From: Chryseobacterium sp. MYb264
GTDB taxonomy: Bacteria; Bacteroidota; Bacteroidia; Flavobacteriales; Weeksellaceae
DNA: 64,000 nucleotides
Direction: 5' to 3'
NCBI RefSeq assembly: GCF_035974275.1
Contig: NZ_CP142422.1
Location: 3,100,001-3,164,000 of the forward strand
The notes under the pieces were generated by a model that ran no database searches, was not told where the DNA came from, and was given only the letters and a program-made list of their open reading frames with translations. The translations under genes were made by a program, and so were the position numbers. Positions 1 to 64,000 of this stretch are shown in pieces; the stretch's first letter is position 1; each line of letters begins with the position of its first letter.

Positions 1-374
1 ACTTCAGCAGTTGTTTTACCAGAAGGCACTTCCGCCCCCAGCCATTTGTTCGTTTTCCATATCGCATATACTTTCTTCACCGGAATAACAAGACCCGTAC
101 TGGCCAGAGACGGATCAAAGATATAACTGTTAGGAGCCTTAGTCCAATCTAAAGCCGGCTCACGATTTGCGGATCCATAAGAATTAAATTGAGTAGAGTT
201 TACATTGCCATTCTGAACATTTACTTGTAGAGTTGTAGAATTTTTATTATTCAGGTTAAGATCACCTGAGTACTGAGTCATCAGTCGGTTTTTTTCATGT
301 ACCTGATCTTGAGAATACAGGAAAACCGAGGCTAGGCAACAAATTGCCGCTAAATGTTTTTTGTAATTTTTCAT
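1..374 (-). CDS. Secreted protein of unknown function, N-terminal part only
   Basis: The reading frame opens with ATG at 374 and runs without a stop off the left edge, giving about 124 residues. It starts MKNYKKHLAAICCLASVFLYSQ, a Sec signal peptide with a probable cleavage after the serine at residue 21 or so. The mature part is Asn/Ser/Thr-rich (NLNNKNSTTLQVNVQNGN) and then carries a WKTNKWLGAEVP segment. I do not recognise the family; the C-terminal part that would tell (for example a T9SS sorting domain) lies outside the window. The signal peptide is seen; export to the periplasm or surface is inferred. Confidence 0.7.
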   Translation of the reverse strand, partial: MKNYKKHLAAICCLASVFLYSQDQVHEKNRLMTQYSGDLNLNNKNSTTLQVNVQNGNVNSTQFNSYGSANREPALDWTKAPNSYIFDPSLASTGLVIPVKKVYAIWKTNKWLGAEVPSGKTTAE

Positions 375-946
375 ATTCCTTGTTTTGCGCTCTTTGTCAC
401 AATACAATTTTTAAGCCTTCTGTAATAAATTATCATTTATTATATAAATCGTTTTTCAATATTTAAATTATATAATGAAAAACATATATTTTTTACATTA
501 TAAATACAGATACCACATTTTATATGTTAAGATTTGCAAAAATACAAGAATATTGATTAAAAAAATTATTATTCAAATCAATATGAAGAAATATTAAAAC
601 TAAAAACTTTTATTTTGGTTTAAATTTTAAAGATCAATCTTCGTCAAATTATTCAATATAACCACGCCCTTTATTATAAATTTTCATCTTTAGAAGATAA
701 AATCAAGAATAAATTCAATGTAAATCAGACTACCTCAATCCACATGAAAGGTCAATAAAAAAAATGAAAAAGAATCAAAAATATTTTGACTAATAAGAAT
801 TAAAACGGCTTCATTATAAGAAATCTCCAGGACATCGAAAAGGAAAGCTCCGGACTACCTCATCACCCGACAGATATTCCCTCATTTTTAATAAAAAAAG
901 ACAGCACATTCGCACTGTCTCAACTTCACAACAACATCGCAATCCA
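375..946. other. AT-rich intergenic region without a gene
   Basis: This 570-base gap between two leftward genes holds no convincing reading frame. It is very AT-rich. The only structure I could support is the terminator hairpin at 892-920. The 5' half presumably carries the promoter of the secreted-protein gene that starts at 374, but I found no clear TAnnTTTG element for it. Confidence 0.5.
892..920 (-). terminator. Intrinsic terminator of the GT-C-like gene
   Basis: On the minus strand AGACAG (920-915) and CTGTCT (904-899) form a 6-bp stem with a 10-base loop, followed directly by a run of seven T. It lies 27 bases past the stop codon at 947, so it fits as the terminator of that gene. Confidence 0.6.
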
Positions 947-2614
947 TCACCTATTAAACGGACATAATACCTCCTGAACCGTAAAAACATTTTTATCCAA
1001 CTGATCTAAAAAAGACCTTTTTGCAAAAATTCTTAAAATTTTATCATACCCTATTCTGCTAATCAGACAATTGACATAATGCTTTTTAAAACGAGAATCA
1101 TCCTGTATCTGCTTAAATATCAATTTATTAAAATTACTCACCTCCAGAACTTTCAGCAAATCACCCGGTTCTGAAAAATCTCCTGCAATCCAAAATAAAT
1201 CCGGTTCCTCTTCAAAAAAAACACTTTTACTGAAGCCCGCATGGTTTTTCATCAAAATACCATCATTACTCTTATCTGCATGCGCCATTTTCACATAATT
1301 CAACCCGAGCATATCCATCGTTTTACCTTTATATACAAAACCACAGCCTCCCGCCGCCATAACTCCCTGGGTTGGATACCTCATACATCCTGAAAAAAGC
1401 TTATTAAGCTCTGACGAATGATACCGCTCATTCTTGGCAACTTTAAACTCGTGAGCAAGCTTAGACTCCCGTTTATAAAGGAGATTATAATTGTAATAAG
1501 AAGAAAAAAATACAGCCACAGCAAGAGAAATAATATGCTTACCCGTAAGCTTCACTCTCTGCGCATAATCAGTAAAGAAAAAAGAGAGAAGAACAAGAGG
1601 AATCACAGGCTGCATGAAGCGGTAATTTGCGAAATAGTCCCCACCCGTATACAATGGAACAAGCAACGCCAACAAAAACAGAGAAAACAGAAAGAGAAAA
1701 TTAAAATATTTCTTTTGTGTAATAAATTTTAGTTTTTCTGCCATAAAGAGCCTTATAAAAAATAATATATTCAGCACCAGAATTATCAAAAACAAAGGAT
1801 TATACAACAGAAAGCCCACAATATATTTGCCTCCCAAAAACAAATTACGTGTAAAACTTGTTGAAACTTTAGCATAATAGGTGTTAGGAAAAGGATACCC
1901 AAAATAGCTGATCCTCCAGACAATAAGAAAGACCAAACTCGTAACAAATACCGCTAACAGGGAGAGATTGTAAAAAAATATGCTTTTTGTTTTCCTGTTC
2001 AAAACATATTCTTTACTGGCATTAAAAAAAATAAAGAAAGGAACCCACACCATTGACTCCGGCCTCGTCAACACCATAAAAAAAACAAGAACTCCGGCTA
2101 TTGTGTAATATCGGATTCTATGGGTGGAAGAACTTAATTCCAAAATCATCAGAGAGAATATAATCAGTAAAAAACACCATAATCCCGTTTCAAGCAGAGA
2201 CAAAACCGTCCATTCAAAAAAACCGGGGATTACAGGAAGAAGTGTGATAAGAAGAATCCAACGATAGCTATCTGCCTTACAATCGTGCAATGACAATCGT
2301 ACAAAAAAAAGATTGATCTTATAGAAAACGATCGTTATCAAAACGATATTCAACAACAAAAGAGCTATATTGGGATATTCAAAAAAATAAAAAAACACTC
2401 CCCCGATTAAAGTCCAGAGTAAAGAAGTAACCCCCTCAACCCTCTCGCCATCAAGATTAAATACAAAACCATGGCCAGCTGCCAGATTCCGCATATAAAC
2501 AAAATAGATATTTGCATCATCAATTCCGATCCATGAAGAATCATTTAGCCAAAAATAGATCAGCGTGCATCCTGTAACATAAAACAGAATCCATAAAAAA
2601 GTCTTTAATTTCAT
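947..2614 (-). CDS. GT-C-type multipass membrane glycosyltransferase-like protein
   Basis: A 555-residue protein with an N-terminal membrane helix (residues 5-24) and about ten further hydrophobic segments up to residue ~375, then a soluble C-terminal part of about 170 residues. The first loop holds DDANIYFVYMRNLAAGHG (residues 32-49) followed by GERVEGVTSLLWTL. An acidic DD motif in the first extracytoplasmic loop followed by this block is characteristic of lipid-phosphate-sugar-dependent GT-C enzymes such as the AftB/PMT-like group. The substrate is unknown. It is transcribed in the same direction as the EpsG-like gene upstream, which supports a role in surface glycan assembly. Family assignment is by motif only. 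Confidence 0.65.
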   Translation of the reverse strand: MKLKTFLWILFYVTGCTLIYFWLNDSSWIGIDDANIYFVYMRNLAAGHGFVFNLDGERVEGVTSLLWTLIGGVFFYFFEYPNIALLLLNIVLITIVFYKINLFFVRLSLHDCKADSYRWILLITLLPVIPGFFEWTVLSLLETGLWCFLLIIFSLMILELSSSTHRIRYYTIAGVLVFFMVLTRPESMVWVPFFIFFNASKEYVLNRKTKSIFFYNLSLLAVFVTSLVFLIVWRISYFGYPFPNTYYAKVSTSFTRNLFLGGKYIVGFLLYNPLFLIILVLNILFFIRLFMAEKLKFITQKKYFNFLFLFSLFLLALLVPLYTGGDYFANYRFMQPVIPLVLLSFFFTDYAQRVKLTGKHIISLAVAVFFSSYYNYNLLYKRESKLAHEFKVAKNERYHSSELNKLFSGCMRYPTQGVMAAGGCGFVYKGKTMDMLGLNYVKMAHADKSNDGILMKNHAGFSKSVFFEEEPDLFWIAGDFSEPGDLLKVLEVSNFNKLIFKQIQDDSRFKKHYVNCLISRIGYDKILRIFAKRSFLDQLDKNVFTVQEVLCPFNR

Positions 2615-2873
2615 CGTTGTTTTCTTCTAAATATATTAAAATATATCCAGATCCTTTGATAAAATCTCATCGAAAAATGCATTTCAAACACCCATTTAAC
2701 CCATAATTTCTTTTAGGGTCTCATCATCAAAATTTCTGACATCTTTTGCTAATTTACTTCATCTGATATTAAAATATAGCGTAAAAAATAAATCAGAAAA
2801 AATAGCCAAAAACAACATAAAATAGATTTCCAGCCCCTTTAAGATCCATAAACCTTTAAAATACAGCTCCCGA

Positions 2874-4013
2874 TTAAGGCAGTAAGAAATTGTTATAAAG
2901 ATCAATTGTAAATCTACCCGCTACGATATTTCTGAAACTCGCAAACACAAGGAAGTTAAATACAACCATAAAAACAATAAACACATAGACCATGATCTTA
3001 CTCTGCTTGGAAATCACGTACATCGAATTCGGAATAATAACAAGCCCCAACCCGGTGAACGCCCCCACCAACCTTGATGAGAAAACCGGATTATTTCTGA
3101 AAATAAAGAAAAAACAGATCCCCACAAGTGCATAATTTCGGTGGTATTCATAGTAAGGATATTTTTCCTTGAGCTTTGTATCATAGAAAAAGAGAAAAAA
3201 TGTCAAAATTGCGGTCATTGCTTCCGGAATCCCCACTCCACCATTCAGCCTCTCAACAGACTCTTCCATATAGGCATTAAAACCACCAATAACAGTACTG
3301 TCTGAAGCCACACTGTCTAGAAAGCTACCAAAAACCCTATACACCTCAAACGGAGACAGAATAATCGATATGATAATTGCAGCGAGCATTATGGTTTTAT
3401 TCACCGGAATTCGCGCGATCCAATACATGGGAATAAAAGCATAACATATATTATGAATTCCACCTGCCAGATAAATACAGAGTAAAAAGTAAAAGAGCTT
3501 CCTGTCTTTTATAAACCTTACCGCAAAATAGCCGATGGCTACCCCCAAATTCTGCCGAATCTGCCCACATTCTCCAATAAAGAAGCCGGGAATAAACATA
3601 AAAAGAATAAAGGTAAAGGGATAAAACGTATTATCCTCAACGTACTGTAATTTAAAAAATATCGCCACCGCCGCAATAACGAGCGTTAGCATATAATAAG
3701 GTGAATCGAAAACGTTCAGAAGAATTTTATTGATGAGCACATACAGCCATTCCACCGAAACAGACTCTTTGGAATCCATGTGCAACCCTTTCAAAATAAT
3801 ACTGGAATAATCTACGGTATCAGAATAGATATAGATCCCTTTATAACTTCCGTAATCAGGGCCCACACCATTTCGAAGGCCTGCTACGAGAACCATAAAA
3901 CCTCCCAGCATATACAGATACTTTCGGTCTACCTTAGCCCTAAAAACTTCCTGGTAACTAAATATGAATAGGAAAAAGATTATGATCAGAAAATATGGGT
4001 GTAATAAACTCAT
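2874..4013 (-). CDS. EpsG/Wzy-like polysaccharide polymerase family membrane protein
   Basis: A 379-residue polytopic inner-membrane protein with about ten hydrophobic segments. The N-terminal helix is followed by the block GGFMVLVAGLRNGVGPDYGSY (split around residues 37-57), where the R-x(3)-G-x-D-Y motif is the hallmark of the EpsG family of exopolysaccharide polymerases. Its length agrees with the family (about 350-400). No other exopolysaccharide genes such as initiating transferases or flippases are next to it, only the GT-C-like protein downstream, so the two may act on a shared surface glycan. That role is inferred. Confidence 0.7.
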   Translation of the reverse strand: MSLLHPYFLIIIFFLFIFSYQEVFRAKVDRKYLYMLGGFMVLVAGLRNGVGPDYGSYKGIYIYSDTVDYSSIILKGLHMDSKESVSVEWLYVLINKILLNVFDSPYYMLTLVIAAVAIFFKLQYVEDNTFYPFTFILFMFIPGFFIGECGQIRQNLGVAIGYFAVRFIKDRKLFYFLLCIYLAGGIHNICYAFIPMYWIARIPVNKTIMLAAIIISIILSPFEVYRVFGSFLDSVASDSTVIGGFNAYMEESVERLNGGVGIPEAMTAILTFFLFFYDTKLKEKYPYYEYHRNYALVGICFFFIFRNNPVFSSRLVGAFTGLGLVIIPNSMYVISKQSKIMVYVFIVFMVVFNFLVFASFRNIVAGRFTIDLYNNFLLP

Positions 4014-4137
4014 TATTTTTTATTGTAAATCTCTAATAAATTATTTTTTTCATCATCGGAACTTTGCAAAAGTAGATTATTTTTTATTCCTCCTGAAATA
4101 TTTTATTGATTTTCAGATAAACTTATTGTTAAAAACC

Positions 4138-4167
4138 TTTGAACTCCTTCCGAAAAAATTAAATTTG
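4138..4167 (+). promoter_or_regulatory. Bacteroidota-type promoter ahead of the pigment gene cluster
   Basis: TTTG at 4138-4141 and TAAATTTG at 4160-4167, 18 bases apart, match the flavobacterial consensus TTTG-N(17-23)-TAnnTTTG. The element lies just upstream of the MMPL fusion gene at 4190, leaving a short leader. It could drive the first genes of the long rightward arm. Confidence 0.55.
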
Positions 4168-4189
4168 CAAACCTGATTTTCATAATGCA

Positions 4190-7100
4190 ATGCATCGTTT
4201 TTTTATATTTTTATATTATCTGATCGCCAGAAACAAGATTTCATCTGTATTTTTCGCAGTAGGAACCTTGCTTTTATGTGTATTTTTTGCTTCAAAAATA
4301 AATTTTGAGGAAGATATCAATCAGATTATTCCAAAAAATGAAAAGTCGGATCTTACGGCAAAAGTCCTGAAACAGCTCAACTTTTCAGATAAGGTCATTG
4401 TTATTATTGAAAACAAATCCAAAGAAGAAAATTTTCAGCTTTCGGAAACGGCTGATACTTTTTTAACCAAAATTGAACCTTTACAGAAATATATTGGTTC
4501 CGTTCAGGGAAAAGTAAACGATAACGAAATTTCAGAGACCTTCGATTTTGTAAATCAGAACCTTCCCTTGTTTCTGAATGAAAACGATTACAAAGAAATT
4601 GAAAGAAAGCTACAAAAGGACAGCATTGCGAAACAGGTCGAAAGCAATTATGTTTCACTGGTTTCCCCTACAAGTCTTGTTACAAAGGAATTTATTAAAA
4701 AAGATCCGCTGGGAATTACTTTTTTAGGGATCAAAAAACTGAGTGCCTTAAATATCAGCAAAGATTTTAAACTTGAAGACAATTACATCGTTACCAAAGA
4801 CGGAAAAAACCTTCTTCTTTTCATTGACCCGAAAAACAAAAGCAACGACACCAAAAACAATGAAACATTTGTTAATCAGCTAAATGAGATCAAAGACGGA
4901 ATCAATATACAATTCAAAGGAAAAACCGAGATCAGTTATTTTGGCTCTCCGGTAATTGCCGTTGCAAATGCCCAACAGATCAAAAAAGATATTCAGAATA
5001 CAGTCATTATTTCCATGACGGTGCTTTTGATCCTGCTTATTTACTATTTCAGGAATATTTTTACGCCACTCATTGTTTTTCTTCCCACCGTTTTCTCAGT
5101 TTTACTAGCGTTGTTGATTTTATATTTTATTAAAGATAAAATTTCAGCCATTTCATTAAGTGTCGGAGCCATTCTAATTGGAATCACGATCGATTATGCG
5201 CTTCATATTTTAACTCATTACAAGCATAACAACAATATTGAAGAGCTTTACAAAGAAATCACGAAGCCGATTGTTTTAAGTAGTGCCACTACAGCCGTCT
5301 CATTTTTGTGTCTGGTTTTTGTCCGTTCGGAAGCCCTGAAAGATTTGGGACTTTTTGCCGCGATAACAGTTATTCTCTCTTCGGTCACAGCTTTGATTAT
5401 CGTTCCGCAATTATATAAACCAAAGAAAAAAGAACACAACTTAAACACCAATTTTATTGATAAAATCGGGTCTTATCCTTATGAAAAAAACAGACCTCTG
5501 ATTATCGGATGTTCGGTGATTATTTTGGCTTGTCTTTTTGGCTTCAGGCATGTTGGTTTTAATGAAGATATTGGTGATCTCAATTATATCCCGAAAGACC
5601 TGAAGATCAGCGAGGCAAAGCTTGAAAAACTTTCTGACATCACTTCAAAATCTATTTATACGATTTCTTACGGGAATTCAGAAGGGGAAGCACTGGCAAG
5701 AAACTCTCAATTGAGTCAGTTTTTGGAAAAAGAAAAACAGGAAGGAAAAATCCTGAGTTATAACTCTCTCGGAAATATTGTCTTATCTGAAAAAGATCAA
5801 CAAAAGAAGATCGAAGAGTGGAAAAAATTCTGGGACGAAAATAAGAAGCTCCAAACGGTTGCTGAGTTAATTAAAAACGGAAACCAATTTGGATTCAACA
5901 GCTCAGCCTTTGATCAGTTTAATGAAAATTTAAATAAAAACTATTCTACACTAACTTTAAAGGACTATGAAAAGGTGAAAGCCCTACAGATTTCGGAGTT
6001 CTTAAGCAATGAAAATGGGTTTTACACCGTTTCTAATGTGGTAAAAGTTGATGAAAAGAAAAGAGACATCTTCATTACAGATGTTGAAAAAAAGCACGAC
6101 GCTTTAGCGATTGATCGCCAACAGATGAATGAAAACTTTTTAGGTTTATTGAAAAACGACTTCAATACATTAATCAATTATTCTCTTCTGGCGATTATTT
6201 TAACCATTATCGTCTTTTTCAGAAATTTTGAACTGACGGTCTTAACCATGTTCCCAATTGTATTAACAGGCGTTGTGACAGCAGGAATTTTGTATTTCTT
6301 AGGGTTAGAATTAAATATTTTCAGCACCGTTGTCTGCACCTTGGTGTTTGGAGTGGGCGACGATTTCAGTATTTTCCTGACACAGGCCATGCAGAAAGAG
6401 CATACGAATGGTAAAAATGAACTTCCGACGTACAGGACTTCCATTATTTTGGCAGTTTTTACAACGATTTTATCTATCGGTTCTCTAATTTTTGCAAAAC
6501 ATCCGGCTTTGCATTCATTAGCTTTGGTTGCATTGATCGGAATGTTCTCGGTCATCATCATTACCTCTACATTATATCCGTTTTGGTTCAGATTATTAAT
6601 TACCAATAGAGCAAAAAAAGGACTTTCTCCGATTACATTTCGCTTGTTTTTAAATTCTGTGATTTCATTTTTATATTACGGATTAGGAGGCTTACTATTT
6701 TCCGCGATTGGAAGCATCTTTGTGAAAAATTCCAAGGGTAAAACATTAAATATTATTAAATTAATTCTAGCGAAGTTTTTAACTTCTGTATTATATTCCA
6801 ATCCATTTGTAAAGAAAAGAGTCATTAAAAACCCAAATGAGGATTTGAGCAAACCGGCCGTTATTATTGCCAATCATACTTCATTCCTGGATACACTGGC
6901 TTTGGCGATGACAACGCACAAGATTATTTATCTGGTGAATGACTGGGTCTACAACTCTCCTATCTTCGGAAAACTGGTGAGGGCATTAGGTTTTTATCCG
7001 GTTTCGCAGGGAATAGAAAACGGGATGCATCAGCTGAAGGAAAAAATAAAACAGGGATACTCTTTGGTGGTATTCCCTGAAGCGGAGCGCTCTTATACAA

Positions 7101-7843
7101 ACGATATCAAACGATTCCATAAAGGAGCATTTTATATTGCTGAAGAATTCGGACTGGATGTGGTTCCGGTTTATATCCACGGGAATTCTGAAGTACAGCC
7201 TAAAGGCGATTTTATCATTTTTGACGGAAGCATCACCGTAAAAATCGGGAACAGAATTCATAAAGATGATATAAGCTTCGGAAAAAATTATTCTGAAAGA
7301 ACGAAAAAAATAAATGCCTACTTCAGAGAAGAGTTTACCAAGCTGAGAAATGAGCTTGAAGATGAAAATTATTTTAAGAAAAAATTGTTTTTAAGCTATC
7401 TATATAAAGATAATGAAGTTGTACAGGAAGTACAAGAGGATTTTAATCAGAACAAATCCGTTTACTTTGAACTGAATAAGCATCTTCCGAAAGAAGCGAA
7501 TATTCTACATTATGCGAATGATTACGGCCAGAAAGATGTTTTATTAACCCTTCAGCAGCCAAGCCGGAAAATGTTCACCATTATTAAAGATGATGATAGA
7601 AGAGCAACTGCCGAACAGACCTATTTAGTAAAGAGAAGAAAAATTAATTATATAAAAGATACCACAGAAATCACCAAAAAAATTGATGTCCTTTTGGTTT
7701 CGGATGAGAATTTTGACATCAACACTGTTGCTCAGCTGCCTGAGATGATCATTTTTGTAAATGTTAAAGAAAATTCGTTAAATCATACAAATTTTTCTTT
7801 AAAATTCAGCTCCGAATCATTAAAAGTATTTAGTCTTAAATAA
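4190..7843 (+). CDS. MMPL/RND-type transporter fused to a lysophospholipid acyltransferase domain and a degenerate methyltransferase-like tail
   Basis: This 1217-residue protein has two RND half-units: a TM helix near residues 17-35 and a large periplasmic loop, a helix bundle at about 270-410 with GITIDYALHI, then a second loop and a bundle at about 660-830 with GVGDDFS at 721-727. A PlsC-like acyltransferase domain follows, with NHTSFLD at 895-901 (the NHx4D motif) and PEAERS at 963-968 (the EGxRS-like motif). Residues ~1070-1217 look like a methyltransferase fold whose glycine-rich SAM loop is replaced by ILHYANDYG (1105-1113). Fusions of this kind are typical of flexirubin loci. The likely job is export of the polyene product and acylation in the inner membrane; this is inferred from context. 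Confidence 0.85.
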   Translation: MHRFFIFLYYLIARNKISSVFFAVGTLLLCVFFASKINFEEDINQIIPKNEKSDLTAKVLKQLNFSDKVIVIIENKSKEENFQLSETADTFLTKIEPLQKYIGSVQGKVNDNEISETFDFVNQNLPLFLNENDYKEIERKLQKDSIAKQVESNYVSLVSPTSLVTKEFIKKDPLGITFLGIKKLSALNISKDFKLEDNYIVTKDGKNLLLFIDPKNKSNDTKNNETFVNQLNEIKDGINIQFKGKTEISYFGSPVIAVANAQQIKKDIQNTVIISMTVLLILLIYYFRNIFTPLIVFLPTVFSVLLALLILYFIKDKISAISLSVGAILIGITIDYALHILTHYKHNNNIEELYKEITKPIVLSSATTAVSFLCLVFVRSEALKDLGLFAAITVILSSVTALIIVPQLYKPKKKEHNLNTNFIDKIGSYPYEKNRPLIIGCSVIILACLFGFRHVGFNEDIGDLNYIPKDLKISEAKLEKLSDITSKSIYTISYGNSEGEALARNSQLSQFLEKEKQEGKILSYNSLGNIVLSEKDQQKKIEEWKKFWDENKKLQTVAELIKNGNQFGFNSSAFDQFNENLNKNYSTLTLKDYEKVKALQISEFLSNENGFYTVSNVVKVDEKKRDIFITDVEKKHDALAIDRQQMNENFLGLLKNDFNTLINYSLLAIILTIIVFFRNFELTVLTMFPIVLTGVVTAGILYFLGLELNIFSTVVCTLVFGVGDDFSIFLTQAMQKEHTNGKNELPTYRTSIILAVFTTILSIGSLIFAKHPALHSLALVALIGMFSVIIITSTLYPFWFRLLITNRAKKGLSPITFRLFLNSVISFLYYGLGGLLFSAIGSIFVKNSKGKTLNIIKLILAKFLTSVLYSNPFVKKRVIKNPNEDLSKPAVIIANHTSFLDTLALAMTTHKIIYLVNDWVYNSPIFGKLVRALGFYPVSQGIENGMHQLKEKIKQGYSLVVFPEAERSYTNDIKRFHKGAFYIAEEFGLDVVPVYIHGNSEVQPKGDFIIFDGSITVKIGNRIHKDDISFGKNYSERTKKINAYFREEFTKLRNELEDENYFKKKLFLSYLYKDNEVVQEVQEDFNQNKSVYFELNKHLPKEANILHYANDYGQKDVLLTLQQPSRKMFTIIKDDDRRATAEQTYLVKRRKINYIKDTTEITKKIDVLLVSDENFDINTVAQLPEMIIFVNVKENSLNHTNFSLKFSSESLKVFSLK

Positions 7844-7886
7844 TAAATATGAAAAGCATATTTTTGTAAACCCTTAATAAAAACTA

Positions 7887-8801
7887 ATGCAAAAAAATAT
7901 ACTCGTTATATACTACACACAGACCGGACAGCTGGAAGACATTGTAAGGAATGTGGCGAAACCTTTTGAAGCAAAAAAGGATGAATATAACGTAACTTAT
8001 TACAACATCAGGATGAAGGAAGATTTTCCTTTCCCCTGGCCGAATGATGTGTTTTTCAATACATTTCCGGAGTCTTATTTGCAGATCCCCAGTGAAATCG
8101 TTCCGCCATCGGAAGACCTACTGAATAAAAAGTATGATTTAATTCTCTTCGGATATCAGGTTTGGTATTTAACGCCTTCTATCCCGATTATTTCATTTTT
8201 GAAGAGTAGTTACGCCGCGAAGATATTCAAAGACACCCCTGTGGTGACCATTTCCGGGACTAGAAATATGTGGATGCTCTCTCAGGAAAAACTGAAAGTA
8301 TATTTGAAAGATTTTAATGCCAAATTGGTTGGAAACATCGCTTTGGTAGACCGACATGACAATTACACCAGTGTGCTGACGGTAATCCGATGGATGATTG
8401 GCGGACAAAAGGAAAAATCCGGAATTTTACCCGCAGCGGGCGTTTCGGATAAAGAAATTAATGAATCCGGAAAGTTTGGCGAAATTATTGAAAGACATTT
8501 CCGCAATAATAAGTTGGGGACTTTGCAACCCGAGCTGGTAAAAAACGGAGCCGTGGAAATCCGTGCCTTCTTGGTAAGAGTGGAAAAAGTGGGAAACAAA
8601 ATTTTCACCATCTGGTCCGGTCTTATCATGAAGAAAAAAGAAAAACGACCATTGCTTATCAAATTCTTTAAGGTATATTTGATGGCCGCGATATGGATTA
8701 TTTCACCTATCGTATTGGTTTTACACTTATTGACAACACCTATCTTTTGGTTTAAAAGAAAGAAACAAAGAGAATATTTACAAGGAATTAATATAAAATA
8801 G
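7887..8801 (+). CDS. darA: DarA-like dialkylresorcinol pathway enzyme (flavodoxin-like, membrane-tailed)
   Basis: A 304-residue protein starting with a flavodoxin-type strand and phosphate-binding loop, ILVIYYTQTGQLEDIV, followed by DLILFGYQVWYLTPSIP, where a flavodoxin would contact FMN. A hydrophobic helix near residues 265-290 ends in a basic tail, so it is probably membrane-anchored. The next gene, one base away, is the DarB ketosynthase. In the dialkylresorcinol pathway DarB makes a cyclohexanedione and DarA is needed to aromatise it; a flavin fold would suit that oxidation. The exact chemistry is inferred from the pathway rather than seen here. Confidence 0.8.
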   Translation: MQKNILVIYYTQTGQLEDIVRNVAKPFEAKKDEYNVTYYNIRMKEDFPFPWPNDVFFNTFPESYLQIPSEIVPPSEDLLNKKYDLILFGYQVWYLTPSIPIISFLKSSYAAKIFKDTPVVTISGTRNMWMLSQEKLKVYLKDFNAKLVGNIALVDRHDNYTSVLTVIRWMIGGQKEKSGILPAAGVSDKEINESGKFGEIIERHFRNNKLGTLQPELVKNGAVEIRAFLVRVEKVGNKIFTIWSGLIMKKKEKRPLLIKFFKVYLMAAIWIISPIVLVLHLLTTPIFWFKRKKQREYLQGINIK

Positions 8802-8802
8802 A

Positions 8803-9942
8803 ATGTACGACGTATTTATAACAAAAGCATCAAAATACCTACCCAATGAGCCGGTTTCAAATGATGAAATGGAAACGTATCTTGGTTATATAAATGACGC
8901 AAAATCTAAAGCAAAAGCACTTATTTTAAGAAATAATAAAATCACTACAAGATATTACGCTTTAGACAAAGAAGGAAACCCAACGCATACCAATGCCCAG
9001 ATAACGGCAAGAGCGATCGAGGGACTTTTTGATGAAAATTTCAAAAAGGAAGATATGAAATTACTGTCTGTGGGAACCACTTCTCCGGATCAGATTCAGC
9101 CTTCACATGCTTCCATGGTTCACGGTGAATTAAATATCGGAAAATCTATTGAAATTAATACCGCAACAGGACTTTGCAACTCAGGGATGAATGCCCTGAA
9201 CTACGGATTCCTTTCCATCAAAGCAGGGGTTCAGGATGCTGCCGTTTGTGCAGGATCTGAAAGAATGTCCGCATGGATGACCGCAGATAAATTCAACCAC
9301 GAGGCAGAAAATTTAGTGTTGCTTGAAGAAAGACCAATCATCGCTTTCAAAAGAGAATTCCTGAGATGGATGCTTTCTGACGGAGCCGGTGCTTTTTTAT
9401 TGGAAAATAAGCCAAGAGAAAATGAAACCAATTTAAAAATAGAATGGATTGATTTTTATTCTTATGCTCACGAAATCGAAGCCTGTATGTATGCAGGTTG
9501 CGAAAAGCAGGAAGACGGAAGCCTGAAATCTTGGGCAGATTACCCATCAGACGAATGGCTGAAGCAGTCTATTTTTGCCTTAAAGCAGGATACAAAAATT
9601 TTAGATAAATATATTTTAGTAAAAGGTGCTGAAAGTTTAAGATCATCTTTTGACAAACATAATCTTGATCCTGAATCTGTTGATCACGTTTTGGCTCACA
9701 TTTCTTCTGGCTATTTTAAAGAAGGTCTAAAAGAAGAATTTGCCAACGTAGGATTAGATTTCCCTTGGGAAAAGTGGTATTACAACCTTTCTGAGGTTGG
9801 AAATATTGGAGCAGGTTCTATTTTTGTGGCTTTAGAAGAATTAATAAATTCCGGAAAGCTGAAAAAAGGAGAAAAAGTACTTCTTTGTGTGCCGGAAAGC
9901 GGAAGATTTGCTTATTCATGTGCTTTATTAACGGTTTGCTAA
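8803..9942 (+). CDS. darB: DarB-like ketosynthase III for dialkylresorcinol synthesis
   Basis: A 379-residue thiolase-fold enzyme of the KAS III type. The catalytic triad is visible: Cys125 in TATGLCNSGMNAL, His299 in VLAHISSGY and Asn334 in EVGNIGAGS. In the dialkylresorcinol pathway this enzyme condenses two fatty-acid-derived beta-keto thioesters or ACP intermediates and closes the ring. It starts one base after the darA stop and its stop overlaps the next start (TAATG), so the three genes are translated together. It builds the resorcinol alcohol part of a flexirubin. Confidence 0.85.
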   Translation: MYDVFITKASKYLPNEPVSNDEMETYLGYINDAKSKAKALILRNNKITTRYYALDKEGNPTHTNAQITARAIEGLFDENFKKEDMKLLSVGTTSPDQIQPSHASMVHGELNIGKSIEINTATGLCNSGMNALNYGFLSIKAGVQDAAVCAGSERMSAWMTADKFNHEAENLVLLEERPIIAFKREFLRWMLSDGAGAFLLENKPRENETNLKIEWIDFYSYAHEIEACMYAGCEKQEDGSLKSWADYPSDEWLKQSIFALKQDTKILDKYILVKGAESLRSSFDKHNLDPESVDHVLAHISSGYFKEGLKEEFANVGLDFPWEKWYYNLSEVGNIGAGSIFVALEELINSGKLKKGEKVLLCVPESGRFAYSCALLTVC

Positions 9943-10373
9943 TGGAAAATAAGTTACCAACATCTGACCAGAATTTTGTGGAAAGCTTAATTCCGCAAAG
10001 ATTTCCTTTTGTCATGGTAAACAGTATTGCATCATATTCTGAAACGCAATTAGTTTCAGGATTTGAAGTAAAAGAGGAAAATATTTTTGTTCAGGACGGA
10101 ATTTTTCAGGCTTCAGGCTTGGTAGAGCATCAGGCACAGAGCGTTGCTTTGCACACCGGTTACAAATATTATTTATTAGGAAAAGAAGCTCCCACAGGTT
10201 ATATTGGTGCTATCAAAACTTTTGAAGCAATACAATTACCGAAGTTGGGAGATAAACTAACTTCTGAAGTTTCTATTATTAATGAAATGATGGGAGTAAC
10301 TTTGGTTGATATTGTAACGAAGCTGAATGATGAGATTATTGCAAAATCTCAAATGAAAACAGTTGTAATGTAA
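9942..10373 (+). CDS. FabZ-like hotdog protein with the catalytic His replaced by Gln
   Basis: A 143-residue single hotdog domain. I place the start at the ATG that overlaps the darB stop (TAATG at 9940-9944); a longer frame from 9885 would run through darB and encode an unrelated leader. FabZ enzymes carry a catalytic His in a PHRYPF motif. Here the motif is IPQRFPFVM with Gln19 at that place, while the glutamate helix LVEHQAQ is kept. It may be a structural partner of the neighbouring hotdog protein, which keeps the His. In aryl polyene systems a heterodimeric dehydratase of this kind (ApeI:ApeP) is known. Confidence 0.75.
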   Translation: MENKLPTSDQNFVESLIPQRFPFVMVNSIASYSETQLVSGFEVKEENIFVQDGIFQASGLVEHQAQSVALHTGYKYYLLGKEAPTGYIGAIKTFEAIQLPKLGDKLTSEVSIINEMMGVTLVDIVTKLNDEIIAKSQMKTVVM

Positions 10374-10401
10374 TTATAAAACTGAAATTAATATCCAAGT
10401 T

Positions 10402-10434
10402 AAACCTCATAGGTTTTCGAAACCTATGAGGTTT
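10402..10434. repeat. 33-bp perfect palindrome built on AAACCTCATAGGTTT
   Basis: AAACCTCATAGGTTT is followed by TCG and by its inverse AAACCTATGAGGTTT. It lies in the 84-base gap between the two hotdog genes. A lone half-site with the same 15 bases occurs at 11312-11326. It may act as an mRNA hairpin between the genes, or be a dispersed palindromic repeat of this genome. No T-run follows, so it is not a typical terminator. Confidence 0.85.
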
Positions 10435-10457
10435 GTTAAGATAAAATTGAAATTTTA

Positions 10458-10901
10458 ATGGAAATCAAGGAAGAAAATATCATCAATATTCACAACTTTT
10501 TGCCGCATCGCGAACCGATGCTCATGGCAGATTATATTCTGGAGCTTACTCCGGAAAAAGTGATTACTTCCTTCGAAATAAAAGAAGATAATGTTTTTGT
10601 TCATGATCATAAGTTTGTTGAAGCGGGCTTGGTTGAAAATTTAGCTCAAACCTGCTCATCCATTCTCGGACAAAGTTTTTTCGAAAATCCTGATGCAGAT
10701 ACCAAAGTGATTGGTTTTATCACCAACATTAAAAAAATCGAAATTTTTGCATTACCGGAAGTGGGCAATAAAATTATTTCAAAAGCATCTTTGATTTCTC
10801 AGTTTGAAAACATCTGTAATATCTTCTGTGAGACCTTTATTAATGACGAGTTATTGATAAGAGCTGAAATTAATTTGTTTATCCAGGAAGTAAAACCTTA
10901 A
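10458..10901 (+). CDS. FabZ-like 3-hydroxyacyl-ACP dehydratase
   Basis: A 147-residue hotdog protein with FLPHREPMLM (His17 as catalytic candidate) and LVENLAQTCS carrying the helix glutamate. It resembles the preceding gene in length and layout (EIKEDNVFVHD versus EVKEENIFVQD), so the two look like old duplicates, of which this one keeps the catalytic His. The likely reaction is dehydration of 3-hydroxyacyl-ACP to trans-2-enoyl-ACP during polyene extension, possibly as a heterodimer with its neighbour. A short hairpin repeat lies upstream; four bases separate it from the next gene. Confidence 0.8.
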   Translation: MEIKEENIINIHNFLPHREPMLMADYILELTPEKVITSFEIKEDNVFVHDHKFVEAGLVENLAQTCSSILGQSFFENPDADTKVIGFITNIKKIEIFALPEVGNKIISKASLISQFENICNIFCETFINDELLIRAEINLFIQEVKP

Positions 10902-10904
10902 CCG

Positions 10905-11309
10905 ATGAAAAAACAGGACCTACCTCAGGACGAAAGCAATCTGAAGTCTGCCAATATGACGGAAGTTTTGTATGTGACTGATGAAAACAACAACTATACA
11001 ACGGCAAACAGTATTGGTTGGGATATTAAAAAAGCGGCTTTAGATGAATCTTTAGCGCTGATTAACGAAAGAATTGAAGAAGCCAGGCAAAATGTTGCCC
11101 ATCACATCGTAAGCCCGATTATTTATTTCATGGAACTGAATAAAATGGATCTACAGGTTCTTGCAGCCTATGTCGGAATGTGGCAATGGCGCGTTAAAAG
11201 ACACGCAAAACCAAAAATATTTAAAACATTAAGCGATTCTGTACTGAAAAAATATGCCGAGGCTTTCGGTATTTCAGTGGATGAACTAAAAAACTTCACC
11301 GGAAAATAA
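10905..11309 (+). CDS. Small protein with a Cro/XRE-like helix-turn-helix end
   Basis: A 134-residue protein without signal peptide or membrane segment. Residues ~80-134 read MDLQVLAAYVGMWQWRVKRH followed later by LKKYAEAFGISVDELKNF, which has the layout of a Cro/XRE DNA-binding domain (a turn after VLAAYVGM and the closing AEAFGISVDEL helix). The N-terminal 75 residues have no recognisable family and look partly helical. It sits inside the biosynthetic operon, four bases after a hotdog gene. A regulatory role is possible, but the proposed recognition helix MWQWRVKRH is unusual, so DNA binding is uncertain. Confidence 0.55.
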   Translation: MKKQDLPQDESNLKSANMTEVLYVTDENNNYTTANSIGWDIKKAALDESLALINERIEEARQNVAHHIVSPIIYFMELNKMDLQVLAAYVGMWQWRVKRHAKPKIFKTLSDSVLKKYAEAFGISVDELKNFTGK

Positions 11310-11311
11310 TT

Positions 11312-11326
11312 AAACCTCATAGGTTT
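11312..11326. repeat. Single copy of the AAACCTCATAGGTTT repeat unit
   Basis: The 15 bases are identical to the left arm of the palindrome at 10402-10434, but the inverse arm is missing here. It lies two bases after the HTH-like gene's stop codon. It looks like a remnant or half-copy of the same dispersed repeat. Confidence 0.75.
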
Positions 11327-11362
11327 AGCAAATTTATCCGGGATAAAAAGAGAAAGCTAGGA

Positions 11363-12358
11363 ATGAAACTTAATTTTGAACACCATCAAACCGCGCATTG
11401 CGAAAACGGTGTTGCCTCCAATCTATTATTAAACAAAGGGTTAAAACTCAGCGAACCAATGATCTTCGGAATTGGTTCCGGGCTGTTCTTTGTATATCTC
11501 CCTTTTTTAAAAGTAAACTTTGCTCCGGGTTTCAGCTATCGTCCGATGCCGGGTGCTATTTTCAGCAAGGCAGCAAAAAGACTGGGAATTAAAATTAAAA
11601 GAGAAAAATTTTCAAATCCCGCTGAGGCTCAAAAGGCTTTGGAGAGAAATTTAGATCAAAATATCCCTACAGGTTTACAGGTTGGTGTTTTCAACCTAAC
11701 CTATTTTCCTGAAGAATATAAATTCCATTTCAATGCCCACAATTTGGTGGTTTACGGAAAAGAAGACGGTAAATTCCTGATCAGCGATCCTGTGATGGAT
11801 TATGTGACGACTCTTTCCGAGGCTGAACTGGAAAAAGTAAGATATGCCAAAGGCGCACTGCCTCCCAAAGGTCATATGTACTACCCTACTTACATTCCTG
11901 AGCATGTAAATTTGGAAGAAGCAATAAAAAAAGGAATTAAGGATACCTGTAAAAATATGTTGGCTCCCGTTCCGATCATTGGGGTAAAAGCCATGCGTTG
12001 GGTCGCTAAAAACATCCCGAAATGGGCCGATAAAAAAGGAACGAAAGTTACCAATCATTATTTGGGGCAGCTGATCAGAATGCAGGAAGAAATAGGAACC
12101 GGCGGTGGCGGTTTCAGGTTTATTTATGGTGCATTTTTACAGGAAGCCGCTGTGATTCTTAAAAATGATCAATTGAAAGAATTATCCAAAGAAATTACAA
12201 CAATTGGAGATCTTTGGAGAGATTTTGCGGTGGATATCGCAAGGGTGTATAAAAACAGAAACTCGAAAAGTGACATTTATAATCAACTGTCAAAAACGAT
12301 GCTTCATATTGCAGATCTGGAAGAAGCTTTCTATAAAAAACTGAGAAAAGCGATCTAA
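11363..12358 (+). CDS. BtrH-like cysteine acyltransferase
   Basis: A 331-residue soluble protein whose N-terminal ~150 residues have the BtrH/C39-like layout: Cys13 in HQTAHCENGVAS, His126 in FHFNAHNLVVYG and Asp142 in FLISDPVMDY form a plausible Cys-His-Asp set. The C-terminal half is helical (QEEIGTGGGGFRFIYGAFLQ) as in the BtrH companion domain. BtrH of butirosin synthesis moves an acyl chain from an acyl carrier protein to an amine acceptor. By analogy this protein could move the aryl polyene from ACP to the resorcinol and form the ester; that is inference. The ABC ATPase gene follows with no gap. Confidence 0.75.
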   Translation: MKLNFEHHQTAHCENGVASNLLLNKGLKLSEPMIFGIGSGLFFVYLPFLKVNFAPGFSYRPMPGAIFSKAAKRLGIKIKREKFSNPAEAQKALERNLDQNIPTGLQVGVFNLTYFPEEYKFHFNAHNLVVYGKEDGKFLISDPVMDYVTTLSEAELEKVRYAKGALPPKGHMYYPTYIPEHVNLEEAIKKGIKDTCKNMLAPVPIIGVKAMRWVAKNIPKWADKKGTKVTNHYLGQLIRMQEEIGTGGGGFRFIYGAFLQEAAVILKNDQLKELSKEITTIGDLWRDFAVDIARVYKNRNSKSDIYNQLSKTMLHIADLEEAFYKKLRKAI

Positions 12359-13114
12359 ATGGAAAACTTAATTGAGATTAAAAATTTATATAAAAAATAT
12401 AAAAGTGCAGAAGAATTTTCTGTAAATGACATCTCGCTGACTATTGAAAAAGACGAAATCTACGGAATTCTTGGTCCCAACGGAGCAGGAAAAACAACAT
12501 TGATTTCCATGCTTTCAGGATTGGTAAAACCGACTTCCGGAAGCTTTAAAATCAACGGATTATCTCCTCAGAAAGATGGTTTTAAACTAAGACAGATCAT
12601 TGGAATTGTTCCTCAGGAATACGCTTTATATCCAACTTTAACAGCTAAAGAAAATTTAATGTATTTCGGCAGTCTTTATGGTTTAAGTCATAAAAATTTA
12701 AAGAAAGCCATTGACGAATCTTTGGAGATCATGGGTTTATCAAAATTCGCTGACAAAAAAGTAGAACAGTTCTCAGGAGGAATGAAGCGCCGTTGCAATC
12801 TGATTGCCGGAACGCTGCACAATCCGAAAGTTTTATTTTTGGATGAACCCACGGTCGGCGTTGATGTTCAGTCTAAAAAAGCTATTATTGATTATCTTTT
12901 CGATCTAAACAAACAGGGAACCTGCATTATTTATACTTCTCACCATCTTTCGGAAGCGGAAGAATTTTGCACCAAAATTGCCATCATCGATCACGGGAAA
13001 ATCCATGCAGTCGGAACCCCTGAAGAATTGGTGAACAGAGTGGCAAGTGCCGAAAACTTAGAAGATGTTTTCATTTCATTAACCGGAAAAGAATTAAGAG
13101 ATGTTGTGGTATAA
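12359..13114 (+). CDS. ABC transporter ATP-binding protein
   Basis: A 251-residue ABC ATPase: Walker A GPNGAGKT at residues 39-46, Q-loop VPQEYALY, signature FSGGMKRR, Walker B VLFLDEPTVGVD and an H-loop in YTSHHLSEAEE. The DrrA/CcmA-like type pairs with ABC-2 permeases. The permease gene overlaps its end by 14 bases, so the two are translationally coupled. It would power export of the pigment or of a precursor lipid across the inner membrane. Confidence 0.9.
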   Translation: MENLIEIKNLYKKYKSAEEFSVNDISLTIEKDEIYGILGPNGAGKTTLISMLSGLVKPTSGSFKINGLSPQKDGFKLRQIIGIVPQEYALYPTLTAKENLMYFGSLYGLSHKNLKKAIDESLEIMGLSKFADKKVEQFSGGMKRRCNLIAGTLHNPKVLFLDEPTVGVDVQSKKAIIDYLFDLNKQGTCIIYTSHHLSEAEEFCTKIAIIDHGKIHAVGTPEELVNRVASAENLEDVFISLTGKELRDVVV

Positions 13115-14369
13115 ATTGTGGAGAAGTTTCGTTAAGGAAGTCCTATTGCTTAAAAGAGATATCGGAGGAATTGTGATTATTTTCGTGATGCCTTTATTGT
13201 TAATTGTCACGATAACGTTGATTCAGGACTCCACTTTCAGAAACCTTGAAGGCTCAAAAATTCCGATTATCTTCATCGATAAAGATCAATCTGAAATTTC
13301 AAAGAATATAAAACAGGAGCTTGAAAACAGCAAAACGTTCGAGCTGTTGACCAATTATAATGAAAAATCAGCCCAGGAAGCTGTTTTCGGAGGAGATTAT
13401 CAGATGGCCATTGTCATCCCTGAAAATTTAACTAAAGATTTAAACTCAAATATAGAATCCAAGGTTCAGACCATCGTAAGCTCGTTTGGCTTGGAAGAAA
13501 ATTCAGGAAAAGTTCAGATTCCGCCTGTAAAAGCTAAGGATATTCATTTATATTTTGACCCTGCAACAAATATAGGCTTCAAAAACAATGTGATGAATTC
13601 CGTGAACAAAATGGTTTTTGAGATCGAAAATAAAAAGATTTATAAAGCTTTTCAGGATCAATTGGGAACCACGGAAAATCTTGAGGAAAGTAAAAATTTA
13701 ATCAGTTTTAAAGAAATTACCCCTAAAAAAGGGAAGATTGAAGCCATTCCGAATTCCGTTCAGCACAACGTTCCTGCCTGGGCATTGTTTGCCATTTTCT
13801 TTATTGTGGTGCCTTTGTCCATCAATTTAGTCAAAGAAAAAAGCCAGGGAACCAGCGTGAGGGCAAGAATCAGTCCGACACCGTATTTTATCCATATTTT
13901 AGGAAAAACATTTACGTATTTAATCATCTGTATCATTCAGTTTTTGCTAATGGTTGCAGTGGGCATCTACCTTTTCCCTTATATGGATTTACCGCAGTTT
14001 GATGTTACAGGAAAGATGTTTCCGCTTATTGTGGTGACCCTATTTTCAGGATTAGCCGCGATTGGATTCGGTGTTTTATTGGGAACCATTGCCGATACTC
14101 AGGAACAGTCTGCACCTTTTGGAGCAACTTCCGTCGTGGTTTTGGCCGCCATTGGCGGAATCTGGGTTCCGGTATTTTTAATGCCTGAATTTATGCAGAA
14201 TATTGCAAAATTCTCTCCAATGAATTGGGGATTAAACGCTTATTACGACATTATTTTAAGAAACAGCGGAATCGGCGGAATTGCTAAAGAATTGACTTTC
14301 TTATTTTTATTTTATCTTGCCATGGTCGGCATCTCATTGATTTACGAAAAAAAACAGCATGCAGTCTAA
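13101..14369 (+). CDS. ABC-2 type transporter permease
   Basis: A 422-residue ABC-2 permease with one N-terminal helix (residues ~20-45), a large extracytoplasmic domain (~45-225) and a five-helix block from about 228 to 415. The motif-like stretches SINLVKEKSQGTSVRARISP and GIWVPVFLMPEFMQNIAKFSPMNW are typical of drug/lipid exporters of this class. It follows the ATPase with a 14-base overlap and overlaps the thioesterase start by 11 bases, so it belongs to the operon. Confidence 0.88.
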   Translation: MLWYKLWRSFVKEVLLLKRDIGGIVIIFVMPLLLIVTITLIQDSTFRNLEGSKIPIIFIDKDQSEISKNIKQELENSKTFELLTNYNEKSAQEAVFGGDYQMAIVIPENLTKDLNSNIESKVQTIVSSFGLEENSGKVQIPPVKAKDIHLYFDPATNIGFKNNVMNSVNKMVFEIENKKIYKAFQDQLGTTENLEESKNLISFKEITPKKGKIEAIPNSVQHNVPAWALFAIFFIVVPLSINLVKEKSQGTSVRARISPTPYFIHILGKTFTYLIICIIQFLLMVAVGIYLFPYMDLPQFDVTGKMFPLIVVTLFSGLAAIGFGVLLGTIADTQEQSAPFGATSVVVLAAIGGIWVPVFLMPEFMQNIAKFSPMNWGLNAYYDIILRNSGIGGIAKELTFLFLFYLAMVGISLIYEKKQHAV

Positions 14370-14781
14370 AGATTTAACTTGTACAGAAGAAGTCCGCGTA
14401 AGATTCAACGAAACAGATCCCTTGGGAATTGTTTGGCATGGACATTACATCGTGTATTTTGAGGACGGCAGAGAAGCTTTCGGCAGACAGCACGGTTTGA
14501 CCTATCTTGACATTCAAAAAGCGGGTTATGTTACGCCAATTGTAAAAAGCACTTGCGAACATTTTCTTCCCTTAAAATATGGTGAAACCTTCAAAATTGT
14601 AACGACTTTTGTGAATTCCACTTCAGCGAAATTAATTTACAAATACGAGCTTTTTAACGAAGAAAATAAATTAGTCTGTTCAGGAGAAACCATTCAGGTT
14701 TTCTTGGATTCCGACAATAATTTATGTTTGTATAATCCTGAGTTTTTTCAGGCATGGAAAGATAAAATGGGATTATCATGA
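14359..14781 (+). CDS. 4-hydroxybenzoyl-CoA-thioesterase-family acyl thioesterase
   Basis: A 140-residue hotdog protein with RFNETDPLGIVWHGHYIVYFEDGRE, in which Asp20 and the His-Tyr pair match the DxxGxVxHxxY active site of 4HBT/YbgC thioesterases. It could release acyl-CoA or acyl-ACP intermediates or edit stalled ones. Its start overlaps the permease gene, and its stop overlaps the following ketosynthase start (ATGA). Similar thioesterases occur in aryl polyene clusters. Confidence 0.85.
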   Translation: MQSKDLTCTEEVRVRFNETDPLGIVWHGHYIVYFEDGREAFGRQHGLTYLDIQKAGYVTPIVKSTCEHFLPLKYGETFKIVTTFVNSTSAKLIYKYELFNEENKLVCSGETIQVFLDSDNNLCLYNPEFFQAWKDKMGLS

Positions 14782-15926
14782 GGAAGGAAATTTATATCAC
14801 TGATTACAACTGCGTCACGCCTTTAGGTTTTGATGTTTCTTCAAACTGGAAGGCTCTTTTGGAAGGAAAATCCGGCGTCGCTTTACATAAAATCATCGAA
14901 AATCAGGAGCCTTTTTATGCTTCGAGGATTGATTCTGAAAAACTGAATGAAGAATTTAATAAATTCTTCAACTCCGTTCAGAAAGACAATCAGGATTTCA
15001 CAAGGCTTGAAAAAATGTTTTTATTAAGCTTAAAACCTTTAATTGAAAAACATCCCATTTCAGATGAAACAGCCTTTATTTTATCGACAACAAAAGGAAA
15101 TATCAGCTTATTAAAAAATCAAAATGCTTTACCGGAAGGTGTTTTTCTTTCCAATTTAGCCCAGAAAATAGCTGATTTTTTCGGATTTAAAACAAAACCG
15201 ATTGTTGTTTCCAATGCCTGCGTTTCGGGAGTTATGGCAATTGCTGTGGCGAAAAATATAATTCAGGCTGGAAAATATAAAGACGCATTTGTCATTGCCG
15301 GAGACGAAATTTCCGAGTTTGTGATTTCAGGTTTCAATTCTTTTCAAGCGATTGGAACAGAAATTTGCAAACCTTATGACAAAAACCGTGACGGAATCAA
15401 TATTGGTGAAGCAACTGCAGCGGTTTATATAACCTCTGAATCAAATAAAAACGAAAAATTTAGTTTTAAAATTTTAGGAGACTCAGCCATCAACGATGCT
15501 AATCATATTTCCGGTCCATCAAGAACAGGTGACGGATTATTTGCCAGCATCAAAAATGCAATGATAGAAGCCAAAGTTCCTGTAGAAAAAATAGATTTTA
15601 TTTCTGCACACGGAACAGCTACGATATATAATGACGAAATGGAAGCCATCGCTTTCAACAGAATGGAATTGCAAAATGTTCCTCTGAACAGTATGAAGGG
15701 CTATTATGGTCACTGCTTGGGAGCTTCGGGATTGTTGGAAAGTATTATTTCAATGGAATCTGCTCTAAATAATATATTAATTCCATCAAAAAATTTCGAA
15801 GAAACGGGAACTTCGCAATCTTTGAATATCATTAAAGAAAATCAACCTGCAGAAATAAAATATATTTTGAAAACAGCATCAGGTTTTGGAGGGTGTAATG
15901 CAGCAATTGTTTTGGAAAAATGCTGA
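14778..15926 (+). CDS. Beta-ketoacyl-ACP synthase (KAS I/II type)
   Basis: A 382-residue ketosynthase with the complete triad: Cys148 in SNACVSGVMA, His278 in SAHGTATIYND and His312 in GYYGHCLGASG. It is a little shorter than standard FabF. It would carry out one of the condensations of polyene or starter-unit extension. The start overlaps the thioesterase stop by four bases. A toxin-antitoxin pair follows, which separates it from the other ketosynthases of the arm. Confidence 0.88.
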   Translation: MRKEIYITDYNCVTPLGFDVSSNWKALLEGKSGVALHKIIENQEPFYASRIDSEKLNEEFNKFFNSVQKDNQDFTRLEKMFLLSLKPLIEKHPISDETAFILSTTKGNISLLKNQNALPEGVFLSNLAQKIADFFGFKTKPIVVSNACVSGVMAIAVAKNIIQAGKYKDAFVIAGDEISEFVISGFNSFQAIGTEICKPYDKNRDGINIGEATAAVYITSESNKNEKFSFKILGDSAINDANHISGPSRTGDGLFASIKNAMIEAKVPVEKIDFISAHGTATIYNDEMEAIAFNRMELQNVPLNSMKGYYGHCLGASGLLESIISMESALNNILIPSKNFEETGTSQSLNIIKENQPAEIKYILKTASGFGGCNAAIVLEKC

Positions 15927-15965
15927 AAATAATTTTGTAATTTTATAGAATTAAAGTTTTAGGAA

Positions 15966-16208
15966 ATGGAATCTACTGTAGACATCAGAAAAAGAATTCA
16001 CGAGTTCATTGATATTGCCGATGAAAGGATTTTGCGAATCATCAACGGAATCATCGATGTTGAGGAGCAGGAAGATAATTATCCTGCTGTTCCGGATTGG
16101 TACTACGAAAAGCTCGAACTTGAAAGAGAGAAACACTTAAAAGGCGAAACTCCCTCATATACTTGGGAAGAAGTGAAGCAAAGATTGATGAAGGATTATG
16201 ACTTATAA
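15966..16208 (+). CDS. Putative antitoxin of a ParE-like toxin-antitoxin pair
   Basis: An 80-residue charged protein (MESTVDIRKRIHEFIDIADERILRI...) ending in EREKHLKGETPSYTWEEVKQ, a tail common in Bacteroidota addiction-module antitoxins. It has no obvious DNA-binding motif. Its end overlaps the toxin gene by 11 bases. It lies inside the pigment operon. Confidence 0.7.
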   Translation: MESTVDIRKRIHEFIDIADERILRIINGIIDVEEQEDNYPAVPDWYYEKLELEREKHLKGETPSYTWEEVKQRLMKDYDL

Positions 16209-16485
16209 ATTAATTTTAAAGTCAAGAGCTCACATTGATTTAGCAGAAGCAATTGAATATTACCAAAGTAAAAGAAAAGGTTTAGGTAATAAATTTCTGA
16301 AATGTATTCACAAGTTTTTTGACAGAATTGCCAAAAATCCTCTCCATTATTCTTTAAAAAGCAATAATTTTCGTGAGGCATATATCCAAAAATTCCCTTA
16401 CGTCATTATCTATGAAGTTATAGAGAATGAAATTGTTGTGTTTTCTGTTTTCAACACGCACCAAAATCCAACGAAAAAGCCTTAA
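16198..16485 (+). CDS. RelE/ParE-family toxin
   Basis: A 95-residue basic protein with the RelE/ParE plan: a helical N-terminus SRAHIDLAEAIEYYQSKRKGLG, then FFDRIAKNPLHY, then the strands FREAYIQKFPYVIIYEV and EIVVFSVFNTHQNP. It would inhibit gyrase or cleave mRNA, depending on subclass; the sequence does not decide this. It is translationally coupled to the upstream antitoxin. Insertion between two ketosynthase-type genes makes it a likely later addition to the cluster. Confidence 0.8.
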   Translation: MTYKLILKSRAHIDLAEAIEYYQSKRKGLGNKFLKCIHKFFDRIAKNPLHYSLKSNNFREAYIQKFPYVIIYEVIENEIVVFSVFNTHQNPTKKP

Positions 16486-16494
16486 ACTTTATTA

Positions 16495-17034
16495 ATGAAG
16501 AAAACAGACATTTGCACCATAGAAAATTCAAAAATCGTTCTCAATAATGAGGTTATTTTTGAAACTCAAACCGAAAATTTTTCAGATTTTGCGAAAGAAG
16601 CCTATAAAAGTTTAGAACTGAATTATCCAAAATTTCATAAAATGGATCATCTTAGCAAACTCGCTTTCCTCGCTTCTGAAATGATTTTAAAAGATGAAGA
16701 TCACAGCAGAACCGCTTTGGTTTTTGCCAATAAATCATCCAGTTTAGATACTGATTTTAAATATCAGGAAAGCATCAATTCTCAGGAAAATTATTTCCCG
16801 AGTCCTGCCGTTTTCGTCTATACTTTGCCTAATATTTGTGTGGGTGAAATCAGCATCAGACACAAAATGCAGACAGAGAATGCTTTTTTTGTTTTAGACG
16901 AATTTGATGAAAATTTTTTAAAAAGCTACTCAGAACAGATTTTACAGTCGGGAAAGGCTGATAAAGTGGTATGTGGCTGGGTAGAACTATATCAGGAAAG
17001 TTATAATGCTTTCGTATATTTGCTGACTACGTAA
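16495..17034 (+). CDS. Ketosynthase-like half protein without catalytic residues
   Basis: A 179-residue protein with the pattern of a thiolase-fold N-terminal half: [18 protein letters not shown], then [15 protein letters not shown] and [26 protein letters not shown]. It ends with [24 protein letters not shown], like the strand that follows the nucleophile elbow. No Cys-containing elbow and no HGT or GH motifs are present, so it is probably not catalytic. It may be a scaffold or partner of another KS, or a remnant. The gene is tight between the toxin gene (9 bases) and a repeat tract ahead of the ACP. Confidence 0.65.
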
Positions 17035-17089
17035 TATAACAATATAAAAATGTACTAGTTTACCAATTTTTAAATAACACTAATAACTA

Positions 17090-17117
17090 TTGTTACATTG
17101 GTACATTGGTACATTAT
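17090..17117. repeat. AT-rich tandem repeat with TACATTGG units, upstream of ACP
   Basis: The run TTACATTGGTACATTGG continues into TACATTATAAA, three 8-base units in tandem. A longer, imperfect tract of the same units lies on the other side of the ACP gene. See also the tracts around the second ACP. Confidence 0.8.
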
Positions 17118-17132
17118 AAATGAAATTTATTT

Positions 17133-17390
17133 ATGGAAAACTTAAAAGAAGAATTAAAACACAAAATCGTTGAAGTCCTTAATCTTGAAGACGTTGCAGT
17201 AGAAGAAATCAAAGATACAGATCCTTTATTCGGAGGTGGTCTTGGTTTGGATTCTATCGACGCTTTAGAATTGATCGTTCTTTTGGATAAAGAATACGGA
17301 ATAAAATTAGCCGATCCGAAGAAAGGAAAAGAAATTTTCTCTTCTATCGACACGATGGCGAAATTCATTGAAGAAAACAGAACAAAATAA
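17133..17390 (+). CDS. Acyl carrier protein
   Basis: An 85-residue acidic ACP with GGGLGLDSIDALEL; Ser41 is the phosphopantetheine attachment site. It lies between two short tandem-repeat tracts. Next to ketosynthases of the KS and CLF type, it is the likely carrier of the growing aryl polyene. The GGLGLDSID motif is typical of specialised aryl polyene ACPs rather than housekeeping AcpP. A second ACP lies at 29229. Confidence 0.9.
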   Translation: MENLKEELKHKIVEVLNLEDVAVEEIKDTDPLFGGGLGLDSIDALELIVLLDKEYGIKLADPKKGKEIFSSIDTMAKFIEENRTK

Positions 17391-17399
17391 ATTAATCTA

Positions 17400-17483
17400 A
17401 CAATGTATCAATTGAACAGTGTAACAATATTGGTACATTGCTAAATTGATACATTGATACATTGGTACATTGGTACATTATTA
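17400..17483. repeat. AT-rich imperfect tandem repeat of ACATTGRT-like units, downstream of ACP
   Basis: This stretch of about 84 bases repeats 8-9-base units: acaatgtatc, aattgaacagtg, gtacattgc, gatacattg, gatacattgg, gtacattgg, gtacatt. It lies between the ACP stop and the ketosynthase start at 17488. With the tract at 17090 it brackets the ACP. Confidence 0.8.
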
Positions 17484-17487
17484 AGAA

Positions 17488-18687
17488 ATGGGTCAAAAAA
17501 TTGCCATCACAGGAATGGGCATCATTTCCGCCATTGGAAACAATGTTGGGGAAAATTTAATTTCGTTAAAATCCAGAAAACACGGAATTTCAGACATTAG
17601 CTTGTTTGAAACCCGCCATGCCGGAAACATCAAAACGGGCGAAATAAAATTATCTAATGGAGATCTTGTTGAAAAACTTCAGTTAAGTGAAGGTAACAAC
17701 GCGACAAGAACCTCTTTATTAGGGATGGTTGCCGCAAAAGAAGCTGTAGAAAGCGCCGGAATTTTCGATATTAATGAATATAAAACCGGACTAATTTCCT
17801 CAACCAGCGTTGGCGGAATGGATATTACTGAAAAATATTTCTACACTTACGAAGACTTTCCTGAAAAGCAAAAATATATTGACGCTCATGATGCCGGAAA
17901 TTCATCACTGCTGATTGCAGATTATTTGGGTCTACAAGGTATGGTTTCCACGATCAGTACAGCCTGTTCGTCTGCGGCAAATGCCATTATGATGGGCGCA
18001 AAACTCATTAAAAATGGAATTTTAGACCGTGTTATTGTTGGCGGAACAGATTCCCTTTCAAAATTTACTCTGAATGGTTTCAATACGTTGATGATTTTAA
18101 CAGATTCATACAACACCCCTTTCGATAATGACAGAAAAGGGCTGAATTTAGGTGAAGCAGCCGCTTTCATCGTTTTGGAATCCGATGAAATCGTAAAAAA
18201 AGAAAACAAAAAAGTTCTGGGTTACCTTTCGGGCTATGGAAATGCTAACGATGCGCATCACCAAACCGCTTCTTCGGAAAACGGACAAGGTGCTTATTTA
18301 GCGATGGAAAAAGCTTTGAAAGTTTCAGGATTAGATAAAGAAAACATCGATTACATCAACGTTCATGGAACGGCAACGCCGAATAATGATTTGTCTGAAG
18401 GCATTGCCATGATTCGAATTTTCGGAGAAAACAATGTTCCTGAATTCAGTTCTACAAAAGCTTTTACAGGTCATACTTTAGCAGCTGCTGCGGGAATTGA
18501 AGCCGTGTATTCGTTATTGGCGATTCAAAACAATCTTATTTTCCCCAATCTGAATTTTAAAACTAAAATGGAAGAATTTGAATTGATTCCTGTGACTGAA
18601 CTTAAAGAGAAAAATATCAACCACGTTCTTTCGAATTCCTTTGGTTTTGGAGGAAATTGTTCCACTTTAATTTTCTCAAAATCATGA
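17488..18687 (+). CDS. Beta-ketoacyl-ACP synthase II-type (KS of a KS/CLF pair)
   Basis: A 399-residue ketosynthase with Cys160 in STACSSAANAIM, His293 in NVHGTATPNND and His329 in AFTGHTLAAAAG. The stop overlaps the start of the next, Cys-less ketosynthase (ATGA), which suggests a heterodimer like the KS/CLF pairs of aryl polyene and type II polyketide systems. It would extend the polyene chain on the ACP encoded just upstream. Confidence 0.9.
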   Translation: MGQKIAITGMGIISAIGNNVGENLISLKSRKHGISDISLFETRHAGNIKTGEIKLSNGDLVEKLQLSEGNNATRTSLLGMVAAKEAVESAGIFDINEYKTGLISSTSVGGMDITEKYFYTYEDFPEKQKYIDAHDAGNSSLLIADYLGLQGMVSTISTACSSAANAIMMGAKLIKNGILDRVIVGGTDSLSKFTLNGFNTLMILTDSYNTPFDNDRKGLNLGEAAAFIVLESDEIVKKENKKVLGYLSGYGNANDAHHQTASSENGQGAYLAMEKALKVSGLDKENIDYINVHGTATPNNDLSEGIAMIRIFGENNVPEFSSTKAFTGHTLAAAAGIEAVYSLLAIQNNLIFPNLNFKTKMEEFELIPVTELKEKNINHVLSNSFGFGGNCSTLIFSKS

Positions 18688-19745
18688 GTCCAGTTTACAT
18701 CAACAGTGCAACCTGCATCTCAGTTCAGGACACTTTAAATGAAAATTTCATCCAAAATTTGAAGCCTGAACATTCAACTCAGGTTTTAAAAGCTATTGAA
18801 CCCAATTACAAAGAATTCATTCCACCCGCGGCAAGCAGAAGAATGTCTAAAACTGTAAAAATGAGCTCTGTAGCTTCAAAACATGCTTTACAAGAAGCAG
18901 GAATCGAAAATCCTGATGCGATTATCGTCGGAACAGGAATGGGCTGTTCCCAGGATTCTGAAAAATTTCTTAAAAATGTACTGGATAATGATGAAGAGTT
19001 TCTGACTCCGACGTTTTTTATTCAATCCACACACAATACGGTGGCAGGGCAAATTGCTTTAGGTCTGCAATGTCACGCGTACAATTTCACGTATGTAAAC
19101 ACTTCTTCCTCTCTTGAATTTGCATTTTTAGATGCCAAATTGCAGATCAACGACGGTGAAGCAGAAAACGTGTTGGTAGGTTCAGCAGACGAGCAAACCG
19201 ACCGAACAATGCAATTGTATAAATTAAACAAAACCATTAAAAAAGAAGAAAATCTCCCCGTTGATTATCTGAACTCAACAACAGATGGTGTTATGTGGGG
19301 CGAAGGAGCAAGCTTTTTTGTTTTAGGAAAAGATAAAGCAGAAAATCATTATGCTCAATTACATGATATTCAAATTAGTAATAAATTAGATTTAGACAAA
19401 ACTCAGCAATTTATTGAAGGTTTTTTAGCTAAAAATAATTTAACAGCGAATGATATTGATGCTGTGATTTTAGGTTTCAGCGGAGATTCAAAATCGGATG
19501 TTTATTATACAAAAGCAATGAATGTATTTGAAGATTCAGCATTATTGTATTACAAACATTTGAGTGGAGAATTTAATACGGCGAGTGGTTTTTCAACATT
19601 TATAGCTTGTCATATTCTGAAAAATCAGGAGATTCCTGAGGTGATGATGATTAATGATTTGAAAAAAGAAGAAGTTAAAAATATTTTGCTTTATAATCAT
19701 TTGGGAGGAAATGACCATAGTTTGGTTTTGTTGGGGAAAGCTTAA
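18684..19745 (+). CDS. Chain-length-factor-like ketosynthase lacking the active-site cysteine
   Basis: I start this at 18684 (ATG overlapping the KS stop), giving 353 residues; an earlier in-frame ATG at 18657 lies inside the upstream gene. The fold is ketosynthase-like (GTGMGCSQDSEKF; TPTFFIQSTHNTVAGQIAL), but the nucleophile elbow reads VNTSSSLEFAF, with Ser in place of Cys near residue 142. HGT and GH motifs are missing. It resembles the chain length factors that pair with the KS upstream. It likely sets chain length or stability of the pair and is not itself a condensing enzyme. This is inference from sequence and gene order. Confidence 0.85.
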   Translation: MSPVYINSATCISVQDTLNENFIQNLKPEHSTQVLKAIEPNYKEFIPPAASRRMSKTVKMSSVASKHALQEAGIENPDAIIVGTGMGCSQDSEKFLKNVLDNDEEFLTPTFFIQSTHNTVAGQIALGLQCHAYNFTYVNTSSSLEFAFLDAKLQINDGEAENVLVGSADEQTDRTMQLYKLNKTIKKEENLPVDYLNSTTDGVMWGEGASFFVLGKDKAENHYAQLHDIQISNKLDLDKTQQFIEGFLAKNNLTANDIDAVILGFSGDSKSDVYYTKAMNVFEDSALLYYKHLSGEFNTASGFSTFIACHILKNQEIPEVMMINDLKKEEVKNILLYNHLGGNDHSLVLLGKA

Positions 19746-19785
19746 TTTGCTGAATTATTTTTAACACAAAATAATTAAGTCTCTG

Positions 19786-19864
19786 TGTCATTCAGAACGA
19801 AACGCAGTGGAGCGTGGAATCTAAGCAACGTTAAAGTTCTCGCTGGGATTCCTACGGAATGACA
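19786..19864. repeat. 79-bp element with TGTCATTC inverted ends
   Basis: TGTCATTC at 19786-19793 and its inverse GAATGACA at 19857-19864 bound a short sequence (CAGAACGAAACGCAGTGG ... GGGATTCCTACG). It lies between the CLF-like gene and the deacetylase. Such short elements, with CATTC...GAATG ends and GTGGAATC/GGGATTCC parts, look like dispersed palindromic repeats. No gene overlaps it. Confidence 0.7.
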
Positions 19865-19913
19865 AACGCACCACACGGAATATTTTAAACCAAAAATTCA
19901 AAAACAATAAAAG

Positions 19914-20660
19914 ATGAAACATTACTCATTTATCCTGTTTTATATTTTGTGCAACGTTTTTATTTGTGCGTTTCACGGGACTTTTTGGGTATACATATTT
20001 TGTTTTTTGCTGTTTTCAGCAGTCGTAATTTGGGGTTCCTTCGATATTACTTTAGGATATTTTGTCAATAGCATTACTCACAAAAGAACGAAAATCAAGG
20101 AGGTAGCTTTGACTTTTGATGACGGTCCGACTGAATTTACTCCGAAATTTTTAGATCTATTAAAAGAAAATAAGGTGAAAGCCACCTTTTTCTGTATCGG
20201 AAAACAGATTGAAAAATATCCGGAAACTTTTCAAAGGATTATAGCAGAAGGTCATACCATTGGAAACCATACCCTTTCTCATTCGAATACAACCGGATTT
20301 TTATCGACTTCAAAAATGGTTGAGGAAATTGAAAGATGCGATGAAGTGATGTTGAAAACCGGAGGTATAAAAACCAATTTATACCGTCCGCCTTTCGGAG
20401 TTACCAATCCGAATATAGCAAAAACCATCAAAAAAACTCAAAAACAAAGCATCGGCTGGAATGTTCGTTCACTCGACACCATAACAGAAGATCAGAAAAA
20501 AATTTACCAAAAAGTCACAAAAGGATTAAAGAAAGGAAGCATCATTCTTCTTCACGACACATCAGAAAAAACGTATAATGTTTTGGCAGATTTATTAGTA
20601 TTTTTGAAGGATAAAAAATACTCAACTTTTACAATTGATAATATTTTAATAAAAAGATAA
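19914..20660 (+). CDS. Polysaccharide deacetylase (NodB-type, membrane-anchored)
   Basis: A 248-residue protein with two N-terminal hydrophobic stretches (residues 4-23 and 24-50), then a NodB domain. The metal and catalytic motifs are visible: VALTFDDGPTE with Asp69-Asp70, and HTIGNHTLSHSN with His119 and His123; RPPFGVTN and LHDTS complete the set. It probably removes acetyl groups from a peptidoglycan or surface glycan in the periplasm. Similar deacetylases occur in flexirubin loci, with unclear role there. Confidence 0.85.
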   Translation: MKHYSFILFYILCNVFICAFHGTFWVYIFCFLLFSAVVIWGSFDITLGYFVNSITHKRTKIKEVALTFDDGPTEFTPKFLDLLKENKVKATFFCIGKQIEKYPETFQRIIAEGHTIGNHTLSHSNTTGFLSTSKMVEEIERCDEVMLKTGGIKTNLYRPPFGVTNPNIAKTIKKTQKQSIGWNVRSLDTITEDQKKIYQKVTKGLKKGSIILLHDTSEKTYNVLADLLVFLKDKKYSTFTIDNILIKR

Positions 20661-20831
20661 TTTTAACACTTTAGTTAATTAAAGTTAGAGACATACCCTA
20701 TAAAAAGATCATTTCAATTTTTTCCTGAAAATCTTTGATTTTTTATCTTTTGTTCGCTTTTGATTTCTAATTTGAATTAAAAAAAAATTAATCTTTTGTG
20801 ACTTTTGTCGTTAAATTGAAAACGTTCAACA

Positions 20832-21458
20832 ATGATTAAAAATACTGCTCTTGGAGCATTTCTATTGATTTCAAGCTTCTTTTTTGCACAAAATACGGCA
20901 ATGTCGGGAGCGGAAGCAAAAGCATTTGTCTCCCAAGTTTCATCGGAGGCTAAAGAAATAAAAACTTTACAGGCGGATTTTACCCAAACCAAGAAAATGG
21001 ATTTTTTGGATAAAAGCATCATCACTTCAGGGCGAATGTCATTAAAAACGCCGAATACTCTGAGTTGGAAATACACAAAACCTTATCAATACGGCATTGT
21101 TTTTAAGGATAATAAAATTTTCATCAATGATCAGGGGAAAAAGTCCTCTGTGGACGCCAAAAGTAAAACGTTTGAAAAAATTAATAAACTGATTGTGGGA
21201 AGTTCAAACGGTCAGATGTTTAACGACCCTGAGTTTTCTGTTAGTTATTTTAAAAACGCAACTTCCAATATTGCAAAATTTACTCCGAAAACAGCACAAT
21301 TACTGAAATATATTAAGCAAATCGAGCTTCATTTTCCTAAGAATCAAGCAACAGTTTCGCAGGTAAATATGACGGAAGCTTCAGGAGATACAACCAATAT
21401 TATTTTCAAAAATACAAAGATCAATGCGCCGATTGCTGCTTCAGAATTCAGTTTATAG
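20832..21458 (+). CDS. LolA-like periplasmic outer-membrane lipoprotein carrier
   Basis: A 208-residue protein with a signal peptide (residues 1-19, cut after FAQ) and the LolA pattern: IKTLQADFTQTKKMDFLDKSIITSGRMSLKTPNTLSWKY, followed by FVKDNKIFINDQ-like strands. LolA carriers bring acylated substrates from the inner to the outer membrane. In aryl polyene and flexirubin loci such a carrier probably delivers the pigment rather than lipoproteins; that is inferred. It overlaps the following lipoprotein gene by 35 bases. Confidence 0.85.
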   Translation: MIKNTALGAFLLISSFFFAQNTAMSGAEAKAFVSQVSSEAKEIKTLQADFTQTKKMDFLDKSIITSGRMSLKTPNTLSWKYTKPYQYGIVFKDNKIFINDQGKKSSVDAKSKTFEKINKLIVGSSNGQMFNDPEFSVSYFKNATSNIAKFTPKTAQLLKYIKQIELHFPKNQATVSQVNMTEASGDTTNIIFKNTKINAPIAASEFSL

Positions 21459-22059
21459 TTTGATTTTTTTATTGTTTGTTTCCTGCAAAACATACCAGTT
21501 AACAGACGTACAATCTCTTCCTAATTCTGAAAAGATGGTTGAAAATTTATACTTTTCTTCCAATGAAGATTATGTTTATAAATGTCAGATGGATATTTAT
21601 AAAAATCATGTAAGCGGAATTTTGATTATTAAGAAAATCAACGAAACGACGCACCGTGTTGCCATGACTTCTGATTTCGGAAACAAATTAATTGATTTTG
21701 AGATTTCAGAAAATAATTTTAAGCTCAACTATGTTCTTCCTGATCTGGATAAAAAAATTGTGATTAATTTTTTAAAGAATGATTTTCAACAGCTTTTAAA
21801 AAGACAATATCCTGTCACTGAAAGTTTTGAAAATAAAAATTCAAAAATCTATCTTTCAAAAATTGATAAAAATGTCTACTACTTGTTTTTTAACAAGGAA
21901 AATGGGGTTCTAAACCAGATCATTTACACAAAAAGTAATAAGGAAAAAATCGATTTTACTTTTGATGCAAAAAAACATATCTTCGCGGATAGTTTGAATC
22001 TTCAGCATAAAGACTTTAAGATCAACATCAAGCTATTTCAGATCAACGAAATTGAATAA
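21424..22059 (+). CDS. Conserved lipoprotein of the pigment locus, function unknown
   Basis: A 211-residue protein. The start lies within the LolA-like gene (35-base overlap); from this ATG the N-terminus MRRLLLQNSVYSLIFLLFVSC forms a signal peptide with lipobox LFVSC. The rest reads as alternating strands (YKCQMDIYKNHVSGILIIKKI), compatible with a small beta-rich, lipid-binding domain. It follows the LolA-like carrier and precedes a beta-barrel protein, so it may be the outer-membrane acceptor of the exported pigment, analogous to LolB. That role is inferred. Confidence 0.65.
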   Translation: MRRLLLQNSVYSLIFLLFVSCKTYQLTDVQSLPNSEKMVENLYFSSNEDYVYKCQMDIYKNHVSGILIIKKINETTHRVAMTSDFGNKLIDFEISENNFKLNYVLPDLDKKIVINFLKNDFQQLLKRQYPVTESFENKNSKIYLSKIDKNVYYLFFNKENGVLNQIIYTKSNKEKIDFTFDAKKHIFADSLNLQHKDFKINIKLFQINEIE

Positions 22060-22066
22060 CTAAACC

Positions 22067-22669
22067 ATGAAAAAACTATCATTATTACTTGTATTACTAA
22101 TTTCAGGCGTATCTTTTGCGCAGGTAACCTTTAATCCGGGAATCAGAGCAGGCGCCAATTTTTCACATTTTACAAATGATGAAAACTACAGCTATTATTG
22201 GGGAAATAATTACTATGACACCCATACGGTAAACATGAATTTCAAAACGAAAACCGACTTTTATATAGGTTTGTTTGGTAATATCCGTTTTGCTAAATTT
22301 TATGCGTTACAGCCGGAGATCAACTATTCAAGACAGGGAACTAAAATGGATACCAACATCAACGACTGGAACGGACAGACTCTTACAGCGACCTATGTGG
22401 GCGTACAGATTGTCAACAAGTTCTATTTCAATAAGTTCAATATTCATTTCGGTCCGACATTGGATTTTTTGGTTGAAAATAAAAATTTTGATGCTGAAAA
22501 TGAAATAGATCTTGGTCTTACAGCCGGTTTAGGATTTGATATTACAAAAAACTTTGGCGTGGAAGCAAGAGTGAAAAAGGGATTTATTCCGGTATATTAC
22601 TTTAATAATAATCATTCTAATGTCACTTTTCAGGCCGGAGTTTATTATACCTTTAACATGAAAAAATAA
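22067..22669 (+). CDS. Outer-membrane beta-barrel protein (PorT-like family)
   Basis: A 200-residue protein with signal peptide MKKLSLLLVLLISGVSFAQ and alternating strands with aromatic girdles: GIRAGANFSHFT, KTDFYIGLFGNIRFAKFYALQPEINYSRQGT (noncontiguous), and the final strand FQAGVYYTF ending in an aromatic plus basic tail. This is the usual eight-stranded PorT-like barrel of Bacteroidota. It sits between the lipoprotein and a hotdog gene and may be part of outer-membrane assembly of the pigment. Confidence 0.8.
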   Translation: MKKLSLLLVLLISGVSFAQVTFNPGIRAGANFSHFTNDENYSYYWGNNYYDTHTVNMNFKTKTDFYIGLFGNIRFAKFYALQPEINYSRQGTKMDTNINDWNGQTLTATYVGVQIVNKFYFNKFNIHFGPTLDFLVENKNFDAENEIDLGLTAGLGFDITKNFGVEARVKKGFIPVYYFNNNHSNVTFQAGVYYTFNMKK

Positions 22670-22674
22670 TTTTA

Positions 22675-23055
22675 ATGCAGACTATTCTTACAGACTTTTA
22701 CACTTTAGAATCATATGAACAGGCAGAAAACGGAAGTTTTACTGCCAAGATCACTTTAAATAAAGATCATGATATTTTCAAAGGTCATTTTCCGGGAAAC
22801 CCCGTGACACCAGGCGTATGCATGATGCAAATCGTAAAAGAACTGACAGAAGAATTTACTGGGTTAAAATTATTCTTAAAAACCGCCTCAAATGTGAAAT
22901 TTATGGCGATTATCAACCCGTTTGAAACACCGGATTTAAAATTGCAACTCGATATTACACAGAGTGACGATGATGTCAAAGTAAAAAATATCACTTCTTT
23001 TGGCGAGACTATTGCATTAAAAATGTCAGTAAACTATAAAAAATTGACATCATGA
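22675..23055 (+). CDS. FabA/FabZ-like hotdog dehydratase
   Basis: A 126-residue hotdog protein with FKGHFPGNPVTPGVCMMQIVKELTE. The His in GHFPGNPVTPG is at the FabA/FabZ active site, while the helix glutamate is replaced by Gln (MMQIVKE), so activity may be altered. It resembles the ApeI-like hotdogs of aryl polyene loci. The third hotdog protein of this arm, it is translationally coupled to the following gene (ATGA). Confidence 0.8.
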   Translation: MQTILTDFYTLESYEQAENGSFTAKITLNKDHDIFKGHFPGNPVTPGVCMMQIVKELTEEFTGLKLFLKTASNVKFMAIINPFETPDLKLQLDITQSDDDVKVKNITSFGETIALKMSVNYKKLTS

Positions 23056-23528
23056 AACTAATTTTTTCATTTTTAACTGCTTTTTTTCTTTTTTTTCAAT
23101 CGGATCTTGAGTCTTTAAGAGACAGCTATGCCAAAGCAAATGCCTCTGATGTGAACACAGAAGCATTTATCAATATTGCTGATAAACAGCCAGGTTCTGA
23201 TGCGGTGACGAAGGGTTATAAAGCCGCGGCAAAGATCATGGAAGCAAAAATTGCAAAATCCAACAGAAAAGCTTTGGTAAAGGAAGGAGCCACTCATCTT
23301 GAAGCCGTTATTAAAAGTAACCCGAATAATGCTGAATTGAGATTAATCCGAATGAGCGTACAGGAAAACATTCCTAAAATCGTAGGTTACAGAGGAAGTT
23401 TAAAAGATGATAAAGCTTATCTTTTAAGTAATTATACAAAGCAGAATCCCGCTCTAAAAAATTATATTAAAAGATTTGCCGCTCAGTCCAAAACGATGAC
23501 CGATGCTGAAAAAGCAACCTTAAAATAA
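23052..23528 (+). CDS. Secreted protein of unknown function, TPR-like
   Basis: A 158-residue protein with a signal peptide (MKLIFSFLTAFFLFFQS) and a helical body: FINIADKQPGSDAVTKGYKAAAKIMEAKIA, then a repeat-like second half with NPNNAELRLIRMSVQENIPKI and ends TDAEKATLK. The helix pattern suggests TPR-like packing but no motif is clear. It starts four bases inside the preceding hotdog gene. Conserved proteins like this occur in flexirubin loci; its role is unknown. Confidence 0.65.
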   Translation: MKLIFSFLTAFFLFFQSDLESLRDSYAKANASDVNTEAFINIADKQPGSDAVTKGYKAAAKIMEAKIAKSNRKALVKEGATHLEAVIKSNPNNAELRLIRMSVQENIPKIVGYRGSLKDDKAYLLSNYTKQNPALKNYIKRFAAQSKTMTDAEKATLK

Positions 23529-23532
23529 ACCC

Positions 23533-24705
23533 ATGACCCTGCCTGAAATACAACATGCGATTTCTGAAAAGAAAATCTGTGTTTTAATACCCACCTATAA
23601 TAACGAAAAAACTCTAAGAAGAGTGATCGACGGCGTTCTCGATTACACCGAAAGTACTATGGTGGTTAATGACGGCTCTACTGATTCAACTAAGGAAATT
23701 TTAAACCAATATTCTCAAATTAGCGTAATTAATTTACCTGAGAATAAAGGAAAAGGCAATGCCCTGAAAATAGGCTTCAGAAAGGCAAAAGAACAGGGTT
23801 ATCATTATGCGATAACCATTGACTCTGACGGGCAGCATTACCCCGATGATCTGCCTGTTTTCGTGGAAGCCCTTCTGAATGAAAAGGATGACGCTCTACT
23901 TATTGGAAACAGAAATATGGCTCAGGACGGGATTCCAAAAAAAAGCAGTTTTGGAAACCGTTTCTCTAATTTTTGGTTCTGGTTTGAAACAGGAATAAAA
24001 CTAGAAGATACACAATCGGGTTATCGATTATATCCTCTACATAAAATTCCGAAAAAATATTTTACACCAAAATTTGAGTTTGAGATTGAAATTATTGTAA
24101 GAACAGCCTGGCGACACGTTCCCGTGAAGAATGTTCCGGTAAAAGTTCTCTATGATCCGGCAGAAAGGGTTTCCCACTTCAGGCCATTCAAAGACTTTAC
24201 GAGAATCAGCATTCTGAATACCATTTTAGTGACGATTACCCTTCTTTATATTATTCCGCGAAACTTCGTGAATAATTTCAAAAAAAAAAGCTTTAAAAGA
24301 TTTATTCAGGAAGATGTTTTAGAAAGTGACGGAACCAACCGCACCAAAGCTTTTTCTATTGCCTTAGGAGTATTTGTAGGACTTTCTCCTTTTTGGGGTT
24401 TTCACACCTTGCTGGTGATTTCTCTGGCTGTACTTTTCAAACTCAACAAAGTACTGGCTTTTGTGGCTTCCAATGTAAGCTTACCACCGTTTATTCCTTT
24501 TATCATTGCTGCTTCTCTGTTTTTAGGAGCACCGTTTGTATCTGGCAACAGCAATATTTTAAGTCAGGATCTTAATTTTGAACTGGTGAAGAATAATTTA
24601 CTTCAATACGTGATCGGAAGCTCTATTTTGGCAAGCACACTATCTGCCATTGCCGGAATTACCACCTTTTTATTCTTGAATAAGGTCAGTCCGGAGAATA
24701 ATTAA
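23533..24705 (+). CDS. GT2 glycosyltransferase fused to a DUF2062 membrane domain
   Basis: A 390-residue protein. Residues ~15-240 are a GT2 (DPM1/YcbB-like) fold: VLIPTYNNEKTLRRVID, MVVNDGSTDST with the acid pair, AITIDSDGQHYPDDL and NTILVTITLL. Residues ~275-390 form a DUF2062 domain of three or four helices (FSIALGVFVGLSPFWGFHTLL, where the P-x-W-G-x-H block is typical). Fusions of GT2 with DUF2062 are common in Bacteroidota pigment loci. It closes the rightward arm; the convergent C45 gene ends two bases away. Confidence 0.85.
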   Translation: MTLPEIQHAISEKKICVLIPTYNNEKTLRRVIDGVLDYTESTMVVNDGSTDSTKEILNQYSQISVINLPENKGKGNALKIGFRKAKEQGYHYAITIDSDGQHYPDDLPVFVEALLNEKDDALLIGNRNMAQDGIPKKSSFGNRFSNFWFWFETGIKLEDTQSGYRLYPLHKIPKKYFTPKFEFEIEIIVRTAWRHVPVKNVPVKVLYDPAERVSHFRPFKDFTRISILNTILVTITLLYIIPRNFVNNFKKKSFKRFIQEDVLESDGTNRTKAFSIALGVFVGLSPFWGFHTLLVISLAVLFKLNKVLAFVASNVSLPPFIPFIIAASLFLGAPFVSGNSNILSQDLNFELVKNNLLQYVIGSSILASTLSAIAGITTFLFLNKVSPENN

Positions 24706-24706
24706 T

Positions 24707-26461
24707 TTATTTCAGCTTTTTAAGCGTTTTATTTAAATATTTTTCAACATCCTGTTGATCAGGAACTGTTGTAATTTCCTTAGTTAAAGCCTTTTCAAAT
24801 TGAACTTTTGCTATAGAATATTCTTTTTGGCTAAAATAGTATTTTCCGGAAAGGTGATAAACCAGCCAAAACTCAGGATTCAAAGACTGATAATGACTGA
24901 TAAAATCTTCTGAAAGAATTTTCTTTTTATAAATTGCATCTTCAATTTGAGAAGTCATTTTTTTATACTCTTCGTAATTTTTAAACTCCTCAGAATCTGC
25001 GAAAGGATCTCTCGTGATATTTACATCTGATTTTGCCAACTCACCGCTTTTTAATCTTCTATCGGAAAAAATTTCATTTAAATCATAACATACAAATTCC
25101 CCCAACTGATACGGATTGGACGATACCCAAACCAGTTTTTTCTGAGGCGAAAAAATGACCGCGTGATGTGCCAGTAATTGGTTAATCGCCTTTTCATTCC
25201 CATACCCTATCTTTTCTCCTTTCAACCCGGATTTATCTCTTAAAATAGCCACCATTTTCTCAGGATTCAGCTTTTTATTTTCCTGTAAAAGTTCCTGAAG
25301 CTTTTCATAACGGTATTCAGAATGGCTTTCTGCAATTTGTTTTTGATTTCTTTTGTCATCTTTGTAAGCATCCGACTGAAAATGGTTGGTACAGAAAACA
25401 CGGCTCGTATTCTCCACTTTGTACACTCCGAAATTATCCGGCGAAACTTCAATAATTACCGCATTTTTATCATTCGCGCTTCCCACTAAAATAGATTCTG
25501 AAACAAAAACTTTTCGCTTTTTAGCAATTTCAATCGCCTCCTCAATGTTTTTGGCATATTGTAAAATTTCCCGTGTTACCAAAGAAATCGGAGTTTTTGC
25601 CGTCAGCGGAATTTTAGATTTTCCGGCGTTGATCGTTACCGTAATTCCCTCCTTATTCATTCCCGAAACAACACCAATCATTCCCGGCCAGCTCACCGAC
25701 AGATAAGGAATTCCGTCTTCAGGCTCTACAAATTCCACCATTTTATTTTTAGAGAAATCATCTCCCACATAGAAGTCGAAGTTTCTTCCGATCAGCAAAT
25801 CTTCATCCTCTGTATTTTCATTCCACACCGCCAGAGAGGTGCAGCCGACCACCATCAGATCCCGCATTGCGTGACCAATATCATGAGCTCCGTGCAGATA
25901 TAAACTTCTCATAAATTTCGGTGCGATAAAGTCATATTTATCTGATGAATACTGGGATAATCCATATAATTCCGCCTGAAAATCTTCACGAATATTGAGA
26001 TACATTTTACGATTATACCATTTCAGAAAACCGCGCAATAAGTTTTGCTTAAACTTCGACGGAACAAAGCCTTCCACTTTAGAAAAGAAAATTTCTTCCT
26101 GTTTCTGCATCAGATTCTGCGTTAAAGCTCCATTGTTATATCCCAACTGCAAAGGATTTCCTTTAATATATAATTCCCAAAGCTGTTGCTTATTTTTCGT
26201 TAAATAATTTTCATTAAAACTAAAAGTTGAATCGTTAATTTTACTGACTTTTGGAATTTCAAGCGAATATTGCTTGACATCAGGAATGTGTTTGATAGAT
26301 TTTCTGATTCCGCAAGATGAGAGAATAAAGCTAAGGTTTAGGCTTAGAAAAATTAAGGTTAAAAGACGAAACCGGAAATCTATCTTTGTACGTTTAGATT
26401 CGCCAATACGCTTCATTCCATTCCGAATGGCGGCATCAACCAAATTATTTCCTTTCACCAT
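24707..26461 (-). CDS. C45-family autoproteolytic acyltransferase/hydrolase, lipoprotein
   Basis: The 584-residue frame begins at ATG 26461; a second ATG at 26416 gives a cleaner start, since the N-terminus then leads into a hydrophobic stretch and a lipobox LSSC (Cys50 of the long form). The core has VVGCTSLAVWNENTEDEDLLIGRNFDFY, where Cys207 would be the nucleophile released by autoproteolysis in the penicillin-acylase-like (C45) family, then GVVSGMNKEGITVTINAGKS. The C-terminal part has a TPR-like HLSGKYYFSQKEYSIAKVQFEKAL. C45 proteins of this type are found in flexirubin loci; the substrate may be an acyl intermediate. It overlaps the upstream oxidoreductase gene. Confidence 0.78.
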   Translation of the reverse strand: MVKGNNLVDAAIRNGMKRIGESKRTKIDFRFRLLTLIFLSLNLSFILSSCGIRKSIKHIPDVKQYSLEIPKVSKINDSTFSFNENYLTKNKQQLWELYIKGNPLQLGYNNGALTQNLMQKQEEIFFSKVEGFVPSKFKQNLLRGFLKWYNRKMYLNIREDFQAELYGLSQYSSDKYDFIAPKFMRSLYLHGAHDIGHAMRDLMVVGCTSLAVWNENTEDEDLLIGRNFDFYVGDDFSKNKMVEFVEPEDGIPYLSVSWPGMIGVVSGMNKEGITVTINAGKSKIPLTAKTPISLVTREILQYAKNIEEAIEIAKKRKVFVSESILVGSANDKNAVIIEVSPDNFGVYKVENTSRVFCTNHFQSDAYKDDKRNQKQIAESHSEYRYEKLQELLQENKKLNPEKMVAILRDKSGLKGEKIGYGNEKAINQLLAHHAVIFSPQKKLVWVSSNPYQLGEFVCYDLNEIFSDRRLKSGELAKSDVNITRDPFADSEEFKNYEEYKKMTSQIEDAIYKKKILSEDFISHYQSLNPEFWLVYHLSGKYYFSQKEYSIAKVQFEKALTKEITTVPDQQDVEKYLNKTLKKLK

Positions 26462-27986
26462 TATATTTATTAATCACTTGTGTTAATCTTTCATCAATCA
26501 ATTCTTTTCCCAGAATTTCGGAACAGGTATTAAAAGCACCGATGATACAGCCTAAAATCCCGTGCATGTTAACAGACTGGCCCGTCAGAAAAAGATTATT
26601 GATCTTTGTGCGTGGAGAAACCATTGTTTTCAGAGGGTTTTCAGAACTTTTACTGTATCCGTACATATTGCCCTCAAAACTCCCAATATAATCGCGGTAA
26701 GACAATGGCGAAGAGGTATAGATATTTTTAACAGATGTCCTTAAATTTGGGATTTTCTTTTCCAGAGCATCTATCATTTTTTCAGCTTTTTCCTGTTTGA
26801 ACTGCTCATATAACACTCCCCTTTCATGCTCATCTGCCACTGTATTGACTGTTTCTTCCCATTCTTTGACTTCATTGAAATTCATATAAGAAATGGCCGT
26901 CAGACTTTCTGCAAATTCAGGATAATTCTTAGATTGGGTTGAGGAAAGCATATAGGTTTCCGGCCATGAATTCTGTTCATATCGAAAGGCATTCCAGACC
27001 AATTCTTTGTTCGAATAATGGTAAATATTATAATTAAAATTCGGGATTGTATGAAGTTTCAAAACAATATAAACACTGAAGCACGATGGAGCAGGCTCCC
27101 AGCTCATTACTCTGTTTACAAAGGATTTTTTCAGCCGTTCTTCCCCAATCAATTTTATGGTTGAACGAATTTCTATATTTGAAATAAACTGTTTCGCAGA
27201 ATACTCTTTTCCCGATTTAGTTCTGACTGAACTTACTTTTTGATTTTCATTAAATATAAATTCAGAAACCTCCGAATGTTTATGAATCTCAGCACCGTGT
27301 TCTCTCAGTTTCTTTATTAGTAATTTCGAAATCTGGCTTCCTCCTTTCACGCATTTATAAGCACTTTGAATATAAGAATTCACCGTCAAAGCATGAACAT
27401 AAAACGGAACATTCTCAGAATCTCCTGCATATAGAAAATTAGAACCCAACAGAATGGACTGTAATTTTTTATCCGAAATTAACGATTCGATGAATCTTTT
27501 GGTATTAAGATGGAGAATTTCTTCATTATAATTTTCTTTTCCCACCAAATTATATCTCGGAAACTGACTGCAAACCCGCTGAATTTCTTCGCAGTAGTCC
27601 TCAAGATTTTCTCTTTCTTCAGGAAAATATTTTGACAATTGTTCAACAAAATTATCATAACCCTGCGCATGAGGATATTCAATTTCGTCATCTCCAAACG
27701 TGATTTTGTCATATCCATTTTCATCCATTTTCTGAAGTTCCAGATCCTTTATAATCTCCAGATACGAAAAATACTGATGAAGATTCTGGCCTTCTGAAAG
27801 TCCGCCCAGATAGTGAACGCCTGTATCGAAAATCAGTTTGTCCCGTGAAAACGTCTGTAGATTTCCACCGTATTGGTTATTTTTCTCCAGGACACACACC
27901 TTTAAGCCTTCCTTCGCCAAAACAAGTGCTGAAACAAGACCTCCCAATCCGCTGCCGATTACAAGTATGTCAAATTCTTTTTTCAA
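26445..27986 (-). CDS. CrtI/phytoene-desaturase-like FAD-dependent oxidoreductase
   Basis: A 513-residue flavoprotein with the dinucleotide motif DILVIGSGLGGLVSALVLAKEGLKV at the N-terminus, then YGGNLQTF, and near the C-terminus NLFLTGQSVNMHGILGCIIGA, the pattern of the carotenoid desaturase/isomerase family. The start codon is TTG at 27986 (the only start that precedes the FAD motif), so translation may be weak. Homologues are typical of flexirubin loci, where they may act on the polyene; the exact reaction is unknown. The downstream C45 gene overlaps by 17 bases. Confidence 0.82.
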   Translation of the reverse strand: MKKEFDILVIGSGLGGLVSALVLAKEGLKVCVLEKNNQYGGNLQTFSRDKLIFDTGVHYLGGLSEGQNLHQYFSYLEIIKDLELQKMDENGYDKITFGDDEIEYPHAQGYDNFVEQLSKYFPEERENLEDYCEEIQRVCSQFPRYNLVGKENYNEEILHLNTKRFIESLISDKKLQSILLGSNFLYAGDSENVPFYVHALTVNSYIQSAYKCVKGGSQISKLLIKKLREHGAEIHKHSEVSEFIFNENQKVSSVRTKSGKEYSAKQFISNIEIRSTIKLIGEERLKKSFVNRVMSWEPAPSCFSVYIVLKLHTIPNFNYNIYHYSNKELVWNAFRYEQNSWPETYMLSSTQSKNYPEFAESLTAISYMNFNEVKEWEETVNTVADEHERGVLYEQFKQEKAEKMIDALEKKIPNLRTSVKNIYTSSPLSYRDYIGSFEGNMYGYSKSSENPLKTMVSPRTKINNLFLTGQSVNMHGILGCIIGAFNTCSEILGKELIDERLTQVINKYNGERK

Positions 27987-28021
27987 AGGAGAAAAGCTGT
28001 GTTTTTAATAATATTGAATTT

Positions 28022-28100
28022 TAAAACGCAAAGTCCAAAAAGATTTTTTTAACTACTAAATGTTTTTAAGTTCGCAAAGGCGTTAACACTTAGCAAAGAC
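28022..28100. repeat. Partial copy of the AACGCAAAG interspersed repeat family
   Basis: The gap between the oxidoreductase and the LpxL-like gene holds AAAACGCAAAGTCC near 28023 and TTCGCAAAGGCGTTAAC near 28071, related to the ends of the 165-bp repeat at 37181 and 49236, but without the internal part. It appears to be a decayed copy. Nothing else is seen in this 200-base gap. Confidence 0.45.
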
Positions 28101-28190
28101 AAAAAGTGGATATATTACTTCATTTTAAATTCCTCAATTATTAATTTTTGAGTTTTAAATATTAGTTTTTCAGGAGTAAAAGTAGGAAAT

Positions 28191-29075
28191 TTAATCAATA
28201 TCATCCCAAAAATCGAAGTAATTGAACCATTGAAGAGGATATTTTTTAATCATCGATTCAAGATTTTGAGTATAGGAATTTAAAAGTCCCTGTGCATCGC
28301 GCTTTTTAACGTTCTGAGCAACTCTAGCGTATAAATGATAATGTAGTTTTTTTTCTTTCATTACATACACATACACCACAGGAACGCCCAATCTGGAAGC
28401 AATCATGAATGGTCCGGCAGGAAATTTCGCCGATTTACCAAGAAGATCTCCTTCTAGGAACTTTGAACCTTCGAAATATCGGTCACCTGTAAAGCAGATC
28501 AGCTCATTTTTTGACAAGGCTTCATTGATATCAAAAATATGCGACATATCATCTTTTACATAAATGAACTTGATATTACTTTGCTTAACAGAAACACTTT
28601 CAAGATATTCTTTAATTACGGTAACTTCCTGATCTGCTGTCACTAAATTAATCTGACAGTCAAAATCAATATCTGCAAAAAAATGTTCGGCAATTTCGAA
28701 ATTACCGATGTGGGCACTTATTAAAACTCCTCCTTTTTTTTCTGCTAAAAGATTTCTGAGGTTTTCAATTCCGTCGAATTCGTAAGTATATTTTTCTCTT
28801 AATCCGGCAGAAATTGCCGTTTTATCGATTAAAACAGTTCCGAAAGTGAAATAACTTTTAAATAATGAAATTTTTGTTTTCCAATATCCGTAATTCAGTC
28901 TTTTCTGGAAATAATATCTGTAATATTTGTTGCTGTTTTTTTCGAATAAAAAGTAATACAGCGCAACAAAATAAAGAACAAAATATGAACTTCGGATTCC
29001 GATATTTCTAATACACCAGACGAAAATTCTGTAGCCCAGAATCGTGCCTTTAGACTTACCTTTCCATTTGTTCAT
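28191..29075 (-). CDS. LpxL/HtrB-like acyltransferase
   Basis: A 294-residue protein with a membrane-associated N-terminus (residues ~25-45) and HIGNFE at residues 122-127, the HxxxxE/D catalytic pair of the LpxL/HtrB lipid A acyltransferase family. Later blocks CFTGDRYFEGSKFLEGDLLGKSAKFPAGPFMIASRLG (in parts) match the family. Lipid A acylation is the usual role, but in this cluster between ACP and CrtI-like genes it more likely acylates the pigment or its anchor. Candidates for the ester-forming step therefore include this protein as well as the BtrH-like one. Confidence 0.8.
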   Translation of the reverse strand: MNKWKGKSKGTILGYRIFVWCIRNIGIRSSYFVLYFVALYYFLFEKNSNKYYRYYFQKRLNYGYWKTKISLFKSYFTFGTVLIDKTAISAGLREKYTYEFDGIENLRNLLAEKKGGVLISAHIGNFEIAEHFFADIDFDCQINLVTADQEVTVIKEYLESVSVKQSNIKFIYVKDDMSHIFDINEALSKNELICFTGDRYFEGSKFLEGDLLGKSAKFPAGPFMIASRLGVPVVYVYVMKEKKLHYHLYARVAQNVKKRDAQGLLNSYTQNLESMIKKYPLQWFNYFDFWDDID

Positions 29076-29089
29076 AGTATTAATTTATC

Positions 29090-29198
29090 AATGTAGCAAT
29101 ATAGCAATGTAGAAATGTAGCAATGTAACAATATAACAATGTAGAAATGTAACAATACTTCAAACATCGGTAAACTGTTAAATTGATAAATTGTTACA
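29090..29198. repeat. AT-rich degenerate tandem repeat downstream of ACP
   Basis: Units such as ATGTAGCAAT, ATAGCAATGTAG, AAATGTAGC and AATGTAACAAT are repeated about ten times between the ACP gene and the LpxL-like gene. The motif is the complement type of the units around the first ACP. A false frame (29072-29311) is created by it. Confidence 0.8.
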
Positions 29199-29228
29199 TT
29201 TAAATTAGAGTAGATTTTTAATCGATAA

Positions 29229-29483
29229 TTATGCGTTTTTTTCAGTGATTTTGTTCTCGATTGTCGAATAAAAGTCATCGAATGTGACCATTTTCTTGAA
29301 GTCTGCTTCACCCAATTTCACTCCGAAATTAGATTCTATCACCACAACCATATCAATATAATCCAGACTGTCTAAGCCCAGCGTTTTTTTTAAGTTAGCC
29401 TCATTGCTGATTTCATCGCCATCTACTTCAAATTCATTCACTAGAAAGTCGTTGACAATCGCAACAATTTTTTCCCTGTCCAT
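29229..29483 (-). CDS. Second acyl carrier protein
   Basis: An ACP of 84 residues starting at ATG 29483 (MDREKIVAIV...); an apparent longer frame from 29507 overlaps the ketosynthase stop at 29488. The attachment serine is Ser39 in LGLDSLDYIDMV. Four bases separate its start from the preceding KAS gene, and FabG follows upstream, so it is a KAS-ACP pair. It has a phosphopantetheine site typical of FAS-like ACP (DSLD) and may serve starter or extension cycles of the pigment pathway, distinct from the first ACP. Confidence 0.9.
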   Translation of the reverse strand: MDREKIVAIVNDFLVNEFEVDGDEISNEANLKKTLGLDSLDYIDMVVVIESNFGVKLGEADFKKMVTFDDFYSTIENKITEKNA

Positions 29484-29487
29484 GTTT

Positions 29488-30708
29488 TTAATCAAATTTT
29501 TTAACAATTAATGCTGAATTTGTTCCCCCAAATCCAAAAGAATTCGACAAAAATACATCAATTTTTTGACTTTTTGTTTCTGCTACCAAATTTATCTTTT
29601 TAGCCTCATCATCAGGGTTTTCCAGATTAATATTCGGAGCAATAAAATTGTTCTGCATCATTAAAATAGAATAAATCACCTCACTTGCACCCGCCATCCA
29701 GCATTCGTGCCCCGTCATTGATTTTGTAGAACTTACAGGAGTTTCGCTTCCAAAAATTTCATAGATTGCTCTTGCTTCATTCGTATCACCAAGCGGTGTG
29801 GAAGTTGCGTGAGCATTGATATAATCGATATCTTTTGCCGTTAAACCAGATTGTTTCAAAGCCCGATCCATTGCCAAAGCAGGTCCGTCAACGTTTGGAG
29901 TGGAAATATGTCCGCCGTTTGAAGAAAATCCGTACCCAACGATCTCAGCGATGATATTGGCGCCTCTTTTCTGAGCAGATTCTAAGCTTTCAACAATTAA
30001 ACTTGCCGCTCCACCACTTGGAATTAAGCCATCTCTTCCTGCGTCGAAAGGTCTTGATGCCTTCGTAGGTTCGTCTTCTCTCACAGAAAAAACACCCAAC
30101 CCGTCAAAGCTCGCCATTGAATATTTATTCGTTTCCTGAGCTCCTCCGCAAACGATCATATCCTGAAAACCATTTTTGATCATCATATAAGCCAGTCCCA
30201 AAGAATGAGAACCGCTCGCGCAGGCTGCACTGATGGTTAGATTGATTCCTCTTAGCTTAAAAATCGTAGAGAGATTCATAGTGACCGTAGAGTTCATCGA
30301 TTTGAAAATCGCTCCCGAACCCATTAAAGTCGTATCTTTTTTTTCTCTTGCAATGTCGATAGATTCCACAACTGCCTGAGAAACACTGTCGTTTCCGTAT
30401 AAAATTCCGACCTCGTTATTGTCTAAAAAGTCTTGGTCGATATTTGCCTGTTTTAAAGCATCCATTGTTGCGATATACGCATATTCGCTTTCTTCGCCCA
30501 TGCTTACGCGCTGTCTGCGGTTTAAAAGATTCTTCAAATCCGGTTTTGGAACAACGCCTGTTAATCCCGATCTGAAACCGAATTCTTTTCTTTCGTCTAC
30601 CAAAACAATACCGGACTTCCCTTGAAAAAGTGATTCTTTCACCTCATCCAAAGAAGTTCCAATGCAGGAATAAATTCCCATTCCGGTAATGACTACTCTA
30701 TTTTCCAT
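29488..30708 (-). CDS. Beta-ketoacyl-ACP synthase II (FabF-like)
   Basis: I start at 30708 (MENRVVITGMG), giving 406 residues; the earlier frame start at 30759 falls in the tandem repeat and adds a low-complexity leader. The triad is Cys163 in SAACASGSHSLG, His300 in NAHATSTPLGD and His334 in MTGHECWMAGA. The block GHECWMAG deviates from the usual GHLLGAAG. It is translated with the ACP (29229) and lies downstream of FabG, so it probably extends the aryl polyene or fatty acyl precursor. Confidence 0.88.
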   Translation of the reverse strand: MENRVVITGMGIYSCIGTSLDEVKESLFQGKSGIVLVDERKEFGFRSGLTGVVPKPDLKNLLNRRQRVSMGEESEYAYIATMDALKQANIDQDFLDNNEVGILYGNDSVSQAVVESIDIAREKKDTTLMGSGAIFKSMNSTVTMNLSTIFKLRGINLTISAACASGSHSLGLAYMMIKNGFQDMIVCGGAQETNKYSMASFDGLGVFSVREDEPTKASRPFDAGRDGLIPSGGAASLIVESLESAQKRGANIIAEIVGYGFSSNGGHISTPNVDGPALAMDRALKQSGLTAKDIDYINAHATSTPLGDTNEARAIYEIFGSETPVSSTKSMTGHECWMAGASEVIYSILMMQNNFIAPNINLENPDDEAKKINLVAETKSQKIDVFLSNSFGFGGTNSALIVKKFD

Positions 30709-30711
30709 TCT

Positions 30712-30795
30712 AATAATGTAACAATTTACCAATTTAACAGTGTAACAATTTAATGCCAAAAAACATTGGTATATTGTTAGACTGTTACATTGCTA
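30712..30795. repeat. AT-rich degenerate tandem repeat upstream of KAS-ACP
   Basis: Units such as TAACAATTTAC, CAATTTAACAGTG, ACATTGGTATATTG and TTACATTGCTAG repeat between KAS II and FabG. With the tract at 29090-29198, it brackets the KAS-ACP pair, as the tracts at 17090 and 17400 bracket the first ACP. Confidence 0.75.
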
Positions 30796-30802
30796 GACTA
30801 AT

Positions 30803-31534
30803 TTATGAATAAATTCCGCCGTTAATATTAATCACTTCACCTGTAATGTACGATGACTTTTTAGAAGCTAAAAACGCAACTAAATCTGCCACTTCTTCCG
30901 CTTCACCGAATCGGTTGGCAGGAATCATTGCTTTTAATTCATCTTCATTGAATTCCTGAGTCATGTCTGTTTTGATGAATCCCGGTGCGACTGCATTTAC
31001 AGTGATATTTCTTTTCGCAACTTCCTGTGCCAAAGCTTTTGTAGCTCCCACCAAAGCGCCTTTTGCCGCAGAATAATTTGTTTGTCCTGCCATTCCTTTC
31101 ACTCCGGAAACGGAAACCATGTTGATAATTCTGCCGTATTTGTTGCGCAACAATTTTTGAATAAAGAAATTCGTCACGTTGAAAAAACCATTTAAACTCG
31201 TGTTAATCACCGAGTTCCAATCTTCACTTGGCATCCACATGAACAATCCGTCTCTTGTGATTCCGGCATTATTGACGATAACCTCAACTATAGATTTTGG
31301 ATTATTTTCCTGCCATTCCGTTAAAACTTTTTGAGTTTCTTCAGCATTTCCTACATCAAATTTCAGGATCTCACCTGTAGAACCCAATTCTTCAACTTTG
31401 GCTAAAGTTTCCTTTGCTGCAGTTTCGTTTGAAGTATAGTTGATTAAAATATGATAATTTTTCTCTTCTGCCAGTTTGATACAGATTGCTCTTCCAATTC
31501 CTCTTGAGCCGCCTGTGATGATTGCACATTTCAT
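30803..31534 (-). CDS. fabG: 3-oxoacyl-ACP reductase (FabG-like SDR)
   Basis: A 243-residue classical SDR: TGGSRGIG at the N-terminus, NNAGIT, catalytic Ser in NMVSVSG and the Tyr-Lys pair in NYSAAKGALV, with VAPGFIKTDM. It is NAD(P)H-dependent and would reduce 3-oxoacyl-ACP in the pigment pathway. It lies upstream of KAS and ACP on the same strand. FabG is also a housekeeping enzyme, so the name is by family; a second copy elsewhere is expected. Confidence 0.88.
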   Translation of the reverse strand: MKCAIITGGSRGIGRAICIKLAEEKNYHILINYTSNETAAKETLAKVEELGSTGEILKFDVGNAEETQKVLTEWQENNPKSIVEVIVNNAGITRDGLFMWMPSEDWNSVINTSLNGFFNVTNFFIQKLLRNKYGRIINMVSVSGVKGMAGQTNYSAAKGALVGATKALAQEVAKRNITVNAVAPGFIKTDMTQEFNEDELKAMIPANRFGEAEEVADLVAFLASKKSSYITGEVININGGIYS

Positions 31535-31611
31535 GTGTTACTTATGTTAGTTTTAGTTTTTTCAAGTATATTTTTCCTCCTTAGTTGTAAACAATTAATC
31601 ACCGATAGTAA

Positions 31612-33132
31612 TTACATTGCTTTTAAATATTTCTTTACTTCCTCAAGATACGGATACATCACCATATCATTTGAGAACGCAGGAATGATCTTTCTTATTT
31701 CATCATACAACTCTTTTGTTGAAGATGAAACCTGATCCTGAAAACCTAGATATTCAATCGCCTGAACAATCGTGATGGATTCAATCGTCAATACTTCGAA
31801 AGCATTTTCAATTACTTTTCTGCAGATTACCGCAGCATTGGTTCCCATACTCACAATATCCTGATTATCATTATTATTCGGAATACTGTGAACATACATC
31901 GGATTCGACAACATTTGGCTTTCCGCCGTTGTAGAAGTCGCCGTAAACTGCACGCCCTGCATCCCGAAATTAAACCCTAATTTACCTAAATTTACAAAAG
32001 GAGGCAAAATTTCGTTGATTTTAGCATTCAAAAGATAGTTTAATTGTCTTTCTGCCAACATCGTCAGTTTCGTAACAACTATTTTCAACTTGTCCATTTC
32101 CAAAGAAATATAATCTCCGTGGAAGTTTCCTCCGTGGTAAACGTGTTGATCTTCAACGTTGATGATTGGATTGTCATTTGCTGAATTAATTTCGTTTTCA
32201 AGAACTTTTTCAGTGTATTCCAAAGTATCCAAAACAGGTCCTAAAATCTGCGGAACACATCGTAATGAATAATATTCCTGAACTTTTTCTTTGAATACTT
32301 TTTCCTGCTCTTCAAAGTGGGTATATAAATGATCTGCTCTTTTTCTGATTAATTTACTGTCTGACAAATGTTCACGCATTCTTGCCGCTACTTTCTGCTG
32401 ACCTTCGTGAAGTTTTGTTCCGTTCAATGCTTCAGATAAATGATCGTCATAAGCCTGAACAATTTCGTTGATTGCACAAGATAGTTTAATGGAGATATCT
32501 GTCAGTTGATTCGCTTTATGCGCATTCACAACACCAATTCCGGACATTACAGAAGTTCCGTTCATTAATGCTAACCCTTCACGAATTTCCACCTGAATAG
32601 GCTCTAAACCTTCAATTTCAAAAACTTCTTTTGTTGATTTTCTTTCTCCTTGATAAAAAACTTCACCTTCTCCGATTAAAACCAAAGCTAAATGAGCCAA
32701 CTGAACCAAATCACCACTTGCACCCACTCCACCATGCTCAAAAATCAATGGTGTAATATCTCTGTTGATTAATTCCTGAAGTAAATAAATAACCGATTGA
32801 TGAACTCCTGAATTGCCAAGAGATAATGTGTTCAGCCTTGCCAGCATACAAGCTTTTACCTCATCTGCAGGAAGCGGATTTCCGATTCCCGAAGAGTGAC
32901 TCCTGATTAGGTTATATTGAAGCTGGTGTGTATCTTCATCGCTGATTTTAAACTGCGCCATCGGCCCGAAGCCCGTATTCACACCATATATTACTTTATT
33001 CTTTGAAAATTCCTTTAGAAACTGAAAACTTTTATCCACTCTGTCAATAAGTGTTTCATCCAGTTCTATCTTTTCATTCTCTATGATGATTTTTTTGAAG
33101 TCGTTCAGTTCTAAAAAGTTATTTATTTTCAT
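31612..33132 (-). CDS. Aromatic amino acid ammonia-lyase (tyrosine or histidine ammonia-lyase family)
   Basis: A 506-residue enzyme of the HAL/PAL family. The MIO cofactor forms from Ala138-Ser139-Gly140 in GGVGASGDLVQLAHL; the lid tyrosine is Tyr49 in YGVNTGFG. The selectivity region reads LIRSHSSGIGN. By family, substrate could be His, Phe or Tyr. In flexirubin loci such as that of Flavobacterium johnsoniae, the homologue is a tyrosine ammonia-lyase that makes 4-coumarate for the aryl starter, and the CoA-ligase-like gene nearby supports that here. The substrate call is by context. Confidence 0.82.
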   Translation of the reverse strand: MKINNFLELNDFKKIIIENEKIELDETLIDRVDKSFQFLKEFSKNKVIYGVNTGFGPMAQFKISDEDTHQLQYNLIRSHSSGIGNPLPADEVKACMLARLNTLSLGNSGVHQSVIYLLQELINRDITPLIFEHGGVGASGDLVQLAHLALVLIGEGEVFYQGERKSTKEVFEIEGLEPIQVEIREGLALMNGTSVMSGIGVVNAHKANQLTDISIKLSCAINEIVQAYDDHLSEALNGTKLHEGQQKVAARMREHLSDSKLIRKRADHLYTHFEEQEKVFKEKVQEYYSLRCVPQILGPVLDTLEYTEKVLENEINSANDNPIINVEDQHVYHGGNFHGDYISLEMDKLKIVVTKLTMLAERQLNYLLNAKINEILPPFVNLGKLGFNFGMQGVQFTATSTTAESQMLSNPMYVHSIPNNNDNQDIVSMGTNAAVICRKVIENAFEVLTIESITIVQAIEYLGFQDQVSSSTKELYDEIRKIIPAFSNDMVMYPYLEEVKKYLKAM

Positions 33133-33181
33133 TAATTAAAAGTAATAGTATATAATATTTTAAATATTAATTAATTGTCAT

Positions 33182-33200
33182 TAATTTTGCGGCAAAGATA
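33182..33200. promoter_or_regulatory. Overlapping divergent promoter elements between the lyase and the halogenase-like gene
   Basis: TAATTTTG on the plus strand at 33182-33189 and TATCTTTG on the minus strand (plus coordinates 33193-33200) both fit TAnnTTTG. They face the plus-strand oxidoreductase and the minus-strand lyase. The minus one has a TTTG 24 bases upstream, slightly longer than usual. No good -33 box was found for the plus one. Confidence 0.35.
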
Positions 33201-33229
33201 GAAGTTATTATTAAAATAAAAAATCAAAG

Positions 33230-34483
33230 ATGAGCAAAGAATTTGTTGACGTGCTTGTAATCGGTGCAGGACCTTCAGGTTGCGTATCTTCTTCATACTT
33301 AAAGAAGAACAACGTCAGCGTAAAAGTTGTTGAAAAAACAAAATTTCCAAGATTGGTTGTAGGCGAAAGTTTAATACCAAGAGTTATGGATCATTTTTAT
33401 GAAGCCGGATTGTTTCCTGCTTTAGATAAAATGGGCTTTGAGAAAAAATTGGGAGCGCGTTTCCTTCGTGGTGACGAGGTTTGTATTTTTGATTTTAGTA
33501 ATAAATTCGGAGAAGGCTGGGACTGGACTTGGCAGGTTCCGAGAGCTGATTTTGACAACGTTTTGGCTCAGGAAGTCATCAATAAAGGAATTGATCTTGA
33601 ATTTGAAACTGAAGTAATCGGGATTGAATTCAACGGAACAGATTCTATCACCACCGTGAAAAATAAAGATGGTGAAACAAAGGAAATCCATGCTAAATTC
33701 GTGATCGATTCCAGTGGTTACGGAAGAGTTTTACCGAGACTTTTAGATTTAGAAAAACCTTCGAAACTATCTCCGCATTCTGCGATTTTCTCTCATGTTG
33801 AAGACATCAACAGAGAAGAAGGTGTAGAAGGAACTTTGATCTCTTTTGATATTATTGAAACTGAAGTCTGGCTTTGGGTAATCCCTTTCTCAAACGGAAA
33901 TACCAGTTTGGGAATTGTAGGGCCTACGGATTATATTGAAAAATTAATTGAAAACGGCGATACTGCAGCAGCTTTAAGAAAAGCAATTTCTCTATCTGAT
34001 TATTATGTGAAACGTTTCGGAGATGTAGAATTTCTTTTTGAACCGAAACATTTGAAAGATTATTCTTGCTCGGTAAAACAATTGTACGGCGATGGATATG
34101 CATTAACAGGAAATGCTTCAGAATTCCTGGATCCTGTTTTTTCATCAGGAATGGCTTTCGCTACTGAAGGTGGAATGACTGCCGCAAAACTGGCTTTAAG
34201 ACAATTAAACGGAGAAAAAGTTGACTGGCAAAAAGAATTTACAGAGTATATTTTATATGGTGTTGATGTTTTCACCACTTATGTAAAAGAATGGTACACG
34301 GGAAATCTTCAGGAATTATTCTTCCACCAACCCGAAAATCCGGATGTAAAAAGAAAAATTTGTGCTGTTTTAGCAGGATACGTTTGGGATAAGAAAAATA
34401 CGTTTGTGAGGATACATGATACGGCGATAAAAAACCTTGCCGAGTTTATTAAACTGGAAAAAGAACAACAAAAGCAATTATAA
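33230..34483 (+). CDS. FAD-dependent halogenase-like oxidoreductase
   Basis: A 417-residue flavoprotein: GxGxxG in VIGAGPSG (residues 10-17), Lys38 in VEKTKFPRLVVGESLIPRV, typical for flavin-dependent halogenase/geranylgeranyl reductase relatives, and a GWDWTWQVPRADFD block in place of the halogenase WxWxIP motif. In flexirubin loci the aromatic ring may be chlorinated or hydroxylated; this gene is a candidate for that step, but the reaction is not proven here. It is divergent from the ammonia-lyase and ends in a bidirectional terminator. Confidence 0.72.
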   Translation: MSKEFVDVLVIGAGPSGCVSSSYLKKNNVSVKVVEKTKFPRLVVGESLIPRVMDHFYEAGLFPALDKMGFEKKLGARFLRGDEVCIFDFSNKFGEGWDWTWQVPRADFDNVLAQEVINKGIDLEFETEVIGIEFNGTDSITTVKNKDGETKEIHAKFVIDSSGYGRVLPRLLDLEKPSKLSPHSAIFSHVEDINREEGVEGTLISFDIIETEVWLWVIPFSNGNTSLGIVGPTDYIEKLIENGDTAAALRKAISLSDYYVKRFGDVEFLFEPKHLKDYSCSVKQLYGDGYALTGNASEFLDPVFSSGMAFATEGGMTAAKLALRQLNGEKVDWQKEFTEYILYGVDVFTTYVKEWYTGNLQELFFHQPENPDVKRKICAVLAGYVWDKKNTFVRIHDTAIKNLAEFIKLEKEQQKQL

Positions 34484-34520
34484 AAAAACGGTCTGAGAAT
34501 GTTCAGACCGTTTTTTGTTT
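34483..34520. terminator. Bidirectional intrinsic terminator
   Basis: The inverted repeat AAAAAACGGTCTGA / TCAGACCGTTTTTT (34483-34496 and 34503-34516) has A and T tracts on both flanks, so it could end transcription of the halogenase-like gene and of the leftward gene that stops at 34520. Confidence 0.85.
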
Positions 34521-35116
34521 TATTTAATCGCTTTTTTAATTTCCTTGCTAATTTCTTTGCCTGTCTTTTCGTAGGCTGCCGCAATTCTTCCGTATTCCAT
34601 CCCGTAATCTACTTTACTTCCGACACCTTCTATTTTGTCGCCTTTTATGGTCACTAAAACATTGGTGGGATTTGCCGTTTCTACAATGGTAATTTCTGAA
34701 GATAATTTCCCTGGTTGCATTACAAAGCCACTCCAACCAGCATACATCCATTTCGGATGAATAATTAAAGTATATTTAGCTTCAACATTTTGGCTGAATT
34801 TAATTTTCTTTGATTTGTTTAAACCTTCGATAAACTTTTCTGTCCAAACCATTTCCACATTCTTTTCCCAGGTTTCAATCCAGATTTTCCAGGCTGCCTC
34901 GCCTTTTTTATCTATCGTTTCTTTTTGTCTTCTATTTAAATATTCTGTTTCAGTAAAATTATCAGCCTGAAAAAGTGGAGATCCATAATTACGTTCCACA
35001 TTCACTTCTGTTTGTCCTTTTAGAAAATTCAGGTTTCCCGATTCTATCGTCAGCTTATTTTGAGCAAAAATGGTCGTGCTTATTGCCACAAATAGCCCTA
35101 GAAACAATTTTTTCAT
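34520..35116 (-). CDS. Secreted protein of unknown family (paralogue 1)
   Basis: A 198-residue protein with signal peptide MKKLFLGLFVAISTTIFAQ. The body has SGNLNFLKGQTEVNVE, a helical EAAWKIWIETWEKNVEMVWTEKF stretch, and YTLIIHPKWMYAGWSGFVMQPGKLSSEITIVETANPTNVLVTIKG. The neighbour at 35147 shares all of these blocks, so this is a tandem duplication. I do not recognise the family. It is probably periplasmic, and lies between pigment genes. Confidence 0.7.
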   Translation of the reverse strand: MKKLFLGLFVAISTTIFAQNKLTIESGNLNFLKGQTEVNVERNYGSPLFQADNFTETEYLNRRQKETIDKKGEAAWKIWIETWEKNVEMVWTEKFIEGLNKSKKIKFSQNVEAKYTLIIHPKWMYAGWSGFVMQPGKLSSEITIVETANPTNVLVTIKGDKIEGVGSKVDYGMEYGRIAAAYEKTGKEISKEIKKAIK

Positions 35117-35146
35117 AATTTATAATTTTAATTAATTTAAAGATTT

Positions 35147-35746
35147 TTATTTTTTAATATAATGATCTACTTTTAAAGCAAGCATTTTCGACGTTTTTGC
35201 ATAGCATTCTGCAATTCGGTCGTTATTATTTGGAATTCCAATCACATTATCGCCTGTAGCCTTAATCCCTTCAACAACCATTAAAACATTGCTTGGATTA
35301 TCTGTTTCCACAAAGCTCATTTTGGTATTTAATTGTGCAGGATCATTCATTATTCCTCCGAACCAGCCTTGATAAATCCAGGTCGGCTCAACAATTAAAG
35401 TATATTTTGTTTTTTCGAAATTGGTTGATGCTTCTATTTTAGTATTCTTATTCCATGAAGCTAAAAATTTATCCTGAAAAGTTTTAGATTTTGAATACTC
35501 CCAGTCGTTTTTCCATTTTTCTGCTTCTTCTTTTCCGCTCGATTTTTCAATATCCCCCATTCTTTCGGCGATATATTGATCTTCGCTAATTTTTTTCTTG
35601 GCAAAAGTTACCCCTTCAAATTTGAAAACAACTTTAATGAATTTTTGATCTTTCAGAAAATTATAGTCTCCCGAAATCACCTTCACTCGTTGAGCCATCA
35701 TCAACGCTGAAACGGCTAGAAATAATAGAAATAATGTTTTTTTCAT
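35147..35746 (-). CDS. Secreted protein of unknown family (paralogue 2)
   Basis: A 199-residue protein with signal peptide MKKTLFLLFLAVSALMMAQ and the same blocks as the protein at 34520: SGDYNFLKDQKFIKVVF, EEAEKWKNDWEYSKSKTFQDKF and YTLIVEPTWIYQGWFGGIMNDPAQLNTKMSFVETDNPSNVLMVVEGIK. The pair has clearly diverged but keeps length and layout. Function unknown; periplasmic by signal peptide. Located between the CoA-ligase-like gene and its paralogue. Confidence 0.7.
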   Translation of the reverse strand: MKKTLFLLFLAVSALMMAQRVKVISGDYNFLKDQKFIKVVFKFEGVTFAKKKISEDQYIAERMGDIEKSSGKEEAEKWKNDWEYSKSKTFQDKFLASWNKNTKIEASTNFEKTKYTLIVEPTWIYQGWFGGIMNDPAQLNTKMSFVETDNPSNVLMVVEGIKATGDNVIGIPNNNDRIAECYAKTSKMLALKVDHYIKK

Positions 35747-35761
35747 GGTTTGTTTTTAGTT

Positions 35762-37054
35762 TTATCTTAAATCGGTGAATGTAATCGGTTTTCTGCTGTT
35801 AGGATTAAAAACGAATTTAGACAAAACATCAAAATCAATGATTTCAATTTTTGGGCTCACCCTTAATTTTGCTCTGAAATGATCTCTCACCTCATTCACA
35901 AAGTTTTCGGAATCACTGTCTGTGCTTATTTTAATGATAATTTCATCTAACCCGATTTCATTCGACTGAATTACGATTTGATAGCACAAAATATTATTGA
36001 AATCATTCAAAATATCGTTCATCGCCGGCGGATACAAAGTCGTTCCCTTGTATTTAATCATCTGTTGTTTTCTCCCGATCACGGGTCCTAACCTCATCGT
36101 ATTTCTTCCGCATTTGCAAGGTTCGTAATGCGCTTTCACAATATCTCCCGTTTTGAATCTTAATAAAGGAAGTGCTTCAACGCCTAAAGTTGTAATCGTT
36201 AGTTCTCCACTTTCGCCTTCTTTAACGAGATTTCCTTCGTCGTCAAGAATTTCGGTGATAATTAATTCAGGATGTTGGTGACCTCCTATTTGTTCTTCGC
36301 ATTCCGTGAAAGCCGTGCTCATTTCTGTGGAAGCATAGGTTGAAAACAACTTAATATTCCACTTTTCCTTAATCTTTTGAGATAAAATATTATCTGTAAA
36401 ATCCTGATTTTTTATGCTTTCTCCGATGCAAACCGCACCATAAACGCTGGAATTTTTATAATCGATTCCATGTTTTTCGGCATAATCGATCATTTTTAAT
36501 AAAAACGACGGAACGGTAATCAAATATTTTGGTTTATATCTAAAAATAGAATCCCATTGAAGTTCCGGAATCCCAGGCCCCATTCTGACCACGCTCGCTC
36601 CCATTTTTCTTAACCCTAAAAAATAGGCAAGCCCAGCCATAAATCTTTTATCAATGGTCGTAATCATTTGCACCACATCACCTTTCTGGACTCCTGCGCA
36701 AGCAAAAGAAATCGCTTCATTATAAGCCAATCTTTCAAGATCATTGTCTGACAGTCCAAAAGTTACCGGATCTCCCAATGTTCCTGAAGTTGTGCTGTAA
36801 TCCACAATTTTATCAGGTGTGATACAGAAGAAATCGTCGTTATTCTGCTGAATATCGTTCTTTGTCGTCGTCGGGATCTTCTGTAAATCCTCCAACGTCT
36901 GAATATCCGAAATATTGATTTTATTTTCTTTGAAAAGTCTTTGATAAAAAGGGGAATAAGTTTCAAGATAAGTCAACAGTTCCTGAAGTTTTTGCTCCTG
37001 AAACTTTTTTATTTCCTGACGGTCTGATTTTTCGATTGATGGATAGAATTCCAA
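35762..37054 (-). CDS. Phenylacetate-CoA-ligase-like adenylate-forming enzyme
   Basis: A 430-residue PaaK-family AMP-forming enzyme with the ATP loop YSTTSGTLGDPVTFG (residues 86-100), STYASTEMSTAFTECEE and a Cys pair in YEPCKCGRNTMRLGPVIGRKQQMIKYKG. The start codon is TTG at 37054; no ATG occurs near the N-terminus. In flexirubin loci a ligase of this type activates the aromatic acid (such as 4-coumarate) for loading onto CoA or ACP. Together with the ammonia-lyase it would supply the starter. The substrate is inferred. Confidence 0.82.
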   Translation of the reverse strand: MEFYPSIEKSDRQEIKKFQEQKLQELLTYLETYSPFYQRLFKENKINISDIQTLEDLQKIPTTTKNDIQQNNDDFFCITPDKIVDYSTTSGTLGDPVTFGLSDNDLERLAYNEAISFACAGVQKGDVVQMITTIDKRFMAGLAYFLGLRKMGASVVRMGPGIPELQWDSIFRYKPKYLITVPSFLLKMIDYAEKHGIDYKNSSVYGAVCIGESIKNQDFTDNILSQKIKEKWNIKLFSTYASTEMSTAFTECEEQIGGHQHPELIITEILDDEGNLVKEGESGELTITTLGVEALPLLRFKTGDIVKAHYEPCKCGRNTMRLGPVIGRKQQMIKYKGTTLYPPAMNDILNDFNNILCYQIVIQSNEIGLDEIIIKISTDSDSENFVNEVRDHFRAKLRVSPKIEIIDFDVLSKFVFNPNSRKPITFTDLR

Positions 37055-37358
37055 TGGTTTTTATTTTTAAAGGACAAATTTATTTAATTAAAATTAAAAC
37101 ATTGCTTCCTCTGAAATTTTAAGCACAGATTGACACAAACTTTCACAGATGATTGTGCTTTATCTAGTTTTGAAATTTTATTTAAACGCAAAGATTTAAT
37201 TATTCGAACTTTTGAATTTAGAAAAGTAAAGGCAAATAAATTTGCTTCGCGAAGCTTGAAAATACAGCTTCATCAAATCAACTTGTTGATTCACCTTTGC
37301 TCCTTCAAATTAATCATCAACAAAATAAAACTTTGCGTTTAAATAAAAAAACAAAATA
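37055..37358. other. 300-base gap with an interspersed repeat
   Basis: No gene is seen in this gap between the CoA-ligase-like gene and the M23 gene. It holds the 163-bp repeat of 37181-37343, and, at 37122-37160, an AAGCACAGATT...TTGTGCTT inverted pair that resembles the CTCGCAGATT/CTGCGAGAG repeat family of this window. A short open frame here is a by-product of the repeat. Confidence 0.7.
37181..37343. repeat. Interspersed repeat, copy 1, with TTTAAACGCAAAG inverted ends
   Basis: TTTAAACGCAAAG at 37181-37193 and its inverse CTTTGCGTTTAAA at 37331-37343 bound an AT-rich interior containing CTTCATCAAATCAAC and CACCTTTGCTCC. The copy at 49236 has the same ends and the same interior motifs in the same order. 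No open frame fits a transposase, so it looks like a non-autonomous repeat (MITE-like or REP-like). Confidence 0.8.
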
Positions 37359-39035
37359 TTATCTCTGAAAAGTAAAAGTCTGCGTGTTTGAATTTCCTGC
37401 TGTATTGATCGTAGTTACTTTTAAAGTATGAGAACCTGAACCTTTCGGACATTTTTCATCAAAAACATAGACAAAATCATCTTTTATTCTGGCAAAACTA
37501 AGCCATTTTCCATCTAATTCTGCACGAAAAGATTCTATATCTCCGATTTTTGTGCTTCCTTTTAAACGCAATGAACTTGTAGTTACAACAGATCCTTCTT
37601 TCCAGCTTGGAGAAACGGATGGCAAACCATTATCCAATAATAATCTCGCGGTTCCGAGCCTGTTGAATTGTCCTTCTGCCCAATCGCCACTCCATTTTGG
37701 CTTGATGATATTTTTATCGCTTCCATAATTGAGTTCTATGACTGTTTTATTTTTTTCTTCATTGGATAACTTTCTATTGGGTTTTATTTTTAACGAATAA
37801 TTATCATGAACCGGAATGTATGGACTGTTTAAAATAATGGCATTTGAAACCGCTTCTGCATCCGATTTTTCAGACATATTAAAATTAACAGCATCGTAAA
37901 CTGCATTTTTGCTTAAATTGATTTCTGCATTTTCAGTTTTAATGGTTTTTGATTCGTTTGGAAAAACGGTTTTACTATTTGAAGAAACTTTTTCTGACGA
38001 ATTGTTCATCTGAACTTTCGTCGTTAATCTGCTCGTATTTCCATTAACATCTTTCAAAATAATTTCAATGTTATGAATTTCGTTGTCTGAAAGATTTATC
38101 ATTCCATTCGAACCGGAACTGTAATTCGGTAATTTCATTCCCGGCAAATTCGATAAATGCTGAATGCTCATTTTATCGCGAACAAATTTTATATAATCTA
38201 CACAACCGTTGATATAACGCGTATCATTGTAATGAATCCTGTCAATTTTAAAACTGTAAACCAATTTACCATCCATCAATAATTCTGCATCATAAATTCC
38301 CAGATTAAAACCTTGATTGGCTTTATCCACCGCTTTTATTGCAAAACTTATCTGTGGAGAATTTACCTGAATAATATTTGAAGTATAAACACTTCCCGCT
38401 TTTTTCACCACAATTCCATTCGCACCGGGCTCATACGTGCTAAAACGACGATCATACCAATACAATCCACTGATAATCGGAGCAATTCCATCGGGAATAT
38501 TGAAACCAAAAAGCAAAGGATTGATACATTCTTCCGTTTTGGTATCCCGAATCTCAAAATGTAAATGTGGCCCTGCTGAACCTCCTGTATTTCCGCTCAA
38601 AGCAATCAATTGTCCTTTCGTTACAGGAAACTGATTGGGTGAAAAGCTGATATCCTGTTCCCATTTTTCGTCTTTGTACTGTTGATTTTTTACGTATTCA
38701 TCGAGTTTGTCGAAATATTTATTCAAATGAGCATAAACCGTAGTGTAACCATTTGGATGAGTGATATAAACTGCATTTCCGAAACCGTAACGTTCTACTT
38801 TTATTCGGCTTACATAACCATCTGCAGCGGCAACGACGGATAAGTTTTCCTGACTATTGGTTCGAATATCTAATCCCATGTGAAAATGGTTGGAACGGAC
38901 TGCACCGAAATTCGCAGCGAGATTAATGGGAATGTTTAAAGGATTTCTGAAATAGCCTTGTGGATAATTTTGGGCAAATGCTGTCATGCTACTCATTAAA
39001 CAAACAACAACGATTAGTCGGAGAAAGATTTTCAT
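37359..39035 (-). CDS. M23/LytM-family peptidase, secreted
   Basis: A 558-residue protein with a signal peptide (cleaved near AFAQ, residue 22). The LytM domain has NHFHMGLD with His52 and Asp56 and, later, the second zinc motif SAGPHLHFEIRD, so the zinc site is complete. The C-terminal 300 residues are beta-rich, with FNLGIYDAELLMDG and a final Ig-like part. It probably cleaves peptidoglycan cross-bridges or acts as a regulator of envelope growth. It is the left end of the housekeeping part, downstream of a repeat-containing gap. Confidence 0.88.
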   Translation of the reverse strand: MKIFLRLIVVVCLMSSMTAFAQNYPQGYFRNPLNIPINLAANFGAVRSNHFHMGLDIRTNSQENLSVVAAADGYVSRIKVERYGFGNAVYITHPNGYTTVYAHLNKYFDKLDEYVKNQQYKDEKWEQDISFSPNQFPVTKGQLIALSGNTGGSAGPHLHFEIRDTKTEECINPLLFGFNIPDGIAPIISGLYWYDRRFSTYEPGANGIVVKKAGSVYTSNIIQVNSPQISFAIKAVDKANQGFNLGIYDAELLMDGKLVYSFKIDRIHYNDTRYINGCVDYIKFVRDKMSIQHLSNLPGMKLPNYSSGSNGMINLSDNEIHNIEIILKDVNGNTSRLTTKVQMNNSSEKVSSNSKTVFPNESKTIKTENAEINLSKNAVYDAVNFNMSEKSDAEAVSNAIILNSPYIPVHDNYSLKIKPNRKLSNEEKNKTVIELNYGSDKNIIKPKWSGDWAEGQFNRLGTARLLLDNGLPSVSPSWKEGSVVTTSSLRLKGSTKIGDIESFRAELDGKWLSFARIKDDFVYVFDEKCPKGSGSHTLKVTTINTAGNSNTQTFTFQR

Positions 39036-39467
39036 GCAAATGGTTTTAAGTGTTATTTTAAAATTACGAAAATTTCTTTTTATGTCCCACGGATTTCTCA
39101 GATTTTCACAGATGATCGCTTTAAAAATCTGAGTAATCTGCTCAAATCTGCGAGAGAATATTTTAAGTTTGGGTTAAAACCAAATTCAAACCCATTATTT
39201 TGAAAGCGGACTAAAGTCCGCTCCTATTGATCCGCCACTTGGCAAAAATATGTGGTATTTGTGAAAACATTAGTGCTATTTGTGTTTAAAATTCAATTCA
39301 AAAAACCGATTTTTCACGATACATAATTCACAAAAAAATAATCTCAACATTTATATTTCTGAAACAGAACTTTTTAATAGGAAATATCAAAATAAAACAT
39401 ATATTATAAACCGACAAATTTTAGTAAATTTGCCAACTTAATTAATCAACGATATTGAGATATTACA
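39036..39467. other. 430-base gap with several short inverted repeats
   Basis: No gene is visible. It holds AGCGGACT-AA-AGTCCGCT at 39205-39222 (perfect 8-bp arms), a TCTGAG...CTGCTCAAATCTGCGAGAGA stretch (about 39120-39160) related to the repeat upstream of trpS, and at 39245-39290 a GTGGTATTTGTG...TAGTGCTATTTGTGTTT segment related to the repeats that flank the GxxExxY gene. TAAATTTG at 39425-39432, about 35 bases before ileS, fits a -7 box but lacks a clear TTTG partner. Confidence 0.6.
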
Positions 39468-42400
39468 ATGAGCCAATTTAAAGAATACAAAAACCTCAAC
39501 CTTATTGACGTAGCAGAGAATGTAGCGGAATTTTGGAAACAAAATAAAACTTTCAATAAAAGTGTTGAGATTCGTGAGGGGCAACCTGAGTTTGTTTTTT
39601 ATGAAGGTCCGCCTTCAGCAAACGGTATGCCCGGAATTCACCACGTAATGGCCAGAGCGTTGAAGGATATTTTCTGTCGTTATCAGACCCAGAACGGAAA
39701 ACAGGTTTTCCGTAAAGCGGGTTGGGATACACACGGACTTCCGGTAGAGCTTGGCGTGGAAAAGGAATTAGGAATCACTAAAGAAGATATTGGCAAAAAG
39801 ATTTCAATTGAAGATTACAACAAAGCTTGTCGTGAAGCGGTAATGCGTTATACAGACGTTTGGAACAACCTTACCGAGAAAATCGGGTATTGGGTTGATC
39901 TTGAAGATCCGTATATCACGTACAAATCAAAATACATGGAGACGGTTTGGTGGTTGTTGAAGCAATTGTATGATAAAGGATTATTGTACAAAGGATATAC
40001 TATCCAGCCTTATTCTCCAAAAGCAGGAACTGGACTTTCTTCACATGAAGTAAACCAGCCGGGCGCTTACCGTGATGTTTCTGATACAACAGTGGTTGCT
40101 CAGTTTAAAACATTACCGGAAACATTACCTTCATTTTTACAAGGTTTTGGAGAGGTACATTTCTTGGCTTGGACGACAACTCCCTGGACGTTGCCTTCTA
40201 ACACCGCTTTGACAGTAGGTCCGAAAATCGATTATGTTTTAGTTAAAACTTTCAATCAATATACTTTTGAACCAATCAATGTTGTTTTGGCTAAAGCTTT
40301 GGTTGGAAAACAGTTTGCTAAAAAATATGCTGAAGGAACAGAGGAAGATTTTGCAAATTACACACCTGAAATAAAGGTTATTCCTTACCAAATTTTAGCA
40401 GAATTCAAAGGAGCTGATGTGGTTGGAATTAAATATGAGCAGTTATTACAATACGCTCTTCCTTATCAAAATCCTGAAAATGCGTTCAGAGTAATTTCCG
40501 GAGATTTTGTGACGACGGAAGACGGAACAGGTATCGTTCACACCGCGCCGACTTTTGGTGCTGATGATGCTAAAGTAGCAAAAGAAGCTCAGCCTGAAGT
40601 TCCGCCAATGTTGGTTTTAGATGAAAATAAAAACCCAATCCCGTTAGTAGATTTACAGGGAAGATTTTTATCTATCGTAAGCGACGAAATCTACGGTTTT
40701 GCCAATGAATATGTAAAAGGAGAATACCTTAGCGAAGAAGAAAAAAATACTGAATTAAATATTCAGAAAGAAAATTTAAAGTCAATCATTGCAGATTTGA
40801 AAGCTTATCTTTCTGTAGATGAAAGAATTGCTTTAAAATTAAGAAAAGAAAATAAAGCTTTTAAAGTAGAAAAATACGTTCACAGTTATCCACACAGCTG
40901 GAGAACAGATGAGCCTTTATTATATTATCCGCTGGATTCTTGGTTTGTGAAAATGACTTCATTGAGAAGCCGTTTAGTAGAACTGAATGAAACAATTAAC
41001 TGGAAGCCGAAATCAACCGGAGAAGGACGTTTCGCGAACTGGTTAGAAAACGTAAACGACTGGAACCTTTCCCGTTCAAGATATTGGGGAATTCCTTTAC
41101 CGATCTGGAGAACAGAAGATTTGAAGGAAGAAAAAATCATCGGTTCTGTTGAAGAAATATACAACGAAATTGAAAAATCGATTGCAGCAGGATTCATGAC
41201 AGAAAATCCATTCAAAGATTTTGAAATCGGAAATATGTCTGAGGAAAATTATGCTTTGGTTGATCTTCACAAAAATATTGTTGATCAAGTAATTTTAGTT
41301 TCAGATTCAGGAAGAGCAATGAAGCGTGAAAGCGATCTGATCGACGTTTGGTTCGATTCAGGTTCAATGCCTTATGCGCAGTTGCACTATCCTTTTGAGA
41401 ATAAAGAATTAATAGACAATAATAAAGCTTTCCCGGCAGATTTCATTGCAGAAGGAGTTGATCAGACTCGTGGTTGGTTCTACACGCTTCACGCAATCGG
41501 AACGGCAGTTTTTGATTCAGTTGCTTATAAAAATGTAATGAGTAACGGACTTGTTTTAGATAAAAACGGCGTGAAAATGTCAAAATCCAAAGGAAATGGA
41601 ATTGATCCTTTTGAAACATTAGCCGTTTACGGACCGGATGCTACGCGTTGGTACATGGTTTCGAATGCGAATCCGTGGGAAAACCTGAAATTCGACATTG
41701 AAGGAATTGATGAAACGAGAAGAAAATTCTTCGGAACGTTATATAATACGTATTCATTCTTTGCTTTGTATGCAAACGTTGACGGATTCAATTATTCTGA
41801 AAAAGAAGTTGAAAACAGACCAGAAATCGACCGATGGATTTTGTCTGAATTAAACTTATTAATTAAAGAAGTTAAGGCATTCTACGAAGATTACGAACCG
41901 ACAAGAGTGGCAAGAGCGATCAACACTTTTGTGAACGATAATTTATCCAACTGGTACGTAAGATTGTGCAGAAGACGTTTCTGGAAAGGAGATTATTCTG
42001 AAGATAAGATCTCGGCTTACCAGACTTTATACACTTGTCTTGAAACTGTTGCCAAATTATCGGCGCCAATCGCTCCGTTCTTTATGGATCAGTTGTATCA
42101 GGATTTAAATAAAGTAACAGGAAAAGACACTGCGGAATCTATTCACTTAACAGATTTCCCGGTTGCAGATGAAAGTTTAATTGATACCGATTTGGTTGAA
42201 AAAACGCATTTAGCACAGAACATTACAAGTATGGTTTTCTCTTTGAGAAAGAAAGAAAACGTAAAAGTTCGTCAACCGTTGCAAAAGGTGTTAATTCCCG
42301 TTTTGGATAAGAAAACAGAAGAGCAGATTTCTGCGGTTTCAGAATTGATCAAACAGGAAGTAAATGTTAAAGAAATTCAGTTAATCAATGCTGAAGAAGC

Positions 42401-42923
42401 GGCAGATTTAATTGTAAAACAGATCAAACCGAATTTCAAAGCGCTTGGTCCTAAATTAGGAAAAGACATGAAAACGGTTGGAGGTGAAATTGCCAACTTT
42501 AAAGCAGAACAGATTTCCACCTTAGAAAAAGAAGGAAAAATTGACGTTCAGGGATACGAAATTACACTAAACGATGTGGAAATTTCAACAAAAGATATTC
42601 CGGGATGGACCGTAACTTCTGACGGGAAAACAACTGTGGCATTAGATTTGAAGCTAACAGATGAATTAAAATCTGAAGGGATTGCAAGAGAATTTATCAA
42701 CAGAGTTCAAAACCTGAGAAAAGACAAAGATTTTGAATTAACTGACAGAATAAACATCACATTGGAAGAAAGCTCTCCATTCCTGAATGACATCAGGAAA
42801 AATGAGGAATATATTTCGTCCGAAGTCTTGTCAAGTAAAATAGAAATTGTATCTTCACTTTCAAATTTTAACGAAATCGAAATAGATGAGGTTAATTTTA
42901 AGATAAATGTTGAAAAAAATTAA
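39468..42923 (+). CDS. ileS: Isoleucyl-tRNA synthetase with a GIHH signature
   Basis: A 1151-residue class I synthetase of the long, eukaryote-like (IleRS2) type. The signature motif that is HIGH or HxGH in most class I enzymes reads PSANGMPGIHHVMARA here, with Gly56-Ile-His58-His59, that is, positions one and three swapped. The second signature GVKMSKSKGNGIDP is normal. The editing and anticodon-binding parts are present by length. It charges tRNA-Ile. The GxHH form of IleRS2 is reported to give very high resistance to mupirocin, so natural resistance is plausible; this is not shown by sequence alone. Followed by the DksA-like gene at 42983. Confidence 0.95.
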   Translation: MSQFKEYKNLNLIDVAENVAEFWKQNKTFNKSVEIREGQPEFVFYEGPPSANGMPGIHHVMARALKDIFCRYQTQNGKQVFRKAGWDTHGLPVELGVEKELGITKEDIGKKISIEDYNKACREAVMRYTDVWNNLTEKIGYWVDLEDPYITYKSKYMETVWWLLKQLYDKGLLYKGYTIQPYSPKAGTGLSSHEVNQPGAYRDVSDTTVVAQFKTLPETLPSFLQGFGEVHFLAWTTTPWTLPSNTALTVGPKIDYVLVKTFNQYTFEPINVVLAKALVGKQFAKKYAEGTEEDFANYTPEIKVIPYQILAEFKGADVVGIKYEQLLQYALPYQNPENAFRVISGDFVTTEDGTGIVHTAPTFGADDAKVAKEAQPEVPPMLVLDENKNPIPLVDLQGRFLSIVSDEIYGFANEYVKGEYLSEEEKNTELNIQKENLKSIIADLKAYLSVDERIALKLRKENKAFKVEKYVHSYPHSWRTDEPLLYYPLDSWFVKMTSLRSRLVELNETINWKPKSTGEGRFANWLENVNDWNLSRSRYWGIPLPIWRTEDLKEEKIIGSVEEIYNEIEKSIAAGFMTENPFKDFEIGNMSEENYALVDLHKNIVDQVILVSDSGRAMKRESDLIDVWFDSGSMPYAQLHYPFENKELIDNNKAFPADFIAEGVDQTRGWFYTLHAIGTAVFDSVAYKNVMSNGLVLDKNGVKMSKSKGNGIDPFETLAVYGPDATRWYMVSNANPWENLKFDIEGIDETRRKFFGTLYNTYSFFALYANVDGFNYSEKEVENRPEIDRWILSELNLLIKEVKAFYEDYEPTRVARAINTFVNDNLSNWYVRLCRRRFWKGDYSEDKISAYQTLYTCLETVAKLSAPIAPFFMDQLYQDLNKVTGKDTAESIHLTDFPVADESLIDTDLVEKTHLAQNITSMVFSLRKKENVKVRQPLQKVLIPVLDKKTEEQISAVSELIKQEVNVKEIQLINAEEAADLIVKQIKPNFKALGPKLGKDMKTVGGEIANFKAEQISTLEKEGKIDVQGYEITLNDVEISTKDIPGWTVTSDGKTTVALDLKLTDELKSEGIAREFINRVQNLRKDKDFELTDRINITLEESSPFLNDIRKNEEYISSEVLSSKIEIVSSLSNFNEIEIDEVNFKINVEKN

Positions 42924-42982
42924 CATATAGTTATTGTTTTTCAAATTCCATTTCATAATTTTATTAAAAAACAGAAACGAAC

Positions 42983-43363
42983 ATGTCAGACGAAAGAGTA
43001 AGATATAGTGATGCTGATTTACAAGAGTTTAAAGCAGTCATCAAAGAAAAAATAGAGAAAGCAGAGAACGATTTAAAACTGATCAGAGAAAGTTTTATCA
43101 ACGACCAGAATAATGGAACAGATGATACTTCTCCCACATTTAAAGCGTTTGAAGAAGGTGCTGAAACTTTAAGTAAAGAGCAGAACTCTATTTTAGCGGG
43201 AAGGCAGGAGAAATTCGTACGTGATTTGAAGAATGCTTTGATAAGAATTGAAAACAAAACGTATGGTGTTTGCAGAGTAACAGGTAAGCTGATTCCTAAA
43301 GAAAGGCTATTGGCTGTTCCACACGCTACCTTAAGCATTGAAGCGAAAAATATGCAGAAATAA
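42983..43363 (+). CDS. DksA/TraR-like protein with a reduced zinc finger
   Basis: A 126-residue protein with a coiled-coil-like N-terminus (KAVIKEKIEKAENDLKLIRESF) and a finger region YGVCRVTGKLIPKERLLAVPHATLSIEAKN. Canonical DksA/TraR fingers have four Cys (CxxC...CxxC); here only one remains, the second is Thr and the C-terminal pair is missing. It would therefore not bind Zn as usual, like zinc-free DksA paralogues in other bacteria. It may modulate RNA polymerase. It follows ileS on the same strand and has a hairpin terminator after it. Confidence 0.82.
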   Translation: MSDERVRYSDADLQEFKAVIKEKIEKAENDLKLIRESFINDQNNGTDDTSPTFKAFEEGAETLSKEQNSILAGRQEKFVRDLKNALIRIENKTYGVCRVTGKLIPKERLLAVPHATLSIEAKNMQK

Positions 43364-43386
43364 CCGCAAGGTTAGTTAAAATAATC

Positions 43387-43433
43387 TTTGGTTTATATCG
43401 TATTTCATGAAATACTTTATAAACCAAATTTTT
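43387..43433 (+). terminator. Intrinsic terminator after the DksA-like gene
   Basis: TTTGGTTTATA (43387-43397) pairs with TATAAACCAAA (43418-43428), with GTATTTCATGAAATAC as inner hairpin, then a TTTTT run. It lies about 25 bases past the stop codon at 43363. Confidence 0.8.
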
Positions 43434-43444
43434 AATATATACCC

Positions 43445-43690
43445 ATGAGCGAATTATTAGTTTTAATCATTATCATTATTGTAATTTTGGGATTTTTCAA
43501 CAGAGAACGGATCAAAAACAGATTCTTTCCCAATGAAAAAAGAAATTATACCATAGATGATCAGTTTAATTCTGATAAACGCGAAAGGGAGAAAGAAATA
43601 GACGGGCTTTTAAGCAAAATGGGCAAGAACGGAGTGAATGATTTGTCCGCAAAAGACAGGAAGAGACTCGATGAATTGTCCAAAAAGTAA
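43445..43690 (+). CDS. Small membrane-anchored protein with a DUF6576-like tail
   Basis: An 81-residue protein: membrane helix LLVLIIIIIVILGFF (residues 4-18), a basic stretch, and KEIDGLLSKMGKNGVNDLSAKDRKRLDELSKK. The ending resembles the short C-terminal domain (DUF6576) found on rhomboid proteases of Bacteroidota, here without the rhomboid. Two further small genes and lspA follow closely, so it is part of a small operon. Function unknown. Confidence 0.7.
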   Translation: MSELLVLIIIIIVILGFFNRERIKNRFFPNEKRNYTIDDQFNSDKREREKEIDGLLSKMGKNGVNDLSAKDRKRLDELSKK

Positions 43691-43708
43691 AAAATTAATT
43701 ATATAAAG

Positions 43709-43903
43709 ATGGAGGCATTAATTGTACACCCAAAGAACCAAATGGAGCTGAATGCACTGAAAAGTGTGATGAAAGACATGGGAATTCGTTACGAAAAATT
43801 TCATACACGAGGAGCAAAAACCCAAAATTTCGAGCCAAGGACTCCCACTAAAAAAGAAAATACTCGGAAAAACTTCAAAGACAAACCAAAGACGAACCTG
43901 TAA
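43709..43903 (+). CDS. Small DUF2683-like protein
   Basis: A 64-residue protein with MEALIVHPKNQMELNALKSVMKDMGIRYEKF, the pattern of the DUF2683 family of small Bacteroidota proteins, often antitoxin-like, followed by a basic tail. No toxin gene is next to it here. Its stop overlaps the lspA start (TAATG), so it is translated with lspA. Confidence 0.7.
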   Translation: MEALIVHPKNQMELNALKSVMKDMGIRYEKFHTRGAKTQNFEPRTPTKKENTRKNFKDKPKTNL

Positions 43904-44541
43904 TGAAAAAGATATTATTTGTAACGTTTCTTATTTTATTAATCGATCAGGCTTCAAAAATATATGTAAAAACGCATTTTAATCTGGACGACAGCGTTTC
44001 TGTTTTACCCGGATTTAAACTGACTTTTGTAGAAAACCCGGGAATGGCTTACGGACTTCATTTTGGTGGAGTTATCGGTAAATATTTTCTGGTGATTGTA
44101 CGGGTTGTGCTGATCGGTGGAATGATTTACTTATTCAAAAAATGGTTACAAAGAGGAGAATCCAATTATCTTCTGATTCCTATGGCCATGATTTTTGCCG
44201 GAGCCATCGGAAATTTAATTGACGGAATGTTCTACGGTTTGATTTTCGACAGCGGAACCGTGTATGATCAAAGTATAGACCGCTGGATCGGCTATGGCGG
44301 AATTTCCAAAGTCGTAGGTTTCGGAAACGGATATTCTACTTTTATGAGAGGTTGTGTGGTAGATATGCTTCACTTTCCGCTGGTAGACTGGAATGTTCCT
44401 GAGAGCTGGCCATTAATTGGAGGCAAACATATTGAATTTTTTAAATATATTTTCAATGTAGCAGATTCTGCGATTACGGTAGGTGCTGTTTTATTATTAA
44501 TTTTCAGAAAAAAAGCTTTCCCGAACGGATTGGAATTTTAA
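43903..44541 (+). CDS. lspA: Lipoprotein signal peptidase
   Basis: A 212-residue SPase II with four helices and the catalytic aspartate pair: the Asp in GNLIDGMFYG and the Asp in NVADSAITVG. The DQASKIYV motif and the ENPGMAYG block are present. It is longer than the E. coli enzyme (164 residues) because of an insertion before RGCVVDMLHFPL, as is common in Bacteroidota. It cleaves lipoprotein signal peptides after acylation, which fits the many lipobox proteins in this window. Confidence 0.95.
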   Translation: MKKILFVTFLILLIDQASKIYVKTHFNLDDSVSVLPGFKLTFVENPGMAYGLHFGGVIGKYFLVIVRVVLIGGMIYLFKKWLQRGESNYLLIPMAMIFAGAIGNLIDGMFYGLIFDSGTVYDQSIDRWIGYGGISKVVGFGNGYSTFMRGCVVDMLHFPLVDWNVPESWPLIGGKHIEFFKYIFNVADSAITVGAVLLLIFRKKAFPNGLEF

Positions 44542-44557
44542 AAAGACATAACACAAA

Positions 44558-45202
44558 ATGAAAAAAATCACTAAAAACATTTTTAAATTTTTCCTGCTTC
44601 TTTTAGTTGCAGGAATTATTTTTATAGTATGGGCGAATTACAGCATCAGGAAAAACAGCGATGCTTATATCTCTTACCATATTGCCGATATCCCCGAAAC
44701 AAAAACCGCGCTCCTGTTGGGAACAAGCAAAAACCTGAACAGCGGTCTTCCGAATGCCTATTTTTATAACCGAATTGAGGCCGCGGTAGATCTTTATAAG
44801 AGCCGAAAGATAAAATACATTATCGTAAGTGGAGACAATAGCACCAAAGATTATAACGAGCCCGAGGATATGCTATTAACTTTAGTGAAATACGGCATCC
44901 CCGAAGATAAAATTTTTCTGGATCATGCTGGATTCCGAACGCTGGATTCTGTAGTAAGAGCGAAGGAAATCTTCGGTCAGACAAAATTGGTGATTATTTC
45001 CCAGAAATTTCACAATGAAAGAGCGGTATTTTTAGCCAAAGAAAACGGAATCGATGCTTTCGGATATAACGCAAAAGATGTGAATAAATATGCAGGTTTT
45101 AAAACCAATTTGAGAGAATATCTGGCAAAAGCAAAGGCGTATTATGATTTACTTTTGGGCGTTGAACCTAAATTTGGAGGAGAAAAGATTTTGATTCCTT
45201 GA
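44558..45202 (+). CDS. SanA/YdcF-like DUF218 membrane protein
   Basis: A 214-residue protein with one N-terminal helix (FFLLLLVAGIIFIVWA) and a DUF218 domain (TALLLGTSKNLNSGLPNAYFYNRIEAAVDLYKS, in pieces; SGDNSTKDYNEPEDMLLTL). SanA-type proteins act in envelope barrier function. It follows lspA with a short gap. Its exact role here is not visible. Confidence 0.8.
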   Translation: MKKITKNIFKFFLLLLVAGIIFIVWANYSIRKNSDAYISYHIADIPETKTALLLGTSKNLNSGLPNAYFYNRIEAAVDLYKSRKIKYIIVSGDNSTKDYNEPEDMLLTLVKYGIPEDKIFLDHAGFRTLDSVVRAKEIFGQTKLVIISQKFHNERAVFLAKENGIDAFGYNAKDVNKYAGFKTNLREYLAKAKAYYDLLLGVEPKFGGEKILIP

Positions 45203-45207
45203 TTTTC

Positions 45208-45292
45208 TCTTTCTCGCAGATTTTTCTGATTAAGCAGATTTAAAATCATATTAAAAAGATCTGCGTTATCTGCTAAATCCGCGAGAGAATTA
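45208..45292. repeat. CTCGCAGATT / CTGCGAGAG-type inverted repeat
   Basis: The gap upstream of trpS contains TCTCGCAGATTTTTCTGATTA, then AAGCAGATTT, and the inverse AAGATCTGCG, ATCTGCTAAATC and CGCGAGAGAA. The same family appears near 39120 and in the terminator at 58574. It lies just before a TAAATTTG box at 45295-45302, so the repeat abuts the probable trpS promoter. Confidence 0.6.
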
Positions 45293-45337
45293 ATTAAATT
45301 TGCAATTCATTAATTTTTAAATATAAATTTTAAACAA

Positions 45338-46306
45338 ATGTCAAGAATTCTTACCGGCATTCAAGCCACCGGAACACCACACCTTGGGAACTTGTTGGGT
45401 GCTATTATTCCTGCGATTGAACTATCAAAACAGGCAGGAAACGAATCTTTTTTATTTATCGCAAATCTGCATTCTTTAACTCAGATAAAAGACGCGAAAG
45501 AATTGAAACAAAATACCTACGAGATTGCTGCGGCTTGGCTTGCTTGTGGATTAGATACCGAAAAAACATTTTTTTACAGACAGAGTGACATCCCTGAAAC
45601 CTGTGAACTATCTTGGCATTTATCATGTTTTTTTCCTTATCAGAGATTAACGCTGGCGCATTCATTTAAAGATAAAGCAGACCGTTTGCAGGATGTAAAC
45701 GCAGGTTTGTTTACCTATCCGATTTTGATGGCTGCCGATATTTTATTGTATGATGCTGAAATCGTTCCTGTTGGAAAAGACCAGCTTCAGCATTTGGAAA
45801 TTGCGCGTGATGTAGCTTCCAGATTCAATAATCAGATGGGCGAAGTTTTTGTTTTGCCTCAATCTGAACTTCAGGAAGACACCAAATACGTTCCAGGAGT
45901 TGACGGACATAAAATGTCTAAATCCAGAGGAAATATCATCAATATTTTCTTACCTGAAAAAGAACTAAAAAAACAGGTGATGAGTATTGAATCCGATTCA
46001 AAATCATTGGAAGAACCTAAAGATCCTGAGACAGATAAAACATTTGCCATCTATCAACTGATTGCAACACCTGAGCAGACGGAAGAATTGAGAGCAAAAT
46101 ATGTAGCCGGAAACTTTGGTTACGGTCATGCGAAAAAAGAACTTTTGGATTTGATCCTGGTAAGATTTGAAAGAGAAAGAGAATTATTCTCTTATTACAT
46201 GAACAATCTTGATGAGTTGGAAGCAAAACTTCAGGAAGGAGCAACAAAAACGAGAGTGATTGCTACTGAAACTATTAAAAGAGTGAGAGAAAGTTTAGGA
46301 ATTTAA
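45338..46306 (+). CDS. trpS: Tryptophanyl-tRNA synthetase
   Basis: A 322-residue class Ic synthetase: TGTPHLGNLLGAI (the HIGH-like motif) and HKMSKSRGN (KMSKS), with DILLYDAEIVPVGKDQLQHLEIARD binding tryptophan and ATP. Length fits bacterial TrpRS. It has its own upstream repeat and possible -7 box and ends at a strong terminator, so it is monocistronic. Confidence 0.95.
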   Translation: MSRILTGIQATGTPHLGNLLGAIIPAIELSKQAGNESFLFIANLHSLTQIKDAKELKQNTYEIAAAWLACGLDTEKTFFYRQSDIPETCELSWHLSCFFPYQRLTLAHSFKDKADRLQDVNAGLFTYPILMAADILLYDAEIVPVGKDQLQHLEIARDVASRFNNQMGEVFVLPQSELQEDTKYVPGVDGHKMSKSRGNIINIFLPEKELKKQVMSIESDSKSLEEPKDPETDKTFAIYQLIATPEQTEELRAKYVAGNFGYGHAKKELLDLILVRFERERELFSYYMNNLDELEAKLQEGATKTRVIATETIKRVRESLGI

Positions 46307-46330
46307 TTCTGCTTTTTTTAAGAAATACAA

Positions 46331-46367
46331 AGTTTCGGCGGCACCTTCGGTGCCGCCGAAACTTTTT
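46331..46367 (+). terminator. Strong intrinsic terminator of trpS
   Basis: AGTTTCGGCGGCACC and GGTGCCGCCGAAACT form a 15-bp perfect stem with a TTC loop (46331-46363), followed by TTTT. On the opposite strand it has a T-rich flank too, so it could also stop the convergent histidine kinase transcript (stop at 46388), together with the AAGCCTTTC/GAAAGGCTT hairpin at 46378-46399. Confidence 0.9.
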
Positions 46368-46387
46368 AAAATAGAGAAGCCTTTCAA

Positions 46388-47677
46388 TTAGAAAGGCTTT
46401 TGTTTTTTAGTAATAATAAAATAATGCATTCCACCTTCAAATTCATAGGAAATTCTCCAAATGGGGTACTGTTTAATGATAGACATGATAATGGACAACC
46501 CCAATCCGGTAGACGTATGATCTGAGCTCTGTTTATAAAAACGATTGAAAATTTTCGTTTTATCTAATGATTTTTGGGAGCCGCTATTTTGGAAAATAAT
46601 CTGATCTTTATCGATGATGATATTAATATTTCCCTTTTCATGATTATATTTTACTGCATTTTTAAGCAAATTGGATAAGAGAATATTTGCAAGATCCGGA
46701 TTAAAATCACTTATAAATTCTTCTTTTTTCAAAACATTCACGCCAATACGTTTAAACTCAATAAAGTCTTCATATTCTTTCAATAGATCATCGATCATTT
46801 CATTAAAATTAACGATCTCAACTTTATTAAACTGACTGTTTTCAATCTTGGAAAGCATCAGCAGTGACTTATTAATAGCCACCATTCTTCGCAGATCATT
46901 TTTAACATCAACGAAAGAATTCAGGCTTTTTTCTTCCAGATCTTCATTTTGAATCAATAAATCAATTTTATTGATCACAATGGCTAAAGGGGTCTGCAAT
47001 TCGTGTGATGCATTTTCTATAAACTGTTTCTGTTGATGAAAAGCAAGCTCGTTTCGCTCAATCATTTCATCAATTTCTAAATTTAATTCTTCAAATTCAG
47101 AAATTTTATACGTTTCTACAATCGGTGAAGAAGCCACTCCAAACTGATACTTTTTAAGCTTGTCTAAAATTTTATAAAACGGACGCATCGCTTTATTCAG
47201 CAAAAATCCGTTGATGAATAGAATACTTACGACCAAAAAGAAATACAATACGACCAAAGCAATACTAAGATCATAAATCAGCTCGTCCTCTTCTACCGTT
47301 GATGTTCGGATGGTTAACTTACGATAGCCGCCAAACTGGTCTTTAAAACCCGTCTCCAATACTCTATAAGGTTCATCGTCGTCATCGTATTCCATATAAT
47401 ACGTTCGGTTATAAAGCTTATTCCGGTTATTATATTCAGCTTCGGAAACCGGAACGATCTTAAATTCATTAAAAGCAAAATCCGTATTTTCCAGCAATTT
47501 TTCATCCTGATAAACCGCTTTAATCAGCTGGATCTTTCGATTTTTCAGTCCGTCATCCACATTATCATACACTTCATCAAGAATAAAGGCGTAAAACAAT
47601 GCTGCCCAAACCGCAATAATAAGCAGCAGGACAACAATGAGGTATTTTATTGTATAATATTTTAATGAACTCTTCAT
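46388..47677 (-). CDS. Two-component sensor histidine kinase
   Basis: A 429-residue HK with two transmembrane helices (residues ~12-32 and ~138-160) around a periplasmic domain of about 105 residues. The His box is His225 in ENASHELQTPLA, followed by NLLKNAVKYN (N box) and STGLGLSI (G box). The gene overlaps the regulator by one base at 47677. No specific ligand is visible. The neighbouring PepSY-like proteins suggest envelope stress or periplasmic regulation. Confidence 0.9.
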   Translation of the reverse strand: MKSSLKYYTIKYLIVVLLLIIAVWAALFYAFILDEVYDNVDDGLKNRKIQLIKAVYQDEKLLENTDFAFNEFKIVPVSEAEYNNRNKLYNRTYYMEYDDDDEPYRVLETGFKDQFGGYRKLTIRTSTVEEDELIYDLSIALVVLYFFLVVSILFINGFLLNKAMRPFYKILDKLKKYQFGVASSPIVETYKISEFEELNLEIDEMIERNELAFHQQKQFIENASHELQTPLAIVINKIDLLIQNEDLEEKSLNSFVDVKNDLRRMVAINKSLLMLSKIENSQFNKVEIVNFNEMIDDLLKEYEDFIEFKRIGVNVLKKEEFISDFNPDLANILLSNLLKNAVKYNHEKGNINIIIDKDQIIFQNSGSQKSLDKTKIFNRFYKQSSDHTSTGLGLSIIMSIIKQYPIWRISYEFEGGMHYFIITKKQKPF

Positions 47678-48348
47678 CAGATCAATTTGTAACCAATTCC
47701 GTAAACTGCCTGAAAGTCCGCTTCAGATTCTGCATTTTTCAATTTTTTCCTAAGATTTTTAATTTGAGAATAAATAAAATCTAGACTATCCGCCTGATCG
47801 ATATAATCTCCCCAAATCGCTTCCGCCAACGTTGTTTTCTGCAACGTCTTCTGTGGTTGAATCATAAAATAATACAACAAATCATACTCTTTACGATTCA
47901 GAATCAATTCTTCTCCGTTGATTAAAACTTTTCTGCTTTCAGGATGAATAATGATATTTTTGTACGAAATAATATTCTCGCCGTCCTGCTTTTTTCTTCT
48001 GATCACCGATTTTATTCTAGCCAGTAATTCAGCTAAATGAAAAGGTTTTGCTAAATAATCGTCCGCACCAATTTCCAATCCTGCCACTTTATCATCAACA
48101 GAATCTTTTGCAGACAAAATAATCACGGGATCTTTTTTGTGCATCGCTTTTATTTCCTTCAGCAAATCGATACCGTTTCCATCGGGAAGCATGATGTCTA
48201 AAAGAATACAATCATATTCGTAAGAAATGATTTTTTCCAGTCCGGAACTGTAATCTTCGGCATATTCAATGATAAATTGTTCCGCTTCCAAAAAGTTTTG
48301 AACGATATTTTTCAGTTCAGGTTCATCTTCTATAATTAAAATTTTCAT
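47677..48348 (-). CDS. OmpR/PhoB-type response regulator
   Basis: I start at ATG 48348 (MKILIIEDEP), giving 223 residues; a longer frame from 48384 adds an unlikely leader. Receiver domain with Asp51 in DCILLDIMLPDGNG as phosphoacceptor and the Lys in LAKPF, then an OmpR-type winged helix (EYDLLYYFMIQPQKTLQKTTLAEAIWG). It is paired with the downstream kinase, and likely controls the neighbouring PepSY-like genes. Confidence 0.92.
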   Translation of the reverse strand: MKILIIEDEPELKNIVQNFLEAEQFIIEYAEDYSSGLEKIISYEYDCILLDIMLPDGNGIDLLKEIKAMHKKDPVIILSAKDSVDDKVAGLEIGADDYLAKPFHLAELLARIKSVIRRKKQDGENIISYKNIIIHPESRKVLINGEELILNRKEYDLLYYFMIQPQKTLQKTTLAEAIWGDYIDQADSLDFIYSQIKNLRKKLKNAESEADFQAVYGIGYKLI

Positions 48349-48423
48349 GCTTTTAAATATTGAAGTTCTATCAAAGGTATACAATTAAAACCTCCCGCTT
48401 TGAGAAGGTTATTGTTTATTAAG

Positions 48424-48660
48424 TTAGGCATTTGTTTTTACATATCGACCGTCTGCATCAAAAATCAGACTCAGGCCACTCATCAGATTGATTCTGTAGG
48501 CATTGTATTTCCTTTCAATGGAAGCCACCAGACCACCCTGATGATTTTTCGTCATGTACATTAAAATATTTTTTCTGATCGTCTTCGAAGAAAATCTTCT
48601 TCCATTTCCGTTTATTATATTCCAATTAACCATTTTGTTGAGATTTTTAGTGTTAAACAT
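48424..48660 (-). CDS. Short PepSY-like protein without signal peptide
   Basis: A 78-residue basic protein. Its second half YNAYRINLMSGLSLIFDADGRYVK matches, by pattern, the repeat of the upstream 149-residue protein (YKVYLANGMKIEFDSRGNWKEV). It looks like a half-length relative of that PepSY-like family without an obvious signal peptide; an alternative start is the ATG at 48633. Located between the response regulator and its larger relative. Confidence 0.6.
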   Translation of the reverse strand: MFNTKNLNKMVNWNIINGNGRRFSSKTIRKNILMYMTKNHQGGLVASIERKYNAYRINLMSGLSLIFDADGRYVKTNA

Positions 48661-48678
48661 TTTGTTATTTTTTGGTGA

Positions 48679-49128
48679 TTAATCATCGATTTTTGTGAAG
48701 TTTCCATTTCTGTCAAATTCAACTTCGATTCCATTTGAAAGTTCGGCTTCGTATGACCATCTCTCTTTTTTTACCTGGGTGATCGATGTATGAGGAAAGC
48801 TTTTCGCTACATAATTTGTGATGCTTTTAGGAATAAAACCGTAAGGAATCTTCTGATGCTTTCCGTCCACTTCCTTCCAGTTGCCTCGGCTGTCAAATTC
48901 AATTTTCATTCCATTGGCAAGGTAAACCTTGTATTCATCGACTCCGTAAATTTCCCGGTCTTCAATGGCTGAACCGATTTTGGTTCCCTTAAAGTTTGTA
49001 AAAAGAAAATTCTTAGCCGTTTTGGGCAGCTGATTAGGATTTATTGCTCTGTCTTGTCCGTAAACGCATCCTGTAATTAAAATAAGGACTACGGCTAGTA
49101 TAATGGTGATTTTGCTTCTTGCTTCCAT
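48679..49128 (-). CDS. PepSY-like periplasmic protein (DUF2874-type)
   Basis: I start at ATG 49128 (MEARSKITI...), 149 residues, with a signal peptide to about CVYGQ; a GTG at 49137 is also possible. It has two similar blocks: YGVDEYKVYLANGMKIEFDSRGNWKEVDG and ERWSYEAELSNGIEVEFDRNGNFTKIDD, the PepSY-like (beta-lactamase-inhibitor-like) repeat. Small proteins like this lie next to two-component systems in many Bacteroidota. It probably acts in the periplasm as a sensor partner or stress protein; this is inferred. Confidence 0.75.
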   Translation of the reverse strand: MEARSKITIILAVVLILITGCVYGQDRAINPNQLPKTAKNFLFTNFKGTKIGSAIEDREIYGVDEYKVYLANGMKIEFDSRGNWKEVDGKHQKIPYGFIPKSITNYVAKSFPHTSITQVKKERWSYEAELSNGIEVEFDRNGNFTKIDD

Positions 49129-49235
49129 AATTTTCACTTGTTTTGTTAATTATTATGGAACAAAGGTCTATATCAAATTGGGAAAGAATTAGGAAAAATC
49201 TGGAATATGATTGGAAGAATAGAAATATGAGGAAT

Positions 49236-49407
49236 TTTAACGCAAAGATTTATAACTAATTTTTTATAGTTTTAAAGAGCAAAGAATGACGATAAATTGC
49301 CGATGAAACTTTATAGATACTAGGTTCGCTTCATGAAATCAACCTTGTTGATTACTACTTTGCTCACTAAAGATATTCTCAAAAGAAAATAAATCTTTGC
49401 GTTAAAA
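49236..49407. repeat. Interspersed repeat, copy 2, with TTTAACGCAAAGATTTA inverted ends
   Basis: The ends TTTAACGCAAAGATTTAT (from 49236) and ATAAATCTTTGCGTTAAA (49389-49406) are perfect inverse repeats of 18 bases. The interior has CTTCATGAAATCAAC and CTACTTTGCTCAC, matching copy 1 at 37181 in order and spacing. Located in the gap between the PepSY-like gene and the HAD gene; nothing else is seen there. Confidence 0.85.
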
Positions 49408-49425
49408 AATATTTAGTCTAAAAAT

Positions 49426-50121
49426 TTACAAGAAATCTTTAATCTGCAATAAATGTTTAATTGATTTTAATCCTTCCTGTTGAGGATTTTCATTGAAGAC
49501 ATCAAAGAAAATAACATCCATTCCGAAGTTTTGTGCACCGGTAACATCAGCAACCCAATCATCACCGATCAAAATACTGTTTTCTTTTATGGCATCAGAA
49601 AGGTTTAGTGAATATTCAAAAATTTCAGGTCGCGGTTTCCTTACGCCAACTGTATCGGCACTGGTAATAGTTTGAAAATATTTATCAATTCCGGATAAAA
49701 TACATTTTCTTTCCGTTACTTCTTTAAATCCGTTGGAAATAATGTGCAAGACGTAATTTTTAGCTTTAAGATATTCTAAAATATATTCCGCACCTTCTAC
49801 CAGTTCATTATGATTAAGAATTTTATCTAAGAAATGCTCTTCAAAATACATTGCCAATTCCGAATCATCTACGTTAAAACGCTTGAAAGTGTCATAAAAA
49901 CGATGTTTTCTCAGATATTCTTTATCGATGATTCCGTCGCGAATATCTTCCCAAAGTTTCTCATTAATTTCATGATAAACAGAATGGAATTCATCAAAAT
50001 TGATATTATATTTTAAAGCAATTTCTTCTTTATCGAAAAGATCTTTTATTGTTAAATAGGCATTTCTGCGGTGATCCCAAAGTGTATTGTCGAGATCAAA
50101 AAAAATGTGCTGAATTTTCAT
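49426..50121 (-). CDS. YjjG-family HAD hydrolase
   Basis: A 231-residue protein, taking ATG 50121 (MKIQHIFFDLDNTLWDH) as start rather than the longer frame from 50130. Motif I DLDNTLW (Asp9 and Asp11), motif II in IISNGF, Lys in GVRKPRPEIF and the acidic motif in ILIGDDWVADVTGA are all present. It acts on nucleotide or sugar phosphates, as pyrimidine 5'-nucleotidase YjjG does. It is convergent with no close partner. Confidence 0.9.
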   Translation of the reverse strand: MKIQHIFFDLDNTLWDHRRNAYLTIKDLFDKEEIALKYNINFDEFHSVYHEINEKLWEDIRDGIIDKEYLRKHRFYDTFKRFNVDDSELAMYFEEHFLDKILNHNELVEGAEYILEYLKAKNYVLHIISNGFKEVTERKCILSGIDKYFQTITSADTVGVRKPRPEIFEYSLNLSDAIKENSILIGDDWVADVTGAQNFGMDVIFFDVFNENPQQEGLKSIKHLLQIKDFL

Positions 50122-50141
50122 ACAGCACAAAATTAATCATT

Positions 50142-50276
50142 TTAATTTTTGGAGACAGGATAATTCTTATCCTTGATTTTTAATACGTTCAGATTTTTTG
50201 AATAGTTCAGTAAAAAATCAATTGTTTGTTTTTTAGGTTTCAAAGTTTTCACTTTTAAGGAGTCATTTTTTTTCAT
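50142..50276 (-). CDS. 44-residue basic protein of unknown function
   Basis: ATG at 50276 to TAA at 50142 encodes MKKNDSLKVKTLKPKK... ending DKNYPVSKN, 44 residues, with many Lys and a middle helix TIDFLLNYSKNLNVL. It lies 47 bases downstream of the sigma factor stop on the same strand, so it could be co-transcribed. The charge pattern and clean start support a real gene, but length is short and no family is recognised. Confidence 0.5.
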   Translation of the reverse strand: MKKNDSLKVKTLKPKKQTIDFLLNYSKNLNVLKIKDKNYPVSKN

Positions 50277-50323
50277 ACGCGAAAGATGTTTTCCTTACAA
50301 CGAAACTTTTTATCATTTATTAT

Positions 50324-50914
50324 CTATCTGGTGAGTACAATATTATTTTCATCCATGATTTTTCTCAGGTTAATCAATGCATATCTAACCCGTCCCAATG
50401 TAGTATTAATACTCATATCGGTATGATCAGCAATTTCTTTGAAACTCAGTCCGTCAAAAAACCTTAACTTAATCACTTCCTGCTGGTTAGGAGGCAGAAA
50501 TTGCAGCATTCTCATGAGATCTTCCTGAATCTGGTTTGTCACCAACTGGTCTTCAATATTTTCAGAGGGCTCTCTGATCAGGTCAAAAATTGAATACTCA
50601 TCGGTATCGAAGGTAGTTTCCGACACTTTAATATTCTTTGCTTTCAGTCTGAAATGGTCTATAATAAGGTTATGGGCGATTCTTTTTGCCCAAAGAATGA
50701 ACTTTCCTTCTTCGTTATAGCGTCCTTCCTTCAGCATCACAATGATTTTCATAAAGGTATCCTGAAAAACATCATTCGCTAGGTCTTCATCATTAATTTT
50801 GTAAAAAATGAATGTAAACAGTTCTCTCTGATGACGATGAATAAGCGATGACAACGCCTCCTCGTCTCCTTTTTGGTAAAGGGAAATTAGTAAACTATCC
50901 GATTTTGATCTCAT
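50324..50914 (-). CDS. ECF-type sigma factor
   Basis: I start at ATG 50914 (MRSKSDSLL), 196 residues. Region 2 contains DLANDVFQDTFMKIIVMLKEG and FILWAKRIAHNLIIDHFR; region 4 contains LPPNQQEVIKLRFFDGLSFKEIADHTDMSINTTLGRVRYALINLRK. This is the sigma-70 family ECF layout with a normal linker. It has no adjacent anti-sigma gene, but a tiny basic protein is encoded downstream. Targets are unknown. Confidence 0.9.
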   Translation of the reverse strand: MRSKSDSLLISLYQKGDEEALSSLIHRHQRELFTFIFYKINDEDLANDVFQDTFMKIIVMLKEGRYNEEGKFILWAKRIAHNLIIDHFRLKAKNIKVSETTFDTDEYSIFDLIREPSENIEDQLVTNQIQEDLMRMLQFLPPNQQEVIKLRFFDGLSFKEIADHTDMSINTTLGRVRYALINLRKIMDENNIVLTR

Positions 50915-51111
50915 AACTTTCTTCTCAATATTATATTTGTAGACCAATCATTCTCCAGATATTTTATCTGGTTCAAATTGTAAATACAAAACAATTTTTT
51001 AGAGTAAAGTCAGATCAATAGGCGGGTACACTTTAATAATGTGTAAATATAATAAAATTTTAATAACTGTTAACCTATTATTAACTTTTTAAAGGAAAAA
51101 TTTAAAAAAAA

Positions 51112-51603
51112 TCACTTAAACATATCATGAATGAATACTGTCGGTATATTTAATGTAAAATTAACATTTACACCTTTCATTTCTTTACCGTTTAGCCTCG
51201 CATCTCCGATGGGGAAAGCATAACCGGCAGTTAAATCTAACATTCCGAAGAGAGAAACACCTATTTTTGGAGCTACATATTTGTTGGTTCCTTCAGCTCC
51301 GGCAAGGAAATAATACGAATGGTAAAAGTCTACATCTTTTTGAAAATTTAACAAAACATCTGCTGAAAGTTTCGGCATAATAGCAAATTTGGAATTCGCA
51401 GATCCCATCATTGCTGTACCTCCCAAGCGGTAGATCACATCATCATTTTTCAAGAAAAGCAACTTCCCTCCTACTTCTCCAAAGCTTTGGTTTTGATAGG
51501 TATATCCTACCGTAATCATTTTATGCATCGTGTATTGTGCTTTTGCAAATGTGCTCAGGAAAAATACCGAAAGGATTGTAATTGCGAATCTAACGTTCAT
51601 CAT
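51112..51603 (-). CDS. Small outer-membrane beta-barrel-like protein
   Basis: A 163-residue protein (start 51603 or 51600; both ATG) with signal peptide up to about FAKAQ and alternating strands (MITVGYTYQNQSFGEVGGKLLFL, then YKVAPKIGVSLFGMLDLTAGYAFP-like strands) ending FTLNIPTVFIHDMFK. This looks like a short periplasmic or outer-membrane barrel. It is unrelated to metK, which ends beyond a terminator upstream. Confidence 0.6.
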   Translation of the reverse strand: MMNVRFAITILSVFFLSTFAKAQYTMHKMITVGYTYQNQSFGEVGGKLLFLKNDDVIYRLGGTAMMGSANSKFAIMPKLSADVLLNFQKDVDFYHSYYFLAGAEGTNKYVAPKIGVSLFGMLDLTAGYAFPIGDARLNGKEMKGVNVNFTLNIPTVFIHDMFK

Positions 51604-51626
51604 CTTCTATTTATTTACATGTAAAA

Positions 51627-51662
51627 TTAAAAAAAACTGCCTTATCGGAAAGATAAAGCAGT
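51627..51662 (-). terminator. Intrinsic terminator of metK
   Basis: On the minus strand ACTGCTTTATC and GATAAGGCAGT (51662 to 51636) pair with one mismatch and a five-base loop and are followed by a run of eight T. It lies between the metK stop at 51686 and the next gene at 51603. Confidence 0.8.
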
Positions 51663-51685
51663 TATTTATTCTGTAAGTTTAAAAA

Positions 51686-52966
51686 TTAAATACCGAAAGC
51701 GGCTTTAATTTCGTCTACTTTGTCAAGTTTTTCCCAAGTAAAGAACTCTAAACCAGTTAAAGTAATCTCGTTTTTATGTCCTTTATTGAATGTTTTATCA
51801 GCTACATAATGCTCTCTTCCCATATGTCCGTAAGAAGCGGTATCCTGATAAATAGGGTTTCTCAATTTTAAGTTTTGCTCAATAGCATAAGGTCTCAAAT
51901 CGAAAATTGTAGAAACTTTCTTAGCGATTTCACCATCATTAAGACCTACTTTTGAAGTTCCGTAGGTATTGATATATAAACCGCAAGGCTCAGCAACACC
52001 AATTGCATAAGAAACCTGTACCAAAACTTCGTCTGCAACACCTGCAGCTACCAAGTTTTTAGCAATATGTCTTGTTGCATAAGCAGCACTTCTGTCTACT
52101 TTTGAAGGATCTTTTCCAGAGAAAGCGCCACCACCGTGAGCTCCTTTCCCACCGTAAGTATCTACGATGATTTTTCTTCCTGTAAGACCTGTATCTCCGT
52201 GAGGACCACCAATGACAAATTTACCTGTTGGATTGATGTGATATTTGATTTGATCATTAAATAAAGCCTTGATCTCCTCAGTTTGTAAAGCAACCACTCT
52301 TGGAATCAAAATATTTTTAATGTCTTCTCTGATTTTGTTAAGCATTTCTTCTTCAGCTCCGAAATCATCGTGCTGAGTAGAAACTACGATAGAATCAATT
52401 CTTACAGGTTTGTGATCGTCAGAATACTCGATAGTAACCTGAGATTTTGCATCCGGACGAAGATATTTAATTTCAGCATCTTCTCTTCTGATCGCAGAAA
52501 GCTCTTTAAGAATAGTATGGGCCAAATCTAAAGCCAAAGGCATATAGTTAGCCGTTTCGTTGGTTGCATATCCAAACATCATCCCTTGATCACCAGCACC
52601 CTGAGCGTTTGCTTTAGCCTCAAAAGACTCGTCTGTCACCGCTCTGTCAACCCCTTGGTTGATGTCTGGAGACTGCTCATGAATTGCAGAAATAACTCCA
52701 CAAGAATCACCATTGAACATGTATTCTCCTTTCGTGTACCCAATTCCGTTGATAACATCTCTGGCGATGGTTTGTACATCAAGATAAGCATCAGACTTTA
52801 CTTCTCCTGCTAAAACTACCTGCCCTGTTGTAACAAGAGTTTCGCAAGCCACTTTTGAAGTTTTGTCGTATGCCAAAAAGTGATCGATCAACGCATCGGA
52901 AATTTGATCTGCAATTTTATCCGGATGTCCTTCTGAAACAGATTCAGACGTAAATAAGTAAGACAT
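51686..52966 (-). CDS. metK: S-adenosylmethionine synthase
   Basis: A 426-residue MAT. Motifs: [15 protein letters not shown] (N-terminal ATP/methionine site), [15 protein letters not shown] (the GAGDQG loop), and [25 protein letters not shown]. Length is slightly above the E. coli enzyme (384). It makes SAM from ATP and Met. It is preceded by a probable SAM-II riboswitch (53048-53098) and promoter, so its expression is likely feedback-controlled by its own product. Confidence 0.97.
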
Positions 52967-53047
52967 ATTATTCTTTGTTTTTTAGATTTAAAAAATGTTG
53001 ACGAAGAAAAATAAGAATAAATTGCCAGAAAGCTAAAAAGAGAATAC

Positions 53048-53098
53048 TGTTTTAGCATTTTTTTATAGAGGTTGCAATCAGGTCAAATTTTTCCTCGT
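53048..53098 (-). promoter_or_regulatory. Probable SAM-II riboswitch in the metK leader
   Basis: Reading the minus strand, GAGG (from 53096) is followed by ATTTGACCTGATTGCAACC, CCTC closes the stem, and then ATAAAAAAATGCTAAAA follows. This matches the SAM-II aptamer pattern: a P1 stem, a loop with GAUUUGAnCCnnnUUGCAnCC, then AAA-rich bases and GCUAAAA that make the pseudoknot. It lies 82 bases before the metK start. P1 is short here (4 bp by eye). The match is by recall of the motif; a covariance search was not run. Confidence 0.72.
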
Positions 53099-53111
53099 TC
53101 GTAAACGTCAG

Positions 53112-53143
53112 CAAATTTAAGTACTATTTTTTTAATACTCAAA
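53112..53143 (-). promoter_or_regulatory. Bacteroidota promoter of metK
   Basis: On the minus strand TTTG (plus coordinates 53143-53140) and TAAATTTG (53119-53112) are spaced 20 bases apart, a full consensus. It is located just upstream of the riboswitch, so the transcript would begin right before the aptamer. Confidence 0.7.
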
Positions 53144-53207
53144 ACTTTTGTTTACTAATTATAATTTTCTTGAAATTAATGATTTATCAAGCTTTTTCAC
53201 AATGAAA

Positions 53208-54158
53208 CTATTGTGGTTTTATGCTTACAAATTCTTTTGGACTTTCATTATAATTTAGTTTTTTCTCTAATGAAGCCTTAATAGAATGTGATAATTCATC
53301 AATAATTTTCTGCTTAAATGTTGGTTTGTAGTAAATAATACTGATTTCTCTGTACGGGAAAGGCTTCTTGAATCTGAAAACATTTTCCTTCTGCACTTCG
53401 GAAAGCTGGCTTAATGCCAATTCCGGTAAAATACTGATTCCTCCTACTTTATCAACCATATGTACCAGCGTCTGAATATTGGATGCCAGGAAATCAAGGT
53501 TTTTAGGTTTCAGTGTATTTTCCTTTAAATGGCAGATATTTTCAAACTGGTTTCTCAGGCAATTCCCCTCTTCAAGCAACCACACTTTTTCTACATTCAG
53601 CTCTTCAGGAACAACGTAAGAATTTTTTTTGTTTGCTTCGGTATCAGAACTGTAGATCATTAACTCCTCATTAAACAAGAAATCCTGATAAAATTCATCA
53701 GCCGTATCATAAGGCGTTGAGATAATGCCTGCATCCAGTTCACCTGCTTTTAATGCTTTGATGATACTGTCTGTGGTCATTTCTTTCACATTCATCTGGA
53801 TTTTCGGATTTTGCTCTAAAAAGCTAAATATTTCCGTGGGTAGAATAAATGAAGAAACAGTAGGAATAATCCCCAGGTTAATGGTTCCTCCCAGAATATT
53901 ATTTAAGAGATTCGCCTTATTTTTTAATTCATTGACAGATTCTATAATGACCTTTGCCTGATCGATGATCTGAAGCCCCACATCCGTGGTACGAATCGGA
54001 TGTGTTGTTCTGTCAAAAACTTTTACATCCAGTTCATCCTCAAATTTCTGTATCATTGCACTAAGCGTAGGTTGCGTAATAAAGCACGCCTGAGCCGCTT
54101 TACCAAAATGTTTGTACTTATCAACAGCGATAAGGTATTCCAATTGCTGAATGTTCAT
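53208..54158 (-). CDS. oxyR: OxyR-type hydrogen peroxide regulator
   Basis: A 316-residue LysR-type regulator: N-terminal HTH (MNIQQLEYLIAVDKYKHFGKAAQACFITQPTLSAMIQKFE, in parts) and an effector domain with Cys200 and Cys209 in EEGNCLRNQFENICHL. This is the peroxide-sensing pair of OxyR (Cys199 and Cys208 in E. coli). Divergent from katA. It should activate catalase on oxidation of the Cys pair. Confidence 0.93.
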   Translation of the reverse strand: MNIQQLEYLIAVDKYKHFGKAAQACFITQPTLSAMIQKFEDELDVKVFDRTTHPIRTTDVGLQIIDQAKVIIESVNELKNKANLLNNILGGTINLGIIPTVSSFILPTEIFSFLEQNPKIQMNVKEMTTDSIIKALKAGELDAGIISTPYDTADEFYQDFLFNEELMIYSSDTEANKKNSYVVPEELNVEKVWLLEEGNCLRNQFENICHLKENTLKPKNLDFLASNIQTLVHMVDKVGGISILPELALSQLSEVQKENVFRFKKPFPYREISIIYYKPTFKQKIIDELSHSIKASLEKKLNYNESPKEFVSIKPQ

Positions 54159-54178
54159 CTGATTAATATTATCTATTA

Positions 54179-54208
54179 CAAAGATATGATGTTTTTGTAA
54201 TTGACAAT
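54179..54208 (-). promoter_or_regulatory. Promoter of oxyR in the oxyR-katA gap
   Basis: On the minus strand ATTG (54208-54205), an 18-base spacer, and TATCTTTG (54186-54179) form a Bacteroidota-type promoter about 20 bases before the oxyR start. The rest of the 132-base gap (54187-54290) must also hold the katA promoter and OxyR operator, but I could not define them. Confidence 0.5.
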
Positions 54209-54290
54209 TAAAAATTCAAGTAAATTTGATATTTACTACCTTTACATGTTACAATCTAAATAAGAAATCAATCATACAAATCATCACTCT

Positions 54291-55778
54291 ATGGATTCTA
54301 AAAAATTAACGTTAAGTAACGGTGCTCCCTATTACGAACATCAGGACTCACAAACCGTTGGCCCCAGAGGTCCGGTTCTGCTTCAGGACTTCATCCTCCA
54401 GGAGAACCTTGCCCATTTCGTGAGAGAAAGGATTCCGGAAAGAATTGTTCATGCTAAGGGAAGTGGCGCGTATGGGAAATTCACAGTTACACACGATATA
54501 TCAAAATATACAAAAGCAAAACTGTTTTCGCAGGTGGGAAATTCATGCAGAATGTTTGCTCGTTTTTCCACTGTTGGTGGTGAAAAAGGAAGTGCGGATA
54601 CCGCAAGAGACCCCAGAGGTTTTGCCTTAAAATTTTATACTGAAGACGGAAACTGGGATCTGGTAGGAAATAACACCCCTGTTTTCTTTATTAAAGATGC
54701 CAAAAAATTCCCAGATTTTATCCATACCCAGAAGAGAGTTCCAAAAACAAATCTGAAAAGCGCAACCATGATGTGGGATTTCTGGAGCTTAAATCCTGAA
54801 TCTCTTCATCAGGTTCTCATTTTAATGTCCGACAGAGGAACTCCTTACGGTTACAGACATATGCATGGTTTCGGATCTCACACGTTCTCTATGATTAATG
54901 CTCAAAATGAACGAGTTTGGGTAAAGTTCCATTTTAAAACAAAACAAGGCGTAAAAAATTTCAGCAATGAAGATGCGGTAAAAATGGCGGGAGAAAATCC
55001 CGATTTTGCACAGGAAGATCTTTGCAAAGCTATTGAAGAGGGTGATTTCCCAAAATGGACGCTTTTCATTCAGGTGATGACAGAAGAACAGGCCCGCGAT
55101 TTCAGATGGAATCCTTTTGATATCACAAAAGTATGGTTCCATGATGATTTCCCTTTGATCGAAGTCGGAGAAATGGAGCTTAATGAAGTTCCTGTGAATT
55201 ATTTTGCCCATGTAGAGCAATCCACTTTTTCACCGAGCAACTTAATTAACGGAATTAGTTTTTCTCCTGACAAAATGCTTCAGGGACGATTGTTTTCTTA
55301 TCCCGATGCGCACAGATACAGAGTGGGTGTCAATGCACATCACCTGGAAGTAAACCGCTGTCCGTTTGAGGTTAATAATTACCAAAGAGACGGCTATATG
55401 GCAGATTCAAGCCAATATCAGGACAAACCTAATTATTATCCCAACAGTTTTGATGATATCAAGGCTGATTCGTCATACAGAAACTTTGAATATGAATTGG
55501 ACAGCGCGCATGTTGCCAGCTACAATCGCAATGAAAATGATGACGATCATTATACTCAGCCTGGATTATTATATTCAAAAGCTATGAATGCGGCAGAAAG
55601 GGAAAATTTGATCAAAAATATCATCGGCAGCATGAAAGGAATTGACGGGCCGAAGAAAGATGAAATCATAAATCGTCAATTATGTCACTTTTTTAGAGCG
55701 AATATAGAGCTTGGCATGAAAGTAGCTTCCCAGTTAAACGTAAATATTGATGCCAATATGATGAATCATTCAAAATAA
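54291..55778 (+). CDS. katA: Monofunctional haem catalase
   Basis: A 495-residue small-subunit (clade 3) catalase. The distal site is in RIPERIVHAKGSGAYGKFTVTHDI, then DPRGFALKFYTEDGNWDLVGNNTPVFF, and the proximal haem ligand Tyr is in RLFSYPDAHRYRVG. Length fits clade 3. It breaks down H2O2. It is divergent from oxyR. A hairpin terminator follows at 55804. Confidence 0.96.
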   Translation: MDSKKLTLSNGAPYYEHQDSQTVGPRGPVLLQDFILQENLAHFVRERIPERIVHAKGSGAYGKFTVTHDISKYTKAKLFSQVGNSCRMFARFSTVGGEKGSADTARDPRGFALKFYTEDGNWDLVGNNTPVFFIKDAKKFPDFIHTQKRVPKTNLKSATMMWDFWSLNPESLHQVLILMSDRGTPYGYRHMHGFGSHTFSMINAQNERVWVKFHFKTKQGVKNFSNEDAVKMAGENPDFAQEDLCKAIEEGDFPKWTLFIQVMTEEQARDFRWNPFDITKVWFHDDFPLIEVGEMELNEVPVNYFAHVEQSTFSPSNLINGISFSPDKMLQGRLFSYPDAHRYRVGVNAHHLEVNRCPFEVNNYQRDGYMADSSQYQDKPNYYPNSFDDIKADSSYRNFEYELDSAHVASYNRNENDDDHYTQPGLLYSKAMNAAERENLIKNIIGSMKGIDGPKKDEIINRQLCHFFRANIELGMKVASQLNVNIDANMMNHSK

Positions 55779-55803
55779 TTATATTTGATAAAATTTATGA
55801 TAT

Positions 55804-55838
55804 AAAGGAAAAAAAAATAATATTTTTCCTTTTTTTTT
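55804..55838 (+). terminator. Intrinsic terminator of katA
   Basis: AAAGGAAAAA (55804-55813) pairs with TTTTTCCTTT, then a T-rich run. It is 26 bases after the katA stop. Confidence 0.65.
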
Positions 55839-55884
55839 GTAAAAAATTTATAATTTGCGAAGGATAATATTTTAAAGTGGAAAA

Positions 55885-56652
55885 ATGAGTTACGAAAATA
55901 TATTATTACATAAAGAGGATAAAATATCTATTATTACCATCAACAGACCTGAAAGCCTGAATGCACTTAACGCACAGACTATTAAGGAATTGAGCACAGC
56001 CATTGAAGAATTGAATGATGACAGTTCGTGCAGAGTGGTGATCATCACAGGAAGCGGCGAAAAATCTTTCGTTGCAGGTGCTGATATAAAAGAATTTACA
56101 GATCTCGGGCAGAAAGAGGCCGAAGAACTAGCCCAAAAGGGGCATCACCTGCTTTTTAATAAAATTGAAAATATGAATAAGCCTGTCATTGCTGCCATTA
56201 ATGGGTTTGCTTTGGGAGGCGGACTAGAGCTTGCTATGGCATGCCACATCAGATACGCATCGGAAAATGCTAAGTTGGGATTACCGGAAGTTACTTTGGG
56301 ATTGATTCCCGGGTACGGAGGAACGCAGAGATTACCGAAGCTTGTGGGAAAAGGCATTGCCAATGAAATGATCTTCTCAGCCAAGATGATTACCGCGCAA
56401 AGAGCGAAAGAAATCAGCCTGGTGAATGAAGTATACCCTATTGAAGAACTTTTAGCCAAAACCAAAGAGCTGGCCTCTGTGATCACGAGAAATTCGCCAA
56501 TGGCAATTGCCAAAGCAATACACGCTGTTAATTTATCGGATACAGAAAAAGGCTTCGATGCCGAGATCAAGGCTTTTGGGGAAGTTTTTGAACTTGACGA
56601 TAAAAAAGAAGGAGTGACTGCTTTCATTGAAAAAAGAAAGCCTAACTTCTAA
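55885..56652 (+). CDS. Enoyl-CoA hydratase/isomerase family protein
   Basis: A 255-residue crotonase: VAGADIKEFTD with the oxyanion-hole region, NGFALGGGLELAMACHIRYAS, and KLGLPEVTLGLIPGYGGTQRLPKLVG with the catalytic Glu in LPEV. It hydrates enoyl-CoA in beta-oxidation or crotonyl-CoA metabolism. It is not next to other fatty-acid genes. Start at 55885 lies just after an AT-rich gap. Confidence 0.9.
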   Translation: MSYENILLHKEDKISIITINRPESLNALNAQTIKELSTAIEELNDDSSCRVVIITGSGEKSFVAGADIKEFTDLGQKEAEELAQKGHHLLFNKIENMNKPVIAAINGFALGGGLELAMACHIRYASENAKLGLPEVTLGLIPGYGGTQRLPKLVGKGIANEMIFSAKMITAQRAKEISLVNEVYPIEELLAKTKELASVITRNSPMAIAKAIHAVNLSDTEKGFDAEIKAFGEVFELDDKKEGVTAFIEKRKPNF

Positions 56653-56703
56653 ACATTTCCACCCTTAATACAAATTATTTCGAAACAAAACAATGCCGAG
56701 GTT

Positions 56704-57126
56704 ATGAATAAGTTTGATAAAGCTTATCTAAAAATGGCTCAGGAATGGGCAAAATTATCCTACTGTAAAAGAAAACAGGTAGGAGCTCTTATCGTGAAAG
56801 ATAGGATGATTATTTCAGATGGTTACAACGGAACTCCAATGGGATTTGAGAACTGCTGTGAAAATGAAGAAGGCAAAACACACTGGTATGTACTTCATGC
56901 AGAAGCCAATGCGATATTAAAACTTGCGACTTCCACACAATCTGCTAAAGGTTCTACCTTATATTTAACATTATCTCCCTGCAAGGAATGCAGTAAGCTG
57001 ATTCTTCAGGCGGGAATTTCCAGGTTAGTGTATATTAATGAATATTCGGACGATGACGGCATATCGTTCCTGAGAAACCATCATATTGAAATAGAACAAA
57101 TATCGGACTATGAACTAAAAAAATAA
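56704..57126 (+). CDS. Deoxycytidylate (dCMP) deaminase-like protein
   Basis: A 140-residue zinc-dependent cytidine/dCMP deaminase: HAEANAIL with the zinc His and catalytic Glu, and PCKEC with the two Cys. YNGTPMGFENCCENEEG is typical of ComEB-type dCMP deaminases. It makes dUMP for thymidylate synthesis. Seven bases upstream of xerD, so they share an operon. Confidence 0.92.
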   Translation: MNKFDKAYLKMAQEWAKLSYCKRKQVGALIVKDRMIISDGYNGTPMGFENCCENEEGKTHWYVLHAEANAILKLATSTQSAKGSTLYLTLSPCKECSKLILQAGISRLVYINEYSDDDGISFLRNHHIEIEQISDYELKK

Positions 57127-57133
57127 CACAACA

Positions 57134-58045
57134 ATGACTTGGGATGAAAAGATTAAGGATTTTGAAATTTTTCTCCGATTCGAAAGAAATTTTTCAGAAA
57201 ACACACTCGACGCTTACGTTCGGGACATCAAAAAATTAAAAGAATACGCTGTCGAAGACCTTGAAAACATAGGTCCGGACTCCATTGATTATGAAAATCT
57301 GCAGGAGTATATTTTTAACCTTTCCAAACAGAAATTCAGCGAAAGGTCACAGGCAAGATGGATCTCTTCCATAAAAGCTTTCTTTAAGTTCCTTCTTGAG
57401 GACGAGTACCGCGAAGATAATCCGGCTGCTTTGCTTGAAGGCCCTAAATTGGGACTATACCTGCCTGATACGCTGAGCCTGCCTGATATCAATAAAATCA
57501 TCGGGGCCATCGAGGTAGATTCTGATTTGGGCAAGAGAAACCAATGTATCGTGGAGGTACTTTACGGTTGCGGGCTTCGCGTTTCGGAGCTCATTGATCT
57601 AAAGATTTCAAACATTAATTTCCATGAAAATTATATCAAGGTAAACGGAAAAGGAAATAAAACCAGATTCGTTCCTTTGGCAGATTATACTGCGGAATTA
57701 CTGAAGAACTATATCGAAGATGTACGCTCCGGAAACAAGATCAATAAAAAACATGAAGACACCTTGTTTCTGAACAGCAGAGGAACTTCCATGTCAAGAG
57801 TTATCGTCTTCTTAATTATAAAAGAGCTGACCGATAAAGCAGGGGTAAGTAAAAAGATATCTCCACACACGTTCAGACATTCATTTGCCACACATCTTTT
57901 GCAAAACGGTGCAGACCTGCGATATATCCAGGAAATGCTTGGCCACTCCAGCATTACTACAACAGAAATCTACACCCATCTGAAAACGGAAGAACTTCGT
58001 GATGTAATATTAAGTTACCACCCGAGAAACATTAATATTGCTTAA
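57134..58045 (+). CDS. xerD: Tyrosine recombinase XerD
   Basis: A 303-residue recombinase with an N-terminal SAM-like domain (FLRFERNFSENTLDAYVRDI) and the catalytic set: Arg in GLRVSEL, His-x-x-Arg in HTFRHSFATHLL, His in GHSSITTTEIY and Tyr in the same block. Length and motifs fit XerC/XerD; XerD is the better match by context. Its stop overlaps the NUDIX start (TAATG). Confidence 0.92.
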   Translation: MTWDEKIKDFEIFLRFERNFSENTLDAYVRDIKKLKEYAVEDLENIGPDSIDYENLQEYIFNLSKQKFSERSQARWISSIKAFFKFLLEDEYREDNPAALLEGPKLGLYLPDTLSLPDINKIIGAIEVDSDLGKRNQCIVEVLYGCGLRVSELIDLKISNINFHENYIKVNGKGNKTRFVPLADYTAELLKNYIEDVRSGNKINKKHEDTLFLNSRGTSMSRVIVFLIIKELTDKAGVSKKISPHTFRHSFATHLLQNGADLRYIQEMLGHSSITTTEIYTHLKTEELRDVILSYHPRNINIA

Positions 58046-58560
58046 TGAAAATATTGAAATATTGCCCAAGCTGCGGCGAGCAAAACCTACATTGGGACGG
58101 CGAAAAGAAATGGAGCTGTACAAATTGTAGCTTCACTTTATACAACAATGTTGCAGGCGCTGTAGCTGTTGTGATACGATATGGTGACGAAATTTATCTT
58201 ACCAGAAGAAATCGTGATCCTAAAAAGGGAAAACTAGATCTTGCTGGAGGTTTTGTAGATCCTATAGAGAGCGCTGAAGAAACGTGTAAACGTGAGCTTT
58301 TTGAAGAACTGCAATTGGATATTGACATTTCAAACTTAAAGTATTTAACGAGCCTTCCAAACGTTTACCAATACAAAGAAATCGATTACAATACGATTGA
58401 TTTATTTTACGAATACAATGTTTCGGAGAAATTTGAGGTTAATCTTGAGCTTTCGGAAATTTCTGAAGCCGTCTGGATTCCTTTAAAAGAGCTAGATCTT
58501 GAAGATATTGCTTTTGATTCTCAGAAGAAGTTTTTCGAAAGCTATTTAAAAACTGTTTAG
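58045..58560 (+). CDS. NUDIX hydrolase with an N-terminal zinc ribbon
   Basis: A 171-residue protein: CPSCGEQNLHWDGEKKWSCTNC is a zinc ribbon, then the NUDIX box GFVDPIESAEETCKRELFEELQ (positions ~72-93, GX5EX7REUXEEXXU). It hydrolyses nucleoside diphosphate derivatives; substrate unknown (NADH pyrophosphatase-like arrangement of ribbon and NUDIX). Co-translated with xerD; ends at a strong terminator. Confidence 0.9.
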   Translation: MKILKYCPSCGEQNLHWDGEKKWSCTNCSFTLYNNVAGAVAVVIRYGDEIYLTRRNRDPKKGKLDLAGGFVDPIESAEETCKRELFEELQLDIDISNLKYLTSLPNVYQYKEIDYNTIDLFYEYNVSEKFEVNLELSEISEAVWIPLKELDLEDIAFDSQKKFFESYLKTV

Positions 58561-58572
58561 ACTTAACCAAAT

Positions 58573-58606
58573 AAAAAACTCTCGCAGAATCTGCGAGAGT
58601 TTTTTA
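58573..58606. terminator. Bidirectional terminator between the NUDIX and haem-binding genes
   Basis: AAAAACTCTCGCAG and CTGCGAGAGTTTTT form a 14-bp stem with a three-base loop, with A- and T-tracts on both flanks. Its arms share the CTCGCAG/CTGCGAG motif of the repeat family near 39120 and 45208. Confidence 0.85.
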
Positions 58607-58622
58607 TTTAAATATGATTGAA

Positions 58623-59081
58623 TTAATACGTCTTCGTTTTCAGCATCTGCTCAAAATATTGACTTAGCAATGTTCTTTCTGCCTCGGATAAGTTGGCTTC
58701 TTTATGATAGACAATATACCCCGGCATCGGCATCGTTTTATGATGAAGTGCTTCCATGGCATTATCCAGCATATTTTCCTTTAATTCTTTATTATAAGTA
58801 CCCCAAATAGAAAAATTCAGACGGGATCTCCCATCATTCACATGACTTTTTACAGACCATGAAATAGGCGCAATATAGGCGTACTTTGGATAAACCGTTT
58901 CATTGGAATGACAATCGTAACAGGCAGATTTTAATAATCCCGCAATTTTGGGCGGTGTTTTTTTAATGTCAACAAAATTCACTTTGTGATCAATTGGCTG
59001 ATTCGTTCTGTCTATAGGAACAAACTGAATCAGGGCAAATACCACTAATATCCAAAATAAGATCTTCTTTGCCGTTTTCAT
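58623..59081 (-). CDS. Single-haem cytochrome-like protein (haem-binding domain)
   Basis: A 152-residue protein with an N-terminal membrane anchor (FWILVVFALIQFV) and CYDCH at residues 54-58, a covalent haem site, followed by SNETVYPKYAYIAPISWSVKSHVNDGRS. It is the haem-binding domain typical of Bacteroidota periplasmic cytochromes. It lies immediately upstream of the SbsA-Ig lipoprotein gene on the same strand. Electron partner is unknown. Confidence 0.85.
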   Translation of the reverse strand: MKTAKKILFWILVVFALIQFVPIDRTNQPIDHKVNFVDIKKTPPKIAGLLKSACYDCHSNETVYPKYAYIAPISWSVKSHVNDGRSRLNFSIWGTYNKELKENMLDNAMEALHHKTMPMPGYIVYHKEANLSEAERTLLSQYFEQMLKTKTY

Positions 59082-59096
59082 CTCTAATTATTTTAA

Positions 59097-60878
59097 CTAT
59101 TTCACAGGCGTAACCAGTGCAGTATTGGATTTAAGAGGAGTTGCATTTGAATCCTTCAGAACAGGCTTCGTTTCTTCGGAAGCCGCTTCGTCACTTTTTG
59201 TTTCTGCAGGCGGTGCAGGAACAGGAGTCACGTTTCCTTTGGGATTATCCAACGTCCTCGTATCTTTTAAATCCCAGGTTTCTACGGAATCCCAAAGTTG
59301 TTTTACAATCGCCGTTTTATAGTAAACAAAGGAATCTTCTGCAAAAATATCATGTTCGAAATCTGCTTCGTCCCAATATTTATTTTCGTTGTTATCCACC
59401 AAAATTCTTACAACATATTCGGCTGGCTTCAGAATTGGGAATTTCACTTCATCCGCATTGACATATTTCTGATACAACACTTTTTCCGAAGAATCCAATA
59501 ACTGAATCCAGAAACTTGCATTGGGCCTGTTCTGAAGTTTAAAGGTCAAGCTTCCGTAGTTTTCCACTTTATCCGCTTCAAAATCGAAACGTTTGGATTC
59601 TGCATTTTTATCATAAAAGGAAGAAACTGTCGTTCTTGGTACTGTAAGCTGATATTTTTTACCCACTTCAAAGTCCGCATTTACAAGAATCTGATACGGA
59701 TTGGTATCTGAAATCCTTGCTGTAAAAGGATGAGTTGTTAAACTATCACTCTTCAGCGTCCATTTTTCAGGCTCTATTTTATTGATGATATAATTTGAAG
59801 TAATTTTAAAATCTGTTTTTGGAGGAAGAAGGTTTCCGTCGTTATTAGACAGATCCATTTTGTTCTTGGTATTATACTTGTAAAAAACAGAAACCGTATC
59901 CTGCTTTTTATCGACATCATAACTGAATTTCAGATTTTCAGTAGTCTCCTGCCCCACTTTATTTTTCACAGCATCAAACCATATCTTTATAGAATCTGAT
60001 TTGGGGGTATGGGTTACTTTATAATCCTGAATCTTGTCATTGAGTGAAAGAACTTTCACATCATTCGGGTGTCCTTCAAAAGTCATCAGAATACCTCCGG
60101 GAACCTCCTTCATTTCACCATATTTTAATGGCTTTTTTGAAGGATATACTTTTAAGTTTAATCCCGAAATCGACTTATCCGTGATCTCAATAAGATCTTT
60201 CTGAAAACCTACTTTTTCTTTTCCCGGATCATATACCGAATTGCTGTTTTCATCTTCAAATGCGATGATCCTGTATTTTCCCGGAGACAGATAGTTTAAT
60301 TCATAATACCCATCCGTATCCACTTTCGTAATATAATAAGGTTTTTGCTTATAATTAATGGTATCTTTTACCTGATATAAGCCTACAACCAACTTATTTT
60401 CAGTGGTGCTCGTTTGTTTTTTTGTATTTAAAGCATCCTTGATTTCTCCACTAATATACAGATCATCCAGCTTATCTCCCGTAGAAAATGCAAAATTGAA
60501 ATAAGGCAATACATTCGCCTCATTATTATCCGAAATTGAATTTCCAAAATTGAAGTTATACGTTGTATTTGCCTTTAATGTATCTTCCCACTGGATCAGA
60601 ACATATTTATTGGCAATCCCTGAAGGCAAAATACGTTTGATCTTCTGAATCGGAGGTGAAATAATTAAGTTTTTATTGATGTCTTTCAACGTTACATATT
60701 CGTCAAAATCCAGACGAAGCTCACGAATATTTCGTGAAACATTAATTCTGGTTGTGTCGATATTTGAACTTAAAAATTTCGGAGCGATAGAATCTTTAGG
60801 CCCACCGACAGGCGAACCCACTCTTGCACAAGACTGTACAAGAAAAGCCAATATGATAAATAAAAGAAATCTCTTCAT
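59097..60878 (-). CDS. Ig-like domain lipoprotein (SbsA Ig-like)
   Basis: I start at ATG 60878 (MKRFLLF), 593 residues, since the following lipobox LVQSC then gives a proper lipoprotein; a longer frame from 60923 reads through non-coding sequence. The mature part begins with PKDSIAPKFLSSNIDTTRINVSRNIRELRLDFDEYV, the SbsA-type Ig-like domain found in Bacteroidota cell-surface proteins. The C-terminal end is rich in Pro, Thr, Glu and Lys (VTPVPAPPAETKSDEAASEETK). Structural or adhesive role is likely. Confidence 0.85.
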   Translation of the reverse strand: MKRFLLFIILAFLVQSCARVGSPVGGPKDSIAPKFLSSNIDTTRINVSRNIRELRLDFDEYVTLKDINKNLIISPPIQKIKRILPSGIANKYVLIQWEDTLKANTTYNFNFGNSISDNNEANVLPYFNFAFSTGDKLDDLYISGEIKDALNTKKQTSTTENKLVVGLYQVKDTINYKQKPYYITKVDTDGYYELNYLSPGKYRIIAFEDENSNSVYDPGKEKVGFQKDLIEITDKSISGLNLKVYPSKKPLKYGEMKEVPGGILMTFEGHPNDVKVLSLNDKIQDYKVTHTPKSDSIKIWFDAVKNKVGQETTENLKFSYDVDKKQDTVSVFYKYNTKNKMDLSNNDGNLLPPKTDFKITSNYIINKIEPEKWTLKSDSLTTHPFTARISDTNPYQILVNADFEVGKKYQLTVPRTTVSSFYDKNAESKRFDFEADKVENYGSLTFKLQNRPNASFWIQLLDSSEKVLYQKYVNADEVKFPILKPAEYVVRILVDNNENKYWDEADFEHDIFAEDSFVYYKTAIVKQLWDSVETWDLKDTRTLDNPKGNVTPVPAPPAETKSDEAASEETKPVLKDSNATPLKSNTALVTPVK

Positions 60879-60903
60879 GAAGATGTTTACGCAAAAATAA
60901 ACA

Positions 60904-62169
60904 TTATTCTCCATAAACTTCATGTTGGCTGCTCAAAGTATCTTTATTATCGTTCATTACGCTGTGGAGCTTATCTTTTTGAACAGGAAAATCTTCAAAC
61001 AATCCCGATAAAGCAAGCGCTGTATACACTCTGTTGGAATATTTATTTCCGATGGCTACAATCGTAACTTTAGACTTTAACAGGTGAGCAAAAACAGAAT
61101 TTGTCCCGTGCCACCAACCATTGTGATAGGTCAGTTTTTCACCGTTATCAAAAATTTTCATTCTAAAACCTAAACCATAATTGTTCATTCCAGCTTTTTC
61201 GTTGCTGTAAGGTTCAAAAACCATTTGCATTAATTCAGGTTTTAAGAAATCTTTGGAGAACATGGCCTTTGAAAAATTAAACAAATCTCTCGGGGTAGTA
61301 TAGACATTTTTATCTCCGTAGATCAGATCAAGCCTGTCCAAAGGATATAATTTCCCTTTTCCTCCATAATAAAAAGACTGTGAAGCGGTCGGAATATCTT
61401 TCTCCTGAAAAATATAAGAATGATCCATTTTCAACGGTTCGAAAACCATCTCTTTCATTGCCTGAGGGAAAGGCATTTTTGTTACTTTTTCAACCAATAA
61501 AGCCAATAAAGCAAAATTGGTATTGCAATACATAAATCCTGTATTGGTTTCTCTCGCCAACTGAGGTTTATATTTAATGATCATGTTTAAAACATCCTCA
61601 TTCGTAATAAATTGCTTTGAAAGCTCTGCCGGAGCAGGTTTTATATTGGTAATAAAATATTCATATTTCGGGAGTCCGCTTCTTTGTGACAATAAACTCT
61701 GAACTGTTACATCGGGATAAGGAAACCCCTGAAAGAACTGTGTCAGATGATCGGTCAGTTTTATTTTTCCGGCCTCGATCAGTTTCATCATCGCCATTGC
61801 GGTCATTGTTTTTGAAACTGAAGCGACATGTAAAGGCGTATTTTTATCAATCGGCATCTGGTTTCCTTCTCTTCCGAAACCTCTGTAGTTTTCGTACAGC
61901 ACATCGTCACCTTTTGCCACCAGAATTCCGCCACTCAAATCACTTCCCTCCCATACTTTTTTGTAATACTGATCGATATATCGTACCAATGAAGCCTTAT
62001 CTGAAAGTATATCATCCTCTTTTGTAAAAACCTTGTCCAGATCCACATTTCCGTAGTTAGGAGGTGAAGTCTTATTTTCGGTAATATTTTCTTTCGTTTC
62101 TGATTTATTTTTACAGGAAAAAATGATAAAAAAAGCTGATAAAGCAAGTACAAAGTTACGCATCCTCAT
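60904..62169 (-). CDS. Serine hydrolase of the beta-lactamase/AmpC-like family, lipoprotein
   Basis: A 421-residue protein from ATG 62169 (the frame itself could begin at a TTG at 62178). Signal peptide and lipobox IIFSC at residues 14-19. The catalytic SxxK is Ser117-x-x-Lys120 in VASVSKTMTAMAM; YxN is in YCNTNFALLAL, and HNGWWHG takes the KTG position. It is a class C-like hydrolase (penicillin-binding or esterase), not a known resistance enzyme by sequence. Location in the periplasm or outer membrane is inferred from the lipobox. Confidence 0.85.
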   Translation of the reverse strand: MRMRNFVLALSAFFIIFSCKNKSETKENITENKTSPPNYGNVDLDKVFTKEDDILSDKASLVRYIDQYYKKVWEGSDLSGGILVAKGDDVLYENYRGFGREGNQMPIDKNTPLHVASVSKTMTAMAMMKLIEAGKIKLTDHLTQFFQGFPYPDVTVQSLLSQRSGLPKYEYFITNIKPAPAELSKQFITNEDVLNMIIKYKPQLARETNTGFMYCNTNFALLALLVEKVTKMPFPQAMKEMVFEPLKMDHSYIFQEKDIPTASQSFYYGGKGKLYPLDRLDLIYGDKNVYTTPRDLFNFSKAMFSKDFLKPELMQMVFEPYSNEKAGMNNYGLGFRMKIFDNGEKLTYHNGWWHGTNSVFAHLLKSKVTIVAIGNKYSNRVYTALALSGLFEDFPVQKDKLHSVMNDNKDTLSSQHEVYGE

Positions 62170-62249
62170 GAGTTTCAAAAATGAGCAGCAATTTAATAAA
62201 ACTCAAAATAAATATTTACTATTGAATGTATATTATGAATTATTTAACA

Positions 62250-62291
62250 TAAAAAAAAATGAAGGATAAGCTAAAAAATCAACTTATTCTT
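62250..62291 (-). terminator. Intrinsic terminator after the hydroxyacid dehydrogenase
   Basis: On the minus strand AAGAATAAG and CTTATCCTT (62291 to 62262) pair with one mismatch, then CATTTTTTTTT follows. It lies 14 bases past the stop codon of the gene at 62305. Confidence 0.6.
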
Positions 62292-62304
62292 TTGCTTGTC
62301 TTTG

Positions 62305-63234
62305 TTAACAATATGCCCCTATGATCTTATCCACAATTACCTGTGCCAGCTTTTCTTTGCTCTGAACCGTCCAGCCTGCAATATGAGGGGTAACAATGGC
62401 TTTGTCGGATGCTAAAAGATAATTCAGATCTTCGTTTTCTGTTTCCAGATTTTCAAAAGAAGATTTTTCATATTCCAAAACATCAAGACAGGCACCTTTT
62501 ACTTTTCCAGACTTTAATGCTTCCACTAAACTTTTGGTTTCTACATTTTTCCCTCTTGCCGTATTTACAAAATAGAAATCGTTTTTCATTTCTGAAATAA
62601 ATGTTGAATCTACCAAATAGCGAGTTTCTTCCGTCATCGGAATGTGTAAACTTAGAACCTCAGCCTGTTCTTTCAATTCATCCAAAGAAACCTGAGTTGC
62701 AAATTCATCCGAAAGATTAGGCAAAATGTCATGAAAAATCACTTTACAGCCAAAGCCCGAAAGCCTTTTAGCCGTAGCCTGACCCATGTTTCCATACCCG
62801 ATAAGTCCAACAGTTTTTCCTAGTAATTCATCACCGCGGTTTTCTTCACGAAGCCAGATGCCGTTTTTTACTTCCTGAGATGCGATGAATAATCGATTCA
62901 TTAAAATCAGCAACATTCCGACAACATGTTCCGCTACAGAATCTCTGTTCCCTTCCGGAGAATTAATCAGTTGAATTCCCAATTTTTCAGCCACAGGAAT
63001 ATCAATATTTTCCATTCCTGCTCCTACTCTGGCAATAAATTTCAGATTTTTAGCTTGTTCTAAAAAGTTCTTATCCAAAGGAATTCTGCTTCGGATGATA
63101 ATTCCGTCATAGTTTTCAATTTTAGCACAAACCTCATCGTAGGAAGATGCAAAATCTTCTTCCAAAATAAAGTTTTTCGCTAAAAGCTGCTCGGTAATTA
63201 AAGGGTGATTTTTATCTAAAAGAAGGATTTTCAT
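62305..63234 (-). CDS. D-isomer-specific 2-hydroxyacid dehydrogenase
   Basis: A 309-residue enzyme with NAD-binding motif GLIGYGNMGQATAKRL in the middle, catalytic Arg in FVNTARGKN and His in ITPHIAGWT, plus Glu in GACLDVLEYE. It is of the SerA/hydroxypyruvate-reductase type and lacks the ACT domain of long SerA proteins (length ~310). It may be a phosphoglycerate or glyoxylate/hydroxyacid dehydrogenase. No pathway partner is adjacent. Confidence 0.85.
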   Translation of the reverse strand: MKILLLDKNHPLITEQLLAKNFILEEDFASSYDEVCAKIENYDGIIIRSRIPLDKNFLEQAKNLKFIARVGAGMENIDIPVAEKLGIQLINSPEGNRDSVAEHVVGMLLILMNRLFIASQEVKNGIWLREENRGDELLGKTVGLIGYGNMGQATAKRLSGFGCKVIFHDILPNLSDEFATQVSLDELKEQAEVLSLHIPMTEETRYLVDSTFISEMKNDFYFVNTARGKNVETKSLVEALKSGKVKGACLDVLEYEKSSFENLETENEDLNYLLASDKAIVTPHIAGWTVQSKEKLAQVIVDKIIGAYC

Positions 63235-63239
63235 ATTTA

Positions 63240-63278
63240 TTTAAACACTAATGACACAAATATTTTTTGCACAAATGG
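63240..63278. repeat. Left inverted repeat flank of the GxxExxY pseudogene
   Basis: TTTAAACACTAATGACACAAATATT followed by TTTTGCACAAATGGCACTA. The reverse complement matches the plus-strand sequence at about 63730-63775 (TTCGTGCAAATCATTTGTGTTATTTGTATTTATTTA), so the gene is bracketed by inverse copies. A third, similar stretch is near 39245-39290. Confidence 0.65.
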
Positions 63279-63283
63279 CACTA

Positions 63284-63675
63284 TTATCGCTTTCCGTTGA
63301 TCACTCTTTTTACACCATCTTTAAATTGATGGGTATTAAAGTTGATCAGCATTCCTAGTTTAGAATTACTCAATCTAAGATAGGTAAGGATTTGAGCTAA
63401 ATGAATATCGCTCAGTACTTCGACTGCTTTTATTTCTAAGACAAACTTATTCTCAATAAATAAATCTAATCGATATCCTACATCTAATTTTATCTCTTCA
63501 TAAATAAGAGGCATAGCCTTTTGTTTTTCAACCTGAAGCCCGCATTTCTGAAGTTCATAACACATACATTCTTCATAAGCACTTTCTAAAAGTCCGGGAC
63601 CAAAACTTTATGAACCAGATATCCCGATTCATAAACAATCTTTGATATTTCATTTTCAGAAATATCGGTTTTCAT
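63284..63675 (-). pseudogene. GxxExxY-family gene, broken by a one-base deletion
   Basis: ATG at 63675 opens a frame reading MKTDISENEISKIVYESGYLVHKVL for 25 codons and then goes off-frame (VPDF-stop) at about 63600-63602. Shifting one base restores GPGLLESAYEECMCYELQKCG..., which has the GxxExxY motif (GLLESAY) and joins the rest, ending GVKRVINGKR at 63284. One G is missing from a GGG-type run. The 93-residue open frame 63284-63565 is only its C-terminal remainder. Whether this is a real mutation or a sequencing error cannot be told from the sequence. The family is nuclease-fold-like (PD-(D/E)XK) by general knowledge. Confidence 0.8.
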
Positions 63676-63694
63676 ATTTTTTTCATCTTTGTAT

Positions 63695-63770
63695 TTATTA
63701 AGCACAAATCACACTCAATATTACTCATAATATTTGTAAAAATTCGTGCAAATCATTTGTGTTATTTGTA
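63695..63770. repeat. Right inverted repeat flank of the GxxExxY pseudogene
   Basis: AAGCACAAATCACACTC and the stretch TTCGTGCAAATCATTTGTG followed by TTATTTGTATTTATTTA are the inverse of the left flank at 63240-63278. They lie between the GxxExxY gene and the thioesterase gene and look like a palindromic repeat family of this genome. Confidence 0.6.
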
Positions 63771-63771
63771 T

Positions 63772-64000
63772 TTATTTACCGGGTTCTTGGAACAGCTTTT
63801 TCAGTTCCACAGATTCCAAAGGCTTCATTCTTCCTGAAAGAATTAATGAAAGTTCTTTTCTTCTCAATGCTGCGGCAAATCTTTCCTGCTCTTCCACCGT
63901 CTCAGGCTCCATTGCTGGAATAGGAATGGGTCTGTTGAATTCATCAACTGCCACGAAAGTATAAATTCCAGAATTCGTATGTGTTTTTTTCTGATTGATC
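63772..64000 (-). CDS. YciA-like acyl-CoA thioesterase, C-terminal part only
   Basis: The frame enters from the right edge and ends at TAA 63772, giving about 75 residues: NQKKTHTNSGIYTFVAVDEFNRPIPIPAMEPET..., then a helical tail ending KKLFQEPGK. The TFVAVDEFNRPIPIP strand is the end of a hotdog domain of the acyl-CoA thioesterase (YciA/ACOT) family. The upstream part is outside the window. A shorter start at 63954 is a false internal one. Confidence 0.75.
   Translation of the reverse strand, partial: INQKKTHTNSGIYTFVAVDEFNRPIPIPAMEPETVEEQERFAAALRRKELSLILSGRMKPLESVELKKLFQEPGK

Follow-up and report, generated by a model that had tools for sequence, protein, structure and literature searches.

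A long-loop SAM-II riboswitch upstream of metK in Chryseobacterium with a co-evolving spacer as likely anti-aptamer and probable mask of a translation start lacking a Shine-Dalgarno sequence

The metK leader of Chryseobacterium sp. MYb264 contains a SAM-II riboswitch of the RF01726 family, which probably provides feedback control of SAM synthetase: the spacer between aptamer and gene would act as an anti-aptamer, and an arm of this spacer would mask the metK start once it is released. The leader lies on the minus strand of the window, by which we mean the whole stretch of 64,000 nt that was analysed (contig NZ_CP142422.1, positions 3,100,001 to 3,164,000). At low SAM levels, the 5' portion of the aptamer would be bound by the pyrimidine-rich arm of the spacer (GAGGAAAAAU with AUUUUUCUUC, and GAUUGC with GCAAUU), and this pairing would be incompatible with P1 and the pseudoknot. 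When SAM is present, the aptamer would fold first during transcription and free the pyrimidine-rich arm. In this genus the freed arm would then pair with the A-rich, Shine-Dalgarno-less start region at about -9 to +1, and initiation at metK would fall when SAM is plentiful.

We consider the chances to be even that this arrangement extends to the Bacteroidota lineages that keep SAM-II. There, the riboswitch would have been rebuilt as an indirect switch with a fast-changing spacer that tracks the aptamer, dissolves P1 at low SAM and closes the start without Shine-Dalgarno sequence when released, and SAM-I in the same cells would handle methionine synthesis and probably uptake. In the literature searched, supplements excluded, we found no account of the platform of RF01726, and an earlier note may exist; little was found on how riboswitches act on translation where, as in this phylum, Shine-Dalgarno sites are lacking. 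Our analysis suggests that what is new here is the likely switching mechanism through the spacer, in a setting where ordinary ribosome-binding signals are absent. It offers a concrete model of how a translational riboswitch may work without a Shine-Dalgarno sequence, in a conserved case that concerns a single gene, occurs in over 170 genomes and has measurable co-evolution of the spacer.

The initial annotation had described a SAM-II core with a GAGG/CCTC stem. The letters agree with this description, and checking the minus-strand leader against the Rfam models gave a strong match: in a cmscan of the whole window with 4227 Rfam families, RF01726 (SAM-II, long loop) was the sole match over threshold, at 53102-53042 of the minus strand (68.1 bits versus a gathering cut-off of 44, E=5.2e-11). 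The match is complete (model positions 1-60 of 60), and no other Rfam family matched between 52900 and 53220 up to E=1. P1 consists of GAGG (53093..53096) and CCUC (CCTC in the DNA, 53068..53071). The 5' strand of the pseudoknot helix, CUG (53079..53081), pairs with CAG at 53049-53047, which is part of the conserved 3' element GCUAAAACAG (53047..53056). Read directly on the minus strand, the aptamer letters besides P1 are ATTTGACCTGATTGCAA, a run of A and then GCTAAAACAG (53056-53047).

Both helices were followed in an alignment of 31 genera: of the 38 genera, 33 had an aptamer no longer than 62 nt, and L065 and L096 were excluded for inserts. P1 was paired in 100% of the cells, and its second pair showed a compensatory switch, with U-A in 22 genera and A-U in the other 9. 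The pseudoknot helix, CUG/CAG in the window, was paired in 67.7% of the cells, about one third being unpaired in the register used, and two of its three pairs showed changes on both sides. For P1 and pseudoknot jointly, none of 500 shuffles matched the observed number of paired cells, the number of cells changed on both sides or the covariation score. Two further counts, of pairs with a change on each side and of pair types, were not above those of the shuffles. At the sequence level, P1 and the pseudoknot are both supported by covariation, the pseudoknot less completely, in answer to the check on homologous leaders proposed in the initial annotation. The motifs GCTAAA, ATTTG, TTGC, ACC and AAA were invariant across the alignment (GCTAAA was identical in 31/31 genera) and are all present in the window. 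In SAM-II, these conserved bases form the binding site. Inserted hairpins between P1 and GCTAAA were seen in the leaders L068, L069, L071-L076 and L078, probably from Flavobacteriaceae, and these leaders reach RF01726 scores of just ~48-52 bits.

A promoter immediately before the aptamer had also been claimed, and exactly this arrangement, TTTG-N20-TAAATTTG, was read at 53143-53112 of the minus strand. The upstream element TTTG (53140..53143) is located 20 nt before the -7 box TAAATTTG (53112..53119), which follows the flavobacterial sigma-A consensus TAnnTTTG as given in the accessible text of PMC9723704. Since this source reports TAnnTTTG at -12..-5 in F. psychrophilum, the RNA start is expected near 53107, about ten bases 5' of P1. 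In the 40 nt that precede the aptamer, TAnnTTTG was present in 113/113 unique genus-type leaders and in 29/38 genera, compared to 1/113 and 1/38 in the control stretch at -100..-61.

The gene 3' of the aptamer (51686..52966, minus strand, 426 aa) matches the methionine adenosyltransferase model TIGR01034 with 507.4 bits versus a cut-off of 309.4, which bears out metK as the target. The last conserved bases of the aptamer, CAG, end at 53047, 80 nt before the metK ATG (52966), and the Rfam match ends at 53042, 75 nt before it, in agreement with the distance of about 80 bases given in the initial annotation. The spacer in the window is AU-rich and 75-80 nt long. Window positions 53208-55778, next to the 5' end of the metK leader, also contain a gene for a LysR-family regulator, which has the orientation of metK and is divergent from a catalase gene; its best library match was OxyR, below the cut-off.

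The distribution of RF01726 was determined in four overlapping genome sets. Matches were found in 173/173 genomes of the genus (172 over cut-off), in 52/59 genomes of relatives (52 over cut-off), in 44/295 genomes of a class sample (38 over cut-off) and in 45/296 genomes of a phylum sample (41 over cut-off). When named genomes were scanned with a sequence pattern, 97 stretches matched, and 77 of the 80 matches listed were from Chryseobacterium. A metK start motif was located 3' of the aptamer in 212/215 fetched loci, many of them duplicates from a genome that was fetched two times. The remaining three, L037 and L041 (cut by contig ends) and L091, a weak sub-threshold match, were dropped before counting; L091 is a second RF01726 match in genome G010 (31.5 bits) with no metK after it, and was left out. 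The notion that SAM-II before metK is notable in a flavobacterium did not hold. Its interest as an alpha-proteobacterial element in a flavobacterium fails because RF01726 is already known from Bacteroidetes: the portion of Weinberg 2010 available to us (PMC2864571) lists it as 'SAM-II long loops', 'Bacteroidetes, marine', and every genome of the genus has a match. The sensor is ordinary for this bacterial group, and the aptamer itself is already known.

With the sensor established, the question of the output arises. According to the accessible part of a recent review (PMC10907184), SAM-II is classed under 'direct occlusion', the textbook mode, in which, as in metX-type SAM-II, the ribosome site would lie within the pseudoknot. 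The spacing in our leaders speaks against it: CAG at the aptamer end is followed by the AUG at the distance given above, and the TTGC element is positioned 79-185 nt before the ATG in 94/95 loci (111 nt in the window), the 95th locus (L025) falling outside this range for a start codon picked too far upstream. Furthermore, none of the 113 genus-type leaders had a Shine-Dalgarno-like motif (GGAG, GAGG or AGGA) in the last 20 nt before the start, and such motifs were absent from this stretch in 37/38 genera. Unless metK is translated from another start, this spacing is enough to refute direct occlusion, and we give it next to no chance. The initial annotation had stated that control is not by the usual masking of the ribosome site. 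This is correct for direct occlusion; it overlooks the indirect route, in which the released anti-aptamer spacer can pair with the start.

The start region itself is A-rich and lacks a Shine-Dalgarno sequence (52966..52979, minus strand, from base -13 through the A of AUG). For F. johnsoniae, RNA structure and A residues at -3, -6, -12 and -13 are reported to adjust the level of initiation (PMC6847099, in the text accessible to us). All four of these initiation-promoting A positions are present upstream of metK in the window.

We analysed the spacer by per-sequence folds and swap tests. The 212 leaders were merged to 169 unique ones, 55 of which were non-redundant at <80% similarity, and two lineage sets, with 38 leaders (one per genus) and 22 leaders (one per family), were chosen by hand. 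All folds rest on thermodynamics, with neither the pseudoknot nor the kinetics of transcription taken into account. In the unconstrained fold of the window leader, ACGAGGAAAAAU of the aptamer (53087..53098) forms a helix of 12 bp with AUUUUUCUUCGU of the spacer (53012-53001), and GAUUGC (53074..53079) forms a second helix of 6 bp with GCAAUU (53025-53020), all on the minus strand. These two helices use up P1 and the 5' side of the pseudoknot. In the unconstrained ensembles, the 5' strand of P1 was paired downstream of the aptamer with a probability >0.5 in 34/38 genera and in 101/113 genus-type leaders, and at least 8 aptamer bases were paired with the spacer in 32/38 genera and in 112/113 genus-type leaders. 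Four of the 38 genera failed the probability cut and six failed the 8-base cut; the outer anti-aptamer helix was missing in L062, one of 15 leaders drawn. Compared to dinucleotide-shuffled spacers, the natural downstream sequence paired better with the aptamer (p<0.05) in 26 of the 55 non-redundant leaders (Fisher 3.6e-19), with p=0.015 for the window leader.

The spacers were also swapped between leaders. The 5' part of the aptamer paired better with its own spacer (excess -2.66 kcal) in 21/22 families (p=5e-5, the lowest value attainable with 20000 permutations) and in 36/38 genera; for the whole aptamer the own spacer was better in 19/22 families and 36/38 genera. Shuffled spacers gave a mean excess of -0.02 (sd 0.35), with 0/60 reaching the observed value, and the DNA upstream of the RNA gave an excess of +0.02. 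From the excess of own pairs over swapped, shuffled and upstream-DNA controls it follows that the spacer tracks the aptamer in evolution. Such matching can also be seen by eye: in L024 and L093 the spacer is complementary to the GGATTTGGC variant of these leaders, and in L032 it is complementary to GAGTAG. The role of the spacer as an anti-aptamer that co-evolves with the aptamer is, as judged from sequence, well supported.

Co-evolution was not detected between the spacer and GCUAAA (swap test, p=0.13 per genus and 0.66 per family). A hairpin of GCUAAAA with a downstream UUUUAGC, which visual inspection suggested for the window and for several of the probable Flavobacteriaceae leaders (group f3), was considered as a platform. 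It was dropped because it is missing from many members of the genus and because GCUAAA showed no co-evolution with the spacer. From an alignment of 113 leaders, RNAalifold recovered no structure beyond P1 and one short inner stem; for the locked state it returned nothing, and it gave no support for the model. We judged this result to be uninformative in view of alignment gaps and near-invariant sequence, and for this reason per-sequence folds and swap tests were used in its place.

To describe the SAM-bound state, we used folds with a locked aptamer as a stand-in and calculated the energy needed to open the stretch from -14 to +3 around the start. In these folds, a U/C-rich arm of the spacer (53001..53020, minus strand), which would be able to pair with the start region when released, was found in two registers, UUAUUCUU at 53020-53013 or UAUU/UUCUU at 53013-53004. 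Locking the aptamer raised the opening cost in the window from 3.1 to 6.1 kcal. A rise of >0.5 kcal was seen in 109/113 genus-type leaders (the opposite in none) and in 26/38 genera (the opposite in two). Over the 38 genera, the rise was 1.70 kcal versus 0.35 kcal with shuffled spacers (Wilcoxon p=1.6e-5; p<0.05 singly in 12/38). For the genus, every third of the 113 leaders was taken, and these 38 closely related leaders gave 3.47 versus 0.96 kcal, with p<0.05 singly in 19. For the window alone, the rise of 2.96 kcal versus 1.14 kcal in shuffles was not significant (p=0.10). In two leaders, L063 and L168, a different stretch of the spacer forms a mask of ~10 bp in the locked fold; among the 15 leaders drawn, L060 and L074 had no start mask when locked.

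The masking may be due to a U-rich spacer opposite an A-rich start and not to selection, because the locked state was more closed than in shuffles at p<0.05 in just 4/38 genera. In the swap test, the preference of the start region for its own spacer was marginal, with p=0.00035 over 38 genera and p=0.051 over 22 families, and 9/60 shuffles reached the observed value. Among the 55 non-redundant leaders, pairing between start and spacer reached p<0.05 in 12, with p=0.12 for the window. Within the genus, the own spacer was better in 5/11 start-region types (p=0.15), and covariation gave no backing to the pairing of arm and start. On the basis of the locked folds, masking of the start appears to be the likeliest output, covariation giving no proof of it.

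The main rival to start masking is Rho-dependent termination. Riboswitches can use Rho. In this case the SAM-folded aptamer would free the spacer, which is U-rich, poorly structured and contains more C than G, as a loading site for Rho, and the anti-aptamer would hide this site at low SAM. The spacer had C>G in 38/38 genera and was poor in G (mean 0.11), sequestration by the anti-aptamer would fit equally well, and Rho would account for those genera that show no start masking on a locked aptamer. However, the C>G bias also follows from complementarity to the purine-rich strand of the aptamer, and we regard termination by Rho as rather unlikely, while taking it seriously. An intrinsic transcription terminator 3' of the aptamer, as predicted for SAM-II of S. 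meliloti metZ (PMC9373788) and for many proteobacterial SAM-II (PMC2258182) in the sections of these papers that we could use, would be another way to end transcription. A simple consensus scan revealed no terminator-like site at 52900-53220 and sites in 0/38 genera versus 0.4 in shuffles, so that intrinsic termination is unlikely as output, and indeed very improbable in our estimation. The SAM-bound structure could instead block or expose RNase sites and alter the stability of the RNA with initiation unaffected. A change of mRNA stability is described in the available text for the SAM-II of S. meliloti metA (PMC9373788); by itself, such control would not explain the co-evolution of spacer and aptamer, and we consider it improbable.

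Start masking through a released spacer can be compared to the control exerted by known SAM riboswitches. RF01726 of Weinberg 2010 has the same aptamer (68.1 bits, full length) and comes from the same phylum; there is no aptamer difference, and the control region after the aptamer is not described in the part of that paper accessible to us (PMC2864571). The metX/metA-type SAM-II of alpha-proteobacteria (RF00521) shares P1, the H-type pseudoknot, SAM as the expected ligand and the feedback on methionine/SAM. According to the accessible part of PMC10907184, the metX riboswitch has its ribosome site within or beside the pseudoknot, and its P1 is protected whether or not SAM is bound. In the metK leader, by contrast, 80 nt separate the aptamer from the start, and P1 is predicted to be dissolved by the anti-aptamer. 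A search of this genome with RF00521 gave no match, the same model being also silent in all 14 controls. As far as the available text of PMC9373788 shows, S. meliloti metZ SAM-II also has an indirect platform 3' of the aptamer; its output is a predicted intrinsic terminator, while none was seen here. For the SAM-II of S. meliloti metA, an action on translation is predicted in the same text. The indirect platform without Shine-Dalgarno sequence described here, which is probably translational, would be unlike both the metX-type and the S. meliloti SAM-II.

SAM-I riboswitches commonly work through an indirect platform. SAM-I (RF00162) senses SAM like SAM-II but with a different aptamer, and in this genome it precedes metX-like and TonB-dependent receptor genes and not metK. 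Three SAM-I riboswitches (67.6-80.3 bits) were found in the same genome outside the window, all on contig C1 of genome G000: one before a TonB-dependent receptor gene (3310041-3310147, L216), one before a gene for a metX-like acyltransferase (4093541-4093648, L217) and one before a gene for a SusC-like receptor (3915275-3915372, L218). The best NCBIfam scores of the metX-like gene were below their cut-offs. Both SAM-I and SAM-II were present in 47/59 relatives. In four relatives the two riboswitches are divergent, 66-136 nt apart, and flank a shared stretch (G045, contig C2, 100719-100942; G048, C1, 210772-211065; G055, C8, 82739-82979; G057, C28, 31664-31888).
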